A DNA stretch of 58,578 bases from Catenovulum maritimum (GTDB lineage Bacteria; Pseudomonadota; Gammaproteobacteria; Enterobacterales; Alteromonadaceae): the NCBI RefSeq assembly GCF_001050375.1, contig NZ_KQ130503.1, positions 1 to 58,578 of the forward strand, read 5' to 3'. Under the pieces are notes generated by a model. It ran no database searches. It had not been told where the DNA came from and worked only from the letters and a program-made list of their open reading frames with translations. Below, piece by piece: positions 1-58,578 of the stretch. The position numbers and the translations under genes were made by a program. Numbering within the stretch: the stretch's first letter is position 1; every line of letters starts with the position of its first letter.

Positions 1-30
1 GATTTAGCTCTACAAGAACGGGTAGATTAG
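1..30 (+). CDS. 3' end of an upstream gene (partial)
   Basis: The window opens inside a reading frame whose last residues read DLALQERVD followed by TAG at 28-30. The stop codon directly abuts the ATG of the photolyase-like gene at 31, and no good Shine-Dalgarno sequence precedes that ATG, so translational coupling is plausible. Nine residues are too few to identify the product, and this open frame could be fortuitous. Confidence 0.4.
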   Translation, partial: DLALQERVD

Positions 31-1593
31 ATGACTGGATATCATACTTTAAGGCTGATCTTAGGCGATCAACTTAACGCCAACCACTCTTGGTTTAAGC
101 AAAAATCAGATGACACTGTCTACATGATTGCTGAAATTAAACAAGAAGCAACTTACGTTAAACATCACATTCAAAAGATAGGTGCTTTTTTCTTAGCTAT
201 GACTGAATTTGCTAACGCATTAAAAAATGCTGGGCACCAAGTCATCCACTTAACTTTAGATGAAACCCAAAATTTTGATAATTTTACACAACTGATTGCA
301 AGCTATAGTAAGCAACTTAAAATCTCTAAATTTGAATATCAAAGACCAGATGAATATAGGTTAGCCGACGAATTTAATCTGCTGAATTTTGACTCTAACA
401 TCACAAAAAAAATGTATGAAACAGAACATTTTTTATTGCCATTTGAGCAGATAAATCAAGAAATTGAGGAGAATAAACACCAAACCATGGAAGTATTTTA
501 TCGCAAAATGCGTAAGCGATTTAATATATTAATGGATGGCAACAAACCCTTACACGGTAAATGGAATTTCGATCAAGCCAATAGAAATAAACTAAAAAAA
601 CAAGACCTGCCCGATTTACCAACGCCCCTCATATTTAACAATGATATAAGCGGCATTTTGCTTAGAATAAAAAAGTACAAAATAGAAACCATAGGCACTA
701 GTGGTAACAATTTACTTTGGCCTGTCAACCGCAAACAAGCTAAAGCGCTCCTTAAGCATTTCTGCCAATCCTGTTTAGCTCAATTTGGTCACTTTCAAGA
801 TGCTATGACCTGTCAATCAGATAAAAAATGGAGCTTGTACCACTCAAGACTTTCTTTTGCATTAAACACTAAAATGCTTCATCCACTTCAGGTAATACAA
901 GCAGTTCTTAAAAAATATCATGCACAACTAACACAACCCCCTGAGATAGATATAGCTCAAGTAGAAGGTTTTATTCGACAAATAATAGGCTGGCGAGAAT
1001 ACATTCGAGCGATTTATTGGCGCAATATGCCAAAATATATTACACATAACCAACTTGCAGCTAAACGTGATTTACCTGAAATGTATTGGCATGCTAAAAC
1101 CAAAATGAAATGTATGTCTGAAGCTATTCAACAATCTCTCGATACTGCATACGCCCACCACATACAAAGGTTAATGGTAACAGGAAATTTTGCCCTATTA
1201 GTCGGCGTCGAGCCTAAGCAAATTCATCAATGGTATTTGGCTATTTACATCGATGCAATTGAATGGGTGGAGCTGCCAAATACTTTAGGTATGTCGCAAT
1301 ATGCTGATGGCGGTTTAATAGCAACTAAACCCTATACATCCAGTGGAAATTATATCAATAAAATGAGTGATTATTGTGCTAATTGCCAGTACGATGTAAA
1401 ACAAACTCTAAGTGAAAAAGCTTGTCCGTTTAATAGTTTATACTGGAACTTTATTGCCCAGCATCAAGTTAAATTTAAGCACAACCACAGAATGAGCATG
1501 ATGAACAACCTTTGGTATAAAAAGTCTCAACAAGAACAAGCGCAAATCATGCTACACGCTAAAGGCTTGCTCCAAAATATAAATAATTTATAA
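31..1593 (+). CDS. iron-sulfur bacterial cryptochrome/photolyase (FeS-BCP, PhrB-like)
   Basis: A 520-residue protein of the deoxyribodipyrimidine photolyase-related family. Characterised members (Agrobacterium PhrB, Rhodobacter CryB) bind FAD, a lumazine-type antenna and a [4Fe-4S] cluster, and repair (6-4) photoproducts or act as blue-light sensors in the cytoplasm. The N-terminus (LRLILGDQLN) begins the antenna-binding Rossmann-like domain. Four cysteines are placed as cluster ligands: C361, C449, C452 and C465, the last three as CxxC-x12-C. The C-terminal helical domain carries the family segments GWREYIRAIYW and MVTGNFALL. Length is normal. It is followed 23 bp later by an ABC1 kinase gene on the same strand. 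The family call is firm; whether it repairs DNA or only signals light cannot be read from sequence. Confidence 0.93.
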   Translation: MTGYHTLRLILGDQLNANHSWFKQKSDDTVYMIAEIKQEATYVKHHIQKIGAFFLAMTEFANALKNAGHQVIHLTLDETQNFDNFTQLIASYSKQLKISKFEYQRPDEYRLADEFNLLNFDSNITKKMYETEHFLLPFEQINQEIEENKHQTMEVFYRKMRKRFNILMDGNKPLHGKWNFDQANRNKLKKQDLPDLPTPLIFNNDISGILLRIKKYKIETIGTSGNNLLWPVNRKQAKALLKHFCQSCLAQFGHFQDAMTCQSDKKWSLYHSRLSFALNTKMLHPLQVIQAVLKKYHAQLTQPPEIDIAQVEGFIRQIIGWREYIRAIYWRNMPKYITHNQLAAKRDLPEMYWHAKTKMKCMSEAIQQSLDTAYAHHIQRLMVTGNFALLVGVEPKQIHQWYLAIYIDAIEWVELPNTLGMSQYADGGLIATKPYTSSGNYINKMSDYCANCQYDVKQTLSEKACPFNSLYWNFIAQHQVKFKHNHRMSMMNNLWYKKSQQEQAQIMLHAKGLLQNINNL

Positions 1594-1616
1594 AACTATT
1601 CCTTTCAAGGGGCAAT

Positions 1617-2939
1617 ATGTCTGATTATAAGTCGTCTAAAGTACCCACATCAAGGCTCGCTCGTTTGTCAAAAATTGGTGGCCTGGCGACCAGTATTGCT
1701 GGAAATATGCTAACGAGCAGTATCAAAGATTTAAGTAAAGGTGAAAAGCCTAACCTGCAAAAATTAATGCTCACGCCTAAAAATATCGAAAGCATTGCCT
1801 CTAAACTCTCGCAAATGCGTGGTGCTGCGATGAAAGTAGGTCAACTTCTTTCTATGGATACTGGAGATTTATTACCAGAAGAATTAAGCGATCTGTTAGC
1901 AAAATTAAGAGCGGATGCCACTCCAATGCCACATAAGCAATTAGTTTCAGTGTTAAAAGGAAATTGGGGCGAACACTGGATAGATAGTTTCTCTCATTTT
2001 GATTTAAAACCTTTCGCTGCGGCTTCAATTGGCCAAGTTCACCTAGCCTATTCTGAAAGAGGTGAAAAGCTTGCGGTAAAAGTTCAGTATCCCGGTATTC
2101 AACAAACGATCGACAGTGACGTCGATAATGTAGCCAGCTTAATTAAATTAACTCGGTTGTTACCTGATCATATCGAGATTGATGAGTTACTGACGCAAGC
2201 AAAACAACAACTGCATACCGAAGCGAATTATATCCAAGAAGCGAGTTACCTAGCTCAATATCAAACTGCACTCGGTAACAATGACGACTTTATATTGCCC
2301 GTAAGTTACCCAGAATTAAATACAGAAAATATTCTATGCATGCAGTTTGTTGAAGGCGAATCAATTGAAAACTGTGTTTATTTAGCGCAAGACGAGCGTA
2401 ATAAAATTATTGCCTCGCTGTTTAAGTTATTCGCTCAAGAATTATTTCGTTTTAAGTTGATGCAATCCGATCCTAATTTTGCAAACTTTATGTATAACCA
2501 AGCTGATAACAAAATCGTTTTAATTGATTTTGGTGCTACTCGTGAAATCCCTGAGCATGTCAGTCAAGGGTATTTTCAATTTATGCTATCGGCTATAGAA
2601 CAAAATGAAACGAACATGATGCAAGCTGCTGAAAAAATAGGATTCTTCAGAAGCGATATCAGCGATTCGCATAAAAAAGACATCACCAAAATATTTTACT
2701 TAGCAACTAAACCTTTAAGGTATGACGGCGAATTTGATTTCGCCAACAGTGACTTTACCAATGAAGTAAAAGAAGCAAGTCACGTGATCGGAGCAGATAA
2801 AGACCAATGGCATACGCCGCCAATAGACGCCATATTTATACACAGAAAACTCGGTGGACTTTATCTATTAGCAGCAAAATTAAAAGCTAAAGTGAATTTA
2901 AATCAAATATTCAGTCAAATATTGATGCAATCCAGATAA
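1617..2939 (+). CDS. ABC1/UbiB-family atypical kinase (AarF/COQ8-like)
   Basis: A 440-residue ABC1 (ADCK) family protein. The hallmarks are visible: the family-specific KxGQ motif (AMKVGQLLSMD, about residue 75), the alanine-rich nucleotide loop (AAASIGQVHLA, about 138), the VAIK-type lysine in LAVKVQYPG, the catalytic-loop equivalent QSDPNFANFMY (about 290) and the metal-binding LIDFGATRE (about 302). Family members are ATPases or kinases tied to ubiquinone biosynthesis or quinone/lipid handling. This one lacks the C-terminal membrane anchors of E. coli UbiB and is shorter, so it is more like the soluble COQ8/ADCK3-type paralogues. An SD-like AAGGGG precedes the ATG. Its pairing with the photolyase gene suggests co-transcription, but the specific substrate is unknown. 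Confidence 0.9.
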   Translation: MSDYKSSKVPTSRLARLSKIGGLATSIAGNMLTSSIKDLSKGEKPNLQKLMLTPKNIESIASKLSQMRGAAMKVGQLLSMDTGDLLPEELSDLLAKLRADATPMPHKQLVSVLKGNWGEHWIDSFSHFDLKPFAAASIGQVHLAYSERGEKLAVKVQYPGIQQTIDSDVDNVASLIKLTRLLPDHIEIDELLTQAKQQLHTEANYIQEASYLAQYQTALGNNDDFILPVSYPELNTENILCMQFVEGESIENCVYLAQDERNKIIASLFKLFAQELFRFKLMQSDPNFANFMYNQADNKIVLIDFGATREIPEHVSQGYFQFMLSAIEQNETNMMQAAEKIGFFRSDISDSHKKDITKIFYLATKPLRYDGEFDFANSDFTNEVKEASHVIGADKDQWHTPPIDAIFIHRKLGGLYLLAAKLKAKVNLNQIFSQILMQSR

Positions 2940-2983
2940 GAGAGATGACTAGCTTTTCCAAACAGAATAGAAACCCAATTTAG

Positions 2984-3182
2984 TTAACCTTAACTCGGGA
3001 TAAGAAATTAGCTAACCCCATTAAACTATTGGTATTATTGATTTTTTATTTCTTGAAAGATATTTTTTCTTAGAACAAGGCGAATTTGCGTACGTAATAG
3101 CTGGCTATTACTAGCGAATTCAACGCAGTTATCAGGAAAAAGGCCCTCAAGAAAGCAAGTTGTTATCCCAAATTGAGGTTAG
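2984..3182. repeat. MITE-like non-coding element with imperfect terminal inverted repeats
   Basis: The 661-bp gap between the ABC1 gene and the TonB receptor holds no gene. It contains a roughly 200-bp unit bounded by 20-bp inverted repeats, left TTAACCTTAACTCGGGATAA (2984-3003) and right at 3163-3182, matching at 16 of 20 positions. Near the centre is a perfect 8-bp inverted repeat, GTAATAGC-TG-GCTATTAC (3094-3111). Terminal inverted repeats, small size, lack of coding potential and an internal palindrome fit a non-autonomous transposable element. No clear target-site duplication was identified and no second copy occurs in the window, so the class is an inference. Confidence 0.5.
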
Positions 3183-3600
3183 TTATTCAATTAGTCAAAG
3201 GTTTCAGATGCAAGTGACTTTGTTAGCATTCAACACCATGGTAGTAAAAGTTATTCTCAAAGTGTTGAGAGAACTGACCGCAGTAATACGATAAAATTCC
3301 GAAAGATTTAAATCATCCCTGTATAAAGAATTAACAATGTGGCTGATAAACACCTGAAAAACACATTAACCCCAAAATCAAAACCAATCAAAAACCAAAC
3401 ACAAACAACAAAAGTAATCACATAAGTCCCAAAAACGATCTTTTAGTTATTAAAAACCACGTTTATATGCTTTTTTATTACTAAAAAAGATTAAAAATGA
3501 TTGCCAAAAAGCAATTTTGACCTAAAATCGCGATCATGAGTCAAGGGAACATTTTAATAACAAAATGTCAACACCTCGCTCTTTTTTCGAGGATTTTAAA
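3183..3600 (+). other. non-coding leader/promoter region of the TonB receptor
   Basis: No gene is seen. The stretch is very AT-rich. It contains an inverted repeat ATTGC-N6-GCAAT (3500-3515) and a short ATCGCGAT palindrome about 70 bp before the receptor start. Either could be a regulator site, but I do not recognise a known operator. GAGGA at 3589-3593 is the ribosome binding site that places the receptor start at 3601 rather than at an in-frame ATG at 3565. Confidence 0.4.
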
Positions 3601-6600
3601 ATGAACAAAAAAAGCACCACTAGCACATTCAAACTAAACCAAATTGCAATTGCAGTTGGGTTATTGTCAATTCCGAACGCAGTGTTAGCACAACAAGCGC
3701 AGGACGAAGAGACTGAAGTAATCGCTGTTACAGGTGTGCGTAGCTCGTTAGAAGCAGCACTTCTCACCAAGCGTGAAGCAATCTCTGTTGTTGATGCTAT
3801 TTCTGCGTCTGACATTGACGCCTTACCCGCATTAGATTTAGGTGAAGCTCTACAAGCAATACCTGGCATCCAGTTACAAACTGACGACGGTCAACGTAAC
3901 TCAGAAATTACTTTGCGTGGTTTATCTGGGGGTTTCGTTAAAACGACTGCTGAAGGCATGTCGTTTGCTAACCCTAGCCGAAGTGAAGCAGAAGAAGGTG
4001 GTTCAAATCCATTTGGCTCATTTGAAGCAAGCGTATTTGACGGTGTAACCGTAGTTAAATCTCCAACTGCAGATATGCAAGAAGGTGGTATTGCAGGTAC
4101 GATTGATAAAAAATTACAACGAGCTTTAGGTAAAAAAAGTGGCAAATACTCTGTGAGTTTGGGTGGCCGCTATGAAGAATTAACCGATGACTGGAATAAA
4201 GAGTTTAAAATTCAAGGTTCACACCACTTTATTCAAGACAAATTTGCTATTGCGTTTAAAGTAGCAGGTTCTGAGCAAAATTTCCGTAAAGACACTGCAA
4301 ACTATACCCAATACTCAACTTTAGTTGAAAGCCAATATCAAAAAGATACCAACGGTGAATTTATATTAGATGCGAACGGCAAAAGAAAAGAAACAAGCGC
4401 TAACTACAACATCATAGATTCAGACTTAGCTGCATATAAAACGAAACACGGTTTAGACCCAAACGCAGTTGTTAAAGCTGTTACACGAGCAGGTCAAGTA
4501 TCTGAAGTATCAAGCGGCGACCGAATATCTGCAACCGTTAATCTTGAATTTAAACCAACAGACAACTTAAAACTTGGCACAAATTTGTTATATACAAAAC
4601 GTACATTAGACGAAAGTAATTTTGAAGATGTACAGTTTTCTGTGCCGAATAATCCAAATGCAAAAAATGCGTTAATTGAACCTATTGGTGCACCAATTCA
4701 ATTGGCGAATAACGAAGCTGGCAATCCAGTTTATGCAGTAAGCCATGTAAAATTAACCAACGCAAACTGGGCTCCTGCCAATCGCTTGATGTCGTATACA
4801 GAAGAAGCTAAAGGTATATTTTTATACGCAGATTATGCGACCGACGACTGGGTATTTAATACCGCAGCCAGCTATTCAAAGTCTTTAAACGAATTTCAAA
4901 ACCAAGGTTTAGATATTCGTCATACCAATAAAGGTTCAGGAAAATATACCCTAAAAGAAGGTAGTACCACAATCGACTCAATTAACTGGGCACCCAGCGG
5001 AATTGATGTAGAAATTAACACTGGAAACGGCGATTTATCAAAGGCTTACACAAAAGCCTCTGGATTCGATAGCGTAGACTACGATGCAACTTACACCTAT
5101 ATGAACAGTGAAGGTAAAGAGGTTACTGCAGGTTGGTCTGAAGTACCACTAACAAGTTTTAGCAGCACACTAAACCCACTCGCAACTGGTGGTAAACAAG
5201 TGCAATTCTTCGTTAATGGCCGTGTTGACCGACCAGAAAGAACTGAAAAAAGCTTTCAGTTTGATGCAAAACGTTTTATTGATTTAGGTTTTGATTCCGC
5301 TAAATTCACCTCGGTTAAATTTGGTGTACGCCATTCTAACGAAGAACTTAATAACACGGATTTACGTGTGGGCGCCGGTGGCATTAATGTCAACGCATTA
5401 ACCTCTGAAAACTTGTTCAAAGAGCAGCTATTTTCAGACGTGCAGAACCCATATTTTAATGGCGAATTTTCTGGATATTACAATGGTGAAGGTGGTTGGA
5501 AATCTATTGATTCAAACAATTTAAAAGCTTTATTACAAACGAATATGCGCGAGTTAGAAGGTGCAGTAGAAGCAGACCCGACTGGCTTTTATATCAAAGG
5601 TAGCTCAACAACACCAAATGACTTTTTGACCAGAAACTTTGCGGCAGACCAACAAATAAACGCCGCATACATTATGGCCGAATTCGAAGGTAGTTTAGCG
5701 AATATAGATTACCGTGGTAACACGGGTATCCGCCATGTTCAGACTAAAAATGACATTACGGGCGTCAGCAACATTAACGGCGAGTGGATCACGAACGTAA
5801 CGGAAAACGATTATAGCCATAGTCTGCCATCGGCAAATATTTCATTCGACATTACTGACGATGTGATTGTTCGTGCTGCCTATGCAGAAGCACTGGTACG
5901 TCCAAACTTACGTTCGCAGTTGCCAACAGGCACAATATCGTCAAACGCGAGTAAAGTAAAAGTGACGCTACCTAAAAGTGGTTTAGAGCCATACACTTCT
6001 TCAAACTATGATTTGTCGATCGAATGGTATAACCGTGAAGGCAGTGCGATTTCTTTTGGCGTTTTCTCTAAGGAAATTGCTGGGTTATTCCGCGATCAAG
6101 TCGCCTGTCCAGTTGGTTTTGAAAATATTTTTGGTGGCGAAATTGGTGCCGTCGAATTATCAAAAAATACCGCTGGTGAACTAACCTGTATGGAGTTAAG
6201 CCCATATGTTGATGAAAATGGGGTTGAAGGCGTACGCAGAGAAGTTGAAGTAAAATATACGATTAATAGTGAAGATACCACAGATGTTTTAGGTTATGAG
6301 CTGTCAATTCAACAAAAATTAGACTTTTTGCCTTATCCTTGGAGCGGGTTCGGTGGTGTATTTAACTATACTTACGTGGATACAGAAACATTAGTTGATG
6401 GCAAAAAACAGCCTATGGAAAAAGTATCACCACGCTCTTATAACCTTATCGGTTATTGGGAAAATGAAAAATTAAGCATGCGTTTAGCGTATAACTGGCA
6501 AGACACAAAACTCATCAGTTCTGGTGGTTCAGTTGGTTTCTTAGGAAGTGAAAGCCGTGAACAATCTGCTGGCGGACGTTTAGACTTCTCAGGTTCATAC

Positions 6601-6750
6601 AAGTTAATGAAAAACTTAAAAGTAAACTTGTTGGCATACAACTTAAATGACCGCCAAGAGTATGAGTTTACTGGTGGTAATGAAGACGCGTTATACCGTA
6701 TGCGTTATTCTGGTCGTACTTATCAGGTTAACGTTAATTACGCTTTCTAA
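3601..6750 (+). CDS. TonB-dependent outer-membrane receptor
   Basis: A 1049-residue TonB-dependent receptor of the very long type common in Alteromonadales and Xanthomonads. The start at 3601 is preferred because GAGGA lies 7 nt upstream and gives a clean 30-residue signal peptide ending in NAVLA. The plug domain begins about residue 40 (TGVRSSLEAAL) and includes the typical AIPGIQL, ITLRGLSGG and VTVVKSPTADM segments. The rest is a beta-barrel ending in the outer-membrane signature VNVNYAF with terminal Phe. The ligand is unknown; long receptors of this kind often import oligosaccharides, but no sugar-utilisation genes lie nearby. It is monocistronic, with a strong terminator just downstream. 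Confidence 0.93.
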   Translation: MNKKSTTSTFKLNQIAIAVGLLSIPNAVLAQQAQDEETEVIAVTGVRSSLEAALLTKREAISVVDAISASDIDALPALDLGEALQAIPGIQLQTDDGQRNSEITLRGLSGGFVKTTAEGMSFANPSRSEAEEGGSNPFGSFEASVFDGVTVVKSPTADMQEGGIAGTIDKKLQRALGKKSGKYSVSLGGRYEELTDDWNKEFKIQGSHHFIQDKFAIAFKVAGSEQNFRKDTANYTQYSTLVESQYQKDTNGEFILDANGKRKETSANYNIIDSDLAAYKTKHGLDPNAVVKAVTRAGQVSEVSSGDRISATVNLEFKPTDNLKLGTNLLYTKRTLDESNFEDVQFSVPNNPNAKNALIEPIGAPIQLANNEAGNPVYAVSHVKLTNANWAPANRLMSYTEEAKGIFLYADYATDDWVFNTAASYSKSLNEFQNQGLDIRHTNKGSGKYTLKEGSTTIDSINWAPSGIDVEINTGNGDLSKAYTKASGFDSVDYDATYTYMNSEGKEVTAGWSEVPLTSFSSTLNPLATGGKQVQFFVNGRVDRPERTEKSFQFDAKRFIDLGFDSAKFTSVKFGVRHSNEELNNTDLRVGAGGINVNALTSENLFKEQLFSDVQNPYFNGEFSGYYNGEGGWKSIDSNNLKALLQTNMRELEGAVEADPTGFYIKGSSTTPNDFLTRNFAADQQINAAYIMAEFEGSLANIDYRGNTGIRHVQTKNDITGVSNINGEWITNVTENDYSHSLPSANISFDITDDVIVRAAYAEALVRPNLRSQLPTGTISSNASKVKVTLPKSGLEPYTSSNYDLSIEWYNREGSAISFGVFSKEIAGLFRDQVACPVGFENIFGGEIGAVELSKNTAGELTCMELSPYVDENGVEGVRREVEVKYTINSEDTTDVLGYELSIQQKLDFLPYPWSGFGGVFNYTYVDTETLVDGKKQPMEKVSPRSYNLIGYWENEKLSMRLAYNWQDTKLISSGGSVGFLGSESREQSAGGRLDFSGSYKLMKNLKVNLLAYNLNDRQEYEFTGGNEDALYRMRYSGRTYQVNVNYAF

Positions 6751-6776
6751 TAACGATTAACATGCCGAGTAACTTT

Positions 6777-6807
6777 AAAGGCCGATGTTCATTGAACATC
6801 GGCCTTT
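6777..6807 (+). terminator. intrinsic terminator of the TonB receptor gene
   Basis: A perfect 14-bp stem (AAAGGCCGATGTTC with its complement) and 3-nt loop at 6791-6793, ending in a T-rich tract, lies 26 bp after the receptor stop codon. Confidence 0.92.
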
Positions 6808-6820
6808 TTATTTAATTAAA

Positions 6821-6905
6821 ACCTAAATGACAGGCATTGTTAAAAACCATAAATTACAAATACTTACAACTCATGTCTATTTATTTTCATCTGTAATTTG
6901 ACAAA
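6821..6905 (+). repeat. dispersed non-coding repeat, copy A (left side of accessory islet)
   Basis: Begins with ACCTAAATGACAGGCATTGT and ends near AATTTGACAAA. The first 26 bp recur exactly at 7707-7732. The whole 80-bp unit recurs in the same orientation at 10012-10095 with roughly 75-80% identity by eye. The two long copies flank the accessory islet. No coding potential. Confidence 0.75.
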
Positions 6906-6969
6906 TCAAAAATCCACTCCAAACCTAACTGTATAAGTAACCACGCATGACTATAAATATAGTTATCTT

Positions 6970-7281
6970 ATGGCCAAACCCAGAAGCAGTTTAATATCAT
7001 TATCCGACACCCCTTATTATCATTGCATTTCGCGTTGTGTCAGGTGTGGTTATGATAAAACCACTAAAAAGAGCTTTGAACATAGAAAAGTTTGGTTAGT
7101 TGAACGCATTCAAAAGCTCGCCGCTATTTTCATCATAGATGTAGCTGCTTTCGCTGTTATGAGTAATCACTATCGCTTAGTTTTAAGAATCAATACAGGT
7201 GCTGCGGATGCTTTAAGCCCTGATGAGGTTTTATCTCGTTGGCAATGCAGCGCTTTGGCAGCGATGGTAATCTATGTTTAG
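6970..7281 (+). pseudogene. truncated REP-associated tyrosine (Y1/HUH) transposase remnant
   Basis: The first roughly 90 residues resemble REP-associated tyrosine transposases: PYYHCISRCVR, then SFEHRKVWL and FAVMSNHY. Three defects are visible. The usual RAFL-type residues between CVR and CG are missing (a short in-frame deletion). The HUH metal motif reads HYR (7168-7176) instead of HYH. The protein stops at 103 residues after LSRW, well before the catalytic tyrosine helix. The tail QCSALAAMVIYV is not transposase-like and overlaps an opposite-strand gene at 7231-7281. It is therefore a decayed mobile-element relic. Intact RAYTs handle short palindromic REP sequences. Confidence 0.85.
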
Positions 7282-7653
7282 GCTTGCAAAGTTAATTGGA
7301 TTATCTTTGTCAGCTTTTAAGTTTACGATCACTGCTTTATTTAAACGTAACTGATTTTCAAAATAGTTGTGACTACACACAAAATTTAGCGCGGTATCTT
7401 TGGCTAATTTTACATTTTGAGGCAAAGGTCGCTCAAACCCAGTAATGTGAATAGATAGGACTATATTGGGCCCTGAATCGTTAAAAGATAATATAGACCA
7501 TTTGTTCTTGATACTTGATAGTTGTTTTATATCATCGGAAAAAGGTTCGTCATTTACGTCATAACTATATTTTTCATGAAATCCGTAAATTAATGACACG
7601 ATTATTGAAAGTATCCATATTGAAAATTTAATTAATTGTTTGTTTTCACGCAT
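7231..7653 (-). CDS. small hypothetical protein with an N-terminal membrane segment
   Basis: A 140-residue protein I do not recognise. It starts MRENKQLIKF and has one hydrophobic segment (about residues 9-25, FSIWILSIIVSLIYGF) that looks like a membrane anchor or uncleaved signal. A polar, probably periplasmic domain follows. No clear Shine-Dalgarno precedes the ATG. The last residues (about QSAALPTR) lie in the segment shared with the broken transposase on the other strand, so the natural C-terminus may have been altered at that junction. It could be an intact accessory gene or the remains of one. Confidence 0.5.
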   Translation of the reverse strand: MRENKQLIKFSIWILSIIVSLIYGFHEKYSYDVNDEPFSDDIKQLSSIKNKWSILSFNDSGPNIVLSIHITGFERPLPQNVKLAKDTALNFVCSHNYFENQLRLNKAVIVNLKADKDNPINFASLNIDYHRCQSAALPTR

Positions 7654-7706
7654 AGTTAAAGCTGCATAACATTATATTGAACGGCGAAAAACCTAAATGA
7701 AGAAAA

Positions 7707-7800
7707 ACCTAAATGACAGGCATTGTTAAAAAATAGAAGCTGGACAAACCATAACCTATTGATTTAGTTGTTCTCTATAAGTGTCTGACCAGATAGTTTA
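7707..7800 (+). repeat. dispersed non-coding repeat, copy B (composite)
   Basis: The first 26 bp are identical to 6821-6846. The following 69 bp (7732-7800, from AATAGAAGC to GATAGTTTA) match 8881-8949 at about three quarters of positions without gaps. A partial tandem duplication of AAAACCTAAATGA lies just before it (about 7688-7700). It sits between the hypothetical gene and the first acetyltransferase gene. Confidence 0.7.
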
Positions 7801-7804
7801 TATA

Positions 7805-8248
7805 TTATACTCGTAATTCCATTGGTTGAAAGCTAATACCATCTTTTTCACCTGCGGTATCAGATTCAATAAAACCAAACTTTCTATATACCGGGATTGC
7901 GTATATGGAAGATCGAAGTGTATAAGTATTAGATATACATACGCTAGTTGCAAACTCCCAAAGTGCTCGTGATAACCCTTTCCCTTGATGCTTCTCCGAT
8001 ACAAAAAGGTGAAACAAATGACTATTTCCTTTCATTGCAAGGTATCCGATTATTTCACCATCAAGCTCATAAATAAAATTGGAATATTCATGGCTTTCTA
8101 AGCGTTTTAAAAAAGCACTGTGAGTAAGCGTTTGAGCAAACCATTCTGGTAATTCATTTTCAGACTTTGTTAAATAAAAATGTGAAAGAGAGGTAACCAG
8201 CTCACTTATTTTGACCACATCATTTGTTTTAGCGGCTCGAATGTGCAT
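7805..8248 (-). CDS. GNAT-family N-acetyltransferase
   Basis: A 147-residue single-domain GNAT protein. Motif A is clear: HLFHLFVSEKHQGKGLSRAL, about residues 78-97, in which the QGKGLS loop is the acetyl-CoA pyrophosphate-binding turn. The C-terminal VYRKFGFIES is the usual motif B region. The start is supported by AAGGA upstream. Substrate is unknown; such small GNATs often acetylate amines, antibiotics or toxin targets. It lies 37 bp downstream of a second GNAT-like gene on the same strand, so the two probably form a small operon within the accessory islet. Confidence 0.85.
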   Translation of the reverse strand: MHIRAAKTNDVVKISELVTSLSHFYLTKSENELPEWFAQTLTHSAFLKRLESHEYSNFIYELDGEIIGYLAMKGNSHLFHLFVSEKHQGKGLSRALWEFATSVCISNTYTLRSSIYAIPVYRKFGFIESDTAGEKDGISFQPMELRV

Positions 8249-8285
8249 AAATTATCCTTCGATGCTAGCTCTTCACTGTGAGTCG

Positions 8286-8780
8286 CTAGGTGCGCCATAC
8301 ATCAAGCTCATAAGTAGTAAATTTATGACCATATAATTCAGTCTCATATACCTGATTGGCTAGCTTCTGTAAAAATTTATATTTAGGTCGTGTATGAAGA
8401 AAATGTACGTAAACTTTATTATGTCCAAATAATTTCGCCCAAGACATCACCTCACGGAAGACTCGAACACCTTTACCCCAATAGTTATCATCAATAACAA
8501 TAGCTATTTCATAGTGGTTATTTTCATATTGAATCCCACACCAACCAATTAATTGCCCTTTAAAATATATAGCTCTAATTTTACACCCATTAATAGAATC
8601 AACTTCAGCTTTAGATTGCATCCAATTCTCTGCGCTGCGTAAATCAAATAGCTCATGCTTCATTAAGTGTTCTCGAAGTTTTAACTTATTTAAAATAGGT
8701 AAAAAATCTTTGACAGCTATTTCTTCAAATTTCTTAAATTCTAGGCTTTCAATATTCACTGAATTCACACTAACTGTCAT
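8286..8780 (-). CDS. GNAT-like acetyltransferase, divergent
   Basis: A 164-residue protein with the GNAT fold pattern. There is a beta-strand pair (GQLIGWCGIQ, about 80), a motif-A-like strand-turn IAIVIDDNYWGKGV (about 97-110) with the GKG acetyl-CoA loop, and a helix followed by VYVHFLHTRPKYKFLQKL as the motif B region. Substrate is unknown. It is the upstream gene of a likely two-gene unit with the acetyltransferase at 7805-8248. The ATG has no strong SD, so the start is tentative. Two neighbouring small acetyltransferases next to repeats and transposase remains suggest horizontally acquired cargo. Confidence 0.72.
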   Translation of the reverse strand: MTVSVNSVNIESLEFKKFEEIAVKDFLPILNKLKLREHLMKHELFDLRSAENWMQSKAEVDSINGCKIRAIYFKGQLIGWCGIQYENNHYEIAIVIDDNYWGKGVRVFREVMSWAKLFGHNKVYVHFLHTRPKYKFLQKLANQVYETELYGHKFTTYELDVWRT

Positions 8781-8880
8781 ACTAAGAAGCTATATATAAC
8801 GGATAAAATAAGCTAGGTACGAGCAAAAACCAACCGTTTTTTGTACTTGTTTAATTTTACTTCCTCAAACCTGACATGAG

Positions 8881-8950
8881 AATAGAAGCAATAAAATTCA
8901 TAACCTATTGACTTAATTATTTTCTATACGTTTCTGTCTAGATAATTTAG
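8881..8950 (+). repeat. dispersed non-coding repeat, copy C
   Basis: Ungapped match of about 69 bp to 7732-7800: AATAGAAGC at the start, a shared CATAACCTATTGA core, and a shared GATA.TTTA end. It lies in the 328-bp gene-free stretch 8781-9108. The rest of that stretch contains ACTGCCTGTCATAC at about 9027-9040, an inverted partial match to the ATGACAGGCA core of the other copies, and the promoter region of the next gene. Confidence 0.65.
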
Positions 8951-9108
8951 GGGGTTTCGACGGCTTATTAGACCTTACCAAATAAAGGGCTTTCACCTCC
9001 AGTTTTATGCCAACTTACCTTGGCTCACTGCCTGTCATACTAGTTTTTAAGCGGATTGGTTTGAATAGACTATACTCTTTCTATTAGAGTTATTAAGGCA
9101 CTTTAGCT

Positions 9109-9990
9109 ATGTATGCTTGGATAAAGTGGTGTGTGTTAGCACTTATTGTTGGCCAGTCTTGCTATGCGAAAGATATCGTTTATCGGGGTCTTGGGGTCTA
9201 CCGTGATGCTTATCATACTGAATTATTACAAACTATTTTAGATCATAGCAAACACGGTGCTTACGACGCTAAGAGTTATCATTTAACAATACCGCATCAA
9301 CGTGCCTTTGAACTTTTAACCTCCAAAAGGGATATAGATATAACAATAGGTTATGCCACACAAGAACGATTAGATTTATACCAAGCGATCCCAATCCCTA
9401 TAATGAAAGGCTTAAGTGGCTGGCGCGTAGTACTCGTGCACGAAGATAACATCAACACATTTAAAGATATCAAAACTTTAAATCAGCTTAAAACCTACAA
9501 ACCTGGCATGTTTCATACTTGGACAGACAATAAAATATTTGAACACAATGGTATTGAATCGACTAAAGGTGCACATTGGGTTGGCTTATTTCGTATGTTG
9601 CACAAAAAGCGCTTTGATTATTTCCCGATGTCCATATTAGAAGCCGCACGAGAAGCAAAACTGTATAAACAAGAATATCAACTATCGATTGCAGTCGATC
9701 CCTATATACTGATCACTTACCCCGTCTGTTTTTATTTTTATGTTGAAAAAAACAATCACGAGTTAGCTCAACATTTGAATCAAGGCTTTGAGAAAATAAT
9801 AGCCAACGGCGAATTTGATAAAATTTTTTCAAAACACCACAGTGGTATACTTAAAGAATTTTTCACCGGAAGTCGAAAGGTGATTCGGTTAAAAAATCCA
9901 CTGTTACCTCAGAGTGTTCCACTAGAAAGAGCTGAACTTTGGTTACACTACCAATATTCTGATTCTCGTCCAACAACACTTTATAAATAG
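9109..9990 (+). CDS. periplasmic solute-binding-like protein (SBP family 3-like fold)
   Basis: A 293-residue secreted protein with a signal peptide (WIKWCVLALIVGQSCYA, cleavage after about residue 20). The body resembles the bilobed amino-acid-type periplasmic binding fold often seen as stand-alone genes in Alteromonadales: RAFELLTSKRDIDITIGYAT in lobe 1, then GMFHTWTDNKIFEHNGI at the hinge to lobe 2, and a late helix FEKIIANGEFDKIF. No transporter permease or ATPase is adjacent, so it more likely senses a ligand or is an orphan. An AAGG lies about 10 nt before the ATG. Function is unknown. Confidence 0.7.
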   Translation: MYAWIKWCVLALIVGQSCYAKDIVYRGLGVYRDAYHTELLQTILDHSKHGAYDAKSYHLTIPHQRAFELLTSKRDIDITIGYATQERLDLYQAIPIPIMKGLSGWRVVLVHEDNINTFKDIKTLNQLKTYKPGMFHTWTDNKIFEHNGIESTKGAHWVGLFRMLHKKRFDYFPMSILEAAREAKLYKQEYQLSIAVDPYILITYPVCFYFYVEKNNHELAQHLNQGFEKIIANGEFDKIFSKHHSGILKEFFTGSRKVIRLKNPLLPQSVPLERAELWLHYQYSDSRPTTLYK

Positions 9991-10011
9991 TAGCGCGTTG
10001 ATACTCTATTT

Positions 10012-10095
10012 TACATGATAGGCATTGCTAAGACATATCAATTACAATCACTTAAAATTAATGTCTGTTTATTTTACATCCACAATTTGACAAAA
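10012..10095 (+). repeat. dispersed non-coding repeat, copy D (right side of accessory islet)
   Basis: Direct-orientation match to 6826-6905: CATGATAGGCATTGCTAAGA at the left, ATGTCTGTTTATTTTA in the middle and CAATTTGACAAA at the right. With copy A it brackets the 3.1-kb islet holding the transposase remnant and cargo genes. Confidence 0.75.
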
Positions 10096-10135
10096 AGCAC
10101 TAATACCAAAGTAGCTTGAACATTCATAAAAACAA

Positions 10136-10164
10136 AAAAGGCTTTGTCGTAAAACAAAGCCTTT
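10136..10164 (-). terminator. intrinsic terminator of the nap operon
   Basis: A 12-bp stem (AAAAGGCTTTGT and complement) with a short loop. On the minus strand it is followed by a T-rich tract, 76 bp beyond the napC stop. It may also stop plus-strand transcription from the binding-protein gene. Confidence 0.88.
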
Positions 10165-10239
10165 TAAATTTGCCATTTGGTTAACTTTTTTGTAAATATT
10201 TAAGCCATTTCAATATATTACTTTAAGCTAAGCTAGCGC

Positions 10240-10824
10240 TTACCAGCCTTTAACACCTTTCATATCCGGTAAATGGTGGGCAATCCCTTTGTGGCAATCT
10301 ATACAGGTTTTTTCACCACTTGCCAGTGCCGTGCTATGCATCGCTGCTGCGCGTTTTCCTTGCAGGGTAAAATCCATAGAATCAAAGTTGTGGCAGTTAC
10401 GACACTCTAATGAGTCGTTTGCTTTTAACCTTGCCCATTCATTCTCTGCTAAATGACGGCGTTTTTCTAAAAATTTGTCGCGAGTTGCTATCGTGCCAAA
10501 TATTTTACCCCAGACTTCTTTAGAGGCTGCCATTTTACGTGCAATTTTGTTTGACCATTCATGTGGCACATGGCAATCAGGACAAGTTGCTCGAACACCT
10601 GAGCGATTAGAGTAATGAATAGTTGGTTGTAACTCTTCAAATACATTATCTCGCATTTCATGGCATCCAACACAAAACTCTTCTGTGTTGGTCATTTCTA
10701 ATGCGGTGTTAAAGCCACCCCAAAAGATAATGCCGGCGATAAAGCCGCCTAGGGCTAAAAAGCCTAGGCTAAAGTGAACGCTGGGGCGATTAAAAGTCCG
10801 CCAGAAGTTTTTCAACCATTTCAT
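10240..10824 (-). CDS. napC: tetraheme c-type cytochrome NapC
   Basis: A 194-residue NapC/NirT-family quinol dehydrogenase that passes electrons from membrane quinol to NapB/NapA in the periplasm. An N-terminal membrane anchor (about residues 18-37) is followed by four CxxCH heme sites: CVGCH 51-55, CPDCH 81-85, CRNCH 141-145 and CIDCH 174-178. Length and heme spacing are those of NapC. It is the last gene of napEFDABC, 3 bp after napB, and a terminator follows. There are no napG/napH genes, so quinol oxidation should depend on NapC alone. Confidence 0.97.
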
Positions 10825-10827
10825 AGC

Positions 10828-11301
10828 TTACTCCTCTTCTTTTTCGGCTTTAATCACCATTTTTTCCATATCAACAAACTCATTTTTCACCACGGGTTTG
10901 GCGTCGGTTTGCGGGACATGGCATTGGTTACAAAAATAGCGTCTTGGTGAAATTTCCGCTAAGAAGTTTCCATCTCTGTCCATGTAGTGAGTAACAGAGA
11001 TCATAGGCGCTTGGCTTTCTTCAGTTCGAGTTCGGTTGTGACAAGCCATACATTTATTAACGTTTAAGTTAATTTCGTAACCTCTAATATTGTGCGGCAC
11101 TAAAGGCGGCTGCATTGGGTAGTTACGAGCTTGCTTAATGTCGTTTTTAATTGGCTTTGCAATTTCTGGCGCTGTCACTTCTTCGTCAATTTCAGCTTTC
11201 AAAATTGGGTTAATTGGATCTGCATTTACTTGTGTCATCACCGTAGAGAAAAACGCAATGGCCATGGTTAAAGTAAAACCGATAAATGTTTTTTGTTTCA
11301 T
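10828..11301 (-). CDS. napB: diheme cytochrome c NapB, small subunit of periplasmic nitrate reductase
   Basis: A 157-residue electron-transfer subunit of NapAB. I place the start at 11301 (MKQKTFIGFT) because AGGAG lies just upstream and this yields a normal signal peptide ending near VNADP; an upstream in-frame ATG would extend into napA. Two heme sites are seen: CMACH 84-88 and CNQCH 124-128. The conserved PPLVPH segment precedes the first heme. It lies 10 bp after the napA stop and 3 bp before napC. It accepts electrons from NapC and reduces the iron-sulfur centre of NapA. Confidence 0.96.
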   Translation of the reverse strand: MKQKTFIGFTLTMAIAFFSTVMTQVNADPINPILKAEIDEEVTAPEIAKPIKNDIKQARNYPMQPPLVPHNIRGYEINLNVNKCMACHNRTRTEESQAPMISVTHYMDRDGNFLAEISPRRYFCNQCHVPQTDAKPVVKNEFVDMEKMVIKAEKEEE

Positions 11302-11311
11302 GACGTTTCTC

Positions 11312-13807
11312 CTAAACTTTTTCAACTTTAACAGCACATTTTTTGAAATCTGTCTGTTTAGAAATTGGATCCGTTGCATCAAGCGTGACTTTGTTAATCA
11401 ACCTTGCCGCATCAAACCATGGTACAAAAACTAGGCCTTGCGGTGGTTTGTTACGTCCACGCGTTTCTACACGAATATTAATATGGCCTCGACGAGAAGT
11501 TAGTTTTACTTCGTCACCTCGGCGTAAGCCGCGTTTTTTAGCATCTTGTGGGTGCATGTAAATTAACGCATCAGGCACGGCTTTATGTAACTCTGGTACA
11601 CGTTGAGTCATAGAGCCACTATGCCAGTGCTCTAGTACTCGGCCAGTGCTTAACCATAGGTCATATTCTTTGTCTGGGACTTCTGGCGCAGCTTCATAAG
11701 GCAAGGCAAATATAATCGCTTTACCGTCTGGTTTGCCGTAAAACTCAAAGCCTTTACCCGCTTTAACATAAGGATCTGAGCCTTCTCTATAGCGCCATTT
11801 AGTTTCGACACCATCCACAACTGGCCAGCGTAAACCACGCTCTTGGTGATATCTGTCGTATGGTGCTAAATCATGGCCATGGTCTCGGCCAAAAGCTGCA
11901 TATTCTTCAAATAAACCTTTTTGAATGTAAAAGCCGAATTCTCTCGCTTCATCATTTAGTCTATCGTCAGGCACTTCGTTTAAGCCGTATGCATCTACGT
12001 TGCCATTTTTAAATAGCACTTCGTATAAGGTTTTTTCCGCTAATTCAGGTTGTTTAGCGATTAAATCTGCGGGCCAAACTTCGTTAATTTTAAAGCGTTT
12101 TGAAAACTCTACCATTTGCCACATGTCAGATTTTGCTTCACCTGGCGCTTTAACTTGTTGGTACCAAGATTGGGTACGTCGCTCTGCATTACCATATGCA
12201 CCTTCTTTTTCTACCCACATTGCTGTTGGTAAAATCAGGTCGCCGGCTTGCGCTGTTACTGTTGGATAGACGTCAGAGACTATGATGAAGTTGTCAGGGT
12301 TACGATAACCTGGGAAGCCTTCTTCATTAATATTTGCTGCTGCTTGCATGTTGTTATTACATTGCACCCAGTAAACATTTAAGTCGCCATCTTTTAATTT
12401 ACGGTTATGTAAAACGGCGTGGTAACCCGGTTTAGGTGGAACTGTGCCTTCTGGCAATTTCCAGATTTTTTCAGCGTAAGCTCTATGCTTAGGATTAGCG
12501 ACGACCATGTCTGCTGGTAATCTATGGCTAAAAGTACCGACTTCACGAGCTGTACCACAAGCTGAAGGCTGACCCGTTAATGAGAATGGGCTGTTACCTG
12601 GCGTAGAGATTTTGCCTGTTAGTAAGTGAATATTATAGATTAGGTTATTTGCCCATACACCACGTGTATGTTGGTTCATACCCATAGTCCATAATGACAT
12701 AACTTTTTTGTTTGGATCTGCGTAGAGTTTTGCTAACTTCTCAAGTTGAGCTTCGCCAACACCTGAAATTTCTGCCGTTTTTTCTGCCGTATATTCGCTC
12801 ACAAATTCTTTGAATTCAGCGAATGTCATTGGCGTTGAGCCTTTTGCATTACCTGCATTTTTAGCCGCTTTTTGTGCTGGATGCTCGTCTCTTAAGCCGT
12901 AACCAATATCCGTGACACCACGACGGAAATTAGTGTGTTTGTTGACAAACTCCCAATTCACTTTGTCTTTTTCAATAATGTAGTTAGCTATGTAGTTTAA
13001 TATGGCTAAATCTGATTGTGGTTCAAAAATAATGGGTAGATCAGCTAAATCAAAGCTTCTGTGCTGGTAAGTTGATAATACGGCAACGTCAACATCTGGA
13101 TTACTTAAACGACGATCGGTTAAGCGAGTCCATAAGATAGGATGCATTTCGGCCATGTTAGAGCCCCATAATACAAACGCATCTGCAGCTTCAAAATCGT
13201 CATAGCAACCCATAGGTTCATCAATACCAAATGTACGCATAAAGCCACCTACAGCAGATGCCATACAGTGTCTCGCATTTGGTTCTAGGTGATTTGTTCT
13301 GAACCCAGCTTTCATTAGTTTAACCGCAGCGTAACCTTCCATAACAGTCCACTGACCTGAGCCAAACATACCTATAGAGCCTGCGCCTTTAGTGTTAAGT
13401 GCGGCTTTATATTTTTCAGCCATTATGTCAAAAGCAGCGTCCCAACTTATTGGAGCAAAGTCGCCATTTTTGTCATACTTGCCATCTTTCATTCTTAGCA
13501 ATGGTTGGGTTAATCTGTCTTCGCCATACATTATCTTTGATAAGAAATAGCCTTTAACGCAGTTTAGCCCTCGGTTTACGGGTGATTTAATATCACCATG
13601 AGTAGCAACGACTTTACCGTTTTTAGTTGCGACATTAATGCTACATCCTGTACCACAAAAACGACATGGCGCTTTGTCCCACTTAAGCTCAGTTGAGCCG
13701 GTACGAGTAATGATATTACTCGCTGTTGCAGGCAGTGTAATGCCTGCTGCTGTTGCTGCAGCACTGGCGGCACTTGCCTTTACAAAACCTCTTCGTGTTA
13801 TATTCAT
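11312..13807 (-). CDS. napA: periplasmic nitrate reductase catalytic subunit NapA
   Basis: An 831-residue Mo-bis-MGD enzyme reducing nitrate to nitrite in the periplasm. The N-terminus carries a twin-arginine signal ([11 protein letters not shown]). The [4Fe-4S] ligands are C48, C51, C55 and C83 (CRFCGTGC...NCVKG). The molybdenum ligand is C181 in [10 protein letters not shown], as in NapA and unlike the Asp of NarG. The C-terminal cofactor-binding domain is present ([23 protein letters not shown]). Full length for the family, with no lesion. It lies 60 bp after napD, whose product binds this signal peptide. Confidence 0.98.
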
Positions 13808-13867
13808 AATCTCACCTATATTGGCTAATTTTTAATTCTGTTATTTTTTAATCTGTCTATTAATGAT

Positions 13868-14137
13868 TTAAGCTGCGCTTGCATCTTCGTTTTCTGATTC
13901 ATCTATGTATTCGTGATATACAGGGCTAATATCGATAACCTGTTTCACCGCAGCTAGCTGATCTGATAAATTAGCGATTTCTTTATGATTTGCCGCTTCT
14001 AGCGTGACAATAATCTTCGCTTGGCCATCATGCCCATGTACTTCGCAACCATGAATTTGATTACATGAGTCAATCACTGTGACTAAATTTTCTTGTTGGG
14101 TTCTAACAATAAAACTCGCGACATGATATTCAGACAT
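13868..14137 (-). CDS. napD: NapD, chaperone for the NapA signal peptide
   Basis: An 89-residue NapD-family protein with a ferredoxin-like fold. In known systems it binds the twin-arginine leader of NapA in the cytoplasm and prevents export before cofactor insertion. Typical features are the N-terminal YHVASFIV strand, the central CEVHGHDGQAKIIVTLEA segment and the late VIDISPVYHEY. Its ATG overlaps the end of napF by 8 nt, so the two are translationally coupled. Confidence 0.93.
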   Translation of the reverse strand: MSEYHVASFIVRTQQENLVTVIDSCNQIHGCEVHGHDGQAKIIVTLEAANHKEIANLSDQLAAVKQVIDISPVYHEYIDESENEDASAA

Positions 14138-14666
14138 GAGTTTGCTCCTGTAGTGTTTGGTTAGTGGTTTTAAGTTGTGCTAAAGGCTTAAACTGGACGG
14201 CTTGGGTTGGGCATGGAGATACGCATGCACCGCATTGTATACAAGCATCTAAGTTAATTTGTGGTTGCGCTATGGCACCATTAATGTATTTAAACTCTAT
14301 GGCTTGAGGCTCGCAGTTTTCACCACAACTTCTGCAATAAATATTTTTTTGCGCCAAGCAGTTGTCTGTTAGCACTGGAAAAAATTGATTAGTTTTGGGA
14401 TTAGTTTGGTCAATGGCTTTGGTTGGGCAGGCTTTTATACAATCTTCACAAAAGTCACATTCATCCTTTGCAAAATTAAGCTCAGGGTATCCCCCTTCAC
14501 CTTTTTGAATCACTTTAGTTGGACACGCTTCAATGCATTGATTGCATTGAGTGCATTCATTAGTAAATGTATCTTCTGCTGCGCTCCATGGTGGGCGCAT
14601 CACGACTAGTTGTGTTTTTTGCGTTAATCTGCCACGTAGTAAGCTACGTTTTGCCAAATCGACCAT
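14130..14666 (-). CDS. napF: NapF, ferredoxin-type iron-sulfur protein
   Basis: A 178-residue cytoplasmic iron-sulfur protein with several 4Fe-4S ferredoxin motifs: CNQCIEACP, CDFCEDCIKACP, a CRSCGENC-type group and CIQCGACVSPCP. NapF is thought to help mature or reductively activate NapA before export. The N-terminus contains the family's SLLRGRL segment. It overlaps napD by 8 nt and begins 3 bp after napE. Confidence 0.94.
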   Translation of the reverse strand: MVDLAKRSLLRGRLTQKTQLVVMRPPWSAAEDTFTNECTQCNQCIEACPTKVIQKGEGGYPELNFAKDECDFCEDCIKACPTKAIDQTNPKTNQFFPVLTDNCLAQKNIYCRSCGENCEPQAIEFKYINGAIAQPQINLDACIQCGACVSPCPTQAVQFKPLAQLKTTNQTLQEQTHV

Positions 14667-14669
14667 GAT

Positions 14670-14828
14670 CTAAAATCCAGTTGGGCCAAATAATAATTGG
14701 TAAATCCAAATAGAAAATCCATAGCCACTGACTAACAAAATGCTTAATAGTGGAAATAGCACAACTGTGATAAACAAAAATACATTCATTTCTGTTTTTT
14801 TAGTGGTTGAATTAGCTTCGTTGCTCAT
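14670..14828 (-). CDS. napE: NapE, small membrane protein at the head of the nap operon
   Basis: A 52-residue frame with ATG at 14826-14828 and TAG at 14670-14672. Its sequence starts MSNEANSTTKKTEM, then has one transmembrane helix (VFLFITVVLFPLLSILLVSG, about residues 16-35) and ends IWIYQLLFGPTGF. The FPLLSILLV...GYGF..W.YQ.L.GPPG-type pattern and the place directly before napF fit NapE, a short protein of unknown biochemical role found in many nap operons. The short intergenic distance (3 bp to napF) supports translation. It is short enough to be missed by length-filtered gene calling. Confidence 0.92.
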   Translation of the reverse strand: MSNEANSTTKKTEMNVFLFITVVLFPLLSILLVSGYGFSIWIYQLLFGPTGF

Positions 14829-14887
14829 CTTCAGTTCTCACTTTTAAATGTATTCACCCTTGAGCAAATACTTAAGAAATAAAAGTT

Positions 14888-14928
14888 GGTCAACGCTGCG
14901 TCTGCGTTGACCTGTCTCGCGTAAGACA
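14888..14928 (-). promoter_or_regulatory. two abutting hairpins in the nap leader (possible attenuator)
   Basis: In the nap transcript (minus strand) a 5-bp stem UGUCU/AGACA with hexaloop UACGCG (14913-14928) is followed without a gap by a strong 9-bp stem GGUCAACGC/GCGUUGACC with 7-nt loop (14888-14912) and then by AACUUUUAUUU. This lies 60 bp before napE. A small hairpin with a hexaloop, then a terminator-like hairpin with a U-rich tail, is the layout of leaders controlled by ANTAR antiterminators, and an ANTAR protein is encoded divergently. The hexaloop has G at position 4 but U, not the usual A, at position 1. Confidence 0.5.
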
Positions 14929-14985
14929 TCGACATCTCTCAAATTAAATTAGTAGAATTTTTAATTTGTGATTTTCGATGCAGTG

Positions 14986-15027
14986 ATAATGAATCATGAT
15001 GAGGGGCAGTACCTTGATATAGATCAG
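14986..15027 (-). promoter_or_regulatory. FNR-type class II promoter for napEFDABC
   Basis: TTGAT-ATAG-ATCAG at 15014-15027 matches the FNR consensus TTGAT-N4-ATCAA at 9 of 10 defined bases. On the minus strand CATTAT (14986-14991) is a -10-like hexamer. If transcription starts at the A at 14979, the FNR box is centred exactly at -41.5, the class II position. This predicts a 151-nt leader before napE. The geometry is seen in the sequence; anaerobic activation is inferred from the FNR family. Confidence 0.7.
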
Positions 15028-15059
15028 GTTATGAAATTGGTTCGTTTTTAAGTGTCAAA

Positions 15060-15081
15060 AAGCATGATCTAGATCATGCTT
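15060..15081. promoter_or_regulatory. 22-bp perfect palindrome, FNR/CRP-family operator candidate
   Basis: A perfect 22-bp palindrome whose inner 20 bases are AGCATGATCTAGATCATGCT. It contains TGAT-N4-ATCA, the core of FNR-family sites. It is centred 50 bp from the FNR box of the nap promoter (position -91.5 for nap) and about 200 bp upstream of the divergent ANTAR gene, so it could serve either promoter. Confidence 0.6.
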
Positions 15082-15271
15082 ATTCTTAAGCAAAGCCGCT
15101 TTTTAAAAATGCACCACGCAATAGCAGTAAATCTTTAATGTTCATTGGTTGTGCTTAATTTTCGAAAAAAACACGTATTTTGGCTTAAATTAAGCCGATT
15201 TAGGCCTATTTTAAAGTAGGCATGCTTCGTGCTTGTGTAACCAGTAAGCAGCAAAGTAGCGGTTAACGAAA

Positions 15272-15877
15272 ATGCAAAGTAAGTATGAGTCGCATAGAAG
15301 CATAGGACTAAAAGCGCTTTTATTAGTAGAAACGGAAAACTACGACAGAGATCTACGAAATTCATTAGTCACATCTGGTTATGATGTTTATCCAAATATC
15401 ATGAACATGAAGGTTTTAAAAAAAGTAGATGAAATAGAACCTGATGTCATTATTTTAGATATAGATAGGTTAAGTAATGATGACCTACATAGTTTGTTAA
15501 TCATTAGTGAAATGAATCCTAAACCTATGGTCATTTTTACTGAGTTTACAGACGCCAGTATGATAGAAAAAATATTAAGCTCTAAAATTAATGCTTATAT
15601 TGTGGGTGATAAATTACCTCATCATGTTGGTCCAACCGTACAAATTGCGATTGCTCGTTTCAAAGAAGTTGAGTCACTAAAATCAGAACTCACGGAAACC
15701 AAACGTAAACTTGAAGGCAGAAAATGGATTGATAAAGCCAAAGGTTTGTTAATGAGCAATAAAGGCATCAATGAAGATCAAGCTTATCAAGCACTACGTA
15801 AAATGGCTATGGATAGAAGCCAACGCATCGACGAAGTTGCAAAAAATGTGATTAGTTTTATGGAAACCATGGGTTAG
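15272..15877 (+). CDS. ANTAR-domain response regulator, NasT-like antiterminator
   Basis: A 201-residue protein with an N-terminal receiver-like domain (about 14-130; aspartate D63 in VIILDID), a linking helix (about 130-148) and a C-terminal ANTAR RNA-binding domain (about 146-197; KWIDKAKGLLMSNKGINEDQ, then AYQALRKMAM). ANTAR proteins bind paired short hairpins in leader RNAs and block termination; NasT does so for nitrate-assimilation operons. The switch lysine region is unusual (YIVGDKLP). No NasS sensor gene is present. It is transcribed divergently from nap, which suggests a role in nitrate-responsive control. The SD is weak, so the exact start is less certain. Confidence 0.88.
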   Translation: MQSKYESHRSIGLKALLLVETENYDRDLRNSLVTSGYDVYPNIMNMKVLKKVDEIEPDVIILDIDRLSNDDLHSLLIISEMNPKPMVIFTEFTDASMIEKILSSKINAYIVGDKLPHHVGPTVQIAIARFKEVESLKSELTETKRKLEGRKWIDKAKGLLMSNKGINEDQAYQALRKMAMDRSQRIDEVAKNVISFMETMG

Positions 15878-16052
15878 CCTAAACCGCCCAAGTTTCCTTA
15901 CTACTTTTTAAATAATCACCTAGCCCACCTTTTCACCCCCGTTCCAATCCATTTTATTTTCTTATTTGGCACAAGCATTGCAATTAAGCTTAGAGTTATG
16001 TTTTAGCGTCAATTTTCTGTTGCGCTAGTTGCTGAATATTTTGGAGATACTT

Positions 16053-16655
16053 ATGGAACTTGTCGTTGTAATAATGATGATTATATTGTTAATGGTTGCT
16101 GCTGTTTCCTTAAAAATGACACAATCGGGTGCGCCTTTCCCTTACCAGAAAAAAAATGCACTTTTTACTGAGCCAGAGCGCGCCTTTATGCTGAAACTAG
16201 AGCATGCGGTTGGCGATCAATACAGAATCGTTAATCGCGTTAGGTTAAGTGATCTCGTCACGGTACGCACAGGAACAGACAAAAGAAGTGAGCAAAACGC
16301 AAAAGTAAAAGCAGCCAGCAAGATGCTAGATTTTGTATTAATTGACCGTAACACATTAGAGCCTATCGCAGCGATTGATCTCGTCAATATGGAATCTAAA
16401 ACAGGCTACAAAACCAAACAAGATTGGTTTGTAAAAGGCGCTTTAGATACTGTAAACCTGCCGCATATTCGAATCAAATTAAAAGCAGGTTACAAATCGT
16501 CTGAGATAAGAGAATGCCTCGCAAGCAAAATTAAAAACCAGCAGTTATCACCTTTAAATGTCAGAAAAGTAAAACCTAAGGGACTAACTAGACCGATAGG
16601 TAACATGCTAACCAAACATATTAACGAGCAAGCAGATAGAGCTGCTGTTGCTTAA
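16053..16655 (+). CDS. DUF2726 family membrane-anchored protein
   Basis: A 200-residue protein with one N-terminal transmembrane helix (LVVVIMMIILLMVAAVSL, about residues 3-20), then a cytoplasmic or periplasmic DUF2726 domain: LFTEPERAFMLKLEHAVGDQ, LSDLVTVRTG, and the nuclease-like strand pattern LDFVLIDRNTLEPIAAIDL. The start at 16053 is chosen because GGAGA precedes it by 9 nt; an in-frame TTG at 16029 lacks such a site. DUF2726 resembles restriction-endonuclease-like folds in parts, but no activity is established. It is probably monocistronic. Confidence 0.8.
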   Translation: MELVVVIMMIILLMVAAVSLKMTQSGAPFPYQKKNALFTEPERAFMLKLEHAVGDQYRIVNRVRLSDLVTVRTGTDKRSEQNAKVKAASKMLDFVLIDRNTLEPIAAIDLVNMESKTGYKTKQDWFVKGALDTVNLPHIRIKLKAGYKSSEIRECLASKIKNQQLSPLNVRKVKPKGLTRPIGNMLTKHINEQADRAAVA

Positions 16656-17069
16656 CGCGTTCGACACTCAAATCACATTGAGTATTTTTAAAACTAAATA
16701 AGCTGAGTTGAAGTCTTAATTATTACAGGGAGTAATCATTAAATTTGTAGTTTCAAGTTCAACAGCAAACTCACTCTTTGCTTTTGTGTACTTCGCTTAG
16801 TTTAGTAAATTGCTAAATGTGATTTGAGTCGAGAATTGACACCGCCCTTCGTCAATTCTCAGGTAGTAGAGCAAACCTTGATCTACTACTGAACACCTGC
16901 TTGAGTAGCTAGGGCTAAACCAATATAAATTGATTTAGTTCTATACTACTCGGTTTAAAACTCAGCGGTTGCCCGCCGCTGGATTTTATTTCTTTAAGTT
17001 CTCTGAACCCTAAGCAACAAGCTTAAATCCAATTAAACCTCAAATATTGAAAGACAAGCCCTCTTTTTC
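16656..17069. other. highly structured non-coding region with several nested inverted repeats
   Basis: No gene is seen in these 414 bp. A 14-bp perfect inverted repeat ACTCAAATCACATT occurs at 16666-16679 and, reversed, at 16816-16829. Directly after the right arm come a perfect 10-bp stem GAGAATTGAC/GTCAATTCTC with 10-nt loop (16831-16860), an 8-bp stem GTAGTAGA/TCTACTAC (16863-16889), and a CAGCGG/CCGCTG stem near 16962-16982. A series of perfect stems is unlikely by chance and may mark a structured RNA, an operator cluster or a decayed element. I recognise no known RNA family. Confidence 0.5.
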
Positions 17070-17105
17070 CGTTCTACATAAATATGAAAAACTTAAAGTA
17101 GAACG
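17070..17105. promoter_or_regulatory. 8-bp inverted repeat immediately before the DoxX start
   Basis: CGTTCTAC (17070-17077) and GTAGAACG (17098-17105) form a perfect inverted repeat with a 20-nt spacer. It ends 2 nt before the ATG of the DoxX gene. It could be a two-half-site operator or an RNA hairpin covering the ribosome binding region. Confidence 0.5.
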
Positions 17106-17107
17106 CA

Positions 17108-17737
17108 ATGAACCAAATCCAAAATTCTTTAAATTATTACCAAAGTAAAATGAAATGCATCCAACAATTAGATGGACTACCGCCGTTATTATTTAGAATC
17201 TACTTAGCCCCTATTATGATTCAGGCGGGTTGGAGCAAATATAGTAATTTTGACGATATAGTTAATTGGTTTGGTAATACTGAGTGGGGATTAGGCTTAC
17301 CATTACCTATGGTCATGGCTTTTTTAGCCACAGCAGCAGAGCTAATTGGCGGGATATTATTACTGCTTGGATTGCTCACTCGACTCGTCAGTATCCCGTT
17401 AATTATTACCATGTTGGTCGCTATTTTTAGTGTGCATTGGCCTAATGGCTGGTTAGCCATAGCAGATTCGTCAAGCTGGTTGGCTAATGGCACTATCCTA
17501 CTCAATCAAAACATTATGGATTCAGCTGAAAAATTAACCGCTGCGAATCAAATTTTACAGCAGCATGGGCATTTTGATTGGCTCACATCGAGTGGAAAAT
17601 TCGTTATTTTAAACAACGGTATTGAGTTTGCTGCAACCTATTTGATTATATTGATTAGCTTGCTATTTACCGGTGGCGGGCGTTTTACTAGTCTTGATTT
17701 TTGGCTTTATAACAAGGTTGGAAAGCCAAGTCACTAA
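17108..17737 (+). CDS. DoxX family membrane protein
   Basis: A 209-residue integral membrane protein of the DoxX family. The family core is clear: RIYLAPIMIQAGWSKYSNF in helix 1, then MVMAFLATAAELIGGILLLLG and LVSIPLIITMLVAIFSVHW, with a fourth helix near the C-terminus (FAATYLIILISLLFTGGGR). DoxX proteins have been linked to quinone or thiosulfate oxidation and to oxidative-stress complexes, but most members are uncharacterised. There is no convincing SD; an inverted repeat covers the upstream region. It is convergent with the pit gene, with a terminator between. Confidence 0.87.
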   Translation: MNQIQNSLNYYQSKMKCIQQLDGLPPLLFRIYLAPIMIQAGWSKYSNFDDIVNWFGNTEWGLGLPLPMVMAFLATAAELIGGILLLLGLLTRLVSIPLIITMLVAIFSVHWPNGWLAIADSSSWLANGTILLNQNIMDSAEKLTAANQILQQHGHFDWLTSSGKFVILNNGIEFAATYLIILISLLFTGGGRFTSLDFWLYNKVGKPSH

Positions 17738-17776
17738 GCACTAAATCATGCAGTTTAGGTAGTTTAAAACTAAAAA

Positions 17777-17795
17777 TGCCGCTTTTTAAGCGGCA
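17777..17795 (-). terminator. intrinsic terminator of the pit operon
   Basis: 8-bp stem TGCCGCTT/AAGCGGCA with 3-nt loop. On the minus strand it is followed by a TTTTTAG tract, 28 bp after the pit stop. It may also serve the converging DoxX gene. Confidence 0.82.
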
Positions 17796-17822
17796 GTTCA
17801 TTATAGCGAGTGAGTTAACTGA

Positions 17823-19100
17823 CTAAAGTAAAATAGCAGTTAATACTAAGTAAGAGATAATCGCTAAACCAGCACCTGCAGGTAATGTTACAACCCAAGA
17901 GATAACGATATTTCTAACAACGCCTAAGTTAAGTGCAGCGATACCGCGTGCTAAACCTACACCTAATACACCACCAACGAGTGTTTGTGTAGTTGAAATA
18001 GGTAAGCCTGTACCAGATGCAATAACAACCGTACTTGCCGCAGCTAGCTCAGCAGCAAAACCACGGCTTGGTGTTAAGTGAGTGATACCTTTACCTATAG
18101 TCGCCATAACTCTGTGACCAAATAAAGCTAAACCAGCAACAATACCAAATGCGCCTAGTGGTAATATCCACCATGCTAAAGCAGCTTTACTACCGATTTC
18201 ACCGTCATTGCTTACAACACTAACAACCGCAGCTAATGGACCAATTGCATTTGCAACGTCATTAGAGCCATGCGCAAAAGCCATACAACAAGCAGTTACT
18301 ATCATTAATACAGCAAAGATTTTTTCAACATTTTCGTACTGAACTTGGCGTGTTGATTTTTCTTCCAACTTAACTTTAGAGATAAAATAAGCACCGATAC
18401 CAGCAACAACTAAACCAACTAGCGCTGCATATAAGTATGCTTCACCAGTAGAAATGTTTAAATGTGCATCTTTAAATACGTGTTTTAAACCTTTTTTGAT
18501 TGTCACTAACGCCAATACGAAGCCGGCTAGTGCCATGTATACTGGAACATATCGCTTCGCATTTTTAATTGGGTTATCCGTGTCAAAAATAAATCGTTGG
18601 GCACTCATAAATATGATGTATGCCAAGATACCGGATAGCAGCGGGGTAACAATCCAACTACCAACAATCCCTCCTACTTTACCCCAGTGAATCGCTTCAG
18701 TCCCTGCGCTAATTAACGCAAAACCAATAATCGCACCAACAATAGAGTGAGTAGTAGAAACAGGCCAACCCATGTATGAAGCCACTGCAAGCCAGGTACC
18801 AGCCGCGAGCAAAGATGAAATCATACCGATGACGAAGACTTCAGGAATATCTATAAATGGTGTGGAATCAATAATACCTTTACGAATTGTAGAAGTAACT
18901 TCACCACCCGCTAGGTAAGCACCAGCGAATTCGAAGATCATTGCAATAAAAATTGCTTGTTTAACCGTTAGCGCTTTAGAGCCAACAGATGTACCCATAG
19001 CATTGGCAACGTCGTTTGCACCAATACCCCAAGCCATGAAAAAGCCAACTACAGCGGCAAAACCAACTAAAAGTAAACCGTAAGTTTGTAAAATATCCAT
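17823..19100 (-). CDS. pit: low-affinity inorganic phosphate transporter (PiT family)
   Basis: A 425-residue inner-membrane Pi permease of the PiT family, driven by proton or sodium gradient. The two PiT signature repeats are present: GANDVANAMGTSVGS near the N-terminus and HGSNDVANAIGPLAAV in the C-terminal half, with about ten hydrophobic segments between. The start at 19100 (MDILQTYG) is chosen because GGAG lies 7 nt upstream; an upstream in-frame TTG is unlikely. It lies 15 bp after the DUF47 gene, a standard pairing in which the PhoU-like partner is thought to regulate Pit. A weak Pho-box-like promoter lies upstream of DUF47. Confidence 0.94.
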   Translation of the reverse strand: MDILQTYGLLLVGFAAVVGFFMAWGIGANDVANAMGTSVGSKALTVKQAIFIAMIFEFAGAYLAGGEVTSTIRKGIIDSTPFIDIPEVFVIGMISSLLAAGTWLAVASYMGWPVSTTHSIVGAIIGFALISAGTEAIHWGKVGGIVGSWIVTPLLSGILAYIIFMSAQRFIFDTDNPIKNAKRYVPVYMALAGFVLALVTIKKGLKHVFKDAHLNISTGEAYLYAALVGLVVAGIGAYFISKVKLEEKSTRQVQYENVEKIFAVLMIVTACCMAFAHGSNDVANAIGPLAAVVSVVSNDGEIGSKAALAWWILPLGAFGIVAGLALFGHRVMATIGKGITHLTPSRGFAAELAAASTVVIASGTGLPISTTQTLVGGVLGVGLARGIAALNLGVVRNIVISWVVTLPAGAGLAIISYLVLTAILL

Positions 19101-19115
19101 TGATATCTCCAATAA

Positions 19116-19793
19116 TTAACGTGTTAACAGCAACTCAAGTCGCCCACCAACTGATTCAGCTTTATCTGCTAAATCACCAACCCACTCGATAATATCGTAT
19201 AAGAAAATGGCATCAATCGGGTTCAACTCTGATTCAGCAGCTCGAATAGACTGCCTAATTTTAATTTGCATTAAATCAGTATCAGCTTCGATCGCTTCGA
19301 TTTTTTGGATGATTTGTTCAACAATGTCAACTTCGCGACCACGGAAGCCCATTTCTAACAATTCATCTAACTCGTTAATTGCTTTAGCTGCTACAGCTAC
19401 CGCATCTAAACTTCGGTTTAAATAGTTACGGAAATCTTCTTGAATAGCTTGAGGAATGGTCAACTGACGACCAACAACACGACCAGCAATATCTTTCGCT
19501 TTATTCGCAATTTTATCTTGCTGAACAATAAGCTCTAATAAATCAGCTCTATCAACTGGTAAGAAAATACCCTTTGGTAACTGAACACGAATGTCACGCT
19601 TAATTTTATCTGCTTGTTGTTCTAACTCAGATATTTTTAAACGAACGGATTCAGCGGCTGTCCAATCTTCTTGAAAAACGGCATCAAAGAATGGCGCTAG
19701 CTGTTCAGATGTTGCTTTTGCAAGATCTATATGCTTTTCCAAAGCTTTAAAAGGAGATTTTCCAAATAATCCCAGTAATGAATTCGCAGACAT
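19116..19793 (-). CDS. DUF47 family PhoU-like phosphate transport accessory protein
   Basis: A 225-residue helical protein of the DUF47/TIGR00153 family, related in fold to PhoU. The N-terminal SLLGLFGKSPFKALEKH and the helices around PKGIFLPVDRADLLELIVQQD are typical. Family members are encoded next to PiT transporters and are thought to control their activity. Its gene is first in a two-gene operon with pit. Upstream there is a weak Pho-box-like 18-mer and a TAAAAT -10 hexamer. Confidence 0.92.
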   Translation of the reverse strand: MSANSLLGLFGKSPFKALEKHIDLAKATSEQLAPFFDAVFQEDWTAAESVRLKISELEQQADKIKRDIRVQLPKGIFLPVDRADLLELIVQQDKIANKAKDIAGRVVGRQLTIPQAIQEDFRNYLNRSLDAVAVAAKAINELDELLEMGFRGREVDIVEQIIQKIEAIEADTDLMQIKIRQSIRAAESELNPIDAIFLYDIIEWVGDLADKAESVGGRLELLLTR

Positions 19794-19836
19794 AATTAAA
19801 CCCTTTTGTTTGCGTTGAGTAATTTTACTGGCGCGG

Positions 19837-19870
19837 ATTTTACACGAAAATCACATCAATAAAATGACAA
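19837..19870 (-). promoter_or_regulatory. weak Pho-box-like promoter of the DUF47-pit operon
   Basis: On the minus strand TTGTCATTTTATTGATGT (19870-19853) has a good first half (6 of 7 to CTGTCAT) and a poor second half. Exactly 10 nt later comes TAAAAT (19842-19837) as a -10. The spacing equals that at phoB and ppk. By itself the box is below what I would accept; the shared geometry makes it worth listing. Confidence 0.35.
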
Positions 19871-19896
19871 GTATCAAATAGATAAGCAGAAAGTAC

Positions 19897-21864
19897 TTAT
19901 GCCAATCTATTTGGTTGTTGTTCACCAAGCGTTTCTATGATGTTAGAAGCTTGATTTTGCGTACTTTTAGTCACATCATTCGCCTTAATTTGTGCTTGTG
20001 CTATGACCCCAATAATTTTTTCAATCGACTGTTTAAATTTGCCTATATGATCGAGTTGTACCCGAGCATTATGCACACTTTGCATTGCAGCACTAGCAGA
20101 TTGTTGCGCTTGTAAACGAACAGAATCCGCATTTTGATGCAGCTCAGTCGCTGTGGTTTTTTGAATACTTGAAAGTTTGTGTATGCTAGAGATAACTGAA
20201 TCCAATTCACCTGAAGATATTTTTAACTTCTCTAAGATGTTTGAAATATCCGCTAGCGACGCCTGAGTACCCTTAGATAAATTTCTAACTTCATCGGCCA
20301 CAACCGCAAACCCTCGGCCATGCTCACCTGCTCTTGCTGCTTCTATCGCTGCATTTAACGCAAGTAGGTTAGTTTGATCGGCTATTGTGCTAATTGTGTC
20401 AACTATGGTTGAAGCTTGCTCAACGGAAACTAATAGGCTTTCTACTGATTGGTAACTGGTTTGGATTGCCGCGACAATTTCTTCTGTATTAGAGGTGACT
20501 AATTCAATTTTTTGATTACTGTCTGAAATCGAAGTCTCTGTTAGCCCTGCATTAGATTGAACAGACTCTGAGCCAGAAAATACTTCTTGAGCTAACTCAA
20601 TGAGTTCATTCAAGATGGGCTCTATGCTTCTGACATCCGTTTGAATATGGCTCGTAAAAGTTTCTATGTCTTTTGTTTCTTCAACCAAATTACCTAATGT
20701 GTCCGAAATATTAATCAATTTTTGATTTTTGGATGTATTTTCGGCTTCTATTTGATCCAACAAACGATTAAAACAGTTAGCGACTATATCAATTTCGCTG
20801 CTATTACTCTGTACTTCAATACGCTTAACTTCACCAGTTTCAACCAAATTCTTGAAGCGTTTGGCCAATTTACGAATTCGCTTTACGACCCAAATGTACT
20901 GAAAGGCCATTAATAAAGCCGCCACTATCAGTAAAACAGCGGCTGCAGAGTATAGTAAAAGCTGAGTTTGTGCTGAGACTTGTTTTTGCTGGTTAACTAA
21001 CTGATTTTCAATGGTTAAAAAAGAAGATTCAAAATTATTAACCGCTGATTCTAACTTGTATAAAGCCTGTTTAACTAGATTTTGATTAGTCTGAGTATTT
21101 TTTACTTCTTTTGGATACCTTTTCCCCAGTGAAACTAACTCAGCAATAACCGTATCGCCAATTTCCTCTGCCTCATCTTCGTTGCCCAACGAAAACTCAT
21201 CTTCTTCAATTTCTTGCTGTGGGTAATATATTTCTAATCTTTCTAATTTATCCAATGCTTTAAGCACAATTAGCAGCTCATCAGCCGCTTTATATAATAG
21301 GTTAGCATTAGATTGATTGGTTTCTTCCGCTTGAAAAGTGCGTTCTCGACGATAGCTCAATTTATGGAGTAAGTAACCAGCTTCACTGCTCAGTTTTAAA
21401 TATTCTGTCGCTAGCTCAGTATTTTGAGATATACCTTTTAACGCATAATCATATAGCTCTTTATTACTCGATAACATGCCTTGCTCAGCATATTGTAATA
21501 AAGCCGCGGCATTTCGGCCGAGCTTGCCTGCTGCTCTTACGTCCTGCTCAATAAAATTAAGTAGCTCGTCGATTTGATGAATAAAAGGGACAAAAACAGA
21601 GTTGTCTTGATTTGAAAAGTTCGCTTTAAGGCTATTGAGCTGTTCGACTGCTTGATTGAGTTTGAGTGAGTCGCTGGTTTTAATATAGTCATCAACTTTA
21701 ACTCTAAACTCCTGAGTTAAAAGGTTTTTGTTAACTTGATATTGATTCAAAGTAAGTTGTGCATTATCTTGTTTTGTATTCGACCAAGTAATGAGAATAA
21801 TAAGTCCAATAGCAATGATCGCTAACAAACTTGAAGATAAAATGGAAAAACTTGAAATTTTCAT
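19897..21864 (-). CDS. methyl-accepting chemotaxis protein
   Basis: A 655-residue transmembrane chemoreceptor. TM1 spans about residues 7-28 and TM2 about 300-325, enclosing a roughly 270-residue helical periplasmic sensor without a recognised ligand motif. A HAMP linker follows, then the cytoplasmic signalling helices with the conserved tip [20 protein letters not shown] and [15 protein letters not shown]. No C-terminal CheR-docking pentapeptide is seen. The upstream region carries a Pho-box-like promoter, and the gene sits between pit and ppk, so a phosphate-related chemotaxis role is suggested. The ligand itself is unknown. Confidence 0.93.
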
Positions 21865-21894
21865 AACAAAAACTGACGACTTAAGTTGTGCGGC

Positions 21895-21928
21895 AAGATA
21901 GCAAAGTTTTATGACACTTTTGTTACAC
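21895..21928 (-). promoter_or_regulatory. Pho-box-like promoter of the chemoreceptor gene
   Basis: Minus strand GTGTAACAAAAGTGTCAT (21928-21911) matches the PhoB consensus at about 14 of 18 positions, with halves spaced 11 bp. After exactly 10 nt comes TATCTT (21900-21895), a -10-like hexamer. A third weaker half (CTTTGCT) continues the 11-bp phase. The start codon is at 21864, so the leader would be about 25 nt. Confidence 0.6.
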
Positions 21929-22030
21929 CTGTCATATTCCAGTAATTAACTAACGATAGAAATAAATATTATCTATACTTTATGTAGATTAAATCTAAAA
22001 ATAAACTAATAACAAATATAGGAAAGCCTT

Positions 22031-22552
22031 ATGCAATCAAACTTTGTTGTGTCTGTCATCACAGCTGATAAGCCTGGCATTATTGAAATACTTTCTTCCA
22101 TTATCAACAAAAACAAGGGCAATTGGTTAGCGAGTAACTTCACCCGCCTATCAGGTCAATTTGCAGGTATAGTTGAATTTAGCTGCCCTACGAATTTCTC
22201 TTCTGAGATTGAGCAAGATCTTAATCGACTTCAGTCTAAAGGGTTTCAACTGCATTTAGCTAAAGGCGAAGAGCACCATCACGATACGGTTAAAACAGTT
22301 TCATTATCAATAATAGGTAATGATAAATTAGGCATTATTAATGAGATATCTCGAGTTTTAGCTGAGCACCACGTCAACTTACTTAAATTAGAATCAAGCT
22401 GTGAGCCAGCACCTAATTGGGGTGGTCAACTATTCAAAGCAGCAGCCACTTTAGAATTATCTGAAGATATAGATTTTGATCTTATTCAAGAAGCGATAGA
22501 AGATATTGCCAATGACTTAATTGTTGAAGTAGAGTTTCAAGTGCCGGGTTAA
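22031..22552 (+). CDS. ACT-domain regulator, GcvR-like
   Basis: A 173-residue protein made of two ACT domains: residues about 3-80 (VVSVITADKPGIIEILSSII) and about 90-170 (LSIIGNDKLGIINEISRVLA). This is the layout of GcvR, which binds GcvA and modulates glycine-cleavage gene expression. The usual gcvR location in relatives is next to bcp and dapA, but no such gene lies there in this window (56.3-56.6 kb). This may be the relocated gcvR or a paralogue, so no symbol is assigned. It lies between the chemoreceptor and ppk and has its own likely terminator. Confidence 0.82.
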   Translation: MQSNFVVSVITADKPGIIEILSSIINKNKGNWLASNFTRLSGQFAGIVEFSCPTNFSSEIEQDLNRLQSKGFQLHLAKGEEHHHDTVKTVSLSIIGNDKLGIINEISRVLAEHHVNLLKLESSCEPAPNWGGQLFKAAATLELSEDIDFDLIQEAIEDIANDLIVEVEFQVPG

Positions 22553-22593
22553 TCGCCTTTTATGACATTAACCTTACATCAACAACTATGGTG

Positions 22594-22638
22594 CCTAATA
22601 AGTTTAATCCCTTATTTTTATTGAGCTTATTAGGTTTT
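22594..22638 (+). terminator. likely terminator of the ACT-domain gene
   Basis: A perfect 9-bp stem CCTAATAAG/CTTATTAGG (22594-22602 and 22626-22634) with a long 23-nt loop, followed by TTTT. The long loop weakens the call. Confidence 0.5.
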
Positions 22639-22670
22639 GAAAATTTTTCTCTTCAAAATATATTTCAAAT

Positions 22671-22704
22671 TTGAAATCATACTGTCATAAAAAAACAGTT
22701 TAAT
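22671..22704 (+). promoter_or_regulatory. Pho-box-like promoter of ppk
   Basis: TTGAAATCATACTGTCAT (22671-22688) has a perfect downstream half CTGTCAT and a weaker upstream half (4 of 7). Exactly 10 nt later is TTTAAT (22699-22704), a 5-of-6 match to the -10 consensus. The ppk start codon is at 22731. Confidence 0.6.
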
Positions 22705-22730
22705 TGACTACTAGTTGTTTTAGGTAAATT

Positions 22731-24824
22731 ATGTCTCTCATGTCAAAAGAAAAACTATTCATTGCAAAAGAATTAAGCTGGTTATCATTTAATGCCCGAG
22801 TGTTACAGGAAGCGGCAGATACCTCTGTTCCTGTTGTCGAGAGAATGCGATTTTTAGGTATTTTTTCTAGTAATTTAGATGAATTTTTCCGAGTCAGAGT
22901 CGCTGAGTTAAAACGAAAATCAATTATTGAAGCTGAGAATGCTGAAGCAAGCTCAAGCAATGAGTTTTTAACTTTACTGGAACAAGTGCAGCAAAAAGTC
23001 AAAACCATGCAAGCCGATTTTGACTTAATCTTTCAAGACGTAACCAAAACTTTAGCTAAATACAAAATATATTTTGTTGATCATACTAATTTATCTGATT
23101 TTCATGAAAATTGGTTAAAGCAATTTTATAAAAATAAAGTTGTTAAACACATTCGTCCTATTATCCCTTCGACAGGTAAAAAGTTAGTTGATCTAATCAG
23201 TGACAATGAAACCTATCTGGCGGTACAAATTTCAAAATCAGGCGAACATCAGTACGCGGTAATTGAAGTACCAACAGATGAATTATCGCGCTTCATCTTG
23301 TTACCACCCGAACGCAGTAAAGTAAAAAAAGAAGTTATCTTGCTAGATGATGTAATTGAACACAACTTAGCTGAAATTTTCTCCGGATTTTTTGAATTTG
23401 ACGAAATCTGCGCATATTCGTTTAAGGTAACTCGAGATGCCGATTACTTTGTTGAAGATGAGATTGATCAAAGTATAGTTGAACAAATGTCGGAAAGCTT
23501 AAAACAAAGAATCAATGCAGAACCGACTCGGGTCGTTTATAACCGAGAGATGCCTAATGGCATGCTCAAATTTTTAAAGAAGCAGTTAAAAATATCTAAT
23601 ACCAATGAAGGCTTGCTATCCGGCGGACGCTATAGAAATTTTAAAGATTTTATTGGCTTTCCAAACTTTGGTCGCAGTTACTTAGAAAATTCAAGTTTGC
23701 CCGCGCTTGAAAATACTGATTTTGCAACCGCAACCAGCGCCTTTGAAGCGATACAAAAAAACGACATCTTGCTCTATTACCCCTATCATAGTTTTGACCA
23801 TTTCACTGAGTTAGTTCGCCAAGCGTCTTTTGACCCAGCAGTCTTACATATCCGCTTAAATATTTATCGTGTCGCTAAAAACTCTAGAGTGATTAACTCT
23901 TTAATTGATGCAGTTAAAAACGGTAAAAACGTTACTGTTGTTGTCGAGCTAAAAGCGAGATTTGATGAAGAAAATAATATTGAATGGGCTAAGGTAATGA
24001 CTGATGCTGGGATTAAAGTTCAGTTTGGCATCCCAACTTTAAAAATACATTCAAAATTGTGTCTAATTCACCGTAAAGAAAATAATGAGATTGTCCGTTA
24101 CGCGCATCTCGGCACAGGTAACTTCCATGAAAAGACAGCTAAAATCTATACTGACTTTAGTTTATTTACCTGCCACCCTGAAATTACTGAAGAAGTAGAG
24201 AATGTTTTTGATTTTATTCAACACAGTTATAAAAGGTTTAAATTTTACCATTTATTGGTGTCACCATTAAATACCAGAAGTGGCATTACCCAGTTGATTG
24301 ACCAAGAGATTAATAATGCCAGAATGGGAAATACGGCTGAGATCATGCTTAAAATTAATAACTTAGTAGACGAAGCTATTATTACTAAGTTATATGAAGC
24401 TAGTCATGCTGGGGTCAAAATCAAAATGATTATTCGAGGTATGTGTAGCTTAATTCCCGGGAAAAAAGGCTTAAGTGAGAACATTAAAATAATCAGTATT
24501 ATAGATAGGTTTTTAGAGCATCCTAGAGTCATGATTTTTCATAATAATGGTGATGAAAAAGTATTTATTTCATCTGCAGATTGGATGACTCGTAATATTG
24601 AGCACAGAATAGAAGTGAGTTGCCCAATTTATGATAAAAGCTTAAAAAAACAAATCAAAACCATATTTGATCTCCACTTCAAAGATACCACTAAAGCCCG
24701 CTGTTTAGATGAAAAAATGAGCAACCAGTATGTGGCGAGAGGCAATAAAAGAAAAATTCGCTCTCAAATTGCAATATATGATTACCTAAAAAATTTAGAA
24801 GCCGCTAAAATGACAGATAACTAA
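22731..24824 (+). CDS. ppk: polyphosphate kinase 1
   Basis: A 697-residue PPK1 that reversibly polymerises the gamma-phosphate of ATP into inorganic polyphosphate. The N-terminal domain starts with the family hallmark ELSWLSFNARVLQEA and FSSNLDEFFRVRVAEL. In the phospholipase-D-like catalytic domain, H440 (KIHSKLCLIHR) and H459 (RYAHLGTGNFHEKTA) are 19 residues apart, as are E. coli H435 and H454, the first being the phosphorylated histidine. An in-frame ATG 9 nt later is an alternative start. A Pho-box-like promoter lies just upstream, and ppx follows after 25 bp as an operon. Confidence 0.97.
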   Translation: MSLMSKEKLFIAKELSWLSFNARVLQEAADTSVPVVERMRFLGIFSSNLDEFFRVRVAELKRKSIIEAENAEASSSNEFLTLLEQVQQKVKTMQADFDLIFQDVTKTLAKYKIYFVDHTNLSDFHENWLKQFYKNKVVKHIRPIIPSTGKKLVDLISDNETYLAVQISKSGEHQYAVIEVPTDELSRFILLPPERSKVKKEVILLDDVIEHNLAEIFSGFFEFDEICAYSFKVTRDADYFVEDEIDQSIVEQMSESLKQRINAEPTRVVYNREMPNGMLKFLKKQLKISNTNEGLLSGGRYRNFKDFIGFPNFGRSYLENSSLPALENTDFATATSAFEAIQKNDILLYYPYHSFDHFTELVRQASFDPAVLHIRLNIYRVAKNSRVINSLIDAVKNGKNVTVVVELKARFDEENNIEWAKVMTDAGIKVQFGIPTLKIHSKLCLIHRKENNEIVRYAHLGTGNFHEKTAKIYTDFSLFTCHPEITEEVENVFDFIQHSYKRFKFYHLLVSPLNTRSGITQLIDQEINNARMGNTAEIMLKINNLVDEAIITKLYEASHAGVKIKMIIRGMCSLIPGKKGLSENIKIISIIDRFLEHPRVMIFHNNGDEKVFISSADWMTRNIEHRIEVSCPIYDKSLKKQIKTIFDLHFKDTTKARCLDEKMSNQYVARGNKRKIRSQIAIYDYLKNLEAAKMTDN

Positions 24825-24849
24825 TGTCATTTATTACTCTGGAGCGACA

Positions 24850-26352
24850 ATGACAGAACCGCAAACTGGCAATAATAACGTAGTAGCCGCCTTAGATATT
24901 GGCTCAAATAGTTTTCATTTAATTGTTGCTCGAATAATAGATGGCTCCTTGCAGGTACTGCATAAGGTAAAACAAAATGTTAGGCTAGCTCAAGGGCTAT
25001 CTGATGATGATATTTTAGACCAAGAAGCTATGGATAGAGGCTTAGCTTGTTTGGCTCAAATGAGAGAAAGCCTCGCGGCTATCCCGCCTGAAAATGTCCG
25101 AGTAGTTGCCACTTATACGTTAAGAAAAGCAATTAATAGCAGAGCTTTCATCAAACAAGCAGAAGCTGTATTTCCCTTCCCGATTGAAATAATTCCCGGT
25201 AAAGAAGAAGCTAGGTTAATTTACCAAGGCATAGCCAATACAGTTTCAGATGAAGGCAGAAAATTAGTTATTGATATTGGTGGCGGTAGTACCGAACTCA
25301 TCATAGGTGACGGTTTTAAGCCATTAAAGCTCACTTCGCGCTCTATGGGTTGCGTGAGCTTTACTAAGAATTACTTTGCTAATGGTAAAATCACAGATAG
25401 GGCTTTTAAGAAAGCCATCATAGCGGCAAAACAAGAGTTAGAAGACTATTCCGATGATTTTAAAGATTTATCTTGGTCAAGCTGTCATGGTACTTCTGGT
25501 ACGATAAAAGCAATAAGGGAAGCGATCATCCAGAATAATTGGAGCACCGAACACAAAATTGAATTAAACCATTTATATAAATTAAAAAGCTTATTAATCG
25601 AGTTTGGTTCAACTGAGAATGTACTCATTCCAGGCGTAAGTGAGCAAAGAAACCCTGTTTTGGCTGGCGGACTCTCGATATTAATCGGTGTCTTTGAGTT
25701 GTTTGAAATTAAACAGCTCAGATATGAAGATGCGGCATTAAGGGAAGGTGTGCTTTACGAGACAGAAGTCAGATTTAAACATTTTGATATTCGCGAAAGG
25801 ACAATTGAAAGTTTAACCACCCGCTATCAAATCGATACAGCGCAGGTCAAAAGAGTTGCGCGAAGTGCCGATTTTATCTTCCAACAAATTAAACATGATT
25901 GGTCACTTTCACCTAAATATCATGCTTTACTACTTTGGGCGAGTAAGCTAGTTGAAATCGGTCTGCACATCCATTCAACCGCTTTCCATAAACACTCTGC
26001 TTATATTTTGCAATACACAGATATGCCTGGCTTTAATCAGGAAGAGCAAGCTGTATTAGCCTTTATTGTTCGCTACCACAGAAAGAAATTTAAGTTAGAT
26101 GACAGTATCGAGTTTAGTCTGTTTAAAAAGCAACACATCATAAAAATCACTCGTATCTTAAGAGTCGCCGCTATTTTAAATTTAAGAAGAAGAGACGATT
26201 ATTTGCCTAGCTACAAGGTTAGTTTAGAGCAAGATAACTTGCATATTCAGTTTCCTGAAGGCTTTTTAGATGTTGAGACTTTGCTGTTTGCTGACTTAGA
26301 AACTGAGCAGTTAATGCAAAGTAATTCAGGTTACCATTTTACTTTTGGCTAA
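24850..26352 (+). CDS. ppx: exopolyphosphatase (Ppx/GppA family)
   Basis: A 500-residue Ppx/GppA phosphatase that releases terminal phosphate from polyphosphate, or may act on pppGpp. The ASKHA nucleotide-binding signatures are visible: ALDIGSNSFHLIVARI near residue 15 (phosphate 1) and LVIDIGGGSTELIIG near 142 (phosphate 2). The C-terminal HD-like helical domain includes FIVRYHRKK. SD GGAG lies before the ATG. Co-transcription with ppk gives a synthesis/degradation pair. It converges with phoR with no clear terminator between. Confidence 0.95.
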   Translation: MTEPQTGNNNVVAALDIGSNSFHLIVARIIDGSLQVLHKVKQNVRLAQGLSDDDILDQEAMDRGLACLAQMRESLAAIPPENVRVVATYTLRKAINSRAFIKQAEAVFPFPIEIIPGKEEARLIYQGIANTVSDEGRKLVIDIGGGSTELIIGDGFKPLKLTSRSMGCVSFTKNYFANGKITDRAFKKAIIAAKQELEDYSDDFKDLSWSSCHGTSGTIKAIREAIIQNNWSTEHKIELNHLYKLKSLLIEFGSTENVLIPGVSEQRNPVLAGGLSILIGVFELFEIKQLRYEDAALREGVLYETEVRFKHFDIRERTIESLTTRYQIDTAQVKRVARSADFIFQQIKHDWSLSPKYHALLLWASKLVEIGLHIHSTAFHKHSAYILQYTDMPGFNQEEQAVLAFIVRYHRKKFKLDDSIEFSLFKKQHIIKITRILRVAAILNLRRRDDYLPSYKVSLEQDNLHIQFPEGFLDVETLLFADLETEQLMQSNSGYHFTFG

Positions 26353-26403
26353 GTGAGTTGCTTGAAAGCGTAGTGACTTGATAAAGTTAATCCTTCTAAA
26401 CCG

Positions 26404-27735
26404 CTATGCTGATTTAGAACGCTTTTGTCTTTTTACGACCAATTCAGCTGGAAATTCAAAGTAGAAGCAACTGCCTTCGTCGACCACGCTTTCTATTTCT
26501 AATTGGCTTCTATGATGGGCTAATACATGCTTAACGATAGACAGACCCAAACCAGAGCCACCTGTTGATCTTGCTCTTGCTTTATCTACTCGATAAAAGC
26601 GTTCAGTTAAACGACTTAAATGTTGGGCTTCTATACCGTCGCCATTATCAGTTACGCTAAACTTGGCTTGAGCATTGATCAGCTCCCATCTGACAACAAC
26701 GTCACCACCGTTAGGTGTGTAACGAATCGCATTTTTAACTAAATTAGTGAAAGCACTTCTCAACTCGTCTTCAACACCATGGATCAATAAGTCATGATCA
26801 ACATGAAAGCTAATTTTATGCCCCCTATCCGAATTAATTTGTTCGGCTTCAGTTTCTAGTAAGAGCAACATCGCAGGGACATCAACAAGATGATCAAATA
26901 TGTTATCTCGATTCGCTTCTATCCTAGATAACACCAACAGTTGATTTACTAATGAGAACATGCGCTCACACTGGTCAGACATCATGCCAATTGCTTTTTT
27001 ATTATGCAGTGCATTAGCCATATCTGGGTCATCCATCATTTCTAGATAGCCTTGAAGTACGGTTAATGGTGTTCTGAGTTCATGCGAGACATTCGCAATA
27101 AAATCTTTACGCATTTGGTTGAGGCGACTTATTTGAGTCACGTCTCGGCCTAATATCAGGAGCTGGCCGAACGCATAAGGTACAATCCTAATTTCAATCG
27201 TACAGTCTCTTTCAATCGGTGAAGGGATAATTAAAGATTCATCTAATATCTCAGTATTGTCTTTAATTAGCTTAAATTGCTCCAGAAAAATAGGATTACG
27301 TAATAAATTAGTGATAATTAAGCCGCTATCTTCGGGCCAGCGCAGGCCAAAAACATGTGAAGCGAGTTTATTACACCAGATTATCTGACCATTAGTTTGA
27401 ACAACAACTGCAGCATCAGGCAGAGCCTCTGCTCCATCTCTAAAGCGTTTTAATAACTGACCTTGTTCTTTACGCCTAGAACGATTTTTTTTCTGTAACC
27501 TGTAGATACCGTCAAATACTTCTGACCATAAGCCACTACTTTTAGGCGGATAGAGATTTTTCTTACTCCATAGCCAATCGTTGAGTCTAATTAAATTATA
27601 GTTAAACCAGATGAAGACGAGACTAAGAACAAATAAAAAGCTTAAAGCATAAGACCCAGTAAAATAACCTAGTGTAAAAGAGATACTCACCATGAGTATG
27701 CATCTAGATAAAACCTTAATTAATAAACTGGGCAT
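26404..27735 (-). CDS. phoR: phosphate regulon sensor histidine kinase PhoR
   Basis: A 443-residue membrane kinase. Two short hydrophobic segments occupy residues 1-45 with almost no periplasmic loop, as in E. coli PhoR. A PAS domain follows (about 97-205), then the H-box FIANVSHELRTP with phosphoacceptor H218. The ATPase domain has NLVKNAIRYTP, DNGDGIEAQHL and GGSGLGLSIVKH. It responds to PstSCAB-PhoU signalling in known systems; those genes are not in this window. It begins 9 bp after phoB and is co-transcribed with it. Confidence 0.96.
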   Translation of the reverse strand: MPSLLIKVLSRCILMVSISFTLGYFTGSYALSFLFVLSLVFIWFNYNLIRLNDWLWSKKNLYPPKSSGLWSEVFDGIYRLQKKNRSRRKEQGQLLKRFRDGAEALPDAAVVVQTNGQIIWCNKLASHVFGLRWPEDSGLIITNLLRNPIFLEQFKLIKDNTEILDESLIIPSPIERDCTIEIRIVPYAFGQLLILGRDVTQISRLNQMRKDFIANVSHELRTPLTVLQGYLEMMDDPDMANALHNKKAIGMMSDQCERMFSLVNQLLVLSRIEANRDNIFDHLVDVPAMLLLLETEAEQINSDRGHKISFHVDHDLLIHGVEDELRSAFTNLVKNAIRYTPNGGDVVVRWELINAQAKFSVTDNGDGIEAQHLSRLTERFYRVDKARARSTGGSGLGLSIVKHVLAHHRSQLEIESVVDEGSCFYFEFPAELVVKRQKRSKSA

Positions 27736-27744
27736 ATAATTTAA

Positions 27745-28437
27745 TTATGAAACCTTTGAAGAAAAGCGATAGCCTGCGCCACGCACAGTTTGTATTAACT
27801 TATCATGTCCATGAGTTGAAATCGCTTTACGCAAACGCCTAATATGTACATCAACCGTTCTGTCTTCAACATACACATTCGTGCCCCATACATGATCTAG
27901 CAGTTGCTCTCGGCTATAGACACGTTCAGGGTGAGACATAAAAAAGTGTAATAATTTAAATTCTGTTGGACCCATATCAAGCCCATCTTCATTTGCTGTT
28001 ACTCTATGTGACACTGGGTCAAGTTTCAAGCCTTGAACTTGAATCATATCTTCTGAACTTGTCGGTGTTGACCTACGCATCACAGCTCGAATACGAGCAA
28101 GCAGTTCTTTTGGCGAGAATGGCTTAGTCACATAATCATCAGCCCCAACTTCTAGGCCTCTAATTTTATCTTCTTCTTCACCACGAGCCGTTAGCATTAT
28201 GATAGGAATTTGACGGGTATATTCATTTTGTTTTAACTGTTTTGCAAGCTGAATACCACTACCGCCAGGCAACATCCAATCTAATAGGATCAGATCTGGA
28301 TAAGGCTCTACAATTTTATCTAAAGCTTCAGTATAAGTTTCTGCTTCAAGTGTGTAATAGCCTTTTTGCTCAAGTGCAAAAACCAGCATATCCCTAATTG
28401 GCAATTCATCTTCTACAACAAGAACACGGCGTGACAT
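27745..28437 (-). CDS. phoB: phosphate regulon response regulator PhoB
   Basis: A 230-residue OmpR-type response regulator. The receiver domain carries acidic residues VVEDE, phosphoacceptor D53 ([13 protein letters not shown]) and the switch lysine in [13 protein letters not shown]. The winged-helix DNA-binding domain includes [20 protein letters not shown] and the terminal [10 protein letters not shown] hairpin. Activated PhoB binds tandem 11-bp repeats (Pho boxes). A good Pho box precedes its own promoter, indicating autoregulation. First gene of phoBR. Confidence 0.97.
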
Positions 28438-28469
28438 ATTTTTTATCTCATATTACTTTTGATAAATTC

Positions 28470-28503
28470 ATTATCTTCTCTAATTTTGACACTTTTATGA
28501 AAA
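28470..28503 (-). promoter_or_regulatory. Pho box and -10 of the phoBR promoter
   Basis: Minus strand TTTTCATAAAAGTGTCAA (28503-28486) matches the PhoB consensus CTGTCATAWAWCTGTCAY at 14 of 18. After exactly 10 nt (AATTAGAGAA) comes GATAAT (28475-28470), a 5-of-6 -10 hexamer. This is the spacing of E. coli Pho promoters. It lies upstream of the phoB ATG at 28437. Confidence 0.75.
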
Positions 28504-28666
28504 TAAGCAAAATTTAAGACAAAACTGAAATATTTTTATCATCAAAAGTTCTTGATGGAATTTGTTAAACCTTGAATTTATTGAGTTATTTTAAATATTT
28601 ACAAACCTATCAATAAATACAACTTCTTAATGTAACAAAAACATCATAAAACAACCGTAATCCAGA

Positions 28667-30142
28667 CTATCTCTCACGTTTTTTCTTGGCGAATTTTTGC
28701 ATAGTTCGTCTATTACGTAACTGAGCTAATTTTTTCTTATCGCCTTTATCTGCAAATGGGTTATCGCCTTCTCTAAATTCGATTTTTATTGGTGTACCCA
28801 TAATTTCTAATGACTTACGGTAATAATTCATTAGATATTTCTTATATGACTCAGGTAACTTCTTAACCTGATTACCATGAATAACGATAATAGGCGGATT
28901 ATGACCACCAGCATGGGCATATTTAAGTTTAACTCGACGTCCATCGACTAAAGGTGGTTGATGATCAAACTGTGCTGCTTCCATAATTTTAGTCAAGATA
29001 GAAGTTGAAATGCGTCGAGTAGCTGATTCGTATGCTTCATCAACTGATTCGAATAAATGCCCAACACCAGTTCCATGCAAAGCAGAAATGAAATGTAATC
29101 GAGCGAAATCGATAAAACCTAATCGACGATCAATTTCAGATTTAATTCTGTCTTTCACATGTGTGTCGAGTCCATCCCACTTATTAACCGCTAAAACAAT
29201 TGAACGACCCGCATTTAAGCTAAATCCTAATAAAGTCAGATCTTGCTCACTTAAGCCTTCTCTCGCATCTATGACGAGTAGAACAACATTGGCATCGTCG
29301 ATCGCTTTTAACGTTTTAATGATAGAAAATTTTTCGACGGTTTCATTAACACGTTTTCGTCTTCTTACCCCTGCCGTATCTATGATCACATATTTTTGCT
29401 CATCTCTTTCCATTGGAATATAGATACTGTCACGAGTCGTACCCGGCATATCAAACACGATAACGCGCTCTTCACCCAATATACGGTTAGTAAGTGTTGA
29501 CTTACCTACATTTGGCCGGCCGATAATAGCTAATTTGATTGGCTTATCTTTTAGTTTATTTTCTTCTTGTGTTTCATTTTCTAACGCGAATTTTTCTAAC
29601 TCGGCTTTTTCTGCCGCTTCAACTTCACTGGTATACATATCAGTAAATTCATCAGCTAAAGGCAGTAAAGTTTTTTCAAGTAATGCGGTAACGCCACGGC
29701 CATGCGATGCTGCTATTTGGTGAATTTCACCTAAAGCTAAACTATATAACTCAGCAACCGCTGAATCTGCATCTATACCATCGATTTTATTAGCAACTAG
29801 GTAAACTTTCTTTTCTTGCTTGCGTAAGTATTCTGCTAACAGTTGATCCGCAGCGGTTACACCCGCGCGAGCATCCACCATAAACATAACGACATCAGCT
29901 TCATCAATCGCTAACAACGACTGTTTAGCCATTTCTTCATCTATACCTTGCTCGTCGCCAGTGATACCACCAGTATCTATTACGATAAACTTATATTCGC
30001 CATGCTCCGCCTGGCCATACTGTCTGTCCCTTGTCAGTCCAGGAAAATTAGCAACGAGTGCATCTCGGCTTCGAGTAAACCGATTAAATAAAGTTGACTT
30101 ACCTACATTAGGCCGACCAACTAAAGCAACAACAGGTATCAT
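28667..30142 (-). CDS. der: GTPase Der, ribosome assembly factor
   Basis: A 491-residue tandem GTPase required for 50S subunit maturation. Two complete G domains are present: G1 [14 protein letters not shown] near residue 8 with DTGG and NKID, and G1 [15 protein letters not shown] near 207 with DTAG and NKWD. A C-terminal KH-like domain follows, with a basic tail ([15 protein letters not shown]). The acidic linker (about 165-200) between the G domains is normal. In many relatives der follows bamB; here it stands alone between phoB and the PstS-like gene. Confidence 0.97.
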
Positions 30143-30224
30143 GTAATCTCCGAAATATCAGGACAAACTAAAAAATGGCGCCGGATTATAGCATGTTTGG
30201 CATAAATAAAATTTTTACAGACAT

Positions 30225-30250
30225 AAAAAAACCGCATTTAAGCGGTTTTT
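30225..30250 (-). terminator. intrinsic terminator of the porin/PstS-like operon
   Basis: 10-bp stem AAAAAACCGC with its complement, loop ATTTAA at 30235-30240. The minus strand has a T-rich 3' tract. It lies 18 bp after the PstS-like stop codon. Confidence 0.85.
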
Positions 30251-30267
30251 TTTATATTTTTGGGTTT

Positions 30268-30684
30268 TTAATATTTAGCCACAACTTTTACACTGGCATC
30301 AACGGCTGAAGAATCCAAATAACCTATCATGTTTGGGTTATTTGCTATCAACTTCAGCATTTCAGCTGCAGAGGCGACTTCTTTAGGCGGAGCGCCCTTA
30401 CCCGTAAACACTAGCTTAGACCAATAAGCTTTTAACTGGCTGCTATTTTTATTTAACACAGTCGAGTTAAAAGTTTCTCTCGTGTCACTGCCTTCTTTTA
30501 GGTTAATAGGAACAACTGTATTCCCATCAGAGAAAGATTTCTTCTTCCCTAAGAAGATACGTGATACATCATCAGAACTCACACTAGCTGCATTACTAGG
30601 GTGGACAATAATAGAAATTTCAGCTAGTACAGAGAAGCTAAAAAAGCTTGCCAAAACAAATATGGCTTTAATGAATTTACTCAT
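30268..30684 (-). CDS. short PstS-like periplasmic phosphate-binding protein
   Basis: A 138-residue secreted protein. The start at 30684 (MSKFIKAIFV) is supported by GGGGAGAG upstream and gives a signal peptide ending VLAEIS. The mature part resembles one lobe of PstS-type proteins: DVSRIFLGKKKSFSDGNTVV, the phosphate-loop-like NLKEGSDTRETF, and AYWSKLVFTGKGAPP. It is about half the length of PstS, as in many stand-alone phosphate-binding-like proteins of marine gammaproteobacteria. It lies 10 bp after the porin gene, forming an operon. No permease genes are adjacent, so direct transport is not shown. Confidence 0.82.
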   Translation of the reverse strand: MSKFIKAIFVLASFFSFSVLAEISIIVHPSNAASVSSDDVSRIFLGKKKSFSDGNTVVPINLKEGSDTRETFNSTVLNKNSSQLKAYWSKLVFTGKGAPPKEVASAAEMLKLIANNPNMIGYLDSSAVDASVKVVAKY

Positions 30685-30694
30685 AACTCTCCCC

Positions 30695-31840
30695 TTAAAA
30701 AACCATATCGATTGCAAACGTAAGTACTTTATCATCTTCACCGTCGTCACCTTTCCAACGAGTTAAGTCCGTTTTAAAACTAGCAGATGGGTGGAAGTCA
30801 TACCTAAAGCCGACACTATAATACTTACCATCTTCTGTATTTTCCTGATCTTGCAAAAATCCAGCTAAACCCGCTTTCAAACCAGCAAGTGGAGCGACAT
30901 CTGGAATCGAGTTAGCGCCATCTAAATTTGCTTCGTCATCAATTTTTTGTATTAAAACATAAGGTGTTAACTGATCAAATTGATAAGATGCTGAAACATA
31001 GCTTCTTGTTCTGTCGGCAATAAACGAATCAGCCACACCAACCTTGGTTACTTCGCCCTGCAAATTCAGGTTCCCAAATAACAAACCTACCCCAACTCCA
31101 GCAAAACTTCCGGTATCCTCATTGACTAAAACCTGATCAATAGCTTCTGCTTGGCCTGCTGCTTCAAGATTACTAATTAACCCTTGAAAAGCAGGCGCGC
31201 CGACATTAAAAGTCGCTTTTGAGGTTAAATATACACCGCGCAAATAAAGCCAATCCATATTAAAGGTAACATTTGCACCATACACATCTGCCAGCTCTGT
31301 CTCTGCTGGAGCTCCTTCAACGCTAATGGTATCTTTGGCTGCACCAGTAAAAGCTTGTACTTCAATATCAGCATCTCCCATATAAGTGTTATAAAGTAAA
31401 CTAACTCCATCATAAGAGGTATAAGGTAAATCATAAACTGCGGCTGGCGGCCTTAACCAAGTGTATGCATAGCCAACATCAAGGAAATCTGAGTAACGGA
31501 AAAATGGAATTCTCAATCGACCAGCATTTAATCGAGTAGAGTCTGTCAACTGATAAGATAAATAAGCCCACTCCACTTCAACCGCAAAGTCGTCTTCCCC
31601 TCGCGCCATAAATTGAGCAGTAGCTGAAAGCCCATCGCCCATGTCACCTGTGACCTGTAGGGCAAATAAACTTTCGTTTCTAAAATCAAGTTTGTTGTCA
31701 TAGCCCATATGATTTTGATCGTCACTCAAAGTTTTTCCTGCAGCAATACGGGCAAAACCGTTTAACCTAATATCGGCGGCTGCATAGAAGGAGGAAGTAA
31801 TTAAACACGCCCCACATAATAACTTTAATTTTTGATTCAT
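30695..31840 (-). CDS. outer-membrane porin
   Basis: A 381-residue beta-barrel porin. The start at 31840 (MNQKLKLLCG) is chosen because it begins a signal peptide (cleavage near YAAAD) and GTGAGAAAA precedes it; an upstream in-frame ATG adds a non-signal extension. The mature protein begins DIRLNGFARIAAGKT and ends with the barrel signature VLTFAIDMVF with terminal Phe. FRYSDFLDVGYAYTWLRPP matches porin-family proteins found next to PstS-like genes in Alteromonadales. The partner gene suggests phosphate or another anion as substrate, but no Pho box was found upstream. Confidence 0.82.
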   Translation of the reverse strand: MNQKLKLLCGACLITSSFYAAADIRLNGFARIAAGKTLSDDQNHMGYDNKLDFRNESLFALQVTGDMGDGLSATAQFMARGEDDFAVEVEWAYLSYQLTDSTRLNAGRLRIPFFRYSDFLDVGYAYTWLRPPAAVYDLPYTSYDGVSLLYNTYMGDADIEVQAFTGAAKDTISVEGAPAETELADVYGANVTFNMDWLYLRGVYLTSKATFNVGAPAFQGLISNLEAAGQAEAIDQVLVNEDTGSFAGVGVGLLFGNLNLQGEVTKVGVADSFIADRTRSYVSASYQFDQLTPYVLIQKIDDEANLDGANSIPDVAPLAGLKAGLAGFLQDQENTEDGKYYSVGFRYDFHPSASFKTDLTRWKGDDGEDDKVLTFAIDMVF

Positions 31841-31962
31841 ACTTTTCTCACTTAAAAAACGAACGGATTGGTTCAACAGAAGAATAAAGCTCAATTACTA
31901 GAGTTGAATACTGAAAATATAGCCAATAACTCAGATAATCGCCTAATTAATCGAAAAATTTT

Positions 31963-32694
31963 TTATTGTGCAAAAGCTAAGTTGTATAAATAGTAGCCAT
32001 CATTGTTTACTTCTAACACACTACCTTGCTGATACCAGTCCCCTAACACGATACGAGTGCCCTTCCCAGTTGAAATAGTATGAGTATGAATTTTCGGTCT
32101 ATGAGTATGGCCATGAATCATTATGTCAACACGATGAAACTGCATCAATTGACTAACGGCTTCAGGAGTAACATCAAGTATCTGGTTGTTTTTCATGCCT
32201 TTTTGCTTTTCCTGGCTCTTATTTCTACCCACACCAAAAATCTTGTGCCGAGTGGTTAATGGCAGCAAAGAAAAAATCCGCTGAATCCACTTATTGCGAA
32301 CGACTTTCCTAAATTTTTGGTAAGAAATATCTTGTGTACATAAACTATCGCCATGTAATACAAGCACATTTTGATTATACAAATTCACAACGCTGGGTTC
32401 CGCTAATATTGTCATGCCGGTTTCATTTGCGAATTTTTGACCAATCAAAAAATCTCTATTGCCATGAATAAAATAAATCGGACACTTTTCCACTGAGACC
32501 TTTTTTAGAGCTAGCTTAATCGGATTTAGCCAACTAGCATCATCATCATCTCCAACCCAATATTCGAGAAAATCGCCTAAAATATATAATGCTTCGGTAT
32601 CGCTAGGCAGTTCAGACAAAAATTTAAGCAGTAACTCTGTAATTTCGGGCAGGTCTTGAGATAAATGTAGGTCGGAAATAAAAAAGGTGGACAT
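31963..32694 (-). CDS. lpxH: UDP-2,3-diacylglucosamine diphosphatase LpxH
   Basis: A 243-residue calcineurin-type metallophosphatase that cleaves UDP-2,3-diacylglucosamine to lipid X and UMP in lipid A synthesis at the inner membrane. Metal-site motifs are in order: ISDLHL (D8, H10), LGDFLEYWVGDD, HGNRDFLIG, VLHGDSLC and HGHTHRPKIH. Length is as usual. It lies 65 bp after ppiB on the same strand, a common gammaproteobacterial arrangement (cysS divergent from ppiB-lpxH), although a hairpin lies between. Confidence 0.95.
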   Translation of the reverse strand: MSTFFISDLHLSQDLPEITELLLKFLSELPSDTEALYILGDFLEYWVGDDDDASWLNPIKLALKKVSVEKCPIYFIHGNRDFLIGQKFANETGMTILAEPSVVNLYNQNVLVLHGDSLCTQDISYQKFRKVVRNKWIQRIFSLLPLTTRHKIFGVGRNKSQEKQKGMKNNQILDVTPEAVSQLMQFHRVDIMIHGHTHRPKIHTHTISTGKGTRIVLGDWYQQGSVLEVNNDGYYLYNLAFAQ

Positions 32695-32728
32695 AAATGC
32701 TTAAAATTCCAGTAAAGCAGCAAAGGGA

Positions 32729-32754
32729 TTGGCCTAAGTTAACACTTAGGCCAA
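32729..32754 (-). terminator. hairpin between ppiB and lpxH (possible partial terminator)
   Basis: 11-bp stem TTGGCCTAAGT with its complement and a 4-nt loop, 5 nt after the ppiB stop. The minus-strand 3' side lacks a strong T run, so it may attenuate or stabilise ppiB mRNA rather than fully stop transcription. Confidence 0.5.
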
Positions 32755-32759
32755 AATTT

Positions 32760-33251
32760 TTAAGCAACCGTTGTGCTTTCAATCACGATATCTTCTAAAG
32801 GTACATCTGAATGCATACCAGAACGACCTGTTGCAACAGCTTTGATCTTATCTACAACGTCCATACCTTCTACAACTTCACCAAAAACACAGTAACCCCA
32901 ACCATCAGCAGATTTTGCACGAAAATCTAAAAATGTGTTGTCCGCTACGTTGATGAAAAACTGTGAACTAGCTGAATGTGGGTCCATAGTTCTTGCCATA
33001 GCTAAGGTACCACGTTTATTGCTTACACCATTATCTGCTTCATTTTCAATTGGCGCACGACCATCTTTTTCAGCCATGCCAGCCTCCATACCACCACCCT
33101 GGATCATAAATCCATCAATAACACGGTGGAAAATAGTTTGGTTATAAAAACCATCCTGAGCATACTGTAAGAAATTTGCTGCTGTTTTTGGTGCTTTATC
33201 AGCAAACAATTCAATTTTAATGTCGCCGTGATTCGTTGAAAAAGTGATCAT
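32760..33251 (-). CDS. ppiB: cytoplasmic peptidyl-prolyl cis-trans isomerase B (cyclophilin)
   Basis: A 163-residue single-domain cyclophilin. The start at 33251 ([11 protein letters not shown]) is chosen because AGAGGG precedes it and no signal peptide is expected; an upstream ATG would add 13 non-homologous residues. Conserved catalytic segments are [13 protein letters not shown] (with the active-site Arg and Phe), [18 protein letters not shown] and [16 protein letters not shown]. It catalyses proline isomerisation in the cytoplasm. It is divergent from cysS, as in E. coli. Confidence 0.96.
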
Positions 33252-33311
33252 ATCTAACCCTCTAATTAAAAACTGATATTCTATACACAATTTATCCTTA
33301 CTAAAAGTCGT

Positions 33312-33340
33312 TAACCTTTTATCATTTCAAATGATACAAT
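33312..33340 (+). promoter_or_regulatory. cysS promoter with a 17-bp palindrome in the spacer
   Basis: TATCATTTCAAATGATA (33320-33336) is a perfect palindrome around a central C. It overlaps a likely -10, TACAAT (33335-33340), and lies just after a TTAACC -35-like hexamer (33311-33316). Position and symmetry suggest a repressor operator or a DNA-bending site; I recognise no regulator. Confidence 0.45.
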
Positions 33341-33389
33341 AGTTAATTCAAATGAACGGCCTATTAAAATCTTAAATGTAGGAAAAAAA

Positions 33390-34766
33390 ATGTTACAAAT
33401 CTATAATACTCTCGCCCGTGAAAAACAAATTTTTAAACCTTTAACCGATGGCAAAATCGGTCTATATGTTTGTGGTGTAACAGTTTATGATTTGTGCCAC
33501 ATTGGCCATGCTCGTACCTACATCGCATTTGACAACATGGTGAGATACTTAAGATTTAAAGGTTACGAAGTTAATTACGTTAGAAACATTACTGACGTTG
33601 ATGACAAAATCATTAAACGTTCTCTCGAAAACAACGAGACATGCGAATCTTTAACTGAAAGAACAATCGCCGATATGCATCAAGATTTTGATGCCCTTAA
33701 TTTATTACGACCGGATATAGAGCCAAGAGTGACAGCTCATATGCAAGACGTTATCGAAATGGTCGAAACCCTAATCAATAAAAATCATGCTTATGTCGCA
33801 CCAAACGGCGATGTCATGTTTAAAGTCGATAGCTTTGACAATTATGGTCAGCTCAGCAAGCAAGACCTGTCACAGCTGCAAGCAGGCTCTAGAGTCGAGC
33901 TTGATAACAACAAACAAAACCCACTAGATTTTGTGCTATGGAAAATGGCAAAAGAAAACGAGCCAGCATGGCAATCACCTTGGGGTAATGGACGTCCAGG
34001 TTGGCACATTGAATGCTCAGCCATGAATAGTAAAGTGCTAGGAAATCATTTTGACATCCATGGCGGTGGCTCAGATTTATCATTTCCGCATCACGAAAAT
34101 GAAATTGCTCAATCTTGCTGCGCGCTCGATACGCCTTATGTCAATTATTGGTTGCATACAGGAATGGTACAAGTTGACCAAGAAAAAATGAGTAAATCTT
34201 TAGGCAACTTTTTCACCATTCGCGAAGTATTAGAAAAATATGATGCAGAAACTGTCAGATATTTCTTATTAAGCGGCCATTATAGAAGCCAGCTAAATTA
34301 CTCAACAGAAAATTTAGACCAAGCTAGAGCTTCACTAGAACGTTTATATAATGCGTTACGTGGTGTTGAAATTAGTGACTTGGAATTGGATTTAACCAAT
34401 CCGCATGTCGTTAAGTTCTGTAATGCGATGGATGACGACTTTAATACACCTGTCGCTTTATCAGTATTATTTGATTTAGCAAAAGAGATTAATTCGTCAA
34501 AATCTGATGATGCTTCTAAAGTAACAGTTTTAGCGAGTTTGCTCGTAAAACTAGCCAGTTTATTAGGTCTATTACAACAACAAGCAGATGCCTTTTTACA
34601 AGGTGATAATGCAGAAGTTGCTGAAATTGAAGCTCTGATTAAAATGCGAAATGACGCCAGAAAAGCCAAAAACTGGGCTCAAGCTGATGAAGCAAGAGAC
34701 AAACTAGCGGCACTCAACGTAGTTTTAGAAGACGGTCCAAATGGCACTCAGTGGCGTAAAAAATAA
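33390..34766 (+). CDS. cysS: cysteinyl-tRNA synthetase
   Basis: A 458-residue class I aminoacyl-tRNA synthetase that charges tRNA-Cys. The HIGH motif is at 37-40 ([10 protein letters not shown]) and KMSKS at 266-270. The zinc ligands include C28 (YVCGVTVYD), the WHIECSAM cysteine, and the HHENE/C region. The C-terminal anticodon-binding helices end near NGTQWRKK. Length is as in E. coli. A strong terminator follows, so the gene is monocistronic. Confidence 0.97.
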
Positions 34767-34815
34767 TTTCGGGGCGAGTATAATATCCTCGCCGTCATAT
34801 TATTCTTACTGCAAT

Positions 34816-34841
34816 AAAAAAGGCCTATTTAGGCCTTTTTT
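34816..34841 (+). terminator. intrinsic terminator between cysS and the HDOD gene (bidirectional)
   Basis: 11-bp stem AAAAAAGGCCT with its complement and 4-nt loop ATTT, with A and T runs on both sides. It serves cysS and the converging HDOD gene. Confidence 0.92.
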
Positions 34842-34868
34842 AATTAGTATAGGTTTGAGCGACTTTAA

Positions 34869-35714
34869 TTAATCAGCAAAAATAGATTTAGCCGCATTAA
34901 ACTGTTCAGTAAAATCATCAGACTCTAGGAAGTTAACATCCGTTAACACTCCTTTCTCAACGTATTCAGCGTAAAAATCTTCTTTGCTACCCTCAATCGG
35001 CATAACGCCAGCATGTACTGCAGCAATACGTACAAAGTCTATGTAACATACGTTTTCAGGAATATATCGTTTATCATTCCAACGCTCTGCAACTGTGACA
35101 AACTCTGGACTAAAATCCCAAGCTCGCATAATTGAACCGCCGACTCGACCCGCTAATTTAGAAATCGCGCCTTCTAAGAATTCCGGATTAGCAAATACCT
35201 CTTCATGTCTTTCTGCCTCAGTCAAGATTGGCAAAACACCTATGTTATGAACCATAGCAGCAAGCGTAATAGTGTCAAAGTTTAACGATGTATGTTTATT
35301 TCTCGTGATATAGGCTTTCAATGTCGCCATAGCACATGCAGAAACATCAATAGTTATACCCCAGACCTTACTTAAGAAAAGCTTCACAACAGGGTTTTTA
35401 GAAACAAACAGTTGCTCCATTGCCAGTGCAGTAGCAATATTTTTAATCTGCCTCAAACCAATACGGGTAACGGCTTGATTAATCGTTTCAACTTTAATTG
35501 CCCTTCCCATATAAGCACTATTAGCAATTTTCAGCATTCGTGCAGATAATGCAGGATCTTGAGCAATTACCTCAGCCATTTGATTAAGGTTAATATCAGG
35601 ATCATCTGCAGCCTTTCTAACCCGAATAGCAGCTTCCGGCAGGGTTGGTAATACTAAAGAGTCGTTTTTTATTTTTTCAGCTAAAATAGTGAGTAGTGCG
35701 TTTTCAGTAGACAT
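34869..35714 (-). CDS. HDOD domain protein
   Basis: A 281-residue protein dominated by an HDOD domain (about 15-210), a catalytically altered relative of HD phosphohydrolases found in signalling proteins. Typical stretches are LPTLPEAAIRVRKAADDPDI, AEVIAQDPALSARMLKIANS, INQAVTRIGLRQIKNIATAL and AAMVHNIGVLPILT. The start at 35714 (MSTENALL) is preferred for its AAGGA site over an ATG six codons upstream. HDOD proteins affect motility, quorum sensing, cyclic-nucleotide or stress signalling; the output here is unknown. Confidence 0.88.
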   Translation of the reverse strand: MSTENALLTILAEKIKNDSLVLPTLPEAAIRVRKAADDPDINLNQMAEVIAQDPALSARMLKIANSAYMGRAIKVETINQAVTRIGLRQIKNIATALAMEQLFVSKNPVVKLFLSKVWGITIDVSACAMATLKAYITRNKHTSLNFDTITLAAMVHNIGVLPILTEAERHEEVFANPEFLEGAISKLAGRVGGSIMRAWDFSPEFVTVAERWNDKRYIPENVCYIDFVRIAAVHAGVMPIEGSKEDFYAEYVEKGVLTDVNFLESDDFTEQFNAAKSIFAD

Positions 35715-36052
35715 AGCGTTCCTTACATCCATAGCGTAAATTTCTTATCTTTATTCTCAATGTAGCTTGCTATTTTGATTTAGCAAGTTTAAACAAGCTG
35801 TTGAGAATCAATTGGTTATTAAATATACACCGGCAACTGAAAATCCATTATCTAGATAAGCATTTGCGTACATCGTATACCTTCATATGGCGTGTTAATA
35901 CCAAATGAAAATCTTAAAACGTTTTATAGCGTGTTGACTCATAATCGCCTTTTTATAATAGAATCATAGAAATTAAAGTCTATAGAAAATAGATAAAAAA
36001 GTGTTTTATTTATGCACTAATTGAGGATTTACTGACTTAAAATAATGAAAAC
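35715..36052. other. AT-rich intergenic stretch without recognisable genes
   Basis: This 338-bp gap upstream of the HDOD gene and downstream of ihfA shows no coding frame and no strong hairpin apart from the ihfA terminator next to it. It presumably contains the HDOD promoter; I could not single out a convincing -35/-10 pair. Confidence 0.4.
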
Positions 36053-36116
36053 AAAAAACCCATGGACAATTGTGCTTCCTAAATTAATAGAAAGCCCAAT
36101 TACTCATGGGTTTTTT
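36053..36116 (-). terminator. long-stem terminator after ihfA
   Basis: A perfect 12-bp outer stem AAAAAACCCATG/CATGGGTTTTTT encloses about 40 nt that can pair further (AATTG.GCTT with AAGC..AATT). T runs occur on both strands. It lies 42 bp after the ihfA stop and probably ends the pheST-ihfA transcript. Confidence 0.82.
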
Positions 36117-36158
36117 CCTGTGCAGCTGAACCAAATTACCTCAATTAGAGGTAATCAA

Positions 36159-36458
36159 TTATTCTGCATCGCCTTCAAACTTTTCAACTCTGCTTTTTAG
36201 CTTTTGACCGGGTCTGAATGTAACCACTCGGCGAGCTGAAATAGGAATATCTTCACCTGTCTTCGGATTACGACCAGGCCTTTGAGCTTTGTCGCGTAAG
36301 TCAAAATTTCCAAACCCAGATAATTTAACCTGCTCGCCATTTTCAAGCGAAGCACGAATTTCCTCAAAAAAGAGCTCAACCATTTCTTTTGAGTCTCTTT
36401 TATTGATACCTAAGTTTTCAAATAAATGTTCTGCAATATCGGCTTTTGTTAAGGCCAT
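36159..36458 (-). CDS. ihfA: integration host factor subunit alpha
   Basis: A 99-residue HU/IHF-family DNA-bending protein. It starts [21 protein letters not shown], and includes [25 protein letters not shown] with the intercalating proline arm, then [17 protein letters not shown]. The subunit is alpha by sequence and by its position right after pheT (2-bp gap). It forms a heterodimer with IhfB and bends DNA at promoters and recombination sites. Confidence 0.97.
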
Positions 36459-36460
36459 AC

Positions 36461-38851
36461 CTAATCTCTCAACGTGGCGCTAAATTTGGCTTCTAAATTA
36501 GCAATAACTGAATTAGTAATTGCCGCGATTTCTTCATCTTCTAAGGTACGTTCTACATTTTGGAAAACTAAAGACACAGCAATACTCTTGTCAGAGTCTG
36601 CGATACCTTCACCTTGGTAGATATCGAACAAGTTTAATTCAACTAATTGATTTCCGCCAATTTTTTTTATCTCATCTAAAATATTTCCTGTTTGTACGTC
36701 ACGATTAACAACAAATGCCAAATCGCGTCTTACAGATGGAAACTTAGATAAGCCCCTAGCTTCAGGTATTGAAGCGTCTAATAAAGCCGATAATTCTATC
36801 TCAAAAACAAAGGCTTTTTGCTTCAAACCGATCGGTTTATTAGCTTGCGGATGAACCGCACCTAAGTAACCGACTTTTCTACTATTTTTATAAATAGCAG
36901 CAGATTGGCCAGGATGCAAGGCAGAATGTGTTTCTGAGACAAATTGATACTCATTTAATTTGCCTGTTAAACCTAAAACAGTTTCAAAATCGCCTTTTAA
37001 GTCAAAGAAATCAACCGGTGTTGAATCTAGCGACCAATGTTCACCATGCTTAAGACCTGTGATAACACCGCCAAGAACGGGTGTTTGCTTAATGCCATTT
37101 TCAGCGTTTTGATCGGGTTCAAATTTTAACCCGGTTTCAAATAAACGAACTCTAGATTGCTGTCTGTTCTGGTTATAAACAACAGAACTTAACAACCCAC
37201 ACCAAGTGCTTAAACGCATTGCTGACATATCAGCAGAAATAGGATTTGGTAAAATTAAGCTTTCTTGATCTTTAAATAATGCAGCTTGTACTTTAGGATC
37301 AACAAATGAATAAGTAATTGCTTCTTGGTATCCCAAACTGACTAAAACCCGTCTAATATCACGTAAAGCCAATTTAGACTCTTTGTGTTGTGACATTTTC
37401 AATGACGCAACAGGCGAAATCATAGGGATATTGTTATAACCATATACACGTGCAATTTCTTCAATTAAATCTTCTTCAATTGAGATATCGAACCGATAGC
37501 TAGGTACTAGAGTGTCCCAACCAATCTCGTTTGTTTTCGGTTCTAAGCCTAATCTTTGTAGAACTTCTAAAACGGTTTCGTCTGAAATATTGATACCCAG
37601 TTTTAGTGCTAGTCTTTCTTTGCGAAGCGTGACTTGTTTAGCTTGAGCTAGATGTTCACTTTGCTCTGCAATACACAATTCACCCGCTTCACCACCCGCA
37701 ATTTCTAAAATTAATTGAGTTGCTCTTTCAATTGCGATTTGTTGAATTTGACTATCAACACCACGTTCAAATCTGTGGGACGAGTCAGTGTGCAAACCAT
37801 ATTGGCGTGCCTTGCCCATAATGGCATCTGGCGCAAAAAATGCGCTTTCTAATATAATATCTTGAGTGCTATCACTAACGCCTGACTCTTGGCCACCAAA
37901 AACACCAGCTAATGCAAGCGCTTTTTCTTGGTCAGCAATCACCAAGGTGTTAGTTTTTAATTTAACTTGGTTGCCATCAAGTAAGGTTAAAGTTTCATTT
38001 TCTTCGGCAAACCGAACTTGAATTGCGCCTGATACTTTTGCTTTATCAAAAGCATGCATTGGCTGGCCTAGTTCTAGCATGACATAATTTGTTACATCTA
38101 CGATAGGATCTACACTGCGAATGCCAGAACGTCTTAACTTCTCAACTAACCATAGTGGGCTAACAGAGCTTGTTAAGTTAACGCCTTTAATCACACGACC
38201 AATATATCTAGGACATGCTTCGCCTGCGTTTAAATTAACTTCTACGCTGTCTGAAATCGTCGCGGCAACCGTTGGAATTGTAATTGAATTGACATCTGCT
38301 TGATTTAATACGCCAACCTCTCGAGCTAAACCAGCAATGCTTAAACAGTCAGAACGATTAGGCGTTAAATCAACTTCAATAATACTGTCATTAAGTTTTA
38401 AATATTCGCGAACATCCATGCCAATCGGAGCATCACTTGGTAACTCAATGATACCTGGCGCTTCGTCAGCCATACCCATTTCAGCTTCAGAGCAAAGCAT
38501 GCCATGAGAAGGAACACCACGTAATTTTGCTTTTTTAATTTTAAAATTACCCGGTAAAATAGCGCCTATCATTGCAACCGCAACGGTTAAGCCCTGACGG
38601 CAATTTTTTGCACCACAAACAATATCAATTAATTCTTCAGCACCAACATCAATTTTTGTTACTTGTAACTTCTCAGCATCTGGATGCGGGCCACACTCAA
38701 CTACTTTGCCGACTACAATACCGGAAAATTCGCCCGCAACAGGTTCGACTGAATCAACCTCTAAACCAGCCATGGTAATTTGTGCGACTAATTCTTCACT
38801 ACTGATTGCTGGATTAACCCACTCACGCAACCATGATTCACTAAATTTCAT
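36461..38851 (-). CDS. pheT: phenylalanyl-tRNA synthetase beta subunit
   Basis: A 796-residue beta subunit of the alpha2beta2 synthetase. It has the N-terminal EMAP-like tRNA-binding domain (about 40-150; [20 protein letters not shown]), the B3/B4 editing domain (about 215-390), the B5 region and the C-terminal ferredoxin-fold anticodon-binding domain (about 700-796; [12 protein letters not shown]). It lies 17 bp after pheS and 2 bp before ihfA. Confidence 0.97.
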
Positions 38852-38868
38852 ATCTACTCCGGAATCTT

Positions 38869-39849
<981 letters not shown>

Positions 39850-40133
39850 TTAATAAACCTTTAGTGCGTTTAACCTAAATCACTTGAAGAGCCAAGTTTA
39901 GTTACTTTAAAACCAATCTTTTCAAGTAATTTAGTTAACCTATCTAATTAACTAAACATCTAATATCACAAGATGAAAGTGAAAAAATAAAGCGCGTAAT
40001 TCTACAGTATTTTTTTATAAAATACCGCTCTAAGCCACATAATTGTGCCTATTTATTTAATAGTTTTTGCATCTCCTGTCCAAGATTCTATCTATGTATT
40101 AATATTGAGTTAATCGCAGTAGGAAAAGATTTA

Positions 40134-41324
40134 ATGAAACAGTTTACTTCTAGACAGCCCATCTTTGATAAACACAAAATTGTAAAAGCTTATCAAATTA
40201 ATTTCTCAGCTGGATTTTCACAATATTGGGCATTGGCAACACAAGGCTTAGCAAGGCAAAATCAAACCAGTAATTTAAATTTACTCGCGTCAAATAAAAG
40301 CATGATGGTGCATTTAACGGAAGCTGAGTTAACCGAAGATATCCTTGCTTATGTCGATCAAAAAAAGTTTTTCATCGATTTATCTCACCTAACTGAAGCT
40401 AGCCCAGATTTGCTGGAAAAATGTCGTCGCTTATATCACTTAGGCTATCGTTTTTGCTTTAATGACGATATTTTTTTGTACGAATGGGAAGCATATTTAC
40501 CTTTTGCAAAAATGATTAAGTTTTCGATAAGCCAAACGCCGCTTAATACCCTCGAACCTCTCATGCCATTTTTGAAGCAACAAAAAACGATTCTTTTAGC
40601 TGACGATATCGATAATCACGAACAATACGAATTATGCAGGTCATTAGGTTTCCATTTGTTTCGAGGAGAGTTCTTCTGTAAGCCTGAGATCATCGAGCAT
40701 AATACATTAACAAATGATGCCAATTATGTATTATCAATTTACACTGAAGCAATGCGAGAAACCTTTAATATTAAGCGTTTAGCTGAACTTTTCGCCAAAG
40801 ATCTAACCCTTACTTATAAATTATTTAAGTATGTAAATGCTTGCTATTTTAACAAAAAAGAATCGATTTCGAGCATCAAGCAGGCGCTCGCTTTTTTAGG
40901 TGAAAATGCGGTCAAAAAATTAATCTGTATTATCGCGACAACCTATATACAACATAATAAGCCAGCAGAACTGGTCACCCTAAGTATTAGCCGATCCCGT
41001 TTTTGTGAGAGCCTAGCGGCAAACCTAAAACTAAACCCAGATTTTGCTTTCATCGTAGGTTTATTCTCTGTGTTAAATGCCATTCTAGATCAATCAATGG
41101 AAAATATATTGAGCAAACTGGCATTAAACCCAAGTGTCAAAACTGCACTACTGAGCCGTACAAACCAATACGGGATGATTCTAAAAATTTGTGAGTTATA
41201 CGAAAAAGCACAGTGGTCCGCAGTTAATTTACTTGCAGGTAAAATGGGGCTTGACCCAGATATACTGCCCAAAATATATCAAGAATCGATAAAGTCGGCT
41301 TATATATTTGAGAATTTAGAATGA
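40134..41324 (+). CDS. degenerate EAL plus HDOD signalling protein (YuxH-like)
   Basis: A 396-residue protein with the EAL-HDOD layout. The N-terminal half (about 1-190) follows YuxH-type EAL domains: RQPIFDKHKIVKAYQINF aligns with the usual RQPI-type start but the E-x-L motif is lost (YQINF). GYRFCFNDDIF replaces the usual LDDF motif, and GFHLFRGEFFCKP aligns with the GFxxxQGxxFxxP end. The loss of metal and substrate residues argues against c-di-GMP hydrolysis. The C-terminal half (about 200-390) is HDOD (LAELFAKDLTLTYKLFKYVN, ISSIKQALAFLGENAVKKL). AGGA precedes the ATG. It may bind c-di-GMP or a protein partner. It lies opposite to the surrounding translation cluster. Confidence 0.8.
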   Translation: MKQFTSRQPIFDKHKIVKAYQINFSAGFSQYWALATQGLARQNQTSNLNLLASNKSMMVHLTEAELTEDILAYVDQKKFFIDLSHLTEASPDLLEKCRRLYHLGYRFCFNDDIFLYEWEAYLPFAKMIKFSISQTPLNTLEPLMPFLKQQKTILLADDIDNHEQYELCRSLGFHLFRGEFFCKPEIIEHNTLTNDANYVLSIYTEAMRETFNIKRLAELFAKDLTLTYKLFKYVNACYFNKKESISSIKQALAFLGENAVKKLICIIATTYIQHNKPAELVTLSISRSRFCESLAANLKLNPDFAFIVGLFSVLNAILDQSMENILSKLALNPSVKTALLSRTNQYGMILKICELYEKAQWSAVNLLAGKMGLDPDILPKIYQESIKSAYIFENLE

Positions 41325-41370
41325 GCTAGAATTGAATTTATATGGTTAAGCCTATGCTTAAACACAAATA

Positions 41371-41396
41371 AAAAAAGGAGCCGTAGCTCCTTTTTT
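41371..41396. terminator. bidirectional terminator between rplT and the EAL-HDOD gene
   Basis: 11-bp stem AAAAAAGGAGC/GCTCCTTTTTT with loop CGTA. It has T runs in both directions, 20 bp after the rplT stop and 46 bp after the EAL-HDOD stop. Confidence 0.92.
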
Positions 41397-41416
41397 AGTT
41401 TAATAACAATGGGTTA

Positions 41417-41773
41417 TTAAACTAAAGCTTCTTTTGCTTTAGATACTAAAGCAGTAAAAGTCGCTTTATCATATACAGCGATGTCAGCTAAAATCTTACG
41501 ATCGATCTCAACAGAAGCTTTCTTAAGGCCATTGATGAAACGGCTATAAGATAAACCATTTTGACGAGAAGCAGCATTAATACGTGCAATCCATAATTGA
41601 CGGAATTGACGTTTACGCTGACGACGGTCACGGTATGCGTATTGACCAGCTTTAGTTACAGCTTGAACTGCAACACGATAAACACGACTACGAGCACCGT
41701 AGTAACCTTTAGCTTGTTTTAAAACTTTTTTGTGACGAGCGTGTGCTGTTACACCACGTTTTACTCTAGGCAT
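41417..41773 (-). CDS. rplT: 50S ribosomal protein L20
   Basis: A 118-residue L20, needed for early 50S assembly and binding 23S rRNA. It starts [20 protein letters not shown], with the basic N-terminal tail typical of L20, and the globular domain includes [20 protein letters not shown]. In E. coli L20 represses its own operon through structures near rpmI. It lies 17 bp after rpmI. Confidence 0.98.
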
Positions 41774-41790
41774 TTTTTAGTCTCCTGTTT

Positions 41791-41988
41791 TTATGCGTAT
41801 GGCAACATGCGAACGATCAATGGAACATCTGATTGATGAACTTGAGTTTTCGCACGAAGGTGACGTTTACGCTTAGAGCTTTTCTTAGTCAAAATATGAC
41901 GTAAGTGTGATTGTTTGCACTTAAAACCACCGTTGCCGGTTTTTTTAAAGCGCTTAGCTGCGCCGCTGTGGCTTTTAATTTTTGACAT
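41791..41988 (-). CDS. rpmI: 50S ribosomal protein L35
   Basis: A 65-residue L35, starting [20 protein letters not shown] and ending [10 protein letters not shown]. The start at 41988 gives the normal length; an in-frame ATG upstream would add a non-homologous MRSKYS extension. Basic throughout, as expected for a small ribosomal protein. Downstream of infC and upstream of rplT. Confidence 0.97.
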
Positions 41989-42032
41989 TGAGTATTTACT
42001 CCGCATTGTCAGTTAACAAATGTAATATGGCG

Positions 42033-42048
42033 AGTTAGCAAGCTAACT
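42033..42048 (-). promoter_or_regulatory. hairpin in the infC-rpmI spacer (possible L20 control site)
   Basis: A perfect 7-bp stem AGTTAGC/GCTAACT with a 2-nt spacer lies in the 74-bp gap before rpmI. In E. coli the L20 operator is built from structures in this region. I see only the hairpin, not the full pseudoknot, so the role is an inference. Confidence 0.35.
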
Positions 42049-42062
42049 GCTTTAGGCCATAG

Positions 42063-42602
42063 TTACGACTTTTTCGGTGCCAACACCATGATCATTTGTC
42101 GACCTTCTACCCTAGTAGGGAAAGATTCAACATTGGCAATCTCAGCTAAATCGTCTTTAACACGATTCATCATTTCGATACCGATCTCTTGGTGTGCCAT
42201 TTCACGTCCGCGGAAACGGATAGTTACTTTAGCTTTGTCACCGTCTTCTAAAAAGCGAGTCAGGTTGCGTAGTTTTACCTGATAATCGCCTATATCAGTT
42301 CCAGGTCGAAATTTAATTTCTTTAACCTGAATCTGTTTTTGCTTTTTCTTCTGCTCTTTTACAGATTTGCTTTTTTCGTAAAGGAACTTACCGTAGTCCA
42401 TAACCTTACATACAGGTGGCGCTGCATTGGGGCTGATTTCTACCAAATCTAATTTAGCATCATCTGCTGCATTCATAGCTTCTTGTAAAGAAACCACGCC
42501 TCTTTGTTCGCCGTCAGCTAATATCAAACGAACTTCTTTTGCATCAATTTCTTCATTAATACGGTCTTTGCCTGTATCTGGTTTTCTTATAGCACCTTTA
42601 AT
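42063..42602 (-). CDS. infC: translation initiation factor IF-3, AUU start codon
   Basis: A 179-residue IF-3. I start it at ATT (42602-42600), preceded by GGAGGAATAAGCC, because the N-terminal residues [19 protein letters not shown] are conserved IF-3 sequence. A start at the next TTG (42527) would remove 25 conserved residues. The AUU start is known for E. coli infC, where IF-3 discriminates against it and so represses itself. The N-domain and C-domain ([20 protein letters not shown]) are complete. It lies 20 bp after thrS. Confidence 0.95.
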
Positions 42603-42622
42603 GGCTTATTCCTCCACGAAAT

Positions 42623-44536
42623 TTAAATATTCTTGCTAGTTACATCAGCTGCTAGACGTTGTCTGAATTCTTCAATCGTCATAGTGCCAAGGTCTTCACC
42701 TTTTCGAGTTCGGACTGCAACTTGGCCTGATTCTAGCTCTTTGTCCCCAACAACTAACATGTATGGGATACGTTTTAACGTATGTTCGCGAATTTTAAAG
42801 CCAATCTTCTCATTTCTCAAGTCCGCAGAGGCTCTAAATCCACTTTCGTTCAATATTCTAGCAACTTTTTGACAATAATCACCTTGTTTATCGGTAATAT
42901 TTAAAATAACTGCTTGTTTTGGTGATAACCAAGTCGGGAAGTGACCTGCATATTCTTCTGTAAGGATACCAATGAAGCGTTCAACTGAGCCTAAAATAGC
43001 TCTGTGAATCATAACAGGTACTTGACGCTCGTTATTTTCTGCAACATAACTCGCACCTAATCGACTTGGTAATGCAAAATCTAATTGAATTGTACCACAC
43101 TGCCAAGCTCGCTCTAAGCAATCATATAGTGTGAATTCAATTTTAGGTCCATAAAATGCACCTTCGCCTGGCTGTAAGTCATACTCAATGCCATTATTAG
43201 TTAGCGCATCCATCAAGGCTTGTTCTGCTCTATCCCAAATCTCATCTTCTCCGATTCGTTTTTCTGGGCGAGTCGATAGCTTAACGACGATTTTTTCAAA
43301 ACCAAACGTTTGATACGTATCGTAAACCATCTTGATACATGCACTTACTTCATCTTGCACTTGAGATTCAGTACAGAAGATATGAGCATCATCCTGTGTA
43401 AAGCCACGTACGCGCATTAAACCATGTAAAGCACCTGACGGTTCATTACGGTGGCAACAACCAAATTCAGCCATACGTAAAGGTAAATCACGGTATGATT
43501 TTAAACCTTGGTTAAATATTTGGACATGACCTGGGCAGTTCATCGGTTTTATCGCATATTCACGTTTTTCTGATTCAGTTGTGAACATGTTTTCTGCATA
43601 TTTATCCCAGTGACCTGATTTTTCCCATAAAGAACGATCCATCATTAACGGACCTTTTACTTCTTGGTAATCATATTCTTTTAATTTTGTACGCACAAAA
43701 TCTTCTAATTCACGATAAATAGTCCAGCCATCATTATGCCAAAACACCATGCCTGGTGCTTCTTCTTGCCAGTGGAACAAGTCTAATGCTTTACCGATTT
43801 TTCTATGATCGCGTTTTTCAGCCTCTTCAAGGCGCTTCAAATAACCTTTAAGCTGCTTTTTATCCGCCCAAGCCGTACCATAAATACGTTGTAGCATTTT
43901 ATTATCAGAATCACCGCGCCAATATGCACCAGCCACTTTCATCAATTTAAAGTGCTGACAAAATTTCATATTTGGCACATGTGGACCACGGCACATATCA
44001 ATATATTCTTCGTGGTGATATAAACCAGGCTGGTCATCTTTAGATACGTTTTGATCTAAAATTTCAATTTTGTACGCTTCGCCGCGAGCAGCAAAAGTGT
44101 CTCTAGCTTCTTGCCAGCTGACTTTTTTCTTAACTACGTCGTAGTTAGTTGCAGCAAGTGCCTTCATTCTTTTTTCTAACGCTTCAAGATCGCTTTCTGA
44201 AAGTGAATGTTCCATATCGATATCATAGTAAAAACCATTATCGATAGTTGGACCTATCGCCATTTTAGCGTCTGGCCATAATTGTTTGACTGCATGTCCA
44301 ATAAGATGAGCACAAGAGTGACGAATAATTTCTAAACCGTCTTCGTCTTTTGCTGTGATTAATTCTAAATTAACGTCTTCTTCAATTAATTCACATGCAT
44401 CAACTCTAGCACCATTAATACGGCCTGCGATGGTTGCTTTCGCTAAACCTGGGCCAATATCGGCTGCAACTTGCAAAGGTGTAACTGCTGATTCAAATGA
44501 TCTTTGACTTCCGTCTGGGAGCGTAATGACAGGCAT
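42623..44536 (-). CDS. thrS: threonyl-tRNA synthetase
   Basis: A 637-residue class II synthetase. It has an N-terminal TGS domain (about 1-61), the editing domain N2 (about 65-240) with [16 protein letters not shown] and the [10 protein letters not shown] cysteine/histidine region that clears mischarged Ser-tRNA, the catalytic core ([34 protein letters not shown]/Zn region) and a C-terminal anticodon-binding domain (about 535-637). First gene of the thrS-infC-rpmI-rplT group. SD AAGGA precedes the ATG by about 6 nt. The leader carries anticodon-like hairpins. Confidence 0.97.
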
Positions 44537-44554
44537 GATTTTTCCTTACCAGTG

Positions 44555-44633
44555 GTGACACCTACCAAGTGCCACATGTTTTAAAATGAAATTTTCGAAA
44601 GCTGGCGATAATACAGGCTTATCAGAAACCTGT
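44555..44633 (-). promoter_or_regulatory. thrS autoregulatory leader with tRNA-Thr anticodon mimic
   Basis: In the thrS transcript a 7-bp stem GUGGCAC/GUGUCAC (one G-U) with loop UUGGUAG occupies 44575-44555, 8 nt before the SD. The loop has U at the position-33 equivalent, GGU (a Thr anticodon) and then A at the position-37 equivalent. GGU lies at -30 to -28 from the AUG. Further upstream (44633-44613) a second hairpin ACAGGUUU-CUGAU-AAGCCUGU follows an AU-rich linker. This is the two-hairpin order of the E. coli thrS operator, where ThrRS binds and blocks the ribosome. Confidence 0.7.
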
Positions 44634-44816
44634 CGAGTTAGAATCCACCACAAGTGCGGATAAATTTTCAATTGTAACGAATCTAAAATGACAGAATTCA
44701 CTCGGTAATTTTACAACGCAGGAAAATACTGTTTTTTAAGGTACCAGCAAGTATACTTAGTTAAATAATTGATTTAGCTTAATCAAAATAATATCTAAGA
44801 GTATATTCGACTAAAA

Positions 44817-46448
44817 ATGAGTGAAATAAAATTAACCCAGTTAGAAGCAAAAGAACTAAGTCTGTTAGAGTCATTAAAAAATATACTCACGAATACAGAA
44901 GACTGCGATAAACAACAGCAACTTAGCTTCACCCCCAAGCTCGCAAAGTTATTATGTGACTGCCAAAGCAATTCAGCTAAAGTCTACTTACTTAATGTCA
45001 GTAGCTCTCCTCAATATTATTTAAATTGGCTGTCACATAACAGGCAAAGCAAACCTTTATTAAATACTGAGCATTTAATTGGCTATTTTAATAAAAGGGC
45101 TAGGTTGGCTAGATTCGTTAGCGGGGAGTTATTTCAAACTGATAAACCGTTTGTACTAATTTCTGCTTCCGCTATTTTGCAAGACATAAAGTTAGTAGGC
45201 TTAATTGGCAAAATACTCTCAAGTGGTAAATTTGATTCTAGGTGGTTATTTAACCATGCTGACGATAAGCAGCATTACAAATTTCAACATAAGCAATTAG
45301 ATTTTACCCAAAATATTATTTTTTACGGCCACTCTGATAGCCTATATCAACTTTATTCTGCACTACCTATATTAAACGAAGTCGCAAGCCAAAGAGTTTA
45401 TGAATCAGATTATGCAGTCCCTGTTACTAAATCGAACTTAACTGCACTAAAAAGCTTTATTGAGTTTAGCTATCAAAAGTCACTCAGTATTAAACAACTT
45501 TATGCCATTGCATGGGCTTTATCTAGGCAATTAGAGGATCAAGCGTGGTTAAGTTTAAATCTAGCTTATCTGGAGGAGTTGCTCCATTCACTCCCAGACA
45601 ATTTTGATTTGAGCGACGTTGAAAATAGCGTGGCTGACATCAGTGGCCAAAATTCCTTAGATAAAGTTTTACATCATGAGCAAATTGCTAAGGGTACAGT
45701 CAAAGTTGATTTTACCGGGAAAGTTGTAGGTCAAATTAATGGACTTTCAGTGGTTGAAACTGAAAACGCCGAATTTGGCGAGCCTTCACGTATTACAGCA
45801 AATATATTCTCTGGTGAGGGTGATATAGGTGATATAGAGAGAAAATCTGATTTAGGCGGAGATATTCATGCTAAGGCGATGATGATTATATCTTCTTTCG
45901 TCAGTAAGGAATTTGCTGAAAATGAGCCTTTGTCTATCTCATCGAACATAGTGTTTGAGCAATCTTACCATGGCGTAGATGGTGACAGCGCGTCATTAGC
46001 TGAGCTATATGCTTTACTATCTGCGATCGCTAAGGTGCCAATTAACCAGAATGTTGCCATTACAGGGGCAATCGATCAACTAGGCAATGTATTAGCTGTC
46101 GGTGGTGTCGATTTAAAAATTGAGGGCTTTTATCAGCTTGCACAAAAAATGGCTCCTGATGAAACGCACCACATTATAATACCGGCAACGAACCAAGCTC
46201 ATTTAAACTTGAATTCGGAAACAATTGAAGCCGTCAAAAACAAAAAGCTGATCATCTACCCAATTTCCCATGCCAATCAGGCGAGTTCAATTTTAACTGG
46301 TTTACCGGCTGAAACAGAAAACCAAGATGGCTTATTTGATCTAGTAAAAGAGTCACTACTCGAATTTAGTGAAGGAGAAGCGACGAGAACTTCGTTATTT
46401 AGTCGAATTGGCCATATATTCCACTATTTTTTGTCAAAAAATAACTAA
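44817..46448 (+). CDS. Lon-like (S16) serine protease, LonB/YcbZ type
   Basis: A 543-residue protein with a C-terminal Lon protease domain. The catalytic dyad is visible: Ser391 in GVDGDSASLAELYALLSAIA and Lys434 in GGVDLKIEGF, 43 residues apart, as S679 and K722 are in E. coli Lon. The N-terminal 300 residues carry no Walker A motif, as in the YcbZ family, so ATP-dependent unfolding is doubtful. In E. coli ycbZ also lies directly upstream of fabA, which supports the assignment. Substrates are unknown. Confidence 0.88.
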   Translation: MSEIKLTQLEAKELSLLESLKNILTNTEDCDKQQQLSFTPKLAKLLCDCQSNSAKVYLLNVSSSPQYYLNWLSHNRQSKPLLNTEHLIGYFNKRARLARFVSGELFQTDKPFVLISASAILQDIKLVGLIGKILSSGKFDSRWLFNHADDKQHYKFQHKQLDFTQNIIFYGHSDSLYQLYSALPILNEVASQRVYESDYAVPVTKSNLTALKSFIEFSYQKSLSIKQLYAIAWALSRQLEDQAWLSLNLAYLEELLHSLPDNFDLSDVENSVADISGQNSLDKVLHHEQIAKGTVKVDFTGKVVGQINGLSVVETENAEFGEPSRITANIFSGEGDIGDIERKSDLGGDIHAKAMMIISSFVSKEFAENEPLSISSNIVFEQSYHGVDGDSASLAELYALLSAIAKVPINQNVAITGAIDQLGNVLAVGGVDLKIEGFYQLAQKMAPDETHHIIIPATNQAHLNLNSETIEAVKNKKLIIYPISHANQASSILTGLPAETENQDGLFDLVKESLLEFSEGEATRTSLFSRIGHIFHYFLSKNN

Positions 46449-46472
46449 TTTATAGCTTGTAGACTTGTTAAC

Positions 46473-46486
46473 CGAACATGGGTTCG
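46473..46486 (+). promoter_or_regulatory. CGAAC-N4-GTTCG inverted repeat upstream of fabA
   Basis: Perfect 5-bp arms with spacer ATGG, 40 bp before the fabA start. The GAAC-N4-GTTC form recalls binding sites of TetR-type fatty-acid regulators (PsrA-like). The match is short and no FabR or FadR consensus is evident, so this is a weak operator candidate. Confidence 0.35.
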
Positions 46487-46525
46487 ATAAAGTATGCGCG
46501 TTTTTATTTTAACTATCGAATACTA

Positions 46526-47038
46526 ATGACTCAAAATAGCTTTACTAAAGAAGATTTACTAGCTTGTAGCCGTGGCGAACTTTTTGGCCCAGGCAATAGC
46601 CAATTACCAGCTCCAAATATGTTAATGATGGATCGCATTATTTCAATTACTGAAAACGGTGGTGATTCTGACAAAGGTTATATCGAAGCTGAATTAGATA
46701 TTACACCTGACTTATGGTTTTTTGACTGTCACTTCCCAGGTGATCCAGTAATGCCAGGTTGCTTAGGCCTAGACGCTATGTGGCAATTGGTCGGCTTTTT
46801 CTTAGGTTGGTGCGGTGGTCCGGGTAAAGGTCGAGCGCTTGGTGTTGGTGAAGTTAAATTTACCGGTCAAATATTACCGACAGCGAAAAAAGTATCTTAC
46901 AAGATCAACTTAAAGCGTGTAATTAAAAGAAAATTATACATGGGTATTGCTGACGGTACCGTTGCGGTTGATGGCAAAATCATCTACGAAGCAAAAGACC
47001 TTAAAGTTGGTTTATTCCAAGATACTTCAGCATTTTAA
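46526..47038 (+). CDS. fabA: 3-hydroxydecanoyl-ACP dehydratase/isomerase
   Basis: A 170-residue FabA that dehydrates 3-hydroxydecanoyl-ACP and isomerises the trans-2 to cis-3 double bond, starting unsaturated fatty acid synthesis. Active-site H69 lies in [13 protein letters not shown] and D83 in [10 protein letters not shown]. The start at 46526 ([13 protein letters not shown]) gives the family length; an upstream in-frame ATG at 46478 would add 16 unrelated residues. The SD is weak. Placed between the Lon-like gene and rmf, as in E. coli. Confidence 0.97.
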
Positions 47039-47064
47039 TATTGATTAAAATCTGCTGTTAAAAT

Positions 47065-47090
47065 AAAAAAAGCCCGATAGGGCTTTTTTT
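47065..47090. terminator. bidirectional terminator between fabA and rmf
   Basis: 11-bp stem AAAAAAAGCCC/GGGCTTTTTTT with loop GATA, 26 bp after the fabA stop and 28 bp after the rmf stop on the opposite strand. Confidence 0.93.
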
Positions 47091-47118
47091 ATTTGTCTCC
47101 TTATACTGAGAGTGTTAT

Positions 47119-47292
47119 TTACTTCACACCCAATACGGTTCTATCATCGATGGCTGATCGCCACCCCCCCAACCAATGCGCTTTAGTATCATTGTCATGA
47201 TAAGGACAGTTTTCTTTTGCTTTTCCTATCATTCCAGCTTGATAACCTTTTGAATGAGCTCTTTCTAATCGGTCGCGTTTTTGTCGTTTCAT
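47119..47292 (-). CDS. rmf: ribosome modulation factor RMF
   Basis: A 57-residue basic protein: MKRQKRDRLERAHSKGYQAG at the start, the central ENCPYHD segment, and WLGGWRSAIDDR near the end, the RMF signature. RMF dimerises 70S ribosomes into inactive 100S particles in stationary phase. ATG is at 47290-47292, TAA at 47119-47121, with AAGG just upstream. It converges with fabA, as in many gammaproteobacteria. It is short enough to be missed by length-filtered gene calling. Confidence 0.94.
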   Translation of the reverse strand: MKRQKRDRLERAHSKGYQAGMIGKAKENCPYHDNDTKAHWLGGWRSAIDDRTVLGVK

Positions 47293-47414
47293 TGAACCTT
47301 CCTTACTTTTATTGTCTGGATGGAGAATCTAAGCAATAAGTAATAATTGCTTCACATAAAACTTAGCCAAATCAGAAATTCATTGCAAGTATAAAATAGG
47401 CAGATATTGGAAAG

Positions 47415-47462
47415 GCTTTGTAAACCGATTTTAAACTATTGAGTTAAAAGGGTTTACAAAGC
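47415..47462 (-). terminator. long hairpin after the DUF3466 gene
   Basis: A perfect 12-bp stem GCTTTGTAAACC/GGTTTACAAAGC with a 24-nt interior that can partly pair further, 15 bp after the DUF3466 stop. The minus-strand 3' side is CTTTCC, not a T run, so it may be a factor-dependent end or an mRNA-stabilising stem. Confidence 0.5.
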
Positions 47463-47477
47463 GAGGGGGCTATAGAA

Positions 47478-49202
47478 TTATTTTCTATTAATAAGTGATG
47501 TTTTAAACAAAAATGTAATAAAGAAAACAAGCATAAATGGCACTGAAATTGACGCCCCTTTTCGTGTAATTAAATCATCTTCTGCCAGGTTTAAATCACA
47601 CTGCTGGAAGTCTACCGCAGCTGGTTTTAACTTGACCATAAGCTGTAACGTATCCTGGGTGTCCTGTACTGCTTCACCAAGCAAATTATATTGGTTATCT
47701 AACTTAGTCGCTCTGGCTAAGATCACACCATCGTCATTTATCGAGACAGCTTCAACTAAGTGTAAGTCAGTGTCACAAGCTAAATAATCATTTAAATCGT
47801 AAATTGACTCAGTCGCAATATCATATAAAAACGCAATGCTTGGTACTGAAGAGCCAGATAGTGAATCTTTTTCAGCTTTACCTACTATCTGATTCAAATT
47901 ATTAATTGCTCTAGCAGTCGTATCTGCATTTTGAGCAAAATCATCCAGCTGAGTTACGTTAATCGCATTACTACTGTAGTCATAATAGAAACTTTTATTA
48001 GCACTGCCAAATCCAATAACATTAACAACATTACCTAAGACAATACCGTTATCGTTAATATCGACGGCTTTACTGCTAGGAGAGTCAGATGAATCAATTA
48101 AAGTAGTTGCTGCACCCTGATAAAAAACCGTAGCTTGAGAGCTTACACGATTATTGACACTGATAACGTGTGACTCACCAACAGCAACACCATCATAATT
48201 AACCGCATAAGCTTTACTGTAATATTGTGCTTGAGCGGCCGTTGCTGAGTCATCTATCGCAATACCAAGATCGGTTTGCTCTACCACTTCACCATTACCA
48301 TTCACTTTCCAACGATAAGCGTGGGTTTTATAAAGAGCTAATTGATTGCCTTCCGTTTCCATCAGAGTAGACATACATAAGTTTTCTGGAACATTATCAT
48401 CATTCGCTTCGCAGCTAGCCTGAGCTGATAATAAAGAAGTTGTGGTACCAACTGAAGCATAACCCACAACATAACCCGAGTCGCTGATATCTGTTGCGTA
48501 ACTCACACCGCCAAAATACTCTGATTCTTCAGCGATGAGTGGGGTTACTTTGCCTGAATTTAACCTAACGTATGCACGATGTGAAAATTCAGGAACCAAC
48601 CAATTAATATCGTTTAACTCAGTTAAAGTGTAAGGAGAGCTCGCATCACCAACAATCCAAGCATTATTATTGATGGCTCTAGCAGCTTCTGAATTCATAT
48701 AAGTATATTCATCAGTTGCATCACTGATGGTATCAAAAATAGCTAATTCTCTCGTTTCACTACTGTGAGATAAGCCAGCACGATAGACGCCCACTGCATC
48801 TCTAATTGAAATCGCACCTAGTTTTTGATGCCGACCGGATGACTGAACCTGATCTAGGTAAGTCAAAATAAGTGAAAGACTAACGTTGTTAAAACGCCCT
48901 CTTTTCACTTCGTTCAATAAAGTGTTGCCATTACTGGTATCAATTCTAATAGCAAGTGTATCTGCTAAGCTTTTATCCACATCATCTAAATCAAGTAGCG
49001 ACATATCTATAGGATAATTAAATCGCGTCACTAAGGCTGAAATCGCAGAGCCACTATTATTTATATCAACTGGATAGCTGTGTTTAAAATCAGTTGGTGT
49101 CTCGATTATTTCTAATTCATATTGAGCAGGTGCTGCATGAACGAAAAAGTTGGTAAAACAACTAACAAAGGCTAAAGAGTAGGTATTTAATTTTTTTATC
49201 AT
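47478..49202 (-). CDS. DUF3466 family secreted protein with C-terminal sorting-like tail
   Basis: A 574-residue exported protein: signal peptide (SLAFVSCFTNFFVHAAPA, cleavage after about 24), then a DUF3466 body with repeated short units of the NDNG-IVLGNV and INNLNQIVGKAE type that resemble beta-propeller or HAF repeats. The C-terminus is TRKGASISVPFMLVFFITFLF followed by a basic end, i.e. a short hydrophobic helix and Arg/Lys, similar in layout to GlyGly-CTERM tails cleaved by rhombosortase. The Gly-Gly is not exact. It starts 2 bp after uup, so it is probably in the same transcript. Function is unknown. Confidence 0.78.
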   Translation of the reverse strand: MIKKLNTYSLAFVSCFTNFFVHAAPAQYELEIIETPTDFKHSYPVDINNSGSAISALVTRFNYPIDMSLLDLDDVDKSLADTLAIRIDTSNGNTLLNEVKRGRFNNVSLSLILTYLDQVQSSGRHQKLGAISIRDAVGVYRAGLSHSSETRELAIFDTISDATDEYTYMNSEAARAINNNAWIVGDASSPYTLTELNDINWLVPEFSHRAYVRLNSGKVTPLIAEESEYFGGVSYATDISDSGYVVGYASVGTTTSLLSAQASCEANDDNVPENLCMSTLMETEGNQLALYKTHAYRWKVNGNGEVVEQTDLGIAIDDSATAAQAQYYSKAYAVNYDGVAVGESHVISVNNRVSSQATVFYQGAATTLIDSSDSPSSKAVDINDNGIVLGNVVNVIGFGSANKSFYYDYSSNAINVTQLDDFAQNADTTARAINNLNQIVGKAEKDSLSGSSVPSIAFLYDIATESIYDLNDYLACDTDLHLVEAVSINDDGVILARATKLDNQYNLLGEAVQDTQDTLQLMVKLKPAAVDFQQCDLNLAEDDLITRKGASISVPFMLVFFITFLFKTSLINRK

Positions 49203-49204
49203 AA

Positions 49205-51103
49205 CTAATTATTATTTTGTAAGCTTTCTAGCTCTTCCCATTGTTCAAATGCTTGCTCAAATTCAGCTTCAGCATCGGCTAATTGTTGCAATTTTTCAGC
49301 AGTTTCGTCTTGAGGTAAGCTGAAAAACTCTGGTTGATTCACTTCTGATTGAATAGTTTCGATTAGAGCTTCTAATTCTTCAATTTTCTGTGGCAACGAT
49401 TCTAACAAAAGTTTTTGCTTATAAGACAGCTTTACTTTGTTAGATTGAGGTTTTTCGACTGTTTTTTTAGCTTGAGGTTCAACTTTTATTGCTTGTTCTT
49501 GTTGTTTCCGCTGAGCCGCTAAATTTTCAAGATGTGGAATAATAACTTCATATCCACCGACAAACTCTTCAACAAAGCCTTCACCATGGAAGAAATAACT
49601 TGACGTGGCGGTGTTATTAACAAACTCCCTGTCGTGGGAGACCAGTAGCATAGTCCCTTGATAGCTACTGATTAACTCTTCTAGTAGCTCTAAAGTTTCT
49701 ACATCCAAATCATTGGTAGGTTCATCTAGTATTAATAAATTAGCTGGTTTCAAAAATAATTTGGCAAGTAAAAGTCTATTTTTTTCACCACCAGATAAAG
49801 ATTTAACCGGCGATCTAGCTCGCTGAGGTGAAAAAAGAAAGTCTTGTAAGTAACCTAAAGCATGTCGGCTTTGACCATTAAAAATGACATCTTGCTTGCC
49901 ATCAGCAACATTGTCGATGACAGATTTTTCTTCGTCTAACTGAGAACGATATTGGTCAAAATAGGCAATCTCTAGCTTAGTCCCTATTTTAACTTCACCT
50001 TCTTGTGGTGCTAATGTGCCCATAATTAGTTTAATAAAGGTGGATTTACCACAGCCATTAGGGCCAATCAGTGCCAGTTTGTCACCTCGCATAATCAAAG
50101 AGTCAAAGTTTTTAACTATGCTTTGTTTTTCATACGAGTAACCTAAGTTAGTAATTTCGGCGACTAACTTACCAGACTTATTCGCATCATCTAAACTCAG
50201 TTTAGCTGTACCTTGAACATTTCGACGTTGCGCGCGTTCTTGTCTGAGTTTTTTTAAGTCTCTGACTCGGCCTTCATTACGCGTACGCCTTGCTTTAATG
50301 CCTTGACGGATCCAAGCTTCCTCTTGCGATAACTTAATATCAAACTGCTTATTTTGTTCTTCTTCTACTCTAAGCATCTCTGCTTTTTCTTCTAAGTAGC
50401 TATCATAGCCTCGTTCAAAACTGGTTAGTTTCCCCCGATCTAGATCAACGATACGCTTTGCAACATTTCGCACAAAAGCCCTGTCATGACTGATAAAGAC
50501 AAGCGCACCGTTATATTCGTTAAGGAATTTTTCTAACCAATCAATCGACTGATAATCTAAGTGGTTAGTTGGTTCGTCAAGCAATAAAATATCAGGTTCG
50601 ACAACCAAGGCTTGGGCTAAAGCCACTTTTCTCAACCAACCACCTGAGAGTGCATTAAGTTTTAGATCGGGTGTCAGGCCTAAACGGGATAAAACTTGCT
50701 GAATTTTAGGTTCATATGTCCAGCCATCAAGCTCATCTATTTTATGCTGAACATCAGAAAGCTTGTTAAGGTCACAATTAGGATCGACCGATAGAGCATA
50801 ATATTCACCTAAGGCTTTACCAACTTCGCCTAAACCCAAAGCCGCGTATTCATAAGCTGTGCCTTGACTCGCTTTTGGCGGATCTTGCGGTAGCCTAGAA
50901 ATTCGTGTGCTTGATTTTAAATTTACATCGCCATCGTCGAGTTGTTGCTCTCCCGCAATCACTTTCATTAAAGTAGATTTGCCAGCGCCATTACGTCCCA
51001 AAATACAAATTTTTTCACCTTTATTTATGTGAAAATCTGCTTTATCTAGGAGAGCATGATCGCCAAAAGCAAGTTGACCACGGGTAATTCTATACAAATT
51101 CAT
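49205..51103 (-). CDS. uup: ABC-F family ATPase Uup
   Basis: A 632-residue soluble ABC-F protein with two ATPase domains: Walker [13 protein letters not shown] (about 36) and [12 protein letters not shown] (about 345), signature motifs [12 protein letters not shown] and [12 protein letters not shown], and Walker [12 protein letters not shown] and [13 protein letters not shown]-terminal coiled coil (about 560-630) is the Uup DNA-binding extension. Uup acts at the ribosome and influences precise excision of transposons. It lies 1 bp after the glutaredoxin-like gene. Confidence 0.95.
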
Positions 51104-51104
51104 T

Positions 51105-51338
51105 TTAAGCTTTTAACCACTCTATAAAACTATTCTCATCAAACGGCCAACATAATACTTCTGAGGTTGCCGTGTCTTCTACTACTGGAATACGAGTACC
51201 GTATAACTTAACTAAGGCTTCACTGTCACTGATATCGACAAATTTAACGGCCTGGTGCAAATTTATGTTTTTTAAAACCTGCTCAGCTAAGTCGCACAAA
51301 TGGCAGCCTTCAGTAGTATAAAAAATCAATTCACTCAT
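51105..51338 (-). CDS. glutaredoxin-like protein (DUF836)
   Basis: A 77-residue thioredoxin-fold protein. The redox motif is CHLC at residues 11-14 ([14 protein letters not shown]), and the cis-proline lies in [11 protein letters not shown]836 proteins resemble glutaredoxins but no substrate is established. In many gammaproteobacteria the gene sits between rlmKL and uup, as here (34 bp after rlmKL, 1 bp before uup). Confidence 0.9.
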
Positions 51339-51372
51339 AAATTTACCTTACTCTATAGCCCTACTTAAGGTG

Positions 51373-53475
51373 TTACTTTAGGCTTAATTGCCAAACTCGA
51401 CGAATATTAGGTCGGCGTTTAAAATCAAAAGGTAGCGTTTCAGAGCTAATTTCTTTACTTTGCAACCCTAATTCATCAATGGCTGCATCATCAAATTTAA
51501 ATGATCTTAAGTTATTCGAAAAATAAATAGTACCGCCAGCATTCAAAGCACGCTTTGCTTGTGTTAACAGGGTTAAATAATCCGATTGCACATCAAAATC
51601 ATTCGATAATTTTTTCGAGTTAGAAAAACTTGGAGGGTCAATAAAAATAAGATCAAATTTATCTTTATTTGCTTTCAACCAAGATACGCCATCCTGAGCA
51701 ATAAAAGGATGCCAACGCGTATCTATTTTATTCAATTCAAAATTGCGTTTACCCCAGTCTAAGTACTTTTGCGACAAATCGACCGATGTGACTTGTTCAG
51801 CTCCACCCACTGCCGCATGAACACTCACACTACATGTGTAAGAAAACAAATTTAGTACTTTCTTGCCCTTAGATTCTTGTTGCACTTTTAATCGCATCAA
51901 TCTGTGATCTAAAAACAAGCCTGTATCTAAATAATCATGCAGGTTTACATGGAACATAGCGCCATTTTCAAGCACTTGAATGTACTCATCGCGTTTTTCT
52001 TCACGCTTATATTGGTTGTTACCTTTTTGACGCTGACGGGTTTTGAGCACAACATGATTAAGCTCAATACCTAAAATACTTGGCGCGGTTAAAATAACTT
52101 CGTTTAATCTTGCTTTGCTTTTCTCTTCCGGAATACTCTTAGGCGGCGCATATTCTTGAATGACCAGCCAATCATTATAGACATCAAGTGCGACATTATA
52201 ATTCGGCAAATCGGCATCATAAATTCGATAACACTCTGTGTTTGCAGCTTTGATTAGCTTAGAGGCTTGTTTGATATTTTTCTTCAAGCGGTTTTGAAAC
52301 TCAAGTGCTAGGGTTTCTCTTGGCTGGCTGTCTTCTTTCGCGGCTTCAACTCGGTAAGTTGCAATTTGACAATCAAGCGCTGCATTTCTAACTTTATATT
52401 TCTTAATTGCACTCAATTTTAATTGACGTAAATTGTCTATCGCAGAGCTAATTACGGTTAAGTACCAATCGGTATGTTTATGCTTAATTTGATTGCCAAA
52501 ATCTAAGTACAAATGGGCTATTGTGATTTCATCTTCTAATCTTTCACCGTATGGTAAGTTAGAGATAATAAAACCTGTATCCGCGACTTCTATAGACTCT
52601 TTCGTCGCATCGCCACGCTGAAAATGAATTTGTCCAGCAACACCCGCTCTACGCGCATTTTGCTCTGCAATCTTTAAAGCTTGAGAGTTGATATCTAAAC
52701 CATAAATTTTAAACTTAGCCTCTTCGACAATTAAGGCGTCGTATTCGTCTCTTACTTTATTAAATAAGCTAGCATTATGTCCTAGCCAGTGACTAAATCC
52801 CCAGATTTCTCTGTCGTATTGAGCCGGAATAGACAACGCCATCTGCGCAGCTTCAATTACAATTGTGCCTGAACCGCAAAAATAATCGATTAATGGTTTA
52901 CTTGTATCTTCTAACCAACCTGAACGAATGACTAAGGCAGCTGCCAAGTTTTCTTTAATCGGTGCTTTTGAAGCTTCAATACGGTAGCCTCGTTGATGTA
53001 AGCTTTGGCCAACCAGATCTAAGAATATATGAGCACGATTTTTCATTAATCGGCCCTGAATTCGAATATCAGCGTCAATTTTGCTCACATTAGGACGACG
53101 ACCGTTTTCTTCTGTAAAGACATCGACAACCGCATCTTTCACCACTTGAGCGCTAAACTGGGTATTGTTTAATTTTTCTGTCGTACCATTAAACTCAACT
53201 TTAAAGGTGTGACGATCTGAAAAATGCATAGTCCAGTCGATATCTGCCGCTATTTTGTAAAGATCTTCTTTGCCTTTACAGTCACCATCACCTAATTCAA
53301 GTAAAACTTTGTTCGCTAAACGCGAGCAATAGCAAACTTTGTAAGCTTGTTCGAGCGTACCTTCAAACCAAATAGAAGAGACAGACATTTTCATATCTGT
53401 AATAGAAAGTTGCTTTAATTCTGCTTCGAGCAGATTCTCTAAGCCTTTTGAGGTGGTAACTAAAAAACGCGGCAT
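51373..53475 (-). CDS. rlmKL: bifunctional 23S rRNA methyltransferase RlmKL
   Basis: A 700-residue fusion enzyme. The N-terminal THUMP domain (about 45-155) is followed by the RlmL m2G2445 methyltransferase domain (FCGSGTIVIEAA about 202, catalytic NLPYGERL about 309), then the RlmK m7G2069 domain (VLNLFSYTCSVSVHAAVGG about 545, IDPPSFSNSK about 620). Both SAM-binding and catalytic motifs are present, so both activities are expected. First gene of the rlmKL-(Grx-like)-uup-DUF3466 group. Confidence 0.96.
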   Translation of the reverse strand: MPRFLVTTSKGLENLLEAELKQLSITDMKMSVSSIWFEGTLEQAYKVCYCSRLANKVLLELGDGDCKGKEDLYKIAADIDWTMHFSDRHTFKVEFNGTTEKLNNTQFSAQVVKDAVVDVFTEENGRRPNVSKIDADIRIQGRLMKNRAHIFLDLVGQSLHQRGYRIEASKAPIKENLAAALVIRSGWLEDTSKPLIDYFCGSGTIVIEAAQMALSIPAQYDREIWGFSHWLGHNASLFNKVRDEYDALIVEEAKFKIYGLDINSQALKIAEQNARRAGVAGQIHFQRGDATKESIEVADTGFIISNLPYGERLEDEITIAHLYLDFGNQIKHKHTDWYLTVISSAIDNLRQLKLSAIKKYKVRNAALDCQIATYRVEAAKEDSQPRETLALEFQNRLKKNIKQASKLIKAANTECYRIYDADLPNYNVALDVYNDWLVIQEYAPPKSIPEEKSKARLNEVILTAPSILGIELNHVVLKTRQRQKGNNQYKREEKRDEYIQVLENGAMFHVNLHDYLDTGLFLDHRLMRLKVQQESKGKKVLNLFSYTCSVSVHAAVGGAEQVTSVDLSQKYLDWGKRNFELNKIDTRWHPFIAQDGVSWLKANKDKFDLIFIDPPSFSNSKKLSNDFDVQSDYLTLLTQAKRALNAGGTIYFSNNLRSFKFDDAAIDELGLQSKEISSETLPFDFKRRPNIRRVWQLSLK

Positions 53476-53565
53476 GATTTACTCCGATTGACTGAGCGCG
53501 CATTATATACCCAATCCAGTATAAAGTGCATGACTCATTAGCTTCAGAGTAAAGTTTTAGCTAAG

Positions 53566-54306
53566 CTAGTCGAGACATAGGTTATTCTTAGCCTTTTCAT
53601 GCATAAATTGACCCGACTCTAAAAAGGATAATACCTGAGTTTCGACTATGTCATTGGTCATCATAAAAGTGTGGGTAACAGGTAAAACTAAAAAGCTACA
53701 CATACCTTGTATTTTAGTAGAGGCTATAGTGACTTTACCATCATCAGCATTTGGTAAAATCCCGGATAAAATCCAATTAATACTCTTGTTACCGGCGATA
53801 ATTCCAAGTGGAAAATCGACGTTACCTAATTGATTGACTAAAGAGGTTTTATCCGTTGATAACTGCTGACCAGCTGGACCATTTAACCAAGTAAAAAAAT
53901 CTAGCGTTTTAAACTTATCAACAACTTCGCTGCCTTTGTTAGGTGGCCCCAACATGACAACTCTAGCTAAATTTTCAATAGGATGCTTGCTCAAATAATA
54001 TCTAACTAGAATCCCGCCCATAGAATGAGTAACAAAGTGAATTCGAAAGGGGTCATTTTGGGCATATTTTTGACAGCTCGAAATACCCGAATGAATAGCT
54101 AACTCAGCTAAGGTTTCTATCTTCTCACTCCGAGAAGGGTAATCTATATTCGCGACCCAAAAACCATTTTGCTCTAACCGGGTTTCAAGCTCTGCCATAG
54201 AAGCTGCATTTCTTGCTAAACCGTGCAATAAAATAACGCAGTCTTTGGCGATAGCAAACTGACAAATAAAAGTAAAAGTTAAAATACAAATTTTAAGTAA
54301 TCGCAT
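53566..54306 (-). CDS. secreted alpha/beta hydrolase, lipase-like
   Basis: A 246-residue protein with a signal peptide (ICILTFTFICQFAIA, cleavage after about 20). The serine hydrolase features are VILLHGLARNAASM (oxyanion region), the nucleophile elbow VTHSMGG with S95, and a likely catalytic histidine in VTHTFMM (about 214). Resembles small periplasmic PGAP1/triacylglycerol-lipase-like hydrolases. The substrate is unknown. It lies 90 bp upstream of rlmKL and is separated from bamC by a terminator. Confidence 0.83.
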   Translation of the reverse strand: MRLLKICILTFTFICQFAIAKDCVILLHGLARNAASMAELETRLEQNGFWVANIDYPSRSEKIETLAELAIHSGISSCQKYAQNDPFRIHFVTHSMGGILVRYYLSKHPIENLARVVMLGPPNKGSEVVDKFKTLDFFTWLNGPAGQQLSTDKTSLVNQLGNVDFPLGIIAGNKSINWILSGILPNADDGKVTIASTKIQGMCSFLVLPVTHTFMMTNDIVETQVLSFLESGQFMHEKAKNNLCLD

Positions 54307-54340
54307 AAGTAACCATAACTATTAAGGGTATAGCGGGCAC

Positions 54341-54364
54341 AAAAAAGGCGCTTACGCGCCTTTT
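54341..54364 (-). terminator. intrinsic terminator of dapA-bamC
   Basis: 10-bp stem AAAAAGGCGC/GCGCCTTTTT with loop TTAC. The minus-strand T run lies just after it, 16 bp beyond the bamC stop. Confidence 0.92.
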
Positions 54365-54380
54365 TCAAACTCCGAAAATT

Positions 54381-55469
54381 TTACTCTAAATCTTCAGCTA
54401 AACGTTCCGCTATATGAGGGAAAATCTTTTCAAGCTGCTTTTTATCTAACGAATCCAACGTAATATCATTAAATATTAAATGGGTCTGTTCGCCATTTCT
54501 TAAAAGCTCGATGACATAGTCACCTTTTTTAAGCCCAAATGATTTACTTTCACTACCAAATAAGCCTGACCAAAATCCGCTATTATCTGATTTAACTCTA
54601 GCGTATATACGACCTTGGAGTTTGTTGATATCTGTTAAAATTAATTCATAGTGATCGAGTGCTTCTAATACTCGAATCCAACTATGCTCATAGCTCGCAT
54701 CAATTATGATTGCTGGATCACCATTTTCAGCTTGACCTACATTAGAAGTAACACCTTTAACATACTGAGTACGACGATTTTCAGCATCTAACCTTAAGCG
54801 ATATTCAAAATGTCCAGCGACTGCATTTAATTTTTCAGTTGCTAGACCTTGATTATCCGCAACATCATAATCCGGATAGATTTCAAGCAGAGGTTCGCGC
54901 TTAATCAGCTCGACAGTTAACTTACCTGACCGTCCATGCGGCTTCATCTCTAATTTAAAACGATATTTTTGTCGTTCTAAATCAAATTTTCCTGACCAAA
55001 GCCACCAACCAAATTCTCTTTGCTGTACAAACCAACCACTCTCAAGAACTTGGTTTACCTCATCAAATTTTTCTATTTTAACTTCGGATTTAGCTAAGTA
55101 ACCTTTAACGGCATTCCAAATCGCTTGATGTAAATTGTCAATGTGCTCTGTTTGCTCAAACCAAATAGAAGTTCGAGGATCAATTTCATCAATATGGCTC
55201 GCTGTCACAATTGGTGCGATTAATCTAGGCGGAAAAATGGATATATTTTTCCCTAAATTACCCGCTAATTCAGCTTCTAAGTCAATATCAAAAGGTGAAT
55301 CGACATCAATCTTGTCTAATTCAGCAGGCACTTGAATACTTTTAGCCGGCTTGGCTTTTAAGTATTCAAAACTATCATCCGCTTGCTTAGGTTTGCCAGC
55401 ACAGCTAATAAGCGCAGCAGAAACACAGACTAAACAGGAACTACGAAACCATAAGTTTGCTTTAAGCAT
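54381..55469 (-). CDS. bamC: outer membrane assembly lipoprotein BamC
   Basis: A 362-residue lipoprotein of the BAM complex. The lipobox is ALISC with C23 as the lipidated cysteine. An unstructured N-terminal stretch (about 25-95) is followed by two helix-grip domains, as in BamC: the first includes WFEQTEHIDNLHQAIW, the second DASYEHSWIRVLEALDHYEL. Its start overlaps the dapA stop by 8 nt, so dapA and bamC are translationally coupled, the standard gammaproteobacterial arrangement. Confidence 0.93.
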   Translation of the reverse strand: MLKANLWFRSSCLVCVSAALISCAGKPKQADDSFEYLKAKPAKSIQVPAELDKIDVDSPFDIDLEAELAGNLGKNISIFPPRLIAPIVTASHIDEIDPRTSIWFEQTEHIDNLHQAIWNAVKGYLAKSEVKIEKFDEVNQVLESGWFVQQREFGWWLWSGKFDLERQKYRFKLEMKPHGRSGKLTVELIKREPLLEIYPDYDVADNQGLATEKLNAVAGHFEYRLRLDAENRRTQYVKGVTSNVGQAENGDPAIIIDASYEHSWIRVLEALDHYELILTDINKLQGRIYARVKSDNSGFWSGLFGSESKSFGLKKGDYVIELLRNGEQTHLIFNDITLDSLDKKQLEKIFPHIAERLAEDLE

Positions 55470-56346
55470 TTAAAAAACCTGATTGTTGCAAAGCTTGTTC
55501 GATTACTAATTGTGAATTTGGTTCCGGATTTAATAACGGAAGTCTAAATACACTCTCAGGGATAAGCCCCATGCGGTAAAGCGCCCACTTAACCGGCACA
55601 GGATTTGATTCAATAAATAATTTATCATGCAAAACTTGGATTTTGTCATCGATTACTTTTGCTTCATCAAATTTTCCAGCTTGGGCTAAGTCGCATATTT
55701 GTGCGATTTCACTTGCGGCGATATTCGCAGTAACGGAAATAACACCATGACCGCCAGCTTTTAAGAAAGCTAACGAACTCGCATCATCACCGCTAAGTAG
55801 GCTAAAGTCATCTGCAACTAAGTTTTTAATCTCAATTAAGCGCTCAATATCACCTGTTGCTTCTTTTATGCCAATAATTCGTTCATGTTTACTTAATTCA
55901 GCCACAGCCGGCGGTAACATATCAACCGCAGTACGCCCAGGTACATTATATAAAATCTGTGGAATTTCAGATGAATCAGCAATTGCTTCAAAATGCTTTA
56001 TCAAACCAAGCTGTGAAGGTTTATTGTAATATGGCGTTACAGATAAAAAGGCATCTATGCCTGAATGAGCCATTCTTTTGCTCAGCTCTATAGACTCAGC
56101 AGTTGAATTCGCGCCATTACCTGCAATGACAGCGATACGACCGTTGACCACTTTCACTACAGTTTCGACAACTTTCACATGCTCATCAACAGGTAAAGTT
56201 GCTGACTCACCTGTGGTGCCAACTGCAACAATACCGTGCGTTCCAGCTTGCACATGAAATTCAACTAATTTTTCCAGCGTTGGGTAATCAACTTGACCAT
56301 TTGCAGTCATAGGTGTGATTAACGCGACAATACTTCCTCGGATCAT
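55462..56346 (-). CDS. dapA: 4-hydroxy-tetrahydrodipicolinate synthase
   Basis: A 294-residue DapA that condenses pyruvate with aspartate semialdehyde in lysine and peptidoglycan precursor synthesis. Conserved features are GTTGESATL (about 43-51), the YYNKP segment (106-110), Tyr133 in LYNVPGRT, and the Schiff-base Lys161 in GIKEATGD. Full length. It heads the dapA-bamC operon and is divergent from bcp; the 282-bp gap holds promoters but no gcvR, which in many relatives lies here. Confidence 0.97.
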   Translation of the reverse strand: MIRGSIVALITPMTANGQVDYPTLEKLVEFHVQAGTHGIVAVGTTGESATLPVDEHVKVVETVVKVVNGRIAVIAGNGANSTAESIELSKRMAHSGIDAFLSVTPYYNKPSQLGLIKHFEAIADSSEIPQILYNVPGRTAVDMLPPAVAELSKHERIIGIKEATGDIERLIEIKNLVADDFSLLSGDDASSLAFLKAGGHGVISVTANIAASEIAQICDLAQAGKFDEAKVIDDKIQVLHDKLFIESNPVPVKWALYRMGLIPESVFRLPLLNPEPNSQLVIEQALQQSGFLNA

Positions 56347-56628
56347 TTAAAGCCCCCATAAAACCAAGCGCACTATGGTAATGTCGACAGCAACGAAAGA
56401 CAATATTAAAGCGTCAATTAGCGAACAAATAACCATATATTTTTTAAAATGCACCTGTTTGAGCCCATTTTTCAAATATTTAAGGTGCTTAGCTAGTGTA
56501 TTTTAAGCCGTAAGTTAGATTATTTTAAGAAAAGTAGATCTGACGTAGCTGATTTTGAGTTAATATAAAATCAATACTAACCTCTTGTTTTGTACACAAG
56601 ATGAGTAAAAAGAAATATAAGGAAAAAT

Positions 56629-57102
56629 ATGAATACCTTAACTGCCGGTGCACAAGCGCCATTATTTGAATTACTAAACCAAGAAAATCAAACTGTTAGT
56701 CTTGAAAAATTACTTAAAGAAAACCAAGTGTTAGTTTATTTTTACCCTAAAGCCTCAACACCAGGTTGCACAGTTCAAGCCTGTGGCTTACGTGATACTA
56801 AATCTGAGTTAGCAGAGCTTAATACAGTGGCGGTTGGCATCAGCCCAGATATGCCAGAGAAAATAGCTAAATTTGTCGATAAGCAAAACTTAAATTTCGA
56901 CCTTTTATCTGATCCAGACCATGCAGTTGCTGACGCATTTGGTGTATGGGGCTTAAAGAAATTTATGGGTAAAGAATACGATGGTATTCACAGAATTAGT
57001 TTTTTAGTTGGACAAGATGGCAAAATTACCCATGTTTTCAATAAATTTAAGACCAAAGATCACCACGAAGTGGTTATCGACTTCTTAAAAAACCAAGCTT
57101 AA
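56629..57102 (+). CDS. bcp: thioredoxin-dependent peroxiredoxin Bcp
   Basis: A 157-residue atypical 2-Cys peroxiredoxin (PrxQ type) that reduces peroxides with thioredoxin. The peroxidatic cysteine is C47 in KASTPGCTVQACGLRD, with the resolving cysteine C52 five residues later. FYPK and the late RISFLVGQDG segments are as in the family. SD AAGGAAAA precedes the ATG. A hairpin follows the gene. Confidence 0.96.
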   Translation: MNTLTAGAQAPLFELLNQENQTVSLEKLLKENQVLVYFYPKASTPGCTVQACGLRDTKSELAELNTVAVGISPDMPEKIAKFVDKQNLNFDLLSDPDHAVADAFGVWGLKKFMGKEYDGIHRISFLVGQDGKITHVFNKFKTKDHHEVVIDFLKNQA

Positions 57103-57128
57103 ATTAAAAGAAACCCCCTTTCCATATT

Positions 57129-57162
57129 GGCGTGATAAAAGCTAATTTGCTATTATCACGCC
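57129..57162 (+). other. strong hairpin between bcp and purC
   Basis: A perfect 10-bp stem GGCGTGATAA/TTATCACGCC encloses a second short stem AGC/GCT. No T run follows, so it is not a classical terminator. It may stabilise bcp mRNA, act as an operator, or structure the purC leader. It does not match the PurR consensus. Confidence 0.5.
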
Positions 57163-57228
57163 GAAATTATCCCGATACAGATAATACCTAATTTTTATTT
57201 TATTCACCTTGCAACAGGAACAAGATTG

Positions 57229-58332
57229 ATGAGCCTAGCTGATAAAGTTTTAGCAGTTAATGACGACCTCCCGATTCGTACTAATAAACCAGTTCACAGC
57301 GGAAAAGTTCGCTCTGTATACTGGTTAACAGAAGAAGACAGTCGCCGTTTAATACAAGAAAAAGGTTACAATGTCCGACCTGATGCGCCACTTGCTATTA
57401 TGGTTATTAGCGATCGAATTTCAGCATTCGACTGCATCTGGCAAGGTGAAGGCGGCATGAAAGGTGTGCCTGGTAAAGGAGCTGCATTAAATGCCGTTTC
57501 AAACCATTGGTTTAAACTATTCAAACAAAATGGTTTAGCTGATAGCCATATCCTAGATATACCTCATCCTTTTGTTTGGATCGTCCAAAAAGCCAAACCA
57601 GTTAAAATTGAAGCAATCTGTCGTCAGTATATAACTGGCTCTATGTGGCGAGCGTACAGCAAAGGTGAACGTGATTTTTGTGGTATTCGCTTACCTGAGG
57701 GACTAGAAAAAGATCAAAAATTACCAGAGTTACTCATCACACCTTCGACTAAAGGCATCTTAAAAGGTATTCCAAATGTACCGGAAGTAGATGATGTTAA
57801 TATCACTAGAGCAGATATCACAGCCAATTTTACGGCTTTTAATTTTGAAAGCGAAGCGGATATTGAGAAATACGAAACCTTGTTAAAAGAAGGCTTTAAC
57901 TTAATCAGTGATGCCTTAGCAGAAATTGATCAAATCTTTATCGATACTAAGTTCGAATTTGGTTATGTCACAGATGCACAAGGCAATGACAAGCTGATAT
58001 ATATGGATGAAGTAGGTACACCTGATTCTTCTCGCATTTGGGATGGCCCATCATACAGAGATGGCAAAGTGGTAGAAAACTCGAAAGAAGGTTTCCGCCA
58101 GCTACTGTTAAACCACTTCCCTGATCCAGACATTCTATTAAACAAAGACAGAATGGATGAAAGAGAAGCGCTAGCGCGTGATAATGAACTACCAGTAGAA
58201 GTACTTATGCAAGTCTCTGAGACTTACACGGCAATTGCAGAGAAAATTACCGGCGAAAAGATTTCTCTTTCTGAAAACCCGAAAGCAGAGATAATAGAAA
58301 TTTTGCGCAACGACTATGCACTAGTCGATTAA
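57229..58332 (+). CDS. purC: phosphoribosylaminoimidazole-succinocarboxamide synthase
   Basis: A 367-residue SAICAR synthetase of purine synthesis. It is the long form found in several marine gammaproteobacteria, compared with 237 residues in E. coli. Recognisable parts are KVRSVYWL (nucleotide loop), [32 protein letters not shown] and [16 protein letters not shown]. The start at 57229 follows AGGAACAAGA; an in-frame TTG just before it is unlikely. A terminator follows, so it is monocistronic. Confidence 0.95.
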
Positions 58333-58354
58333 ACTTTAGTGATGAAATTGTATA

Positions 58355-58383
58355 AAAAAGGGATATTCAAAATATCCCTTTTT
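58355..58383 (+). terminator. intrinsic terminator between purC and gnd
   Basis: 13-bp stem AAAAAGGGATATT with its complement and loop CAA, ending in a T run, 22 bp after the purC stop. It may also serve the converging gnd. Confidence 0.92.
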
Positions 58384-58427
58384 GTTTCACAATTTTAAAC
58401 TAATACAAGTTAACGCTTAATTAAAAC

Positions 58428-58578
58428 TTAAACGTTGTAAGTACTAGATGCTGTGTCACCACCGCGGCCAGTCCAATTAGTGTGGAAGAACTCACCTCTT
58501 GGCTTATCTGTACGCTCATAAGTGTGCGCACCAAAGTAATCGCGTTGTGCTTGTAATAAGTTCGCTGGTAAGCGCTCA
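58428..58578 (-). CDS. gnd: 6-phosphogluconate dehydrogenase, C-terminal end (partial)
   Basis: The window ends inside this gene, so only its last 50 codons are visible. They read [20 protein letters not shown], then [15 protein letters not shown] and a terminal STYNV. This is the highly conserved C-terminal tail of Gnd, which contributes an arginine and histidine to the substrate site of the neighbouring subunit. The enzyme oxidises 6-phosphogluconate to ribulose 5-phosphate in the pentose phosphate pathway. It converges with purC. Confidence 0.93.

Follow-up and report, generated by a model that had tools for sequence, protein, structure and literature searches.

A NasT-like ANTAR protein encoded beside nap in Catenovulum maritimum: an apparently nas-type conserved target and a candidate attenuator in the nap leader

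Introduction

Does a NasT-like ANTAR protein encoded next to a periplasmic nitrate reductase operon control that operon by attenuation? The question is raised by a locus of Catenovulum maritimum (Catenovulum group, Alteromonadaceae), where an ANTAR gene lies next to napEFDABC. The DNA analysed here, called the window below, is one 58,578-nucleotide contig (NZ_KQ130503.1) of the 4.55-Mb genome (NCBI RefSeq assembly GCF_001050375.1). A sequence-only reading of it had proposed ANTAR-controlled attenuation of nap.

Several known systems serve for comparison. NasS-NasT of the nas operons of Azotobacter, Paracoccus and Pseudomonas shares with our locus a NasT-type ANTAR protein and hexaloop hairpins placed before a terminator; the hairpins of the Paracoccus nasA leader have been probed by mutation (PMC5424462). 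Here, in contrast, no NasS was found and the leader precedes nap. NasR of Klebsiella, which acts at nasF, is likewise an ANTAR protein and exerts antitermination upon nitrate before nas.

The sequence-only reading called ANTAR control of nap unusual, which is too strong. NasT is needed for full napEDABC expression in Bradyrhizobium diazoefficiens, where NasS is present, and a nasT mutant has napE to napC down by about 5- to 8-fold (PMC6759348). Among the down-regulated genes surveyed there, a clear NasT hairpin is given only for the coxS and nirA leaders, and direct action on nap is left open (PMC6759348); at the nosR leader, NasT has been reported to interact directly (PMC6759348; review PMC6712156). 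Within the open-licence literature we found neither a nap leader described as having an ANTAR motif nor a paper on Catenovulum and nitrate reductase.

Results

The genes concerned are the following.

15272..15877, plus strand: NasT-like ANTAR gene, 201 aa (Pfam ANTAR 68.2 bits, cut-off 27.3)
14670..14828, minus strand: napE (translation)
14130..14666, minus strand: napF (TIGR00402, above cut-off)
13868..14137, minus strand: napD (open reading frame and gene order alone)
11312..13807, minus strand: napA (TIGR01706, above cut-off)
10828..11382, minus strand: napB, start codon uncertain (NF008609 117.7 bits, under the cut-off of 230)
10240..10824, minus strand: napC (TIGR02161, above cut-off)

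The divergent arrangement of the ANTAR gene (15272-15877) and napEFDABC was read correctly from the sequence. This open reading frame is the sole ANTAR match in its genome. The protein is 41-78% identical to NasT-type relatives in alignment; a receiver-like N-terminal domain is matched only below threshold (18 bits, Pfam cut-off 30.2). Klebsiella NasR has its own NIT nitrate sensor, whereas the Catenovulum protein has no NIT match in Pfam. An ANTAR homolog occurs in all eight genomes of the genus, with 54-78% identity in the seven others. A terminator-like inverted repeat is found at 15182-15206 (plus strand), 66 nt 5' of the ANTAR start codon and on the same strand.

The absence of an adjacent NasS, also claimed earlier, is borne out: the DNA behind the ANTAR gene at this locus has no NasS-like frame. 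Among the family loci judged by eye, beside which the family has 77 further ANTAR places, all 21 of L011-L031 have such a frame behind NasT, while L002-L010, which come from the genus and G056, all lack it. A NasS query of the genus genomes returns one NrtA-like protein, an open frame of 461-490 aa in seven of eight and two pieces in G005, plus one additional weak match in G002 (E 3.4e-6). The NrtA-like protein of C. maritimum starts with a signal-like stretch (by eye). The nrtA homolog of G005 is split into two reading-frame pieces (L058, L059; G005:C1:352512-353620).

The nap promoter region and leader contain these features, given in the direction of nap transcription.

15064..15077, minus strand: second FNR/CRP-like palindrome, ATGATCTAGATCAT (8/10)
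15014..15027, minus strand: FNR-like site, CTGATCTATATCAA (9/10; centre 192 nt ahead of napE)
14829..14979, minus strand: inferred 151-nt nap leader (geometry of the FNR-like site)
14924..14937, minus strand: alternative, weaker P1, AGAU-GUCGAU-GUCU (pick of the covariance model described below, 1.0 bit)
14913..14928, minus strand: candidate P1 hairpin, UGUCU-UACGCG-AGACA, hexaloop with U1 and G4
14888..14912, minus strand: terminator-like hairpin, GGUCAACGC-AGACGCA-GCGUUGACC, 9 bp, 7-nt loop, -14.4 kcal/mol
14900..14911, minus strand: candidate P2 hairpin, GUC-AACGCA-GAC, hexaloop with A1 and G4, 3 bp
14876..14887, minus strand: AACUUUUAUUUC tract 3' of the terminator-like hairpin

FNR sites usually sit at -41.5; the leader length follows from the position of the FNR-like site and this assumed spacing.

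The hexaloop hairpin and the 9-bp terminator-like hairpin noticed at first are both present, and they abut. The U-run begins 3 nt past the terminator stem. Where the sequence-only reading saw no clear partner for the first hairpin, there is one: P2 spans the 5' arm and the loop of the terminator. Because of this overlap P2 and the terminator are mutually exclusive. With the full P1 stem, the gap between P1 and P2 is 1 nt, and the closing pair of P1 is U-A.

The layout is like that of EutV-eut of Enterococcus faecalis, with P1 folded, a P2 hexaloop in the terminator and 3-bp stems (PMC3369931, PMC8934654). Folded P1 and embedded P2 are the core of the EutV model (PMC8934654), and the structure paper finds three closing pairs to be required, whatever their sequence (PMC8934654). 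The earlier paper, by Ramesh et al., disagrees on stem sequence: in P1 both loop position 1 and the closing pairs matter, changing the two closing pairs abolishes induction, and shortening the linker to 3 nt greatly reduces it (PMC3369931). By these results the U1, the U-A closing pair and the 1-nt gap of nap count against it as an ANTAR target. The eut system is unlike nap in its linker of 5-12 nt, in having A1 in both loops and in the phosphorylation of EutV by EutW.

A 172-nt stretch around the element folds at -45 kcal/mol, where shuffles give -29.8 (sd 3.8); z is -4.0, and one of 200 shuffles equals it. A simple terminator scan of 511 nt on both strands is less striking, with 2 sites against 0.5 (sd 0.6) in shuffles. 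An Rfam scan of the window at gathering thresholds gave no match. We rejected the terminator-like hairpin as a repeat element, since the genome contains it just once even when 3 mismatches are allowed.

What, then, is the conserved target of the ANTAR protein? It appears to be of the nas type, judging from hairpins in nrtA leaders throughout the genus and from the co-occurrence of ANTAR with NrtA. All eight genus genomes have an NrtA/NasS-type protein and a homolog of assimilatory nitrate reductase, the latter each time under the curated cut-off of the model. We take the genus nrtA leaders to be nas leaders, an assignment made from nrtA itself. Ahead of nrtA, a hexaloop hairpin is fused to a terminator in 8/8 genomes (terminators by eye), its loop reading A..G.. 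in six and GAUGAA in two (G002, G003). We examined 30 family nrtA leaders, 7 of them from the genus, out of 117 genomes with NrtA. The hairpin GGC-A..G..-GCC occurs in 27 of them, the exceptions being G003 and G002 (GAUGAA) and G001 (partner GCU). Across 295 genomes of the family, NrtA accompanies ANTAR in 96/107 (odds ratio 69) and NapA does so in 42/107 (odds ratio 2.6, p 0.0004).

The sequence-only reading had named a true target motif at a nas operon elsewhere as something that would refute it. This is, at least in part, what the genome shows: a nas-type leader elsewhere in C. maritimum has a textbook motif. These data fit a reading in which the ANTAR protein controls assimilation only. 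Its gene would then stand beside nap as nitrate genes cluster, nap would be under FNR-type control, and the nap hairpins would terminate or attenuate independently of ANTAR, or would simply give the leader structure. We consider this a serious possibility, somewhat short of even. Both the nrtA leaders and the much stronger ANTAR link with NrtA favour it, as do FNR-like sites (at least 8/10) upstream of nap in 4/4 genus nap leaders; the weaker link with NapA exceeds chance as well and speaks against it.

The assimilatory targets probably include a further gene in C. agarivorans. In both of its genomes (G002, G003), a GGC-A..G..-GCC hairpin is fused to a terminator before a nirB-like FAD oxidoreductase gene (L161:1501-1558, L162:1501-1556), and this leader is probably a second ANTAR target. 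Otherwise, a pattern search for further targets returned the nas leaders and, for the most part, chance-like matches.

How closely does nap resemble the nas leaders? P1 is clear in 15 of the 30 family nas leaders, and the other 15 were excluded from the covariance model. Loop position 1 of these P1 hairpins is A in 9, G in 5 and U in 1, and a C-G pair closes the loop in 15/15; G4 was a selection criterion, and its invariance is no evidence. In these rows, picked for having a P1 hairpin, the paired positions of P1 covary, with both sides changed in 17 cells where shuffles lead one to expect 4.7. The U at loop position 1 in nap had been held against the proposal. The A1 is indeed missing, but with A, G and U all found there in nas leaders its loss is not fatal.

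As in nap, the second hairpin overlaps the terminator in the family nas leaders examined. The nap element differs from the NasS-NasT systems in its P2 stem (GUC/GAC, not GGC/GCC), in the U1 of its first loop and in its loop-to-loop distance. This is 15 nt, against 19 nt in the C. maritimum nas leader; of the 15 modelled leaders, 12 have 24 nt. The C. maritimum nas leader has a linker of 0 nt with its full 10-bp P1 stem, and its U-run follows the stem immediately, unlike that of nap.

A covariance search for the ANTAR motif had been suggested as a check. With a model built from the family nas leaders, the nap leader was not recovered: it reaches 1.0 bit with filters off, and three noise matches in the same 321 nt lie above it (4.4, 3.9 and 3.6 bits). 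This weak score is in line with control of assimilation only. Six of the seven genus nas leaders outside the model score 8.2-14.5 bits, and that of G004 gives no match. The model discriminates poorly in this genus, as unrelated stretches score as high as 14.8 bits (within napF of L008). The C. maritimum nas leader (L070, the L056 region) scores 26.2 bits by construction, being part of the model. A second match in the same genome (C2:8344, 21.6 bits) was taken as chance, lying in a coding-looking stretch (by eye).

NapA is encoded in four of the eight genus genomes, and the other four keep ANTAR without nap. Wherever nap is present (4/4), the ANTAR gene is divergently adjacent to it. Yet the nap leaders of the three sister genomes (G003, G006, G007) have neither terminator nor tandem, a tandem being a P1 followed by a P2 within the terminator. 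Attenuation of every ANTAR-adjacent nap leader is thereby rejected, and the absence again favours the assimilation-only reading. Relatives that keep the ANTAR gene with no conserved hairpin pair ahead of nap had been named in advance as counting against the proposal; all three sisters are, at least in part, of this kind. C. maritimum itself is represented by one genome. In G003 (L004), napF is apparently missing and a napD-like frame directly follows napE (by eye).

The rarity of the arrangement points the other way. NapA genomes number 79, and the upstream DNA was read for 78 (in G055, napA is at the contig's start); napE is recognisable in 56 of these 78 regions. We scanned the napE leaders over 300 nt for terminators with a stem of at least 6 pairs, at least 4 of them G-C, and a loop of at most 12. 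Only one of the 56 has such a terminator, that of C. maritimum, and this one also has the tandem, a coincidence left unexplained by control of assimilation only. The 22 upstream regions without napE contain some terminators and no tandem.

In 798 kb of the C. maritimum genome, P2 occurs in 2 of 147 terminators and the tandem in none; a control in which loop positions 1 and 4 were given different letters yielded 3 tandems in 16 x 147 trials on this genome. In a simulation of 20,000 leaders, each with a terminator drawn at random, 2.3% have P2 alone and 0.07% have P2 with any 5-bp hexaloop P1. The P1 rule was loosened after inspection of the sequence, so the real surprise is smaller than these chance figures.

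All sequence scanned holds 364 distinct terminators, with P2 in 26 and the tandem in 9: five nas leaders, two Paenibacillus ANTAR-gene loci, one false positive (L163), where the tip of the terminator itself was taken for P2, and nap. The two Paenibacillus loci are among the sequence chosen through their ANTAR gene. With a stricter P1, another scan found the tandem in 9 of 204: nap, both Paenibacillus loci and six nas leaders. Scanning for tandems has low sensitivity, catching only five or six nas leaders, because it requires terminator loops of at most 10 nt and a near P1.

That the nap hairpins have no regulatory role, being a chance GC-rich inverted repeat with a late, non-terminating U-run, is unlikely: the 3-nt offset of the U-run, the modest excess of simple-scan terminator sites over shuffles and the hairpin's absence from three relatives with nap would fit, but the fold z-score of -4.0, nine perfect pairs within the leader on the nap strand, and the rarity of P2 and tandem, both in simulation and among the genome's own terminators, tell against it.

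Discussion

We propose that the ANTAR protein is a NasT without NasS, whose conserved job would be antitermination at the nas (nrtA) leader. At nap, RNA polymerase starting from an FNR-type promoter would transcribe P1 (14913-14928) before it reaches the terminator (14888-14912). The ANTAR protein in its free form, nitrate being the presumed signal, would bind P1 and stabilise P2 (14900-14911). P2 would consume the 5' arm of the terminator and allow readthrough into napEFDABC.

Judged from its sequence, the nap leader is plausibly a switch that the adjacent RNA-binding regulator could operate. In favour of the original proposal, ANTAR-controlled attenuation of nap, there is the tandem with P2 in the terminator; against it stand a conserved target that appears to be nas, sister nap leaders devoid of the element, the retention of ANTAR in four genomes without nap, the low covariance score, the departures of P1 and the late U-run. 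For an orphan NasT with a conserved antitermination role at nas, and in C. maritimum an ANTAR-type attenuator at nap in addition, we see the case as evenly poised. The nap leader is a credible second ANTAR target, perhaps a recent one and so far only in this genome, and we would put this at around half. The fuller picture, in which a NasT lacking NasS couples nas and nap by attenuation, through a nap attenuator recently gained in one lineage behind an FNR-driven promoter, is tentative and rather doubtful.

If true, an RNA attenuator would apparently have been gained recently, and with it would come a direct view of the recruitment of an ANTAR target. It would also show, in the leader itself, a motif through which ANTAR could control nap directly, the point left open in Bradyrhizobium. 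Whatever the result for nap, the genus keeps NasT and nas-type leaders and no NasS was found there, which makes nitrate sensing by an orphan NasT testable.

Two observations concern other genera. In Paenibacillus massiliensis (L043, L044; minus strand), a tandem hexaloop-terminator leader lies about 4.1 kb from the locus start and about 6 kb from the ANTAR gene. In Photobacterium (L041, L042), a GGC-ACCGAA-GCC hairpin near 10705 (plus strand) overlaps a terminator just 3' of the ANTAR gene.
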